From a virus: a stretch of DNA of 28,462 nt. Of the stretch, positions 1 to 28,462 are shown piece by piece. The position numbers and the translations under genes were made by a program. The notes under the pieces were generated by a model. That model had not been told where the DNA came from. It saw nothing but the letters and a program-made list of their open reading frames with translations, and searched no databases. How positions within the stretch are numbered: the first letter of the stretch is position 1; each line of letters starts with the position of its first letter. The stretch lies in the IMG/VR virus record IMGVR_UViG_3300032315_000835, positions 1-28,462 of that record; one strand, given 5' to 3'.

Positions 1-94
1 ACTTAGCGCGGCCCTTGGCCGTTAGTCCTGCGCCCTGGCTGGCAGGCAACTTTTCGCCGCGCCCAACTGAAAGAGAAACAGACTTTTTGGCCAC
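1..94 (-). CDS. Small basic phage protein, partial (runs off left edge)
   Basis: The reading frame opens with a GTG whose first base directly follows the TAG of the upstream gene, and it leaves the window after about 31 residues (VAKKSVSLSVGRGEKL and onward, then GLTAKGRAK). It is lysine/arginine-rich and has no transmembrane segment. I recognise the pattern 'GAGLTAKGRAK' as typical of short uncharacterised proteins in many tailed phages (DUF6321-like, from memory), but the diagnostic C-terminal half is outside the window. It is the third of three consecutive tiny basic proteins on this strand. The function is unknown; nucleic-acid binding is only a guess from the charge. Confidence 0.7.
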   Translation of the reverse strand, partial: MAKKSVSLSVGRGEKLPASQGAGLTAKGRAK

Positions 95-247
95 CTACTT
101 CTTCTTTGCTGTCTTGGCGCTGGATTTGAAAGCCGCCGCCGTTGGAGCACCTTTAGCGCCGGGTTTACGCATGGTTTCGCCGCTTCCAGCAGCTATACGC
201 TCACGCTTTTCGTGGATGTTGGCATACAAACCGGGTTTTTTAGCCAC
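95..247 (-). CDS. Small lysine-rich phage protein (50 aa)
   Basis: This is a 50-residue frame starting with GTG at 247, one base after the stop of the upstream gene, and ending with TAG at 95-97, where the next gene begins at once. The product starts VAKKPGLYANIHEKRERIAA, contains a GSGETMRKPGAKGAPT stretch, and ends in a lysine cluster. The 'GLYANIHxKRxRIAxGSGExMRKPGxKGAPT' pattern recurs, to my knowledge, in many phages as a conserved hypothetical protein. It has no signal peptide or membrane segment. Strong positive charge and position in the late operon allow a role as a packaged DNA-binding peptide, but this is inference only. Confidence 0.8.
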   Translation of the reverse strand: MAKKPGLYANIHEKRERIAAGSGETMRKPGAKGAPTAAAFKSSAKTAKKK

Positions 248-248
248 G

Positions 249-383
249 TCACTTACCTTTCTTGGGTTTGCCAGCCTTGTTTAAGGCAATGGCAATTGCC
301 TGTTTTTGCGGTTTACCCGCTGCCATCTCCGTACGGATGTTGGCGCTAACAGTCTTCTGGGAGGAGCCTTTCTTAAGTGGCAT
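249..383 (-). CDS. Small lysine-rich phage protein (44 aa)
   Basis: ATG at 383 to TGA at 249-251 encodes 44 residues beginning [20 protein letters not shown] and ending in KKGK. The segment '[30 protein letters not shown]' is one I recognise as a widespread small phage protein of unknown function (DUF6496-like, from memory). It is highly basic with an amphipathic middle ([10 protein letters not shown]). It heads a run of three tiny basic genes with almost no intergenic space (1 nt, then 0 nt). The 91 bases upstream, to 474, hold no gene or strong hairpin that I can see. There is a small chance that one of the three genes is a scaffold or DNA-condensing peptide. Confidence 0.82.
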
Positions 384-474
384 GACGTGGTTCCTTAAAA
401 ATTCACCGAGTGAAACGCACCCGTACGTTAGAGATTAGGTTGCTGCACATGTAAATCAGTGTCAACTAGCGTTT

Positions 475-963
475 TTACGCGCGGGATGAATCCAAAAAGG
501 CTTTAAGCGGAGCGTAGTTCTGCGACATTGCCTCCAGCGTTGTCATGAAACCAGCCATGTCCTTGCGTTGCTGGCGCTGAGCAATTTCGAACTTTTCAAC
601 TTGATCCGCCTTCTGACGCAGTTCGCTTTGCGCTTCGTCGCGTTCGCCAACAACGCCGACCAGAGTGTTGTGCACTTTGCTGAGTTCTTCAATCGCGGCG
701 TCACGACTTGCAACTGCTGCGTCGGCTGCGATCACAAAACCAGCCTGAATGTTGTTCATGACTTCCTGCAAAGATTGCGGGAACTCATCTTGCCCAGATG
801 CAAAAACCCGCAGCGGGATTGGTTGGGTCGGTTGCAGGACAGCGATCACCTCCCCATCCACAATTTTGCAGGGGCGGGCAATGTAGTGCGCGCCTTGAAG
901 CGCACCTGTTTCGTCCCAGCGTATCAAGAGTTCGTAGGGAATTTCACCGGCTATTATGGTCAT
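475..963 (-). CDS. Coiled-coil protein downstream of tail fibre, unknown function
   Basis: The product is 162 residues if started at the ATG at 963. A GTG at 969 is also in frame, but the Shine-Dalgarno AAGGAG lies directly against that GTG and about 5 bases from the ATG, so the ATG is preferred. The N-terminal half is a compact mixed segment (EIPYELLIRWDETGALQG). Residues of about 83-147 are strongly helical and charged (EELSKVHN, GERDEAQSEL, KADQVEKFEIAQRQQ), consistent with a coiled coil. It follows the 493-aa fibre-like gene by 18 bases, in the position often held by fibre assembly or chaperone genes, but I recognise no family and claim no function. Confidence 0.75.
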   Translation of the reverse strand: MTIIAGEIPYELLIRWDETGALQGAHYIARPCKIVDGEVIAVLQPTQPIPLRVFASGQDEFPQSLQEVMNNIQAGFVIAADAAVASRDAAIEELSKVHNTLVGVVGERDEAQSELRQKADQVEKFEIAQRQQRKDMAGFMTTLEAMSQNYAPLKAFLDSSRA

Positions 964-981
964 AGCCACTCCTTATTTTGT

Positions 982-2463
982 TTAGCTGATAATCGCGCGG
1001 TCAGTGTAGCGACGCCAATTTGTGTTGTCGGAAAACGCCGGGACCGCGCCGCCGCTCTCGTTGCTGACATAGATATTCTGGCCCGCGCCGATGTTTGCTG
1101 CCGGGACCGTCGCTACCGTATAACTTGGGTATACGACGGGCAGCGTTGCCGTGATCAGGGTAGAGGATACCGTCAGGCGCGTGGTTGTGCCGCCCGCCTG
1201 GATAATGAAGTCGTTGGCGCTTGACCCAACCCGAACAGACGTTCCGGTCTGGTTCGATGAACCGACATCGGCAAAGCCGATATAAGCGTTGCCCGCGGCG
1301 CTCTTGAGCAGGGCTGCAATATCGCCCGCTCCAGCATCAACCGTTAGCCTGCGCACCGGCCCATCCGTTCCGATGCCAACCATGTCCTGATAGCAGGTCA
1401 GGTTGGTTTGAAGCGTGCCGCCCGTCTTGGCCTGAAGTTTCAGCAGAGTATCATTCTGCTGGGCGGCGATACGGAAGTTGCCAACAGCTGAATATGCGCG
1501 TGCGCTCAACAGCCTGTTGTTGGAAACATCGCGATAATACCAGTCGATTGGCTGGCTGTCAGAGTTGGCGCTTTCTGTGTCTGTCCCCGCCTCAAACGCG
1601 ACACCGCAGGACCCGTCAACAGCAACAAAACCTTTTGTCCATTCGATCTTAGGAGACGCAAATACGCCTAGCGCGCCTGCACGGAATGCTGCCGATCCAG
1701 AACCGGCAGTTGTTGACGCTCCAGTGACATCAACACCTAGAGCTGCCGTAGCCGCGTTTGTGACGTTTACATCGACTTCCCAGCCCCACAATTGAGTTCC
1801 GATGAAACCGTCGTCGTGAACGTTGGCGTTTCCACCCCACGCAGAACAGTTATTCGCAGCAATGCGGCCGAAAAAGTAACAGCCAACTGCAAGCGTTGTT
1901 GTTGACGCGGTGCGGGCCGAACCCCATACCCCAACCGTTTGCGTATGAACTGCATTTGACGGAGCCGACACCGAACCGCTCAAGGCAACAACGTTTGCAC
2001 CGCCATGCTCGCGGTTGCCGTAGCCGCCCCAATCGACGGAAAAGCCTTCAACGTTGTATTTTCCCACCCCGGAACTATTCCAGCCGGTAATACCGGATGG
2101 GTTATAGTTATAGCGCGCAACAGCCCCGACGTTTGCAAACGAGCCAGACCCACTACTAGTAAGCGTTGCTCCCGGTCGAAACTCGATCAGCTTACCAAAC
2201 GGCACGCTCAAGGCCGTAGTTGTGTTGGTGTATCCCCCCGGTTCAACAATAACGTTTGCTGCAGCGGACAAAGCAGACGCAAACGACGCTCCGTTTGCGC
2301 CACGTCGAATTAACGCGGCAAGCGTTCCATCTTGCGTCACAGACTTTACGGTTAGTGTGTCTACGGCGGTTTGCACCGTCACACCGCCCTGCACAATAGG
2401 AACAAGTTCCGCGCCGGTCAGCGTAGACGCTGCGGGTAGCTGGCTGATCTTGACGTTGGCCAT
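982..2463 (-). CDS. Phage fibre/tailspike-like structural protein
   Basis: This 493-residue protein starts MANVKISQLPAASTLTGAE, the kind of N-terminal anchor segment seen in phage side fibres and head-binding structural proteins ('ISQLPxAxxLTGxELxPxVQ'). The middle is rich in Gly, Ser, Ala and Asn, with short beta-strand-like repeats suggesting a beta-helical or beta-prism shaft. The C-terminus contains YPSYTVATVPAANIGAGQ followed by IYVSNESGGAVPAFSDNTNW, a terminal module I recognise from many virion surface proteins. No catalytic residues can be assigned. It lies 9 bases downstream of a 55-aa gene and next to a second fibre-like gene. The likely role is receptor contact or capsid/tail decoration; enzymatic depolymerase activity cannot be judged from this sequence. 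Confidence 0.8.
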   Translation of the reverse strand: MANVKISQLPAASTLTGAELVPIVQGGVTVQTAVDTLTVKSVTQDGTLAALIRRGANGASFASALSAAANVIVEPGGYTNTTTALSVPFGKLIEFRPGATLTSSGSGSFANVGAVARYNYNPSGITGWNSSGVGKYNVEGFSVDWGGYGNREHGGANVVALSGSVSAPSNAVHTQTVGVWGSARTASTTTLAVGCYFFGRIAANNCSAWGGNANVHDDGFIGTQLWGWEVDVNVTNAATAALGVDVTGASTTAGSGSAAFRAGALGVFASPKIEWTKGFVAVDGSCGVAFEAGTDTESANSDSQPIDWYYRDVSNNRLLSARAYSAVGNFRIAAQQNDTLLKLQAKTGGTLQTNLTCYQDMVGIGTDGPVRRLTVDAGAGDIAALLKSAAGNAYIGFADVGSSNQTGTSVRVGSSANDFIIQAGGTTTRLTVSSTLITATLPVVYPSYTVATVPAANIGAGQNIYVSNESGGAVPAFSDNTNWRRYTDRAIIS

Positions 2464-2472
2464 TACGTTACC

Positions 2473-2640
2473 TTACGTTGCTTCCTCAAGCTTGGGCGGT
2501 TGAACTGCGGCCTTCACGGCTTGCATCAGGCCGACAACGTCGTCCTCCATTGCGCGGATGCCGACTTGCTTGATGGCGATGTCTAGCAGGCCGAGCAGGG
2601 CTTGGGTTTGTTCGGCAGTGAGGTGGAGGTGCATGGGCAT
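2473..2640 (-). CDS. Small protein (55 aa) between the two fibre-like genes
   Basis: ATG at 2640, preceded by AGGA about 7 bases upstream, opens a 55-codon frame ending TAA at 2473-2475. A second in-frame ATG lies at 2634. The product begins MPMHLHLTAEQTQALLGLLD and is almost wholly helical and amphipathic, with acidic and hydrophobic residues alternating and no cysteines or membrane segment. It fills exactly the space between the fibre-like genes at 982-2463 and 2644-3672, so the region would otherwise be non-coding. It may be a small oligomeric structural or assembly factor; I recognise no family. Confidence 0.72.
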   Translation of the reverse strand: MPMHLHLTAEQTQALLGLLDIAIKQVGIRAMEDDVVGLMQAVKAAVQPPKLEEAT

Positions 2641-2643
2641 GGG

Positions 2644-3672
2644 CTATCCTACGTTCCAAGCTGATCCGGTTGAGTAGACGGGGACAGTGACAGCACCGCC
2701 GCCGACGACTGCGCTGCCGAACACGGGGGTCAGTGCGTTATTCACAAACATGCGCGCGCCTGCGCCTGCGGTAGCGGCAGCAGGAAGGTTGGCTACAGCG
2801 ATAGGGGTAAACACCATGTAACCGGCAATAAATGCGTTTCGCGTTCTAGCCGCCCCGCTGCCAATATCAAACGTGTTATCGGCAAAAGGCAAAAATGCGC
2901 CGCTTTGTTCAAACATCCAACATTTTGTTGTGGTGAGCGTAGTATTTGCAGTCGTGGCAAATACAATGCGCCCGCCTGCGGCGGTTGTCGTAAAGTTCTC
3001 GGTAGCGAAAAACTCAATCTGCGCCGTGCGATTGTATGCTGACGTCCCGTCATAGCCATTTGCTGCAAACAGCGAAATACGTGTGCCTGACGTGAGCGCA
3101 GTTGGAGCAGCTGCGGTTCCAAGCGACTTATAATGAACAAGTAAATTGTCTGCGTTAAACGTATAACTATCATATCGCGCGTTTGTGGCGTCCGCAGCAA
3201 CAACCTTGAACACCTTGCCGGTTAAATCTGTAGGCCCCGCAACAGTGTTTTGATTGATCGTGAAGCCAGCACCTTTGTTTATGTTGACCTTGCTCAGTGA
3301 TCCAACTTGCAAATCCATCAGCAGGGACGCGGCGTTGGAGGCCGTGTCAGTGACGTTCATCTTGATGGCCGTGGGCGTGCCGCTCGTGTTCCACGTTCCA
3401 GCAAGGTCAAACATGCTCGTGGCGTCCGAGCCTGTCAGGCTGTAGTTGCTGACCAGAATAGAGGCCGCGTTTGTGTTGGTAATGTTGTAGTTTGACCGCT
3501 TGGTGTGGACAGCGCCGTTCTTGAGAACGTGAAACTGCGTTGTTCCACCGACCTGAAGATCGATCAGCATCGACGTCGCAGCCGATGTGGTGTCGGTGAC
3601 GTTGAGCCCGATGCCTGTGAAGGTCGTGCCGCCGGCGTTCCAGGTATCCGCCAGATTATAAATGTAAGACAT
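2644..3672 (-). CDS. Fibre-like structural protein with an internal duplication
   Basis: This is a 342-residue beta-rich protein. Residues 7-54 and 90-137 are clearly related: both open LAxTWNxxGTxTxIxxNVTDT, continue to xLxDLQVG, and end in a KxG turn, so the N-terminal part is a tandem duplication. The C-terminal half has ENFTTTAAGGRIVFATTANT, then FADNTFDIGSGAARTRNAF, a motif commonly found in phage tail and head fibre proteins ('DIGxxxxRxRxxY'). The start ATG at 3672 overlaps the previous stop (TAATG). It is likely a trimeric receptor-binding or decoration fibre. The composition is Thr/Ala/Asn-rich with few charges. The function is inferred from composition and context. Confidence 0.78.
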   Translation of the reverse strand: MSYIYNLADTWNAGGTTFTGIGLNVTDTTSAATSMLIDLQVGGTTQFHVLKNGAVHTKRSNYNITNTNAASILVSNYSLTGSDATSMFDLAGTWNTSGTPTAIKMNVTDTASNAASLLMDLQVGSLSKVNINKGAGFTINQNTVAGPTDLTGKVFKVVAADATNARYDSYTFNADNLLVHYKSLGTAAAPTALTSGTRISLFAANGYDGTSAYNRTAQIEFFATENFTTTAAGGRIVFATTANTTLTTTKCWMFEQSGAFLPFADNTFDIGSGAARTRNAFIAGYMVFTPIAVANLPAAATAGAGARMFVNNALTPVFGSAVVGGGAVTVPVYSTGSAWNVG

Positions 3673-3869
3673 TAGAACCTCGTCTCAATTTCAGCGCCAA
3701 ACCGATCAAGAATAGCGACGTCAAATCGGTCAAATATAGTCTGCGACGGAATAGGACCGGACCCGCCATTGCCTTCTGCAAACAATGTAGGTCCATTACC
3801 TGCGTCAAAGAACTCAAGCGTACGCTTGATCCTCATGTCATCGCCAAATATGGACCTGATCCGTATCAA
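3672..3869 (-). CDS. Small conserved-context structural-region protein (65 aa)
   Basis: The frame begins with TTG at 3869 that overlaps the upstream stop (TTGA) and ends in a TAATG overlap with the fibre gene, so it is sandwiched by two translational-coupling junctions. An alternative ATG at 3836 would drop 11 residues. The product starts MIRIRSIFGDDMRIKRTLEF, has a Gly/Ser/Pro-rich centre and ends FDRFDVAILDRFGAEIETRF. The near-repeat 'FDRF..AILDRFGAE' is notable. I recognise no family. It probably belongs to the virion structural block. Confidence 0.7.
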   Translation of the reverse strand: MIRIRSIFGDDMRIKRTLEFFDAGNGPTLFAEGNGGSGPIPSQTIFDRFDVAILDRFGAEIETRF

Positions 3870-4141
3870 GCGTAGTAACTCACATTAAGCGTTGCGGATG
3901 CTGCCTGCTGGATAAACCGTATGCGGTTCAGGTCGCCATCGTAGCTAAGGCTGGCCCCAACAAAGATCGGCATGCCAATAGAGGCTGTAGGAGCTGTGCC
4001 ATCGTCGCGCCAGCGTACGTTCTGCGTCTCAGGCACGATCAAAGCCAGCGTAGCCCCTGATGGCACAGTCAAAGCTGTAGACGCCGAGAGGCTGGTGATC
4101 TGCTGGTAACCCAGGCAGACGGTTGTCGACTTCAGGCCCAT
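3866..4141 (-). CDS. Small beta-rich virion protein (91 aa), likely decoration type
   Basis: The ATG at 4141 opens a 91-residue product, MGLKSTTVCLGYQQITSLSA at the N-terminus, followed by TVPSGATLALIVPETQNVRW and then RDDGTAPTASIGMPIFVGAS. Alternating short strands and Gly turns are what is seen in small capsid or tail decoration proteins. The pattern 'QNVRWRDDGTAPTASxGMP' is one I know from many phage genomes as a conserved hypothetical protein. There is no signal peptide. It sits two genes downstream of the portal. The exact virion location cannot be read from the sequence. Confidence 0.78.
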   Translation of the reverse strand: MGLKSTTVCLGYQQITSLSASTALTVPSGATLALIVPETQNVRWRDDGTAPTASIGMPIFVGASLSYDGDLNRIRFIQQAASATLNVSYYA

Positions 4142-4148
4142 GGGATCC

Positions 4149-4511
4149 TCACGCCAGAAATTTTAGTTTGTACAGGGTGGACAGGTACAGCCCTATAATC
4201 TCGTCTATGATGTTCTGAAGCGGTGTGTCTGCTTTGTCGCAGACCTTATACCGCATGTCTTCAATGCCTTCCATACTGGTCTGAAGAAAAGGCACTATTG
4301 AGTCGGTTTCTTTGGTTGTAACCCGCTTGATAGGCCCAATCAGGCCATAGCGGCCCTGGTAGGCTTCAGCAAACTTGTCTGCCAGTTCAATTACGTTGTC
4401 ATAGAAGCTGTTAAGCGCTACGTGTTTAGCGTAACTCCGCGTGCTCAGATGCACGCTGTGAGCCACATCGCGAGCCAGAAACAACTGGCCAAGCATTACT
4501 TCGCAGGTCAT
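4149..4511 (-). CDS. Helical protein resembling DUF5856
   Basis: The product has 120 residues, and its ATG overlaps the portal stop (ATGA at 4508-4511). It is all-helical. The N-terminal segment LGQLFLARDVAHSVHLSTRS is followed by SYAKHVALNSFYDNVIELAD and KFAEAYQGRYG. The pattern 'ARDxAHxxHLxTxSYAxHxALxxFYDxxxxLADxFxEAYQG' matches, from memory, the DUF5856 family of phage proteins, which has a four-helix, ferritin/Dps-like look with His and acidic residues on the helices. Metal binding has not been shown. The gene lies directly downstream of the portal in the late operon. The function is unknown; the family assignment is moderately confident. Confidence 0.78.
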   Translation of the reverse strand: MTCEVMLGQLFLARDVAHSVHLSTRSYAKHVALNSFYDNVIELADKFAEAYQGRYGLIGPIKRVTTKETDSIVPFLQTSMEGIEDMRYKVCDKADTPLQNIIDEIIGLYLSTLYKLKFLA

Positions 4512-6634
4512 GTCATTGGCCCCATTGGCATGGGTTGTTCAGGCATAGGTTGTTCCATAGGCATTTGCTGGCCCATAGGCTCTAGCTGTATGTTGCCCGG
4601 CATAATGTCGCCGGTGTCCATTGCCGCGCTTATGGTGCCCATGACAATGTCCTGGATCTGGTCCGCTGTCATGGATTGCTGCACGGCGCTGATGCGTTTG
4701 GTCTCAGCGTCGTAGGCTTTGATTTGCAGTTCTTGCGATTCCATGGATTTCTGCACGTTTTGCAGCATGTCTACGACTTGATTAAGCTCTTGGGTCAGGG
4801 CTTCTATCTGCTGTTCCGCCTGTTGCATTTCCGGTGGCTTGTCGTCGGATTGCAGCAGTTTTGGATCGATCAGCTTGCGAAAACGGTCAGCCATCTCCTG
4901 CGCGCCCGGCCAGTCCATGTTCTTGACAAACAGATCGCCGGCAACAGTCCACATCTGCGGGTTGGATTGCAGAATGTTAGCCATGTTATCTAGGGCTTCC
5001 TGACGCTTGGTCATGTAGCCCGGCCCGGTGGTAACCATAACGTCGTAAACGCCGATTGTCGGGTTGTATATCTTCTCGATTACGTTGCCCATTTCGTCGC
5101 GTATTTCATTGACGGGCGTTGGCTGCGTAGGGTTGATCTTGACCATATCTACTTCGTTATCGACGCCGATAACGCGCGCTATCCGCTGCGTGTCGTAGAT
5201 CTTGGGAATGAGATCAATAAGCTGGCGCGTTACGTACCTGATAGCCCGGCCAAGGTTGTCAACGTAGTGATATGTGCCTGTATCGCCTTGTTTTTCACGT
5301 GCAAGAATAGCCTTGCCGCTGCGCTCGTTGCCTTGCATGCCAAGACTGGCATCGTACTGCCCTGTAGTGCCTTTGATGTCGTCCGATGCGCCCATCTTGG
5401 CTTGTATGAGGCCTGTTTGCGCCAGCGGCGGTGGCGCTCGCTGCGGCAACGGCAAGACAGCCCCTGCGCCATCAGTGACGTCCGGGTTAACCTCCAGATA
5501 CGGCCAGTTATTGGTGTTTGCAGTTTTCCACTGGTGTTCGTAACCCTCAAACTGGCCGCCATAACCGATAAACGGCGCTTTGGGGGCCAGCGCCAGCATT
5601 TCTGCTTCCTGGCTGGTCCAGTAGTTGTACATACGCTGCGCGTCTTTGGAGTTACGCACCAGCCCGGAAATGTACAGCCGGCCGTCAATCTCAAATTCGT
5701 TTCCGATAACCCGTACAATTGGTATGTGTTTTCCGGCCCAGTCGCGCTCTTCAAGTATCTCGTAACCGTTTGTCTTGATCCATTTAACCTGCCGGCGGTC
5801 AACCTCGCGCGTCCGCAAAGGCTTACCAAATATTTCCGTCAACATTTTGTCTTGCTGCGTGCCTTTAAACGCTGTGACATTGTCGGGGTACAGGTGCAGC
5901 GTTGCCTTTTTATGCTCGACGTAAAAGTATTCTGCAATTCTGATGGTTTCTGACTGTAGCCATTGTCCTAACTGCGAGTCGCCTACGCCCATGCTCATCA
6001 ACGAGCTTATAGGTTGTGAGTCGGGGAACTGTCTTTCGTACTCATCTTTGGTGATGTCTTCGGTAATGAAGCAATACTCAGCGTCAGCGCCGCACGGATC
6101 CTGAATTGAAGGGTCCATGTAGACGCTGAACGAGTTTCTTACCCGTCCAATCTTGATATCCTGGTCAAAACTGTCTTCCCGACAGTATTCGGTCAGTATT
6201 CGTATGTAACCTTCGCCAAAAGTGACCTGATTATCGCAAGCTGTGTCGTATGCTACGTCTGCGTTTGAAATGTACTCGATATGTTTAATCATTCCGTCAA
6301 AAACTTCAGCGACTTTAGGGTCGGCAAGGTCATCGGCGGGTATGACCTTGCCCGATGGGCGGTTCATACGCTGTTCGTTGGTAACCTGACGGATGTGTTG
6401 GGGCAGTTTGTTGATTGTAATGCACGGCCGCGCGTTTACCGCCTGCCCTTGCACCGATCCGCGCGTAGCAAGCACGTCTGAGGGCCATTGAAACTGGTTG
6501 TCAGGGCTGCCGGCGGCAAATCTAAGGTCGTCCAGCTGGTCGCTTCGGGTGTTTTGCCACGCAGACAGCGAAATCGTCATGCGTTTCCGCATGACGGACA
6601 AAACATCGTTGTTATCCGGTACATCCAGCGGCAA
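4508..6634 (-). CDS. Portal protein (P22-like)
   Basis: This 708-residue protein forms the dodecameric ring at the capsid vertex through which DNA is packaged and ejected. Portal-type features include an N-terminal helix (SVMRKRMTISLSAWQNTRSD) and then the SDQLDDLRFAAGSP..QWP region. A stem segment RPCITINKLPQHIRQVTNEQ precedes long helical parts. The C-terminal third is Gln/Glu-rich with coiled-coil character (PPEMQQAEQQIEALTQELNQ) and ends in a Met/Pro/Gln-rich tail. The length agrees with P22-type portals (about 700 residues). The start is ambiguous: a TTG at 6634 directly follows the terminase TAA, and an ATG at 6592 is also in frame. The position after the large terminase is the usual one. 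Confidence 0.93.
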   Translation of the reverse strand: MPLDVPDNNDVLSVMRKRMTISLSAWQNTRSDQLDDLRFAAGSPDNQFQWPSDVLATRGSVQGQAVNARPCITINKLPQHIRQVTNEQRMNRPSGKVIPADDLADPKVAEVFDGMIKHIEYISNADVAYDTACDNQVTFGEGYIRILTEYCREDSFDQDIKIGRVRNSFSVYMDPSIQDPCGADAEYCFITEDITKDEYERQFPDSQPISSLMSMGVGDSQLGQWLQSETIRIAEYFYVEHKKATLHLYPDNVTAFKGTQQDKMLTEIFGKPLRTREVDRRQVKWIKTNGYEILEERDWAGKHIPIVRVIGNEFEIDGRLYISGLVRNSKDAQRMYNYWTSQEAEMLALAPKAPFIGYGGQFEGYEHQWKTANTNNWPYLEVNPDVTDGAGAVLPLPQRAPPPLAQTGLIQAKMGASDDIKGTTGQYDASLGMQGNERSGKAILAREKQGDTGTYHYVDNLGRAIRYVTRQLIDLIPKIYDTQRIARVIGVDNEVDMVKINPTQPTPVNEIRDEMGNVIEKIYNPTIGVYDVMVTTGPGYMTKRQEALDNMANILQSNPQMWTVAGDLFVKNMDWPGAQEMADRFRKLIDPKLLQSDDKPPEMQQAEQQIEALTQELNQVVDMLQNVQKSMESQELQIKAYDAETKRISAVQQSMTADQIQDIVMGTISAAMDTGDIMPGNIQLEPMGQQMPMEQPMPEQPMPMGPMT

Positions 6635-8182
6635 TTAACTAGCCATCCAATTGTTATTGCGACCGTATTCTGCGTTTCTTGGTTTGTCAACGCGGGCTTT
6701 ACCCCGCGCTTTACCCGCAACCGGGAATGCAAACGTCAGTGCAAGCGCATCGCCGGCATCAGGGCTGGCCTGCCCGCGCTCTTTCATCTTTACCTTGCTC
6801 TCCAGCTTGATTGCTCCGTTGAACGTGCCTGTGCTGGTCAGCTCCTGCTTGGGCGTTGTAAGGTCTTTCTTGAGCAGCCTGTCGTCAGGTATAGCGCCAG
6901 TCTTGAGCCACTCACGCATAAGCCCCCACATTTCTGCCCGTTTGTTAGCGTACATGATAGGTTTCTTGCTGGAACTGCCAAAGTTGACCGGTCGGACCTG
7001 CTTGTATTGCTGCTCCTTCAGACGGTCATAGACGCCCGCGCCGAGGCCGCCTTCGTCTATGCACACCAGCGCTGGCTGAAACTCCTCTATAGCGTCCACG
7101 ATGCGTCCTACGGTCTCCATGGTGTCCTCCCCACGGTAGCGCTTCAACGCGATCAGGTGACGTCCCTGCCTCACCACGATGACCGTAGCGTCTGCCCCGA
7201 ACCGCGCCGGGTCCACGCCTATGATAATAGGCGCTTCAGGGTCTTTTACGCTGTCCTTGTTACGCAGGACGGCCTCTTCTACTATCGTGCGCGATATAAA
7301 CTGCTCGTCGCCTTCCGGCGGAAACTCACCGTACACTTCTACGTACGCCTGGGGCGAGCTAGCGCCGTACTCGTCTATGATCTGCTGGTAGACCGCCTTG
7401 TCCGTGTCCTCGACGGTGCGCGCGTCTACGGTGCGCGTACGCCAGAAATCGCGCTTATCGTGGAACGTCGAGAAGAAGTACCCCGACCCGCGACGCGGGT
7501 TGCTGAACGCAAACCAGAACCTGTTAGGCGTGTTCTCGGTAAAGAACCCCGACGCAACCGACCAAATAGGATCTGCGATACCGCTGGCCTCGTCGAACAC
7601 CAACAGGACACCCGCAAAGTTATGTACGCCGGCGTACCCGTCCGGGTTTTCTTCCGACCACAGCCGTCCTTCAATAGCCCAGTACCGCGTGCCCAGCCTG
7701 AGGTCGCGCTCGACCAGTTCAGTCAGCCACTTGGCCGGCTGCACCTTGGTTGCGCTAACCTCAAACCAGTGGCTGTTAAGCGACATGCTCAGCCACTTGG
7801 TAATTTCCGACCACGTAATAGACCGCAGCTGGTTTTCAGAGTTAGCGCTGACAATCGTTGACGATCCGATCCGTGTCGTCAACATCCATATCGTTAGCCA
7901 TGAGACCAGCGCCGACTTGCCGATGCCGCGACCGCTGGCTGTTGCCATCCTCAGCGTGTCAAAGTTGATCTTGCCTTTGTTCTGTTTGATGTGCTCGCCC
8001 AGGTCGCGCAGCACCTCGCGTTGCCACTTACGCGGTCCTGTAAAGTGTTCTAGTGGCGTTCCCGGTTGGCCCCACGGGAACAAAAACATAACAAACGCCA
8101 GCGGGTCGTCCTTGAGCGACGGTGCCCACAGACGCGACATCAGCGTCATTTCCGATTCGGCGTCGTACCGTGGCTCTTGCAT
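6635..8182 (-). CDS. terL: Terminase large subunit
   Basis: This is the 515-residue ATP-driven DNA packaging motor with a headful-type nuclease. ATPase domain: Walker A G84-R-G-I-G-K-S90, Walker B LLVFDE at 193-198 with catalytic E198, and a likely coupling region near 222-230 (FWFAFSNPR). RNase H-like nuclease domain: IIGVDPARFGAD with D324, CIDEGG with D376, and SPDAGDAL with D475/D478. Length and motif order are complete. The ATG at 8182 overlaps the endolysin stop (TAATG). The gene is unusual only in being separated from the small terminase by an endolysin gene. It would cut the replicated concatemer and feed DNA through the neighbouring portal. Confidence 0.97.
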   Translation of the reverse strand: MQEPRYDAESEMTLMSRLWAPSLKDDPLAFVMFLFPWGQPGTPLEHFTGPRKWQREVLRDLGEHIKQNKGKINFDTLRMATASGRGIGKSALVSWLTIWMLTTRIGSSTIVSANSENQLRSITWSEITKWLSMSLNSHWFEVSATKVQPAKWLTELVERDLRLGTRYWAIEGRLWSEENPDGYAGVHNFAGVLLVFDEASGIADPIWSVASGFFTENTPNRFWFAFSNPRRGSGYFFSTFHDKRDFWRTRTVDARTVEDTDKAVYQQIIDEYGASSPQAYVEVYGEFPPEGDEQFISRTIVEEAVLRNKDSVKDPEAPIIIGVDPARFGADATVIVVRQGRHLIALKRYRGEDTMETVGRIVDAIEEFQPALVCIDEGGLGAGVYDRLKEQQYKQVRPVNFGSSSKKPIMYANKRAEMWGLMREWLKTGAIPDDRLLKKDLTTPKQELTSTGTFNGAIKLESKVKMKERGQASPDAGDALALTFAFPVAGKARGKARVDKPRNAEYGRNNNWMAS

Positions 8183-8559
8183 TATTTCAGCTCAAAGTGA
8201 GGGCCGTCGCGAAACTTAAGCCAGTCCGCGCCAGCTATGATAGGTACGCCCTGCTGCTTGGCAAAAGCCTTCAGATCGTCAGCCAGCAGCCGGTACAGCG
8301 GCCAATCCCACCGGACCTCACCATCTACCACCACTGCAAGATCCACGGCCCTGCCTGTCAGGTGTTTGGAGTTCAGCGTACGGGACGCGCCGGCCTTGAC
8401 CAGCTCTGCCTGCCGTTGCGGCGTTCTGATGCCCTCCGTGACGATGAACGCCTGCCGGGCGTGTCTGGCGTAGTCGGTCATCAGTTTGGTCAGTGTTGGA
8501 TGTACGCCCTGTAGCCGCTTACGCGAGCGCTCATCCATCCGCGAGTTGCCGGTGTTCAT
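8182..8559 (-). CDS. M15-family peptidase, endolysin
   Basis: This 125-residue zinc peptidase of the D-Ala-D-Ala carboxypeptidase/endopeptidase type would cleave peptidoglycan cross-links at lysis. The zinc-binding pattern is visible: H66 and D73 in SKHLTGRAVDLA, and H121 in the C-terminal DGPHFEL, with the ADW motif at 111-113. There is no signal peptide, so export would depend on a holin. The start at 8559 is supported by AGAGGGG a few bases upstream; the internal ATG at 8538 has no such site. The frame overlaps the small terminase end by 29 bases. Its position inside the packaging genes, far from the holin near 23 kb, is notable. Confidence 0.9.
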   Translation of the reverse strand: MNTGNSRMDERSRKRLQGVHPTLTKLMTDYARHARQAFIVTEGIRTPQRQAELVKAGASRTLNSKHLTGRAVDLAVVVDGEVRWDWPLYRLLADDLKAFAKQQGVPIIAGADWLKFRDGPHFELK

Positions 8560-8956
8560 ACGTCCCCTCTATCACACGTTGCTCTGCTGCGGCCAGTGCG
8601 TCCTTGATGCTGATCTGCGTTTGCACGTTTACGTTCAGTTGCTGCGCGGCCGTCCAACCATGCACGTGCTTAAGGACGTCCAGCGCTGCCTTGGCGTCGC
8701 CCTGACGCGCGGCGCTGATCAGCACGTCTGCCATTTCCGCTTCAGCGTCAGCCTTGCCTTTGACAACGGCAAGCTCAACCAGCGGATCCATCTGTTTAAG
8801 CCGGTTGAATTCGACAGGCATAAGTCCTGACGCCAGCGCAAGGGCGTCGTTTTTCAGTCCCTTACGCGCGGCCTCATAAATGCGCTCCAGGCGTTGCTCG
8901 GTAGCTTTTAACGCCGGCCGCACCTCAAGAGGCAATGAATAAAACGTGTGGTTCAT
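8531..8956 (-). CDS. terS: Terminase small subunit
   Basis: The product has 141 residues, all-helical, starting MNHTFYSLPLEVRPALKATE. The C-terminal part DAKAALDVLKHVHGWTAAQQ followed by LNVNVQTQISIKDALAAAEQ is the oligomerisation/terminase-contact region I know from many podovirus and siphovirus small terminases. It would recognise the packaging start site and regulate TerL. It is the first gene of the leftward late operon and abuts the non-coding control region. No strong Shine-Dalgarno precedes the ATG; instead a palindrome (TGTACTGTACA) lies 5-15 bases upstream. The family call rests on pattern and position. Confidence 0.85.
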   Translation of the reverse strand: MNHTFYSLPLEVRPALKATEQRLERIYEAARKGLKNDALALASGLMPVEFNRLKQMDPLVELAVVKGKADAEAEMADVLISAARQGDAKAALDVLKHVHGWTAAQQLNVNVQTQISIKDALAAAEQRVIEGTYEHRQLADG

Positions 8957-8960
8957 GTTC

Positions 8961-8971
8961 TGTACTGTACA
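8961..8971. promoter_or_regulatory. Palindrome TGTACTGTACA in front of terS
   Basis: This is a perfect 11-base palindrome with one central base, lying 5-15 bases upstream of the terS ATG where a ribosome site would be expected. It is followed by a second perfect palindrome, ATTTTTAAAAAT (8977-8988), and an A/T tract likely to be bent. It is plausibly an operator or part of the late promoter on the minus strand. No good -10/-35 pair could be fixed by eye. Confidence 0.4.
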
Positions 8972-9001
8972 CCCGCATTTTTAAAAATCAAAAATTTTTT
9001 G

Positions 9002-9019
9002 CTGGTGACCAGTACTGGT
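9002..9019. promoter_or_regulatory. Interleaved operator-like palindromes (CTGGT/ACCAG)
   Basis: CTGGTGACCAG (9002-9012) is a palindrome with one central base, and it overlaps the perfect 12-base palindrome ACCAGTACTGGT (9008-9019). Thus three alternating half-sites CTGGT/ACCAG are packed into 18 bases. This is the look of a repressor or activator site bound by dimers on adjacent turns. The binding protein is unknown; the winged-helix protein at 12632-13021 is one candidate by inference. Confidence 0.45.
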
Positions 9020-9170
9020 ACCATTCCCCTGCCGGCCCCCCCTCCCCCCTCGTTTACCGCTCGTTAACCATGCCCCAAGCAAGGATTTACAAATGGTTAA
9101 AACCTTGCTGCCAGTAGGGGTTAAGATCTGGTAAATTGACGTAGGGGAAGCGTACCAGGTGCGAAGACCT

Positions 9171-9375
9171 TTGGGTCATTTGGGTAGTGGATCAACAAGA
9201 GGTGGGCATCTACGCGCCTAGGGACGCCCGCCTAGGGGCGTTGGGTAGTTTGGGTCATTTGGGTAGTGGGTTGAAAGCCGGTAGGCGTCTACGCGCTACC
9301 AGGACGCCTCGGCATGGGCTATGGACGCCCGGCGTGGGTCTTGGGTCATTTTGGGTCTTTTGGGTCATTTGGGCA
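9171..9375 (+). repeat. Tandem TTGGGT 9-mer array (iteron-like)
   Basis: TTGGGT occurs at 9171, 9180, 9241, 9250, 9259, 9341, 9351 and 9360, with TTGGGC at 9369. Within clusters the spacing is 9 bases (once 10). The 20-mer TTGGGTCATTTGGGTAGTGG at 9171-9190 recurs at 9250-9269, exactly 79 bases on, and TCTACGCGC recurs at 9209 and 9288, also 79 bases apart. GGACGCC recurs at 9222 and 9302. So there are two tandem units of about 79 bp and a third, diverged one from 9341. Confidence 0.85.
9235..9270 (+). other. G-quadruplex motif 1
   Basis: Five runs of at least three G (9235-9238, 9243-9245, 9252-9254, 9261-9263, 9268-9270) are separated by loops of 4, 6, 6 and 4 bases. This satisfies the canonical four-run, 1-7 base loop rule on the plus strand. 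The motif is made by the 9-mer array itself. Confidence 0.7.
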
Positions 9376-9381
9376 GGGGGG
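9336..9381 (+). other. G-quadruplex motif 2
   Basis: G runs at 9336-9338, 9343-9345, 9353-9355, 9362-9364, 9371-9373 and 9376-9381 have loops of 4, 7, 6, 6 and 2 bases. This is a canonical plus-strand quadruplex motif directly left of the AT-rich patch at 9423-9462. Confidence 0.7.
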
Positions 9382-9422
9382 AAAAAAGCATTCGGCGAAA
9401 ACGGACGCGCGCAGTCTAGGGG

Positions 9423-9462
9423 CCATATACCTATATATAAAAAAACAATTTAGATAGAAACC
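9423..9462. other. AT-rich patch, possible duplex-unwinding element
   Basis: The forty bases include CTATATATAAAAAAAC and AATTTAGATAG and stand out sharply from GC-rich surroundings. TTGGGT repeats lie on the left in the forward direction, and the inverted copy lies on the right from 9464. An unwinding element next to initiator-binding repeats is the inferred role. Confidence 0.5.
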
Positions 9463-9463
9463 T

Positions 9464-9484
9464 ACTACCCAAATGACCCAAAAA
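9464..9484 (-). repeat. Inverted copy of the TTGGGT 9-mers
   Basis: Read on the minus strand this is TTTTGGGTCATTTGGGTAGT, the same core as the plus-strand units at 9171 and 9250, now facing the AT-rich patch from the other side. It gives the region a dyad layout. Confidence 0.8.
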
Positions 9485-9543
9485 GCCAAATAAGCTAGTA
9501 ATTACAAGGCTAAAACATGGGCAATCCGCGCGGCGTCCCTTAA

Positions 9544-9568
9544 CCCAACTCCCACCCAACCCGCACCC
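9544..9568 (-). other. G-quadruplex motif 3 on the opposite strand
   Basis: Runs of CCC at 9544, 9551, 9555, 9560 and 9566 are separated by 4, 1, 2 and 3 bases, giving a compact canonical G-quadruplex motif on the minus strand. ACCCAA hexamers (reverse of TTGGGT) are at 9543, 9554 and 9565. Opposite-strand quadruplex motifs thus lie on each side of the AT-rich patch. Confidence 0.65.
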
Positions 9569-9582
9569 AACTAATCACGCGC

Positions 9583-9613
9583 CTGTGATAACCCGTGACC
9601 GTTCTGTGATAAC
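9583..9613 (+). repeat. Direct repeat pair CTGTGATAAC, 21 bases apart
   Basis: Exact copies of CTGTGATAAC lie at 9583-9592 and 9604-9613. The 21-base spacing is two helical turns, so a protein bound to both would sit on the same face of the DNA. This is operator or activator-site architecture; the partner is unknown. Confidence 0.55.
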
Positions 9614-9635
9614 AAAAGCCTGTGCATTAATGGTC

Positions 9636-9677
9636 TGTCAATCTATGGTCCTTACATCAGTCCATAGATGTTTGACA
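9636..9677. promoter_or_regulatory. Large inverted repeat containing outward TTGACA boxes
   Basis: TGTCAATCTATGG (9636-9648) pairs with CCATAGA (9662-9668) plus TTGACA (9672-9677), leaving a TGT bulge and a 13-base loop. TTGACA is a perfect -35 hexamer on each strand, but no good -10 follows at 16-18 bases on either side. An operator or initiator site is therefore at least as likely as a promoter. Confidence 0.5.
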
Positions 9678-9689
9678 TTGCAGTAGATG

Positions 9690-9718
9690 AGTGACCACCG
9701 CCGGGAGGCGTCGTCACT
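9690..9718 (+). other. Hairpin just before the first early terminator
   Basis: AGTGAC (9690-9695) pairs with GTCACT (9713-9718), and an inner CGCC/GGCG stem closes a small loop. It lies 6 bases before the strong terminator at 9725, so a short untranslated transcript with two hairpins would be made if transcription starts upstream. Nothing more can be said from the sequence. Confidence 0.35.
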
Positions 9719-9724
9719 GTCCCG

Positions 9725-9767
9725 AAAGCCCCCGGCTGCCGCGTCTAGCGGTGGCGCGGGGGCTTTT
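9725..9767 (+). terminator. Intrinsic terminator in front of the first early gene
   Basis: A 10-base stem (AAAGCCCCCG at 9725-9734 with CGGGGGCTTT at 9757-9766) is followed by T-rich GTCTTTT. There is an inner CCGC/GCGG stem in the loop. It precedes the leader of the gene at 9805, so it would cut transcripts coming from the control region unless antiterminated or overcome by a nearer promoter. Confidence 0.75.
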
Positions 9768-9804
9768 GTCTTTTATAGGACTACCCAAACACAAGGACGA
9801 AAAC

Positions 9805-10062
9805 ATGATCACCTTTAACGGCCCGGACGCGGTGAGCGTCTATGCGATACGCGTCTTAGCCTCTGGCCTAGCGCTGTACGCAAACACGGGCATGATTCCA
9901 AACCGGGCGTATACGCCCACGAAAATGTTGCGCCGCGCGGCAGAGTACACGGGCGTTCGATACAAGCGCGGCCAGTACCTGGAAGCAGCGGAAGCGCTCA
10001 TAGCGCTCGCCAAAGCAAGGGCAGCGTCACTGCCCGAGGGTAACAGCATCACCTCGACCTAG
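9805..10062 (+). CDS. Small early protein (85 aa), unknown
   Basis: ATG at 9805 lies 7 bases after AAGGA in a leader shared with the next genes. The upstream in-frame codons pass through the terminator and are rejected. The product starts MITFNGPDAVSVYAIRVLAS and is mainly helical: a segment GLALYANTGMIPNRAYTPTK is followed by MLRRAAEYTGVRYKRGQYLE and an Ala-rich helix. The 'YxPxxMLxxAxxYTGxxYKRGxYxxAxxALxxLAxA' layout resembles small early phage proteins of unknown role. There are no cysteines and no membrane segment. It is the first of five single-gene cassettes, each closed by its own hairpin terminator, and is probably expressed early for takeover of the host or replication. Confidence 0.8.
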   Translation: MITFNGPDAVSVYAIRVLASGLALYANTGMIPNRAYTPTKMLRRAAEYTGVRYKRGQYLEAAEALIALAKARAASLPEGNSITST

Positions 10063-10067
10063 ACCCT

Positions 10068-10098
10068 AACGGCCCCACGCTCCCGCGTGGGGCCGTTT
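10068..10098 (+). terminator. Terminator after the 85-aa early gene
   Basis: A perfect 13-base stem (AACGGCCCCACGC at 10068-10080 with its complement at 10085-10097) and a TCCC loop are followed by a short, poor T-run (GTTTCC). It starts 5 bases after the stop codon. Strong hairpin, weak tail: termination may be partial, or the hairpin may protect the mRNA end. Confidence 0.7.
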
Positions 10099-10135
10099 CC
10101 ATTAGTAGGACTACCAAACACAAGGAACAAACACC

Positions 10136-10342
10136 GTGTACCAGCTACAGTACGCCTACTCAGACGAGCCTAACACCTACCTGACATGGTCGCACTACCT
10201 CGACCGCCACGACGCGGAGAACGCCCTAAAGGTCGTTCGCGCAACGGACGTAGCCTTAGAGATTGATCGCACATGGCGCGTCCATAACGCCGCACGTGCG
10301 CGCGTCGCCGACCTCATAGTAGGATGGCGCAACGAAGCCTAG
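10136..10342 (+). CDS. Small early protein (68 aa), unknown
   Basis: This frame starts with GTG at 10136, 8 bases after AAGGA in the conserved leader, and ends TAG at 10340-10342. The product begins MYQLQYAYSDEPNTYLTWSH and is a compact alpha/beta-looking protein rich in aromatic and charged residues (YLDRHDAENALKVVRATDVA and LEIDRTWRVHNA follow). The 'W..A..L..V..A..V.LEIDRTWRV' layout has no family I can name. It is flanked by terminators on both sides, so it is a one-gene cassette. It is probably an early accessory protein; the function is unknown. Confidence 0.78.
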   Translation: MYQLQYAYSDEPNTYLTWSHYLDRHDAENALKVVRATDVALEIDRTWRVHNAARARVADLIVGWRNEA

Positions 10343-10346
10343 ACCC

Positions 10347-10374
10347 AAGGCCCGGCATCACTGCCGGGCCTTTT
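10347..10374 (+). terminator. Cassette terminator with reversed loop (TCAC)
   Basis: A perfect 11-base stem AAGGCCCGGCA / TGCCGGGCCTT with loop TCAC is followed by TTTTC. It has the same stem as the terminators at 11257 and 11525, but its loop is the reverse complement of their GTGA-type loop, so the whole hairpin reads like the others from the opposite strand. Confidence 0.88.
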
Positions 10375-10402
10375 CTATTAGTATCAACGGAAGGAAACAG
10401 AT

Positions 10403-10528
10403 ATGCCCAAGGTCATTTATAACCGGCTCCTCAAGGGTTGGTACGTAGTGCGCGGGCCGCATCACACGCCACTGTCTGGCGCGTTCGCCACACGCGAAGC
10501 AGCCCAGGCATGGCTCAAACGTTCTTGA
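10403..10528 (+). CDS. Very small early protein (41 aa), unknown
   Basis: ATG at 10403, with GGAAGGA about 7-13 bases upstream, opens a 41-codon frame that ends TGA at 10526-10528, four bases before the next hairpin. The product starts MPKVIYNRLLKGWYVVRGPH and ends with an amphipathic helix TREAAQAWLKRS. The N-terminal half looks like a beta-hairpin (WYVVRG..HTPLSGAF). This 'GWYVVRG.....SG.F.TR.AA..WL' form is common in short phage proteins made of a beta-hairpin and a helix. The placement between two terminators and a proper leader supports reality despite the small size. The function is unknown. Confidence 0.75.
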   Translation: MPKVIYNRLLKGWYVVRGPHHTPLSGAFATREAAQAWLKRS

Positions 10529-10531
10529 CCT

Positions 10532-10560
10532 AAGGGCCCGGCAGTGATGCCGGGCCCTTT
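10532..10560 (+). terminator. Cassette terminator (GTGA loop)
   Basis: A perfect 12-base stem (AAGGGCCCGGCA with its complement) and loop GTGA are followed by TTTCG. It is a slightly longer version of the neighbouring cassette terminators. In RNA, GUGA is a GNRA tetraloop, a very stable cap. Confidence 0.85.
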
Positions 10561-10598
10561 CGCGTTTATAGGACCACCAAACACAAGGACATTAATAC

Positions 10599-11249
10599 AT
10601 GCACATCACACTGAAATCGCGGAACACTAAGACCGGCCCCATACCGGTCACGACGTCATCACGCGAGACCTGCCCAAACGCCTGCCCACTAAAGGGCAAC
10701 GGTTGTTATGCTGAGAGCGGCCCCTTAGCGCTGCACTGGCGTAAGGTCACTACCGCGACAACGGCCGCCACCTTAACCGCCATTGCAGCGTTGCCAGCCG
10801 GCACGCTGTGGCGTCACAATCAAGCCGGCGACCTCGCCGGCACGGGCGACACTATCGACGTTGCGGCGCTCGCATCGCTCGTTAGCGCGAACGTAGGCAA
10901 GCGCGGCTTCACGTACACTCACAAGCCGACAGACAACCCAAATAACCGCGATGCTGTCGCCTACGCGAACGCGAACGGCTTCACGGTCAACCTGTCAGCC
11001 GACACGCTGACGGAGGCTGACGAACTCGCCTCGCTGGGCATCGGGCCCGTCGTCGTCGTCGTAACGCGCGACGCACCGGAGAAGCTCGCGACCCCCCAAG
11101 GCCGCCGCGTCGTCGTCTGCCCGGCTCAAACGCGCGATGACGTCACGTGCCAGTCGTGCCAGCTATGCGCCCGCGCGTCGCGAGACGTCATCGTCGGCTT
11201 CCGCGCTCATGGCGCGGGCGCTCGCAAGGCGGAAGCGGTGACGGTCTGA
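10599..11249 (+). CDS. Cysteine-motif phage protein resembling DUF7227
   Basis: The product has 216 residues. The N-terminus MHITLKSRNTKTGPIPVTTS is followed by an ETCPNACPLKGNGCYAESGP motif (C25, C29, C36), then LWRHNQAGDLAGTGDTID. The C-terminus carries C174, C184, C187 and C190 (VVVCPAQTRDDVTCQSCQLC). I recognise this as a widespread phage protein (DUF7227, from memory) related in its 'CxxxCP....CYA' opening to the Gp37/Gp68 proteins, some of which are described as radical-SAM-like. Seven cysteines in two groups suggest metal or Fe-S binding; the reaction is unknown. The central region (GFTYTHKPTDNPNNRDAVAY and onward) looks like a partial TIM barrel. It is the only long gene among the terminator-flanked cassettes. 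Confidence 0.85.
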   Translation: MHITLKSRNTKTGPIPVTTSSRETCPNACPLKGNGCYAESGPLALHWRKVTTATTAATLTAIAALPAGTLWRHNQAGDLAGTGDTIDVAALASLVSANVGKRGFTYTHKPTDNPNNRDAVAYANANGFTVNLSADTLTEADELASLGIGPVVVVVTRDAPEKLATPQGRRVVVCPAQTRDDVTCQSCQLCARASRDVIVGFRAHGAGARKAEAVTV

Positions 11250-11256
11250 TCCCCTC

Positions 11257-11284
11257 AAGGCCCGGCAGTGATGCCGGGCCTTTT
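11257..11284 (+). terminator. Cassette terminator (GTGA loop)
   Basis: A perfect 11-base stem AAGGCCCGGCA / TGCCGGGCCTT with loop GTGA is followed by TTTTC, 7 bases after the stop codon. The next leader continues TATTAGTATCAG before the AAGGA ribosome site. Confidence 0.88.
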
Positions 11285-11313
11285 CTATTAGTATCAGCAC
11301 AAAGGACAAACAC

Positions 11314-11520
11314 ATGCTCACCCTCTCTCCCGCCTATGGTCGCGACTATACCTCAGCCAAAGCCGTTCGGGCCGACTGGCTCGCCGGTAAAGACTTCCGC
11401 ATTGAGAATTATGGCCCCGACATGGGCCGCTACATCGGCAAGGCGGAAGCCGATGCCGAGAACCTGACGGTTCACATCCGTTACAAGCGGCTTACGCAGG
11501 TGTGCGTTATCCGCCCCTAG
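11314..11520 (+). CDS. Small conserved early phage protein (68 aa)
   Basis: ATG at 11314 is 8 bases after AAGGA in the shared leader. The product starts MLTLSPAYGRDYTSAKAVRA, continues DWLAGKDFRIENYGPDMGRY, and ends in VHIRYKRLTQVCVIRP. I know the pattern 'LSPAYGRDYxSAKxVxxDWxAGKDFxI' followed by 'IRYxxLxxV' from many phage genomes as a conserved hypothetical protein. It has no membrane segment. It is the fifth single-gene cassette, closed by a terminator starting 5 bases after the stop. The function is unknown; early expression is inferred from position. Confidence 0.82.
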   Translation: MLTLSPAYGRDYTSAKAVRADWLAGKDFRIENYGPDMGRYIGKAEADAENLTVHIRYKRLTQVCVIRP

Positions 11521-11524
11521 ACCC

Positions 11525-11552
11525 AAGGCCCGGCAGCGATGCCGGGCCTTTT
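11525..11552 (+). terminator. Cassette terminator (GCGA loop)
   Basis: A perfect 11-base stem, identical to that at 11257, has loop GCGA, again a GNRA tetraloop, followed by TTTTC. It is followed by a second small palindrome (GGGGATCCCC near 11562-11571) before the leader of the clamp-like gene. Confidence 0.88.
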
Positions 11553-11594
11553 CTATTAGTAGGGGATCCCCCCTAAGCACAAGGAACAAACACA

Positions 11595-12206
11595 ATGATC
11601 GCTTTCAACACTCACTTTTTCCACGTTGCCAGTCTGTTCACGTCTACCGAACAGGCGCGTTATTACCTGGGCGGCGTCTATATCGAGCCCCACAAAAGCG
11701 GCGGCGTCACTATGACCGCAACCGACGGCCATAAGCTCATTCATATCCACGATCCGGACGGGGCGTGCGGCAAAGCTTTCCTTGTCAAGGCGCTGCCGGT
11801 CGGCCGTCAGCTGCGCCCCGGCAAGCGCATGCTGCGCCGCATCGCCACTGGCGCGGTACCGCCTCGCGGCACGTTCATGCTCAACCTGCACGACATCGGC
11901 GAGGCACCGGACGCCGTCCTGGCCGGGTCGCTCCTATGCGAGACGGTGGACGGGTCGTTTCCTGAGTATCGCCGGGTGATCCCGGCGATATCCACGTCCG
12001 GCCTCTCCGGTCAATTCAAGCCCGCCCTTATCGCCTCCGTTGCATCCGCCGCGAAGGAACTTGGCGTCACTGATCTTATTTTCCGACAGAAAGACAAAAA
12101 CTCCCCCGCCATCGCGCTGTTAGGCCCCCGTGCCTTCGCCGTGCTCATGCCCCGCTATGAACAGGGCGATGAAGAGCTAGCTCTGCCTTCCTGGTTCACA
12201 TCATGA
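11595..12206 (+). CDS. DnaN-like sliding-clamp protein, shortened
   Basis: The product has 203 residues. TSTEQARYYLGGVYIEPHKS (16-35), followed by TATDGHKLIHIHD, matches the start of a beta-clamp domain ('xxExxRYYLNGVxx...ATDGHRL'). VDGSFPEYRRVIP (118-130) matches the clamp 'xEGxFPDYxRVIP' motif, and AFAVLMPRYE (180-189) resembles the C-terminal 'xxxVxMPMR' strand. Bacterial clamps have about 370 residues in three domains; here the motifs of two domains are compressed into about half that length, so a ring would need more subunits. It probably tethers the family A polymerase encoded at 15265. The ATG at 11595 follows AAGGA in the shared leader. It starts a terminator-free operon. Confidence 0.8.
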   Translation: MIAFNTHFFHVASLFTSTEQARYYLGGVYIEPHKSGGVTMTATDGHKLIHIHDPDGACGKAFLVKALPVGRQLRPGKRMLRRIATGAVPPRGTFMLNLHDIGEAPDAVLAGSLLCETVDGSFPEYRRVIPAISTSGLSGQFKPALIASVASAAKELGVTDLIFRQKDKNSPAIALLGPRAFAVLMPRYEQGDEELALPSWFTS

Positions 12207-12373
12207 GGTACGTTCTAGAGTTCTACGATGACAAACTGCCGCGCGCAGGGTGGACGCGGTGGAACGAACAAGCCTTCACCCGCATGTCGGAAGCCATCGC
12301 TGCGCGTAATCACGCGCAGCGTGTGGCGGACGATTACAAAGCAAAACTCACATTCAGGATTAAAAACATATGA
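12203..12373 (+). CDS. Small early protein (56 aa), unknown
   Basis: The ATG at 12203 overlaps the clamp-like gene stop (ATGA) and the frame ends in another ATGA overlap at 12370-12373. The product begins MRYVLEFYDDKLPRAGWTRW and continues with a helix NEQAFTRMSEAIAARNHAQR, then a basic end (KAKLTFRIKNI). Two short strands around a helix would fit. I recognise no family. Double overlaps with neighbours support translation as part of the clamp operon. Confidence 0.7.
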   Translation: MRYVLEFYDDKLPRAGWTRWNEQAFTRMSEAIAARNHAQRVADDYKAKLTFRIKNI

Positions 12374-12555
12374 TCATACACCTAAGCGACTATCGTAAGC
12401 CGGTCAGCGTGTGGCGCTCCTATCGCGTCCACGCGGTCGACCAACAGGGCCAGCCCCTGGCGCTGACATACCGCGCCATGAGCATAAACAGCGCCCGCTT
12501 CCGCGCTTTCAGGGACGGCGCGCGTCGCGTCGAAGCCATTGAGGAGATACGTTAA
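12370..12555 (+). CDS. Small basic early protein (61 aa), unknown
   Basis: The product starts MIIHLSDYRKPVSVWRSYRV, continues HAVDQQGQPLALTYRAMSIN, and ends with an arginine-rich helix (SARFRAFRDGARRVEAIEEI). Start and stop both overlap neighbouring genes (ATGA at 12370, TAATG at 12553-12557). The strong positive charge suggests nucleic-acid contact, but no family is recognised. Confidence 0.68.
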   Translation: MIIHLSDYRKPVSVWRSYRVHAVDQQGQPLALTYRAMSINSARFRAFRDGARRVEAIEEIR

Positions 12556-12635
12556 TGGACATTGCAATCGCTGTTATCGTTGTCATAGGGGCCGCCCTGT
12601 TCGCCGTCTTTATCCTGGAGGATCTGGTCTCATGA
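12555..12635 (+). CDS. 26-residue single-membrane-span micropeptide
   Basis: ATG at 12555 (TAATG overlap) to TGA at 12633-12635 (ATGA overlap) encodes MDIAIAVIVVIGAALFAVFI followed by LEDLVS. It is essentially one transmembrane helix of about 18 residues with acidic ends. Exact nesting between two coupled genes argues that it is translated. Its coding sequence also carries the GGAGG ribosome site (12617-12621) of the following regulator gene. The function is unknown; small phage membrane peptides can act in superinfection exclusion or host membrane changes, which is only a possibility here. Confidence 0.6.
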   Translation: MDIAIAVIVVIGAALFAVFILEDLVS

Positions 12636-13021
12636 CAGAACTAGATGACCTCCGCGCGAGACTTGCTCGCGCGGAGGAGGAGCTAGAGGCATGGCGGGCC
12701 ACTGGCCCCGGCGACGCCGAGCGTCTGCAATTGCAGGCGCTTGTGCTGCGCCGGGCGTTCCCGTGCTTGCCGGGGCATGCATCGGCCCTTCTGATGGCCG
12801 CCCTGGCCGCGTCCAGTCGGCCTATCAGCTACACCATGATCGACGATATCGTCCCGCCTACTCAGTCCGCCGACCGTAAAAGCCAATCGTTTCTTAGCAC
12901 GATAGTCTGTTACGTTCGCCGGGCTTTGGGGCCGGACGCTATCATAACCCACAGGGGCTATGGATATGAAATGACCCTTGCCGCGCGCCAGCGTGTGGCG
13001 GCTATTCTCGCCGCAGGTTGA
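12632..13021 (+). CDS. Winged-helix DNA-binding protein with N-terminal coiled coil
   Basis: The product has 129 residues from the ATG at 12632, 10 bases after GGAGG; an upstream in-frame ATG at 12539 would run through two other genes and is rejected. Residues 1-40 form a charged coiled coil (LDDLRARLARAEEELEAWRA). Residues of about 66-115 read ISYTMIDDIV, then SFLSTIVCYVRRALGPDAII and THRGYGYEMT. The latter strongly resembles the OmpR/PhoB-type winged helix ('VxxHIxxLRxKLxxxxIxTxRGxGYxL'). There is no receiver domain. A dimeric transcription regulator is likely. The operator-like palindromes at 8961-9019 are possible targets (inference). The 3' end overlaps the convergent primase gene by 20 bases. 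Confidence 0.75.
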   Translation: MTELDDLRARLARAEEELEAWRATGPGDAERLQLQALVLRRAFPCLPGHASALLMAALAASSRPISYTMIDDIVPPTQSADRKSQSFLSTIVCYVRRALGPDAIITHRGYGYEMTLAARQRVAAILAAG

Positions 13022-15275
13022 TGACGTTACCTTCAAGCTTCGCCGGTTCGATCAACCGGCGAAGCTCACTCTTACTATGCGCCCGCGCGACGTCCGGGTG
13101 CGCCCATACGTCGGCCTTTGTCGGGTGGTCCGCCGAGTGCAGCCGCCCCACGAACGTCCACTTCGCCTCTTTCAGGGCATGGAAAAGCGCCGTCTTGTAC
13201 AGTTTCAGCGATGGCGGGGCCATAGCCTGCGCCCGGTCAATCACGCCCGACCAGGGCGCGCCGACAACCCCGCGCGCGAACTCGCCCTGCCGCCGTTCGA
13301 TCATGCCGAGCAGGTAATCCTCAGCCGCCGTCATGCCGCCGCTGATCAGGCTTTCCTTCTCTTCCGTCACAAACGGGATTGCAGCCGGGTTGAACGCCGA
13401 GACGTCGCGATCCGCGAGCCATCGCGCACACGTCGCGAACCCGCCCGCCCTGTACCAGTCCCATATCCGCCGCGCGCGAGGCTCATCGAGCCGCCCCGCT
13501 GCCGACCGGACAACGAACCAGCGCCGGTCCTGCGAGCTAATGCTGATGGGGACCGCCTCGTTCGAGAACGCGAGGACGAACAGGCGGTTCGCGGCGTCAT
13601 ACGGGTGCAGCATCTTCCTGTTCACGCTGATGGTGTCAGGCGGGGCCGCGATCAAAGGCTTAAGCCGGTTCGCGAGGAAGCGACGCTGCGCCGCCTCTGG
13701 TTCGTGAAGCTCGTTCAGTATCAACACCTCGCTCTCGTAAGCGTAGCCCCATGCGCTGGACAGGTCGCCACCCTGGACGATGGCGCGGTTGCGCGCGTCA
13801 GGACCGCACACGGCCCACAGGAACGGTGCCCACAGCGTGTCCTTTCCGGTTCCTTCATCGCCCATATGCAGGATCGCGTGGTTGATCTTGACGCTGGGGT
13901 GCTGGACCTTGAACGCCATGACGTCGAGCACGTGCTCTCGCTCGCGCGCGATAGGTATGAGGTGCGCCGCTAGGTCGAGCCACAGCGACACGTCCCCAGC
14001 CGCCACGCCCGCCAGCGATGGGCGGCCGTCAATCCAGAGGTTACCTTTCGGTTCGCCGTTGTGCAGCACGATAGGGCTATCGCCGGCGGCGTAGGTCAGC
14101 CCGGCGAGCGTCTGGCCGCCCATCTCCAGGCGGTTCTGATCGTACCATATGCTCGCCTCGCATGGGCGGTCGTTTTTGATCGACTTGCAAGCCACGTGAC
14201 GGTAGATCGCGTTAAAAGCGCTGCGAGACAGTATGCGCCGCGTCTCAAGATCGAAGTAAGCATCGTCGCTCTCCACATAGGCATAGCGTGCGAACCAGCC
14301 CGCCCGTTCCAGCCGCTGCTTTTCTTTGCGCTCGCTCGCGACAACGATAGGGTTAGGCGCAGGTTCAAGCTTGCCCAGCGACGCCTGCAACCGGGCTGAC
14401 AGTAGATCTGTCCGCAGGCCCGCCGCTACCTGCGGCCCGCCCTGGTCGGCGATCCAGTCCAGGTAGACCTCAGAGGTGAGGTGCTGGCAGTGAGCGTGCA
14501 GGCAGGCGAAGCCGTTGTCGCTGGGATGAAACCGTGCCGCCACCCCGCCGCCCGTGTGATGCGCCGCGTTGGGGCACGTCACATCGCACCACCCGGCACC
14601 GTTGACCCGTGACAGTAGCAGGCCCTGCGCCGCGAGCCACTCGACGACCGGCCCGCTGTCGCTGCCCGGCAGCGTGACAGGCGCGACGCTCGCGCCCGCC
14701 TCCTCGCCGGGCGTCACGCCCAGCGCGGTCACGATCTCAGCCAGCGTGTACTCGCGCGCGGGCTCGAACTCCAGCAATTCCGCCGCGAACCGGTCGCGGC
14801 CCTCTTTCAGGTTGATCGAGCCCGGCACCCGTACGTTGCGTACCGCGTTGCACGCGCCCGGATCGCTGTAGCCCGCCGCTGCGATAGCCTGTATGGCCGC
14901 CGTGTACTCGCCCGTCGTCGGCTGTTCACTGAAGACATAGCCCCACTGTTCGCTGCCCGGCGACGTCTCGATCCGCCATGTGGGCGGCAGCGCCGCTGCC
15001 CGCGTGACCTTGGACGTGCCCACGTCATCCAGGATAAGGAACAGGACGTGCGTACAGCACGATGCGCTGGCCGATGGCTGGCCGTCGCGGAAACGGTCAA
15101 CGATAAACGAGCCGGTGTTAGCGTACCATGCCTCGCCTTCCTTCAACCGCACGTCAGGCAGGAACGCGGGCCATGTATACGATCCGTCTCGTCTAGGCTT
15201 CTGCCGCACCACAAGCGCCGTCTCGCCCTCTGGCGCGAGGCTGGCGATGAAGTCAATGAACCGTCTATTTTCCAT
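13002..15275 (-). CDS. Primase-helicase (AEP-like primase, zinc finger, SF3-like ATPase)
   Basis: The product has 757 residues. The N-terminal primase-like part carries LFLILDDVGTSK (acidic D83/D84), RIETSPGSEQWGYVF (101-115) and NVRVPGSINLK (147-157), the pattern of archaeo-eukaryotic primase-type proteins. A zinc-finger-like set C230, C234, C258, C263 (GFACLHAHC) follows. The C-terminal ATPase has Walker A GDEGTGKD (472-479), Walker B EVLILNELHE (516-525) and a later asparagine sensor LAFSNEAVP. Together they would lay primers and unwind the fork. The ATG at 15275 overlaps the polymerase stop by 11 bases. It is the last gene of the leftward replication operon, and its 3' end contains a 13-bp inverted repeat at 13036-13066. 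Confidence 0.9.
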   Translation of the reverse strand: MENRRFIDFIASLAPEGETALVVRQKPRRDGSYTWPAFLPDVRLKEGEAWYANTGSFIVDRFRDGQPSASASCCTHVLFLILDDVGTSKVTRAAALPPTWRIETSPGSEQWGYVFSEQPTTGEYTAAIQAIAAAGYSDPGACNAVRNVRVPGSINLKEGRDRFAAELLEFEPAREYTLAEIVTALGVTPGEEAGASVAPVTLPGSDSGPVVEWLAAQGLLLSRVNGAGWCDVTCPNAAHHTGGGVAARFHPSDNGFACLHAHCQHLTSEVYLDWIADQGGPQVAAGLRTDLLSARLQASLGKLEPAPNPIVVASERKEKQRLERAGWFARYAYVESDDAYFDLETRRILSRSAFNAIYRHVACKSIKNDRPCEASIWYDQNRLEMGGQTLAGLTYAAGDSPIVLHNGEPKGNLWIDGRPSLAGVAAGDVSLWLDLAAHLIPIAREREHVLDVMAFKVQHPSVKINHAILHMGDEGTGKDTLWAPFLWAVCGPDARNRAIVQGGDLSSAWGYAYESEVLILNELHEPEAAQRRFLANRLKPLIAAPPDTISVNRKMLHPYDAANRLFVLAFSNEAVPISISSQDRRWFVVRSAAGRLDEPRARRIWDWYRAGGFATCARWLADRDVSAFNPAAIPFVTEEKESLISGGMTAAEDYLLGMIERRQGEFARGVVGAPWSGVIDRAQAMAPPSLKLYKTALFHALKEAKWTFVGRLHSADHPTKADVWAHPDVARAHSKSELRRLIEPAKLEGNVINLRRE
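13036..13066. terminator. Bidirectional hairpin at the convergent junction
   Basis: AGCTTCGCCGGTT (13036-13048) and its exact complement (13054-13066) enclose CGATC. It starts 15 bases after the stop of the rightward winged-helix gene and lies inside the last codons of the leftward primase gene. There is no T-run on either side, so classic termination is uncertain; it may end or protect the rightward mRNA. Confidence 0.55.
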
Positions 15276-17202
15276 AGCGCACCATCGTTGATATCTGTGC
15301 GCCCAGGGGCAGGCCCTCGGCCCATGCCGGCGGCGTACACATCACCAGACGCATGGCCGCCTCGACCCGCGCCGGGTCGCGGGTCTCGATCACGATCTCA
15401 TCGTGTACGTGCAGCACCACGCCGTCCGGTTCGAGCAGGCGCAGCGCCTCGCGCAGAACATCAGCTGCAACCGCCTGGGTGATGTTCTCGCACGCCAGCC
15501 CTTTCCACAGCCGCCCGCGTGGCCACTCGCTCGCGTCCGCCGCAGGCTTCCAAGCGGCCTTGGCGTAGCTGACGCCGTCGCTGTCGAGACGGGCGTAGGG
15601 GTAGCAGAGCACGCGGCCAGAGGGCAGCGCGTACCAGAGGTGCGCGCCGTCATACATGTACGTGACCCGCCCGGCTTTGAACTCATGGCCGGGGTTACGC
15701 ATCGCCCGCGTGTATGCGTGTTCGAGCACCGTCCAGTACTCGACCGCCCAAGGGTTAGCCCTGCGCCATGCCTTGACCATACGCTCGGCCTCTGGCTCGC
15801 TCACGATCAGCCCGTAAACGCGGCCCATCGCTGCGAACGCGCCTATGCCGCCGGCGAAGCCCAGCGCTAACTCCTGCACCTTGCCGACTTGGCGCTGCGC
15901 GTCGGTCACGCTCTCGACGTCCACACCGTAGGTCGCAGCGGCGTTATGCTTATAGATATCCTGCCCGGTGCGGAACAGGTCCAGCTTGCGCTGGCCGGGT
16001 ATGGACCGCGACGCCCAGGGCGTCACCCGTGCCTCGATGCTGGACCAGTCCGCCACCACTAGGCTGTGGCCCTCGCGTGCGACAAGCGCTGGCCGAAGCA
16101 GGCCTTTGAGTACATCGGTAGTACGTACACCATAGGCCGGTGTGACTGGCAGCCCCTGCACAAGCGCTGCGCGGCAGGCGTCGGCGTCCTTGACGCAGCG
16201 GCGGGGGAAATTATGGACCTGAGCGCCGAAACTAGACGCCCGCCCCGTAGCCGATCCGCCCGCAAATACAAAGGCCCCTCGTACCCTGTGGTCAACCATA
16301 TCCGATAGGCTAACGAGACGTCCGAACTTGGCGGTGGACGATGCAGCAACGTCATCAGCGAGTTGTAAAGCGTCTGCAACATCGGATGCGATTTCATCGG
16401 GATACTCCTCTGCATAGCGTATGAGATTGGCGCGTACCGTCTTGTCGAGCGACTGGCGGCCGTCAGGATTGAGCATGAGCGCACGCGCGCGGGTTGACAA
16501 GCGGTCCCACACCCACGCGCGCAGGCGCGGGCTCTTCGTGCTGGTCACCTCGCCGCCCGTCAGGTGCGCGATGATATCGCCGGCCTCGCCTAGCTCTGCC
16601 GTGCTGTAGCGTATGGCCGCCTGCGCCAGCGCGACGTCGAGCATGACGCCCCGGTCGTTGATGCGCTCGTTAACATGGTAATCGTTCAGTTCAGTATCGG
16701 TCAGCGGGCGCAGCGCGCGGTCGATCTCGCGCATGGTCCGCACGTCCTGGCGGCAGTATTCGTACAACTCAGCCATCAAGGCGGGGTCGTCGTTGAATTT
16801 TCCGTCTGCCTGCGGCACGCACAGCTTGCGTATCAGGGCCGCGCCCTTGTGGTCCTTCCGCATGCTGGTCCCGGCGAAACGCGCGACGTCGGCGAGCGCG
16901 CCCGGATAGCAGTTAGACCGCGCTGCCGCTGCGGTGCAGTAGAATTGTTCCAGCTTGTAGGGCAGCCCGAACGCGCGCGTCAGCAGCAGCCGCTCGAACG
17001 CTGCGTTGTGCGCGCGGATCTGGCCGGTATAGTTGACGAGCTTGACGGGTAGCTTCAGCCCGCGCCGCCATAACTTGACCTCGTCGTCGTCGAAAGCGTA
17101 GGCGATGCACAGCACCTCGGTGCTCTTGTCGCTCGCGTAGTTGTAAACGCCGCGCGCCGTCAGATCGCAGCGGCTTCTCGTTTCAATATCAATGTACAGC
17201 AT
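15265..17202 (-). CDS. Family A DNA polymerase with 3'-5' exonuclease
   Basis: This is the replicative polymerase of the phage, 645 residues from the ATG at 17202. A TTG further upstream at 17253 lies inside a terminator region and is rejected. Exonuclease: LYIDIETRS with D5/E7, AHNAAFE with N66, and EYCRQDV with Y149/D153. Polymerase: motif A VVADWSSIEAR with D385 and E390, motif B DAQRQVGKVQELALGFAGG with R437/K441, and motif C LHVHDEIVIE with H600-D601-E602. There is no 5' nuclease domain, as is usual in phages. Motif B keeps the R/K pair but carries the FAGG variant of the usual FGxxYG. It overlaps the primase-helicase gene and would work with it and the clamp-like protein at 11595. Confidence 0.96.
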   Translation of the reverse strand: MLYIDIETRSRCDLTARGVYNYASDKSTEVLCIAYAFDDDEVKLWRRGLKLPVKLVNYTGQIRAHNAAFERLLLTRAFGLPYKLEQFYCTAAAARSNCYPGALADVARFAGTSMRKDHKGAALIRKLCVPQADGKFNDDPALMAELYEYCRQDVRTMREIDRALRPLTDTELNDYHVNERINDRGVMLDVALAQAAIRYSTAELGEAGDIIAHLTGGEVTSTKSPRLRAWVWDRLSTRARALMLNPDGRQSLDKTVRANLIRYAEEYPDEIASDVADALQLADDVAASSTAKFGRLVSLSDMVDHRVRGAFVFAGGSATGRASSFGAQVHNFPRRCVKDADACRAALVQGLPVTPAYGVRTTDVLKGLLRPALVAREGHSLVVADWSSIEARVTPWASRSIPGQRKLDLFRTGQDIYKHNAAATYGVDVESVTDAQRQVGKVQELALGFAGGIGAFAAMGRVYGLIVSEPEAERMVKAWRRANPWAVEYWTVLEHAYTRAMRNPGHEFKAGRVTYMYDGAHLWYALPSGRVLCYPYARLDSDGVSYAKAAWKPAADASEWPRGRLWKGLACENITQAVAADVLREALRLLEPDGVVLHVHDEIVIETRDPARVEAAMRLVMCTPPAWAEGLPLGAQISTMVRYGK

Positions 17203-17213
17203 GATAACCCCCG

Positions 17214-17246
17214 GAAAAGCGGCGGCGGGGTGGCCGCCCCGCCGCC
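17214..17246 (-). terminator. Terminator inside the replication operon
   Basis: On the minus strand a perfect 10-base GC stem (GGCGGCGGGG with its complement, 17221-17246) and a 6-base loop are followed by GCTTTTCC. It lies between the stop of the 215-aa gene and the start of the DNA polymerase, so polymerase and primase transcription may be attenuated relative to the upstream genes, or start from an internal promoter. Confidence 0.7.
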
Positions 17247-17255
17247 TAGCCAAGT

Positions 17256-17903
17256 CTATGCACGTACCCGACGCCTGCGCGGCGGGTCTTCAGGTGCCTC
17301 TGCGACCGGGGGGATGGCCGCAGGTGCCTCTGATGGCCCCTCAAGCCCCATAAACTTGACTATCTCGAACACAGGCACGTAAACCTTGCCATAGCTGCTG
17401 TGTTTATAGCTGTTCGTTTGCAGCGTGACAACGGCCACTGGCTCGGCCGGCAACTTATCGATCTGCTCCGCGATGGCAAGGCCGAGGGCCTGCACCGCAC
17501 GGCGTCCGCCCACGGAGGTAGCGGCGTAGCGCACCTCCAGACCGGCGTCCTGGCCCGTCATGCACTTAAGCTGAATACCGACTTGCATCTGCCAGCCCTT
17601 TTCGTCCGCTTGCGGCGGGACGGGTCCGGGGTCCGGGAGATCGTCAGTCATCGACACCATCTTCTCGCCGACAGGCGCGCCATCGCCCCACGCGATAAAC
17701 CCGTGGGAGAAGCTGTAGGGGTTGACGGCCCAGTTCGAGCCGTCCTCGACTTCATCGCTGTCCGCGCCGAAGATCCAGCTGCCCGTCTTGTCGAACTTGA
17801 GAATGACCGCGCTGGTAGGTGCGATAGTCTGTAGTTTTTTCAGTGCGTTTGAGAGGTTTGCTACTGACGGAAGGGTGCCGAATGTAGTGGTGATATTGGT
17901 CAT
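17256..17903 (-). CDS. Putative single-stranded-DNA-binding/replication accessory protein
   Basis: The product has 215 residues. N-terminal MTNITTTFGTLPSVANLSNA is followed by a predicted beta core: SAVILKFDKTGSWIFGADSD, WAVNPYSFSHGFIAWGDGAP, GWQMQVGIQLKCMTGQDAGL and KVYVPVFEIVKFMG. A Pro/Glu- and Arg-rich tail (PPVAEAPEDPPRRRRVRA) ends it. The 'NPYSxxHGxIxWGDG' and 'YGKVYxPVxEIVxF' patterns recur, to my knowledge, in a family of uncharacterised phage proteins next to polymerase and nuclease genes. A beta-barrel core with a disordered tail, and this location, suggest a single-stranded-DNA-binding role; this is inference. The ATG follows the nuclease stop by one base, and a terminator follows the gene. 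Confidence 0.65.
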   Translation of the reverse strand: MTNITTTFGTLPSVANLSNALKKLQTIAPTSAVILKFDKTGSWIFGADSDEVEDGSNWAVNPYSFSHGFIAWGDGAPVGEKMVSMTDDLPDPGPVPPQADEKGWQMQVGIQLKCMTGQDAGLEVRYAATSVGGRRAVQALGLAIAEQIDKLPAEPVAVVTLQTNSYKHSSYGKVYVPVFEIVKFMGLEGPSEAPAAIPPVAEAPEDPPRRRRVRA

Positions 17904-17904
17904 G

Positions 17905-19023
17905 TTAAATCCTTGTGAGTGCTTGTTTGAGTTGAACCCCGATCACAGGAACCGCAGGACGCGGATCCGATTCGGGTGCGAGTGTTGTACCTGATGATAC
18001 TGCTGTTACAAGATCAGACGGTAGTTTCTGTTTTAGGGCTTTCTCCATCGCTGCTGGTGTTTTGAACTTCGTATCGTACATGGCATCCACGCCCAGGCCA
18101 AGGCCGGCAAGCGTGGCACGGGCGTTGTCCTCGTCCGTCCACACACGTTGTGCGCGTTTCTGGACCAGTTTCCAGCCGGGGATGTGAGCGCCATTGTTGA
18201 GCAGCCGTGTGGCCAACTCACGCGCGGCGTCCATCCATTCCTCAAGTGCTACCGCCTTGTCGAGGATGTCGCTTAGCTCCAGAGGATCCACCCCTTTCAG
18301 CCGCGTCCTGATCACGCGGTCCACTTGTCCGGTCAGCTGCGGACAGGTGACGCTGGCAGGACACCAGCGACACCAGTCGCCAGCCGCCAGTGGCGCGTCC
18401 GGGGCTGTGGACATGTTGACGGCCGCGCGTAGCTCCACCTCGAACCGCTTGATGCGGTCCATGGTGGTGGTCCAGCGGCGCACCTGAGGCGGTTGTATGA
18501 TAATGAGTTCCACCTCAGTCGCGCCCGCGAACGCCCAGCAGGTAGCTTCTGTTCGCACCGCAGCTGCGGCGTAGAACAGAAGCTGGTCGTTCTCCTCGGC
18601 ATCGACCATAACGCCGCTGCCGAATTTCCAGTCCAGCACGATAGCGGTGTCACCCCTGCGGCCGATGATGTCGGCAGAACCAAAGACGCCCGGCAGGAAG
18701 TTGCCGAAATCCACGCGCTGCTCGATCTGAAAGTCCATCGTCTTGTCGGCGTCGATGGCATCAAACAAGGCAAGCGCGGGCATCAGCTTGTCGTCAATCA
18801 ATTCCTGCGTCAGCGTCGCTGAGCCGTACGTCTTGCCCAGGAACACCTCTGGCGGGTAATCGTATTTGAGTATCTCCGCTATGGTGTTGTGCAGCAGCGT
18901 ACCCTCGTCAGCGTAGGCGCTGGCCGGCCGTGGGACAGCCTGGGCCGCAAGCGTAACGCTGCCGGGGCATTGCATCACACGCTTGGCGGAAGACCCGCCG
19001 ACAATAAGGCTATGCGTTGTCAT
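17905..19023 (-). CDS. PD-(D/E)XK nuclease with AddB-like 4Fe-4S motif (DUF2800-type)
   Basis: The product has 372 residues. The Cas4/RecB nuclease signature is complete: EGTLLHN with H45, VFGSADII with D118, AIVLDWKFG with D131 and K133, and NDQLLFYA with Y151 (QxxxY). Four cysteines, C19 in QCPGS and C218-x2-C221-x5-C227, match the spacing of the 'iron staple' in Cas4/AddB nucleases, so a 4Fe-4S cluster is expected. It probably resects double-strand DNA ends for recombination or concatemer formation, with the annealing/ssDNA protein encoded next at 17256. I recognise it as a DUF2800-type phage protein. Its start overlaps the upstream gene by 14 bases. Confidence 0.92.
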   Translation of the reverse strand: MTTHSLIVGGSSAKRVMQCPGSVTLAAQAVPRPASAYADEGTLLHNTIAEILKYDYPPEVFLGKTYGSATLTQELIDDKLMPALALFDAIDADKTMDFQIEQRVDFGNFLPGVFGSADIIGRRGDTAIVLDWKFGSGVMVDAEENDQLLFYAAAAVRTEATCWAFAGATEVELIIIQPPQVRRWTTTMDRIKRFEVELRAAVNMSTAPDAPLAAGDWCRWCPASVTCPQLTGQVDRVIRTRLKGVDPLELSDILDKAVALEEWMDAARELATRLLNNGAHIPGWKLVQKRAQRVWTDEDNARATLAGLGLGVDAMYDTKFKTPAAMEKALKQKLPSDLVTAVSSGTTLAPESDPRPAVPVIGVQLKQALTRI

Positions 19024-19327
19024 TGGCGGTTCCTTCAGCTTTGGCGACAGCTAGGCGCGCCTGCTCCAAGACGTGGGGCAGTTGCCCCACGCTGGCGCTC
19101 AGAAGAGCCTGAAGCGCCTCCAGCATAGCCGGTGCGGCGGCGATCAGGACGGCGTTTGCCTTGGCCTCGCCCACCGTAACGCCGTTAATGATTGACGAGG
19201 GGTGAACGTAAGCGACGTTGCCGCGATACAGTTTGTCATCGACGGGCATTACGTCAAACCACGCGATGCGGCCGTCTACCAGCGATTGTGTTACGTGCCA
19301 GTTTCCTGGTGTGCGTTGTTCTGTCAT
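19010..19327 (-). CDS. Ea22-like early protein (105 aa)
   Basis: The ATG at 19327 follows AAGGA by 9 bases in a leader (ACAAGGAATAGCACA) like those of the plus-strand cassettes; an upstream start at 19420 is rejected because it overlaps the next gene. The product opens MTEQRTPGNWHVTQSLVDGR and has a central GNVAYVH strand region and then AKANAVLIAAAPAMLEALQA. That last helix is the hallmark of Ea22-type phage proteins ('xxNAxLIAAAPxMLxAL'). There is no known reaction. A related helix occurs in the protein at 20526-20903. It overlaps the nuclease gene by 14 bases. Confidence 0.75.
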   Translation of the reverse strand: MTEQRTPGNWHVTQSLVDGRIAWFDVMPVDDKLYRGNVAYVHPSSIINGVTVGEAKANAVLIAAAPAMLEALQALLSASVGQLPHVLEQARLAVAKAEGTANDNA

Positions 19328-19331
19328 TGTG

Positions 19332-19664
19332 CTATTCCTTGTTTTCATCGTACCAGTGGTCAGCTGCCGCCGCTTCCGCGTCGTCCAGCTGGTACTGGGC
19401 AAAGTTACGCGCCGCGTCATCGCGACGTGTGGCCCACAACGCGCGGTATTCCGGGGTTGTGTAGACGAGGGGCGCAGCCATCATGGCTGCGGAGTGGAAG
19501 AGATCCTGCGCGTACAGGCAGGGGATCTCGTCAGTCATCACTTCCAGCAGGCACTGGAATACGTCCATACGTGCCTGTGGTCGCGGTTGCAGATTTTCGA
19601 TTGCTTCCCAGAGGTACGCGGAAACCGCTATCCCCTGGTCGATAAGATCTTCAGCCCAGTCCAT
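19332..19664 (-). CDS. Small helical early protein (110 aa), unknown
   Basis: This is the first gene of the leftward replication operon. The ATG at 19664 lies 8 bases after AAAGGAG in a leader CACAAAGGAGAACACA resembling those at 9805 and 11595. The product is MDWAEDLIDQGIAVSAYLWE and onward: all-helical, acidic, with two cysteines (FQCLLEVMTD, IPCLYAQDLF) and a C-terminal DDAEAAAADHWYDENKE. I recognise no family. Being first under the likely promoter at 19690-19720, it may be highly expressed. Confidence 0.72.
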   Translation of the reverse strand: MDWAEDLIDQGIAVSAYLWEAIENLQPRPQARMDVFQCLLEVMTDEIPCLYAQDLFHSAAMMAAPLVYTTPEYRALWATRRDDAARNFAQYQLDDAEAAAADHWYDENKE

Positions 19665-19749
19665 TGTGTTCTCCTTTGTGCTCGTTGAGGCGAACCTAAA
19701 GCGTCAAAAATAATTTGACAAGGGCCTTGGAACAGTTTTTTGTAGCCAC
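19665..19749. promoter_or_regulatory. Divergent promoter region with palindrome GTCAAA-N5-TTTGAC
   Basis: The 85 bases separate leftward and rightward operons. The palindrome GTCAAA AATAA TTTGAC spans 19703-19719. On the minus strand TTGTCA, 17 bases, TAGGTT is a fair sigma-70-like pair for the replication operon. On the plus strand TTGACA (19715-19720) has only weak -10 candidates. The half-site matches the TGTCAA/TTGACA arms of the inverted repeat at 9636-9677, so one regulator could act on both. Confidence 0.5.
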
Positions 19750-20040
19750 ATGTTGGAGCGAGACATAGAGCGCTATCTGGTTGACCGGGTCCACGAACTG
19801 GGCGGGGAGGCGTACAAGTTTACGTCGCCTTCTCATCGCGGCGTGTTCGACCGCATCGTTGTCATGTCGCGCGGTATTGTGTGGTTTGTCGAGTTGAAGA
19901 GCCCGACTGGCAAGTTGTCGCGTTTGCAGGAGCTATTTCAGGAACGCATGACCGCGTTAGGCCAGCGCAACATAGTCCTGTCGTCCAGAGACGCCGTAAA
20001 CAATTTCATAGAGATACTGAAAAGTGAACAGACTAGCTAA
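19750..20040 (+). CDS. VRR-NUC domain nuclease
   Basis: This 96-residue single-domain nuclease of the PD-(D/E)XK fold is of the type found in phage proteins and FAN1, able to act on branched DNA. Features: ERDIERYLVDRVHELGGEAY, then KFTSPSHRGVFDRIVVM with catalytic D34, and IVWFVELKSPTGKLSRLQ with E48 and K50. The usual 'GVPDR' reads GVFDR here, a change of the proline next to the catalytic aspartate. The length is typical for phage stand-alone VRR-NUC (about 90-120). It opens the rightward operon; the likely role is resolution of branched replication intermediates before packaging. Confidence 0.93.
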   Translation: MLERDIERYLVDRVHELGGEAYKFTSPSHRGVFDRIVVMSRGIVWFVELKSPTGKLSRLQELFQERMTALGQRNIVLSSRDAVNNFIEILKSEQTS

Positions 20041-20113
20041 CATAGTACTCCTTATCACCTTGTGCCTCATATGGTGGGTAGGCTTGGTAACCGTCATCGA
20101 GTGGGTGTTTTAA
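20024..20113 (+). CDS. 29-residue membrane micropeptide
   Basis: GTG at 20024, inside the end of the VRR-NUC gene in another frame, opens a frame that reads VNRLANIVLLITLCLIWWVG then LVTVIEWVF and stops TAA at 20111-20113. There is one basic residue, then about 20 hydrophobic residues with WW and a closing EWVF: a clear single transmembrane helix with N-in topology. The region 20041-20112 would otherwise be empty. There is a weak ribosome site (GAGATACTGAAAA). The function is unknown. Confidence 0.55.
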   Translation: MNRLANIVLLITLCLIWWVGLVTVIEWVF

Positions 20114-20173
20114 TGATTGCCGCGCTTATGACCGACCTAGACTCCGACGCGCCGGAAGGCTCGCGGAGGATCG

Positions 20174-20260
20174 ATGATCAAGAGCGCGGGCAAGATCCAA
20201 TCGCGCGGATTCAACAAGACCCTGCACCGCAAGATGAATGGAAAGGTCGAGGCACGATGA
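20174..20260 (+). CDS. 28-residue basic peptide, tentative
   Basis: ATG at 20174 has an excellent Shine-Dalgarno (GGAGG at 20165-20169, 4 bases before) and the frame ends in an ATGA overlap with the next gene at 20257-20260. The peptide starts MIKSAGKIQSRGFNKTLHRK and is strongly basic. The competing interpretation is that this stretch is the N-terminus of the next protein in another frame, starting at 20113 (MIAALMTDLDSDAPEGSRRI and on). The ribosome site favours the peptide; the evidence is otherwise thin. Confidence 0.42.
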   Translation: MIKSAGKIQSRGFNKTLHRKMNGKVEAR

Positions 20261-20529
20261 CTGAGAAAAAGAAATCAGTATGCGTGGGATGCGCCTTTGC
20301 ATCGTGGGACAAAACGCTTGGGGGCCGCAGACACCCTCACGGCGGTGGCAAATGCCTGTGGAGCGTCACCGTGCCTTTTGCCGAGAGCGTTTCAACTTAC
20401 GCAATGTCGAAAGATGCCCAGGCATCGCGCAAACTGACAATCAGTGGCGGGCGCATTCAATTCTGGGAAAGCCAGTTTCGCATCGGTGAGGTGACTTGCT
20501 TGGTGAAGGCAATGGAGCCCGCCCAGTGA
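20257..20529 (+). CDS. Small cysteine-containing protein (90 aa), possible zinc binder
   Basis: Starting at the ATG at 20257 the product is MTEKKKSVCVGCAFASWDKT and onward, with a CVGC pair (C9, C12), then RHPHGGGKCLWS (C38) and VTCLVK near the end. The arrangement C-x2-C ... H-x-H ... C could bind zinc. An in-frame ATG at 20113 (in a TAATG overlap with the membrane peptide) would add 48 mostly acidic, low-complexity residues, but a rival small frame with a better ribosome site lies there. The gene ends in a GTGA overlap. No family is recognised. Confidence 0.68.
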   Translation: MTEKKKSVCVGCAFASWDKTLGGRRHPHGGGKCLWSVTVPFAESVSTYAMSKDAQASRKLTISGGRIQFWESQFRIGEVTCLVKAMEPAQ

Positions 20530-20903
20530 GTGCAAGTGAAACTATCGCGCGCCTGCGAGAGTTGCGCGCCAAGGCGACGGCGGGGAGACTGCTTGCCCTG
20601 CCAGACAATCCGAAGTCTGACAAAGTTTGGCGCGTGTCTGACGGCGAAGACTTCGTTTGTCAGCTATTCTCAGGGCATGGCGAGTTTGAGAACGCCAAGG
20701 CCAACGCCGCCGCCATCGTCGCCGCGATAAACTCGCTGCCCGCGCTGCTGGAGTGCGCGGAGGCTTTGGAGGACTTGGCCGACATGGTGTCCGAGGCGGG
20801 TCAATACATGACCGCGCAATCCGGCATGACTGCGGCTCGCTTAGGCGAGAGCCGAGACAAAGCCCGCGCCGCGCTCGACGCACTGGCGGGAGGTGGAGAG
20901 TGA
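20526..20903 (+). CDS. Ea22-like early protein (125 aa)
   Basis: GTG at 20526 overlaps the previous stop (GTGA); an ATG 30 bases upstream would overlap the neighbour more and lacks a clear site. The product begins VSASETIARLRELRAKATAG, then KVWRVSDGEDFVCQLFSGHG in a small beta region, then AKANAAAIVAAINSLPALLE, the Ea22-type helix. The C-terminal helices (ALEDLADMVSEAG and onward) are Ala-rich and likely oligomeric. This is a common accessory protein of phages of unknown role. It ends in a GTGA overlap. Confidence 0.75.
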   Translation: MSASETIARLRELRAKATAGRLLALPDNPKSDKVWRVSDGEDFVCQLFSGHGEFENAKANAAAIVAAINSLPALLECAEALEDLADMVSEAGQYMTAQSGMTAARLGESRDKARAALDALAGGGE

Positions 20904-21100
20904 CCATTGAAATTGGATGGTGGGCGCTGCCCGCTGCAACCAGCTTGATCGCGTTCGGATGGTTCTGGTTTTGGGCCGCAAACGACCCGCCGTCATCTGG
21001 ATATGGCAACATCGGACGCGGCTTAGGACAAGGGCTGTTCTTGCTGTGCGCTATCATCGTCACGCTTGTGGCGTGGCTTGTTTATTTCGCGGTGACGTGA
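20900..21100 (+). CDS. Small membrane protein with two transmembrane helices (66 aa)
   Basis: GTG at 20900 has a strong ribosome site (GGGAGGTGGAGA) and overlaps the previous stop. The sequence is MTIEIGWWALPAATSLIAFG WFWFWAAND, a short polar loop (PPSSGYGNIGRGLGQ), and a second hydrophobic stretch GLFLLCAIIVTLVAWLVYFA. Both ends face the same side. The topology would fit a holin, but its place among early genes, far from the lysis genes, makes a host-membrane or exclusion role as likely. The function is unknown. Confidence 0.72.
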   Translation: MTIEIGWWALPAATSLIAFGWFWFWAANDPPSSGYGNIGRGLGQGLFLLCAIIVTLVAWLVYFAVT

Positions 21101-21126
21101 TGACCCACCCCCACGACCGCCCATGA
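21100..21126 (+). CDS. Eight-codon coupling mini-ORF, tentative
   Basis: ATG ACC CAC CCC CAC GAC CGC CCA TGA encodes MTHPHDRP. Its start overlaps the stop of the membrane protein (TGATG) and its stop overlaps the helicase ATG (ATGA). It may only serve to hand ribosomes from one gene to the next; the peptide itself need not have a role. No other gene fits in the 22 bases between. Confidence 0.35.
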   Translation: MTHPHDRP

Positions 21127-22412
21127 TCGTTACGCTTCGCCCCTACCAAACCGACGCGGTCAACTTCTTGCGCGGCCGCGACCGCGCGATGGTGCTGGCC
21201 AAGGTCGGCGCGGGCAAAACGCTCATCGCGCTGTCCGCCATGCAGGCGCGTCCTGACGTCAGGCGCTGGCTGGTGCTGGCACCCAAGCGCGTCTGCGAGG
21301 AGGTGTGGGCGCAGGAGCGCGCCAAGTGGGGCATCCCGTTGTCCATGGCGATAGCGACAGGGACGCCGGCGGCGCGAGCCAGGGCCTTCGCGGCGAACGC
21401 GCGCGTCACCGTCACGAACTATGATAACATACAGTCCCTCCCTGACCTGTCCGCGTATGACGGCGTCGTGTTTGACGAGCTTACGCGCCTTAAGGATCCC
21501 GGCGGCAAGCGGTTCAAGGCTCTGGACAAGGCCATAGACCACGTCCGGGTGCGCTGGGGCATGACAGGGTCGTTCACGTCCAACGGCCTGGAAGACATAT
21601 TCGGGCAGTGCAAGATCGTGGACAAGAGCCTGCTCGGCCGTACGAAGGGGGCGTTCATCCAGCAGTACTTCTTCGTCGTCAACCGCGACTGGGGCGATTA
21701 CGAGCCGCGCCCCGGCGCGCTGGCGGCCGTCATGGAACGTATCAAACCCGCGACCTACCTGCTGGAGAACAAGGACTACGCCGACACGTTGCCGCCGCTG
21801 CACACGGTGCAGCTGCCGTGTACGCTGGCGTCGCGCACGCCCTACGATGACATGCGTAAGACTTACGTGACCCAGTTCGCCAATGGAACAGAGGTCAGCG
21901 CCCTGTCGGCCAGCGCGGCCGCGCAGAAGCTGTGCCAGATGGCAAGCGGCTTCGTGTATTCGTCTGCCGCGCCGGTCTGGTATTCGTCGCACAAGTTTGA
22001 CCGGCTGGACGAACTGCTCGACGAGAACCAGCAGGAGAACACGATAGTCGTGTACAACTATAAAGAGGAACTGGCAGAGCTACAGCGGCGTTACCCGCAC
22101 CTGAGAGAGATATACAGCCCTAACGCCGTCAACGACTGGAACGCGAGCAAGATCAGGCTGCTGGCCCTGCACCCGATGTCCGCCGGCCACGGCCTCAACC
22201 TGCAATATGGCGGGGCGACGCTGGTCTTCCTGTCGCTGCCCTGGTCGCTGGAGATGTACGAGCAGACGATAGGCCGGTTGCACAGGGGAGGGCAGACACG
22301 CCCCGTGTGGGTTTATGCCATGATAACAGACAAGACTATTGATGAACGTATCTGGACCGCGCTACAGGATAAGCGATCAGTTTCTGACGCGGCGGTTGAT
22401 GAACTCAGATGA
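21123..22412 (+). CDS. SNF2-like superfamily 2 helicase/ATPase
   Basis: The product has 429 residues. Motif I LAKVGAGKT (25-33), motif II VVFDELT with D118-E119 (a DELT box), a motif III region MTGSFTSN (147-154) where most SNF2 proteins have TGTPxxN, motif V HPMSAGHGLNLQYGG, and motif VI QTIGRLHRGGQTRPV with the arginine fingers. Both RecA-like lobes are present, and the length is normal for compact phage SNF2-type helicases. It may remodel DNA-protein complexes or aid recombination-dependent replication with the nucleases at 17905 and 19750. The ATG overlaps the mini-ORF stop, and the gene is followed by an ATGA-overlapped small gene. Confidence 0.92.
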   Translation: MIVTLRPYQTDAVNFLRGRDRAMVLAKVGAGKTLIALSAMQARPDVRRWLVLAPKRVCEEVWAQERAKWGIPLSMAIATGTPAARARAFAANARVTVTNYDNIQSLPDLSAYDGVVFDELTRLKDPGGKRFKALDKAIDHVRVRWGMTGSFTSNGLEDIFGQCKIVDKSLLGRTKGAFIQQYFFVVNRDWGDYEPRPGALAAVMERIKPATYLLENKDYADTLPPLHTVQLPCTLASRTPYDDMRKTYVTQFANGTEVSALSASAAAQKLCQMASGFVYSSAAPVWYSSHKFDRLDELLDENQQENTIVVYNYKEELAELQRRYPHLREIYSPNAVNDWNASKIRLLALHPMSAGHGLNLQYGGATLVFLSLPWSLEMYEQTIGRLHRGGQTRPVWVYAMITDKTIDERIWTALQDKRSVSDAAVDELR

Positions 22413-22603
22413 AACGCATTCACTGGCGGTGGTTAAACACGGATCTTCATACTCTGAACGAAGAGCAGATATTAAGGCTGCTCCACATGGAAGTTGATTA
22501 CGAGAAGCGCCGCGACATCGTCATACGCCTGCACCAGCGTTACTGCGCCATACGCGCCAAGCGTGAGCGTGCCGAGTGGCTACGGCAGATCACAGAGTAC
22601 TAG
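22409..22603 (+). CDS. Small basic protein (64 aa) after the helicase
   Basis: The ATG overlaps the helicase stop (ATGA). The product starts MKRIHWRWLNTDLHTLNEEQ, followed by helices ILRLLHMEVDYEKRRDIVIR and LHQRYCAIRAKRERAEWLRQ. It is very rich in Arg/Lys and Glu, all-helical, with a single cysteine. It is likely a helix-hairpin or coiled protein; a helper of the helicase or a regulator are both possible. I recognise no family. It is the last gene of the rightward operon; the end overlaps the opposing o-spanin-like frame by 24 bases. Confidence 0.72.
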   Translation: MKRIHWRWLNTDLHTLNEEQILRLLHMEVDYEKRRDIVIRLHQRYCAIRAKRERAEWLRQITEY

Positions 22604-22608
22604 CCACT
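22575..22608. other. Inverted repeat at the second convergent junction
   Basis: AGTGGCTA (22575-22582) and TAGCCACT (22601-22608) form an 8-base stem with an 18-base loop across the meeting point of the rightward operon and the leftward lysis genes. There is no T-run. It could be a weak bidirectional end signal or chance. Confidence 0.3.
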
Positions 22609-22801
22609 TAGCGTTGTTGGGCTCGATCTGCGCGACCGTCTCGGCCGTGTCCTTAACGCTGTCGTAGGAGACAGGCTCATAGAGGGTGCAGAAGTCAGCT
22701 TGCGGGCGGACGGGCTCGGTCAAAACGTGAGCGCACGCGCTCGATAACAGCAGGATCGGCACTGGCATCAGCTGCCACAGCTTCGGTTGCTTTTGCATCA
22801 T
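22580..22801 (-). CDS. Putative outer-membrane spanin (lipoprotein-like, embedded start)
   Basis: This frame of about 72-73 residues begins inside the upstream 72-aa gene in another frame, the Rz/Rz1-type nested arrangement. From MMQKQPKLWQLMPVPILLLS the hydrophobic stretch ends SSACAH, a lipoprotein-like cleavage site. The residue at -3 is Ser rather than the usual Leu/Val, so the lipobox is imperfect. The mature part is short and Pro/Tyr containing (EPVRPQADFCTLYEPVSYDS). Start choice between two adjacent ATGs (22801, 22798) or an earlier one at 22855 is uncertain. The role, by inference, is fusion of the outer membrane with the inner-membrane partner at lysis. Confidence 0.6.
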   Translation of the reverse strand: MMQKQPKLWQLMPVPILLLSSACAHVLTEPVRPQADFCTLYEPVSYDSVKDTAETVAQIEPNNAKWLVLCDLP

Positions 22802-22913
22802 CCTCGGCTTTCTTGACGGCGTCCTGGCGTCCCTCGTTGCGTAGCTTCTCTTCATGCCACAGCCTGAAAGCGCTGGCGATGATCGCAACGAGGTTTAACA
22901 GGAACGTCCACAT
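22695..22913 (-). CDS. Putative inner-membrane spanin / membrane-anchored lysis protein
   Basis: The product has 72 residues, MWTFLLNLVAIIASAFRLWH followed by charged helical EEKLRNEGRQDAVKKAEDDA and an Ala-rich helix. It has an N-terminal membrane helix and a periplasmic-type helical tail, as in small inner-membrane spanins, and the next gene is nested in its 3' part. It is shorter than most i-spanins (about 100-150), so the 99-aa protein at 23080 is a rival for this role. The ATG overlaps the holin stop (TGATG). Confidence 0.6.
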   Translation of the reverse strand: MWTFLLNLVAIIASAFRLWHEEKLRNEGRQDAVKKAEDDAKATEAVAADASADPAVIERVRSRFDRARPPAS

Positions 22914-23077
22914 CAGGACGGCTTTTTCTTGGACCAGACGGACCAGACAGCGACGCCGAGCGTCACAAGCGCGCCAGCGACCTGCGTGAGAAGATCGGCG
23001 CTGAACACCGCACCGCCGCCGGCAGCGGCAAGCACGGCACGAACGATGCCGGTAAGTTGTTCAGGTGTCAGTCCCAT
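22913..23077 (-). CDS. Holin, Pam3-gp28-like
   Basis: The product has 54 residues, MGLTPEQLTGIVRAVLAAAG followed by GGAVFSADLLTQVAGALVTL and GVAVWSVWSKKKPS. The opening 'xPEQxTGIxRAxLAAxGG', the TM-like GALVTLGVAVWSVWS and the KKK tail match the Pam3-gp28 family of putative holins as I know it. It would form membrane lesions that release the M15 endolysin from 8182. An excellent ribosome site (AAGGAG, 6 bases from ATG) fits high late expression. It sits just before the spanin-like genes; the stop overlaps the next ATG. Confidence 0.85.
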   Translation of the reverse strand: MGLTPEQLTGIVRAVLAAAGGGAVFSADLLTQVAGALVTLGVAVWSVWSKKKPS

Positions 23078-23079
23078 GG

Positions 23080-23379
23080 CTATCTCCTTGATCTGGTTTC
23101 GAGGTCGGTTAAGCGGGTAGTGAGGTTATTGAGCAGGGCATCACGCAGCTGCCAGTCCTTGGCTGCGTCGCGGGCAGTATAAAGCAGTTCCGTGTTGTTG
23201 TTAAGCTGGCGCTCCAGGTTAGCGAGGCGCTCTGACATGGTGGCCAGCTTGACGGTGCTGTCCTGCACCGTCAGCCCAAACCAGCCGGTGACGGCCGCCA
23301 GGATAGTCAAAGCGATGGACTGGAAGTGACGCTCCAGCGCCCGCGCGTCGAGGCCCTGCGGTTCCTGCTCAGCGGTCAT
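23080..23379 (-). CDS. Membrane-anchored coiled-coil protein (99 aa), possible i-spanin
   Basis: A polar N-terminus (MTAEQEPQGLDARALERHFQ) is followed by one hydrophobic segment SIALTILAAVTGWFGLTVQ and then a long coiled coil (SERLANLERQLNNNTELLYT, RDALLNNLTTRLTDLETRSR). This is the topology of an inner-membrane spanin, or of the small tail/holin-linked proteins often found before Pam3-gp28 holins. The ATG overlaps the previous stop (ATGA), and the holin follows two bases after the stop. Confidence 0.7.
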   Translation of the reverse strand: MTAEQEPQGLDARALERHFQSIALTILAAVTGWFGLTVQDSTVKLATMSERLANLERQLNNNTELLYTARDAAKDWQLRDALLNNLTTRLTDLETRSRR

Positions 23380-25535
23380 TTTTTGGATCCTTGTTCTGCC
23401 GCGTAACGCGCTTCGTGGAAATTTGCGATCTCGTCTGCAAGGTCAAGCACGTCGGAATAGCCTTCCTGCCCCGCGCTAAACAACGTGTTGTACAGCTGAG
23501 ATATCTCGGAGAGTTTGTACTTCTTGGCGTACTGAGGATCGGCGAGGATGTCGCGCGCGACCCGCGCCATCCGCTGGACTTCTTTAACGTCCTTAGGCGT
23601 TTCGAGAATGACCTGTTTTTCCTTAGGCTTGGCCCGCTCGCGCTCCAGACGCTTGGTTTCCGTCTCGTCTTCTCTGGCGGCTGACACGCCGGTGCCGGCT
23701 AGCGTAGCCAATCCAGTCCGCGACGTCGGAGGCTTAGGCGGCATAGCGCCTGTCTTAAGAAACTCGCCCAACCGGTTAAGACTTGTTTCCGACGACACGT
23801 TTGCTGCCTGCCGGGCGGCGGAAGTACCGCCGCCAACGACGCCGCCAATAACCGGGCCAAGTATGGCGGGGGGAAAGAACGGCGCGGTCAGACCGGCACC
23901 CATACCCCCAAACGTAAAGATCTGTCCTAGTTTACCCCGCAAGCCTGCGGACCCCGGAGAGAAGCTGCCGATGGTGCGGAGTATGTTTTGAGGGATGTCT
24001 CCCTGGATGGCGGCCAGCACGGCCGCGCGTTGTTCCGGCGTAGCAAACCGCGCGAACTCCGCGTTTTTAGCCAGAGTTCTCAAGTTGTTTTGTATGGCTC
24101 TGGATGGATCTACGCCGTTAGCTATGTCGGCAGCAATTTTATCCAGCACAGGGTCAAACTGCTCCGCACGATAGACCCGTTGCGATGCCTCCGTAGCCTG
24201 GACGCGCAGTGCGTTTTGTGCCGCAACATCCTGCTGCGCTTGCGCTATTTCCGCCGGCGTTCTGGCTGCTTTAACATTAGCGGATTTGGTCGGGTCGGCC
24301 ATGAAATCGTCAACCATGCGTCTGAACTCGCCAGCCAGAACCGGCATACGTCCAGATGTAGCTGAGTTTTCAAACGTATCTATAAGTTCCAGAAGCTGCC
24401 TGGGGCCTGACAGATTGGCAGTACCCGTTTTTAACAGCGCGCGGATCTGCGTAAGTGCGGCTTTAAGTTCAGGCGGGGCGCTGGCCAAACCGGGTATGAG
24501 ACCCGTGTTAGCGCGCGTTTCGAAATCTTTAAGGAGCCTTCTTACGTCGGCTTTATCATAACGGACGCCGGTAGATTCCATATCGCTATAAAGTTGATTG
24601 CGTTGTGTTCTGGCTTGTTGCGTCAGCTGTACCTGATCCGGCCGCATATTCGGTACGCCGCCTCTACGCATGGCGTTGACGCCCGCTGCCGCCCCGCCAA
24701 GGCTGCCAGCGCCAGCCAACTCTGCCAGTAACTGCACCGGTGCAGGGGCGTTGGCTTCCCGCGCTAATTGACCGCCAACCCCAGCGCCTATACCGGAAGC
24801 CACATTAACGCCGGTCGATCCGCCGCCCATGGTCTCAAGAACGCCCCGCGACAACGTATTGGGCCGGGTAAGCGCGTTAGCGGCTTGTTTAGCAAGGCCT
24901 GTGCCGCCCAGTGTTCCCCCGGCGACGTCTATGCCGCTGAACAATACACGCTGTCCTGGTGTTTGTGGCGGCGCGATGAAATCTGGCGCAACGGAAGTCA
25001 TTGCGTTGCGTATCATTTGCGACGGGGTATCTACGCGGGGCGCACCAAAAGGCGTACCCGCCAAGTTATACAGGCCGACACCCAGATCGCTAAGCGCAAG
25101 CGCACCCATGCCTGCAAGAGACCCGCCGGGGCCGCCGAAGGGAGCGCCGGCTGCTGCTGCCGTTAGGTACGGAGCCATGGCATAGCTTGCGGTTCGTCCA
25201 AAGCCTTCAAGCGTATCCTGCGGCTTTTCAAACTCAGGGTTCTCTACGTACATGCCTCCCGGCGTACGCATCAGGTTAGACGGCGGCGCGATACCCATGC
25301 CGGTTGGTATGTATTGAAACTCGTTTTTCCTGTTTGCAAACCGCTGGTTAACGTTGCGCGTGCTTTCCTGCATCGCGGTCGTTATGGGGTTGGGTGCGTT
25401 AGGATTAGGCGCAGCGGGAGCTTTAGACGCGCGGCGTTTGTTAAGCAGATCAGCAAATATTTGCGCGGATTTGGTGTCGCCAGCTTTATCAGCAGCAACA
25501 ATCGCACCTATGAGTTTCTGCTCTTCAGGATCCAT
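23376..25535 (-). CDS. Large internal virion / DNA-ejection protein candidate (719 aa)
   Basis: The start is MDPEEQKLIGAIVAADKAGD. Long Gly/Ala-rich hydrophobic regions (about residues 110-165 and 195-290, again about 545-585) could insert in membranes. A helical charged centre (MRPDQVQLTQQARTQRNQLY, DKADVRRLLKDFETRANTGL) and a charged C-terminal quarter rich in Lys/Glu (ETKRLERERAKPKEKQ) complete it. This composition is what ejected inner-core proteins of podoviruses show. The ATG overlaps the upstream stop (TAATG). It lies in a run with two other ejection-type genes and just before the lysis genes. No peptidase motif is seen. The family is not recognised; the role is inferred. Confidence 0.7.
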   Translation of the reverse strand: MDPEEQKLIGAIVAADKAGDTKSAQIFADLLNKRRASKAPAAPNPNAPNPITTAMQESTRNVNQRFANRKNEFQYIPTGMGIAPPSNLMRTPGGMYVENPEFEKPQDTLEGFGRTASYAMAPYLTAAAAGAPFGGPGGSLAGMGALALSDLGVGLYNLAGTPFGAPRVDTPSQMIRNAMTSVAPDFIAPPQTPGQRVLFSGIDVAGGTLGGTGLAKQAANALTRPNTLSRGVLETMGGGSTGVNVASGIGAGVGGQLAREANAPAPVQLLAELAGAGSLGGAAAGVNAMRRGGVPNMRPDQVQLTQQARTQRNQLYSDMESTGVRYDKADVRRLLKDFETRANTGLIPGLASAPPELKAALTQIRALLKTGTANLSGPRQLLELIDTFENSATSGRMPVLAGEFRRMVDDFMADPTKSANVKAARTPAEIAQAQQDVAAQNALRVQATEASQRVYRAEQFDPVLDKIAADIANGVDPSRAIQNNLRTLAKNAEFARFATPEQRAAVLAAIQGDIPQNILRTIGSFSPGSAGLRGKLGQIFTFGGMGAGLTAPFFPPAILGPVIGGVVGGGTSAARQAANVSSETSLNRLGEFLKTGAMPPKPPTSRTGLATLAGTGVSAAREDETETKRLERERAKPKEKQVILETPKDVKEVQRMARVARDILADPQYAKKYKLSEISQLYNTLFSAGQEGYSDVLDLADEIANFHEARYAAEQGSKK

Positions 25536-27013
25536 TACTGTATCACACCAAATTTCCTAAGAGCGGCGTCTGCTTCTTTAGGCGTATAGCTAAGCGCGGG
25601 CGGGGGAGCGCGCGTAACCGTGCCCTGTCCAGGAGGCGTCGGAACGGTGAGGTTTGTACCGGACAGCGTACGAGGCGCGGTCGTTGCGCCCGCGCTTCCT
25701 CTGCCCGTAAACGGGTCATAACCGTCGTCGGGAAGATACGCTACGCGGCGCATAACGTTTGTAAACTCTTCAAACGCGGCTAAGCGGTCAGCGACTGTTT
25801 TGTTGGGGTCTTTTATGTCACCAGACAGCCTGTCGATAAGCTGTACGTCGATGTTAGACACGCCGCTGCCCAGTTTGCCCTGAAGCGCCGCAAACGTTAG
25901 CTGCGACATTATAACTTCAAGTCGAGCAAGAGCTTGTTTTGTTGTGTCGGGCACGCCGGCAGCAGCCTTAACATCTGCAATTGTTTTAGCACCCAAGCCG
26001 CTAGGCGAGCTTCTTATGGTGTTCAGGAGGTTGTCAAAGTCTTTTGTGCCGTAACCAACGCTGCGAAGAACGCTTCTTGACTTCATTGCAGACTCGGCTT
26101 CCTGCAACGGAACGTCGTTAAGACCTGAAGCGTCAACTCTGTAACCGTCTTTTCCTTTTACGGCTTCAGGAGCCGCGTTCGGTGCACTGAATGTCGGGGC
26201 CACGATTTGACCCTGCGCGTTTTCAAACATGCCCGGCATACCCGGTACAGGCTCCAGTTCTTTAAGCTGCAACAACATGTCCTGATTAATTTTTGCAAGG
26301 TCAGCGTTAAGCTTGCGATTTGCAATGGCGAGATCTTCTTTGTCTTTATCCGACAGTTCTTTAGGCGTGCGGAAGATAATTTCTGGCGCTCGTCCGCTGC
26401 CAGGAACAGCGGGTGCTGCTACGATCAGTTCTTCCTGGCCTGTGCCGACATTTGTAAATTGTTGCTTAAGCTGGTCTTCTACCGGCAGCAATTTACGCAA
26501 AGTAGAAACCTGCCAATCGCGGAACCCCGTAGGGCCGGCGGCCATGGCTTGTTTAAGCGATTGACGTACGGCAGCGGCTTTTTGAGGGTCGAGACCTTTT
26601 CTCTCTTCCATTGCTATATTTGCCCACGCTTGAAGCGGGTTATCAAAAGAAGCTATTGTTTGCAGAGATTTGGTGTTAGTAGCCGACGACGTTTCCAAAG
26701 CTGCTTTAGTAGCGGCTTGCTCCGCTGCCCGCACGTCAAAAATGCTTTTTGCCAAGGCAGGCCCTTGCGTAGGAGCCAGTCTGCCAAGCTCGCCAATAAG
26801 GTTAGGATTCTGGGCGTTAAAGCCTGGGCTGGACATGTAGTTTCGCACAGCGTCAATATCGCGCTCTTCACGCTGGCGCTGTGCCAGCAAGGCGAGGTTG
26901 TTCTGCTCCGCAGCTTGGCTTTGCCGCACGTTAGCGAATTGGCCAGCCATCTCCAGAAAGTTAGGCATCTGGACCGGCTGGACGCCGAGAGCTATGCGAG
27001 GGTCAATGGGCAT
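25535..27013 (-). CDS. Internal virion / DNA-ejection protein candidate (492 aa)
   Basis: The product has 492 residues starting MPIDPRIALGVQPVQMPNFL, with an N-terminal helix NVRQSQAAEQNNLALLAQRQ typical of internal virion proteins. The middle is long, Gln/Ala/Lys-rich helical, with Pro-rich linkers (VAAPAVPGSGRAPEIIF). The C-terminus has a folded helical part (AKTIADVKAAAGVPDTTKQA, QLIDRLSGDIKDPNKTVADR) and then a Thr/Pro-rich tail before a closing SYTPKEADAALRKFGVIQ. The context, between the DNA-transfer protein and the 719-aa protein, suggests a component delivered with the DNA. The family is not named. Confidence 0.7.
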   Translation of the reverse strand: MPIDPRIALGVQPVQMPNFLEMAGQFANVRQSQAAEQNNLALLAQRQREERDIDAVRNYMSSPGFNAQNPNLIGELGRLAPTQGPALAKSIFDVRAAEQAATKAALETSSATNTKSLQTIASFDNPLQAWANIAMEERKGLDPQKAAAVRQSLKQAMAAGPTGFRDWQVSTLRKLLPVEDQLKQQFTNVGTGQEELIVAAPAVPGSGRAPEIIFRTPKELSDKDKEDLAIANRKLNADLAKINQDMLLQLKELEPVPGMPGMFENAQGQIVAPTFSAPNAAPEAVKGKDGYRVDASGLNDVPLQEAESAMKSRSVLRSVGYGTKDFDNLLNTIRSSPSGLGAKTIADVKAAAGVPDTTKQALARLEVIMSQLTFAALQGKLGSGVSNIDVQLIDRLSGDIKDPNKTVADRLAAFEEFTNVMRRVAYLPDDGYDPFTGRGSAGATTAPRTLSGTNLTVPTPPGQGTVTRAPPPALSYTPKEADAALRKFGVIQ

Positions 27014-27026
27014 GAGTTATGTTCCG

Positions 27027-27773
27027 TTACCGAGGCCCAACAAAATTATTTGGGGGTGGAGCTACGCCGACGCCCCCTGACGGGTTGTTTTTAAGGTAGT
27101 CCAGATATTGAAACTGTCCTGCCGTACCCATAGCGTTGCTGAATGCGTTTGTCAGGGCGTTAGTTGCGCCGACATACCCAGACGCGCGGGCGTTGCCCAT
27201 GCCGGTAAGCAGATCCGACTGACGCGAGCCGTAGTTAGTAGCTGCTTCGCCGAGCCCGGCGGCTGTCTGCTGGCCCATGCCCGCAAGCCTGCCATACGGG
27301 TCCAGCGTGGCGTTGCGCGCGGTCTGGTAGCGGTTGAAAGCGTTCTGGTACTCTTGTGACGCCATCTCCTGGCCGTAGCCGGTAATGTCTTTAAGGGTCT
27401 TGCCCGACAGGAACCCACCACGCGCGGCAGCGGATTTTTGCAGCGCTTTAAGGCCTTCGTTAAGCCGGAAGCTATAACCGGGATCTATCTGTTCCATGTA
27501 GTTCTGCGGCATGAAACCTGACTGAAGGCTGCCGTAGCCTTGCGACGCCGGGTCGCCGCCGAGCCCCAGCAGGCGCATGTACTCGTTCTGGCCCGTAAGA
27601 CCGGCTTGCCGGAATGGCTCCTGCAAAGCCGTCTGCTGGTTGAACATGCGTTCTTGCATCTGCATTGCTTCACGCGACGCCTGCGTCTGCGCCTTGGCGG
27701 CTTTCTTGGCTGAGCTAGCGCCGAGCAAGCCGCCAACAATATTGCCGCCAATTGCTACTGCTGCCCAAGCCAT
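27027..27773 (-). CDS. DNA-transfer/ejection-type virion protein (248 aa)
   Basis: N-terminal MAWAAVAIGGNIVGGLLGAS is a glycine-rich hydrophobic helix, followed by SAKKAAKAQTQASREAMQMQ, a long Gln/Ala-rich helix. QIDPGYSFRLNEGLKALQKS, AAARGGFLSGKTLKDITGYG and QEMASQEYQNAFNRYQTARN form the characteristic core I know from phage 'DNA transfer protein' genes ('DPGYxFRLxEGxKALxxSAAARGGxLSGxxLKxxxxYxQxxASxEYxNAxxR'). It helps carry DNA through the cell envelope. The ATG overlaps the cupin-like gene stop (TGATG). Confidence 0.88.
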   Translation of the reverse strand: MAWAAVAIGGNIVGGLLGASSAKKAAKAQTQASREAMQMQERMFNQQTALQEPFRQAGLTGQNEYMRLLGLGGDPASQGYGSLQSGFMPQNYMEQIDPGYSFRLNEGLKALQKSAAARGGFLSGKTLKDITGYGQEMASQEYQNAFNRYQTARNATLDPYGRLAGMGQQTAAGLGEAATNYGSRQSDLLTGMGNARASGYVGATNALTNAFSNAMGTAGQFQYLDYLKNNPSGGVGVAPPPNNFVGPR

Positions 27774-28252
27774 CAGTTAAACCCTTTAAATTCAAGTTGA
27801 TCTGGCATTTCAACTTTTAACGCTTCATAGCTGGGAATAATAACGTCGGTCTCTGCATCTTCCGGCGTTGTTGCGTTTGTAACGTGGAACGTGGTCCAGA
27901 TCGTTTCCGATATTGCATGAACGGCGCGCTTGGTGCCGGGCAGGGACGTGAACGTGTACGGTCCCTGACGCGCGTCGTATTCCATCTTGCCGAACTCGGT
28001 TGCGACAACGCCGTGCCCCCGGCTGATGATGTTGATATGCGCGTGGCGATGGATCTTGCCGACGACCGTTGTGCCGGCCGGCACAAAGCACTCGCGGGCA
28101 TACGCGCCGGGCGCAAAGTAATGTTTGAGCGGCAGCTCGATCTGGCTGTCTGTCATGCCCATCATGGTGTCTTGCAACGCCATGATGTTTTGCCGAAATT
28201 CTTCTTTTGGAATGGTAGCCGGGTTGACGGTCACAAAGCCAACAAGGTTCAT
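27773..28252 (-). CDS. Cupin-like phage protein (159 aa)
   Basis: The predicted double-stranded beta-helix has histidines H68, H70 and H72 (GKIHRHAHINIISRGHGVVA) in the cupin 1 position ('GxxHxHxHxxxxxxG') and H112/H123 (RAVHAISETIWTTFHVTN) in cupin 2. A metal site is therefore plausible. FGKMEYDARQGPYTFTSLPG contains the usual loop 'PYTFxSxPGTKRAxxA' that I know from many phage virion-region proteins. The substrate is unknown. It overlaps both neighbours (ATGA upstream, TGATG downstream), so it is part of the late operon. Confidence 0.8.
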   Translation of the reverse strand: MNLVGFVTVNPATIPKEEFRQNIMALQDTMMGMTDSQIELPLKHYFAPGAYARECFVPAGTTVVGKIHRHAHINIISRGHGVVATEFGKMEYDARQGPYTFTSLPGTKRAVHAISETIWTTFHVTNATTPEDAETDVIIPSYEALKVEMPDQLEFKGFN

Positions 28253-28462
28253 GTGATCTGCCTCCCGCTGGCGCGGATGCTCATGGCAAGCGGCGCGCCG
28301 GCAATAGTAGAGATAAAACCACCAGGAGCCAACACATGCCCGACAATTTCCGGGAATGTGTATGTTTCCGCTGCCTGAAGCGTCTTGTTGACCGTAATCA
28401 GGTTGTTAGCGCCCGCCGAATCACCAGGGCTAACCAGATTAACGCTGATCGTTGTTGCGGTA
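28249..28462 (-). CDS. Virion-region protein, partial (start outside window)
   Basis: The frame is open from the right edge and stops TGA at 28249-28251, overlapping the cupin-like ATG (ATGA). The visible 70 residues read TATTISVNLVSPGDSAGANN then LITVNKTLQAAETYTFPEIV, GHVLAPGGFISTIAGAPLAM and SIRASGRQIT. Beta-rich, with Thr/Ser/Gly turns, it looks like a small capsid, collar or decoration protein. The start and the family cannot be judged. Confidence 0.72.
   Translation of the reverse strand, partial: TATTISVNLVSPGDSAGANNLITVNKTLQAAETYTFPEIVGHVLAPGGFISTIAGAPLAMSIRASGRQIT

Follow-up and report, generated by a model that had tools for sequence, protein, structure and literature searches.

A putative replication origin in a family of uncultured podophages, likely read by the C-terminal winged helix of a primase-helicase

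Our analysis indicates that a repeat array at positions 9170-9573 of an uncultured phage, which we call a podophage, is very probably a replication origin, read by the C-terminal winged helix of the primase-helicase encoded a few kilobases away. The anatomy of the array, its conservation in relatives and the covariation of its boxes with the wing of that domain are observed directly; there are no replication or binding data. The earlier note on this DNA had also read the array as an origin, and the reading gains support from comparative sequence evidence alone, with replication itself inferred and the initiator now made specific.

Results

The array and its setting

The window, by which we mean the whole stretch of DNA analysed, is an entire IMG/VR record of 28,462 bp, classed as linear and probably a fragment. 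Its leftward genes include those for endolysin, TerL, portal, DNA-ejection and tail proteins and, between 13 and 19 kb, a primase-helicase, PolA, a 215-aa protein (the 'ssb' landmark of our gene-order comparison) and an exonuclease; a DUF7227 protein is among the products of the small rightward genes. The array lies in a divergent gap, with terS on one side and the rightward genes on the other, and is made up as follows.

8531-8956, minus strand: terS-like gene, a landmark immediately left of the array, assigned by position and synteny, with a weak PHROG match to the terminase small subunit
9170-9188, plus strand: iteron pair 1, TTTGGGTCA TTTGGGTAG T
9240-9267, plus strand: iteron group 2, three 9-bp boxes, GTTGGGTAG TTTGGGTCA TTTGGGTAG T
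9340-9374, plus strand: iteron group 3, four boxes at a 9-10 bp period, CTTGGGTCATTTTGGGTCTTTTGGGTCATTTGGGC, adjoining the A+T patch and aligning with TTCTGGGTCACTTGGGTCATCTGGGTCAT of the related locus L095
9425-9464, no strand: A+T-rich patch (33/40 A+T), a candidate duplex-unwinding element, relatives also having an A+T patch in this position
9464-9482, minus strand: inverted iteron pair beyond the A+T patch
9543-9573, minus strand: three inverted half-boxes with 11-bp spacing, 2.7 copies of ACCCAACTCCC

The main points of the earlier description all hold, with one correction. The eight plus-strand copies of TTGGGT, mostly at a 9-base period, start at 9171, 9180, 9241, 9250, 9259, 9341, 9351 and 9360; the inverted core is complementary to pair 1 at 19 of 19 positions; and the A+T patch is real, being the richest A+T 40-mer of the window. 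The proposed 79-bp tandem units stand for the first two (at 9170 and 9249; 81% over 48 nt) and fail for the third, which lies about 101-110 bp further on and is better described as diverged than as simply partial. Absent from the earlier description are three additional inverted copies, at 9543, 9554 and 9565, spaced by exactly 11 bp; L095 keeps this trio with a matching base change, CCCAA to CCCAG. Eight TTGGGT on one strand within 200 bp compare with at most two in 200 dinucleotide shuffles, and in 30 shuffles no 6-mer with at least three different bases exceeded four copies per 200 bp. Over the whole window and both strands TTGGGT occurs 26 times against 10.8 expected (the largest of 100 shuffles gave 19), and the 15-mer TTGGGTCATTTGGGT, with up to one mismatch allowed, is confined within the record to the array stretch. 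An 88-aa ORF with a GTG start that spans the array (9187-9453) is without supporting evidence, an Rfam search gave no match, and blastn of the array region against named phages gave none either.

Conserved anatomy in relatives

Searches of IMG/VR returned 80 loci with TerL, 80 with the primase-helicase and 72 with terS, and about 100 loci share the gene order portal, terL, terS, gap, rightward small genes, primase-helicase, polA, ssb, exo. The nearest named genomes by TerL, MW202483 (69%) and OR003940 (61%), come by their records solely from samples of spring and lake water; epsilon15 and phiV10 are more distant TerL relatives (38%). Bacterial genomes searched for relatives that might name a host yielded none.

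For the anatomy we used 92 non-redundant regions upstream of terS. In most of them this non-coding slot holds boxes of 9-bp period, an A+T patch and an inverted copy. There are 213 lag-9 runs with at least seven identities, spread over 75 loci; shuffles yield 11 and primase coding DNA 8, and every other lag from 4 to 24 gives at most 83 runs. The inverted copy across the A+T patch is found at 15/17 or better in 64 of the 92 relatives, as compared with 2 of 92 after block shuffling. Adjacent iteron copies lie 9 bp apart in 96 cases on the plus strand and 38 on the minus strand, an 11-bp class being minor; automatic iteron calling left more than a third of the non-redundant loci without a clean call.

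Conservation of the 9-mer in relatives had been put forward as a check on the origin. The literal 9-mer is not kept, but the architecture is, and the changes track the initiator. The 9-mers differ among phages, being TGTGGACAA in 14 loci, TTTGGGTCA in 7, and TCTCGGCAA, TTTTGGTCA, TGTTGGCAT or others elsewhere. The exact 18-mer was likewise rejected as a conserved element, a literal IMG/VR search for it giving nine contigs, most of them without an array.

Three further elements flank the array. Between 9004 and 9051, some 50-100 nt upstream of terS, GGTGACC is accompanied by a GTAC/GGTACC palindrome and a C-rich tract (GGCCCCCCCTCCCCCC); such a tract near terS is present in 35 of 92 relatives and in 1 of 92 shuffled sequences, and the element is a candidate packaging site or terS regulatory element. 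On the other side, upstream of the rightward genes, GATGTTTGACATTG (9667-9680) is identical in the window, L095 and L016 even though the flanks differ, and a hairpin followed by a T-rich tail (9739-9772) stands just before the first rightward gene as a terminator-like or leader structure, with a similar GC-rich stretch and T run in L095.

The primase-helicase and its C-terminal domain

The protein that we propose as initiator has the following parts.

13002-15275, minus strand: primase-helicase, with a RepB/AEP-like primase, an SF3-type helicase core and a predicted C-terminal winged helix
13050-13364, minus strand: C-terminal winged-helix domain, residues 638-742, the proposed iteron reader (from AlphaFold2 and covariation)
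13122-13139, minus strand: wing loop, residues 713-718 (HSADHP), the proposed base-reading residues

Pfam assigns it DUF5906 (E 2e-8) and, weakly, RepB_primase. In Foldseek the full model matches the NrS-1 helicase (6k9c, E 3e-15), D5/E5, AsfvPrimPol and SaPI PriRep1 (7pds), its N-terminal part matching RepB' (3h25). The Walker A motif is GDEGTGKDT, with G477, K478, D479 and T480 invariant. In the AlphaFold2 model of the full protein (mean pLDDT 80) the C-terminus consists of helices at 638-646, 650-660, 675-685 and 694-703 and strands at 707-714 and 717-725; in a separate model of the domain, with pLDDT mostly above 90, residues 713-720 form the loop between the strands, that is, the wing, and residues 715 and 718 sit in or beside it. 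The winged-helix assignment thus stays a prediction from topology (a two-strand wing) without a significant structural match: Foldseek of the isolated C-terminal model returned several winged helices only at E above 0.1 (best E 0.15), and the C-terminal profile found no credible match among PDB sequences. Across loci there is almost no variation in the helix preceding the wing (VPQAALLHALKEAGW in most) or in iteron bases 1, 3 and 5, and we suggest, by inference, that this helix contacts these bases.

Which protein follows the iterons

The primase-helicase is the shared replication protein of these loci, no small DNA-binding gene being universal. Over 38 loci with more than 5% difference between their primase-helicases, we find iteron distance correlated with distance in the C-terminal 100 aa of the primase-helicase (rho 0.51, p 0.002), with terS (rho 0.38) and with terL (rho 0.28). 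The C-terminal correlation persists when the rest of the enzyme is held constant (partial 0.38, p 0.002), the reverse partial being -0.10, and in a sliding window the maximum, 0.565, falls at the extreme C-terminus. A second peak (rho 0.50), over residues ~1-98 (14982-15275), is unexplained.

Judged from these sequence comparisons, the primase-helicase is the most likely initiator, by way of its predicted C-terminal winged helix, rather than the product of the separate winged-helix ORF. That small ORF was rejected as the binder: a scan of the collection found no relatives, and among our loci only L095 and L096 have it. This OmpR-like ORF (12539-13021) occupies the slot that in relatives holds a gene for a stand-alone DnaA domain IV protein (Bac_DnaA_C, Pfam E 1e-17 in MW202483). 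The latter gene, convergent to the primase-helicase gene (L164:31423-31719 and 15 other loci), occurs in 16 non-redundant loci, which are clustered; it is missing from most loci and was discarded as a universal initiator.

A residue-to-base relation

A motif, GR[LIV]-x-S-x-x-x-[TS]KKHIF, varies along with the iteron. From the primase-helicase, terS and terL we took 733 variable columns and scored each against every iteron base, with 40 permutation maxima for comparison, and residues 713-718 supply the top predictor of bases 2, 4, 6, 7 and 8. Residue 715 comes first for base 2 (AMI 0.607, largest permutation maximum 0.320), and residue 718 for base 6 (0.499 against 0.288), base 7 (0.333 against 0.293) and base 8 (0.440 against 0.288). 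For base 4, residue 713 comes first with an AMI of 0.373, below the permutation maximum of 0.475 and so not significant. Strong signals for base 9 (terS 43, prim 128) were set aside, base 9 being mostly A and its permutation maxima high.

The underlying pattern is simple. Over 37 loci, Arg or Lys at residue 715 is found in 18 of 18 loci with G2 and in none of the 19 others, and Asp or Glu at residue 718 in 13 of 13 loci with A6 and in none of the 24 others. On a tree built from residues 1-620 only, with the C-terminal domain left out, residue 715 requires 10 changes and all 8 independent pairs on well-supported branches agree (p 0.0078); for residue 718, 6 of 6 independent switches agree (p 0.031). 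A near-minimal pair is provided by the window, with Ala715 and T2, and L095, with Thr715 and C2; L095 differs further by His717 to Tyr and by a few residues outside the wing.

One caveat is that, for seven consensus strings and for ten loci, we fixed the register manually ahead of the scan, when the motif table had already been seen. With an automatic register rule we examined 25 held-out loci, of which 12 gave no call; the base-2 rule was right in 12 of the 13 callable ones. A less strict tally shows TGTGGGTCA in loci with His713, Arg715 and Pro718, as the rules predict. Some held-out loci with Asp718 contain both A6 and G6 boxes, and the base-6 rule is therefore not strict.

These data incline us, by a modest preference only, to a broader proposal: that a large environmental podophage family carries a fast-diversifying origin-initiator code, in which single wing-loop residues would each read one base of the 9-bp boxes (Arg/Lys at 715 for G2, Asp/Glu at 718 for A6 and, possibly, at 713 Lys for G4 and Asp/Glu/Asn for C4), with specificity switched many times.

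Discussion

How else could such an array arise? Lying directly upstream of terS, it could be a packaging site (cos or pac) with boxes serving as binding sites for the small terminase of the adjacent gene, and the correlation of iteron with terS distance is in keeping with this. We nevertheless think it quite improbable. With the C-terminal domain held constant the terS signal is weak (partial 0.12, p 0.07), whereas the C-terminal domain keeps its signal under control for terS (0.38, p 0.004); the best column is in the primase-helicase wing for every well-varying iteron base except base 9; and the separate conserved C-rich tract, nearer to terS, is a better packaging-site candidate. The divergent intergenic position would equally suit an operator for divergent promoters, bound by the OmpR-like protein or by the DnaA domain IV protein of relatives. 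DnaA domain IV binds 9-mers, many relatives carry TGTGGACAA, which differs from the DnaA box TGTGGATAA at one position, and over 15 DnaA-type loci the DnaA protein follows the iteron with rho 0.88, the primase C-terminus with 0.72. Fifteen related loci, however, cannot tell shared ancestry from contact, the boxes are present in most loci whereas the OmpR-like protein is confined to 3 and the DnaA-like protein to 16 clustered non-redundant ones, and no sigma-70-like promoter was found in the array region; an operator thus seems unlikely to us. An origin of the DnaA-box kind (oriC-like, TTATCCACA-type) was also considered and rejected, the window's TTTGGGTCA having three mismatches to TGTGGATAA and the relatives' DnaA domain IV profile having no match in the window.

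Least credible of all, and barely to be entertained, is some other DNA process (recombination, attachment, partition) or a tandem-repeat expansion without function. Slippage can generate short tandem repeats, as is generally known, yet the slot and the inverted geometry are kept over wide divergence while the sequence shifts with residues of a protein, and we noticed neither an integrase nor a partition gene in the window's ORF list or family matches. The packaging and operator readings are less well supported than a replication origin, which we prefer because a domain fused to the replicative primase-helicase appears to read repeats that flank the most A+T-rich stretch.

Some observations count against an origin. 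The array lies about 3.5 kb from the initiator gene, and the change in GC skew expected at an origin by the earlier note did not materialise: there is no turn in the window, the skew extremes of MW202483 lie away from the array, and in 48 loci a comparison of genes of like direction on the two sides of the array lacks the expected replichore signal at third positions.

If the array is an origin, several copies of the primase-helicase would bind the 9-bp boxes by their C-terminal winged helices, physical binding being inferred. The nearly invariant recognition helix would fit those bases that hardly vary, leaving the variable ones to be read by the wing loop (residues 713-718), an assignment that is again an inference. 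The boxes flanking the A+T patch face each other, and two helicase rings could be loaded on them head to head and melt the patch; the RepB-like primase domain would then prime and the phage PolA extend. Melting, priming and the direction of replication are likewise inferred.

Few phage origins are known outside model phages, and initiator specificity is usually solved mutant by mutant. Here natural variation yields two residue-to-base rules and candidates for more, and gives a route to origins in uncultured phages with the same type of primase-helicase. It also prompts one to ask why the specificity of origins turns over so quickly. If the proposed code is true, switching origin specificity could keep the replicons of co-infecting phages apart.

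Comparison with known systems

In geminiviruses, iteron bases and residues of the iteron-related domain of Rep covary between species, and a partial code can be inferred; that Rep differs in being a rolling-circle HUH protein with an N-terminal reader, in an unrelated protein and virus. For the enzyme core alone, the closest solved helicase is that of the NrS-1 phage PrimPol-helicase. SaPI Rep and SCCmec Cch2 have been described as self-loading initiator helicases whose C-terminal domain recognises short iterons (PMC7581432). The window resembles these systems, SaPI Rep/PriRep1 and Cch2, in its short iterons and its (proposed) C-terminal reader, and SaPI5 Rep also in the fusion of primase and helicase, the solved PriRep1 structure matching the window protein. 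SaPI origins adjoin rep, directly downstream of the helicase gene (PMC7581432), a placement that the array, sited beside terS, does not share, and in relatives small genes intervene. The window further differs in belonging to a large phage family with 9-bp boxes of fast-changing sequence.

The alpha protein of satellite phage P4 is described in PMC4234260 (citing Ziegelin and Lanka 1995 and Yeo 2002) as a single protein that unites a primase, a helicase and a winged helix for origin binding, the helicase thus recognising the origin repeats through its C-terminal part. The window protein likewise joins primase and helicase, while its winged helix is predicted from topology and its binding of repeats is only proposed; the P4 primase is of the Toprim type (PMC4234260), whereas the N-terminus of the window protein matches AEP/RepB', and the window's C-terminal domain has no significant match to any solved domain. 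The principle of C-terminal iteron recognition is already known, in satellites, islands and plasmids; a limited open-access search of the literature did not find this phage family, a site beside terS, this geometry or a readable, fast-evolving code. Of the features of the P4-alpha/SaPI-Rep type, an SF3/AAA+ helicase fused to a primase is met in the window protein, short iterons with an A+T-rich stretch are met as anatomy only, and an origin specificity set by the C-terminal domain is supported by covariation only, with no experiment. By analogy, we read the array as an origin of the P4-alpha/SaPI-Rep design, situated beside the packaging genes.
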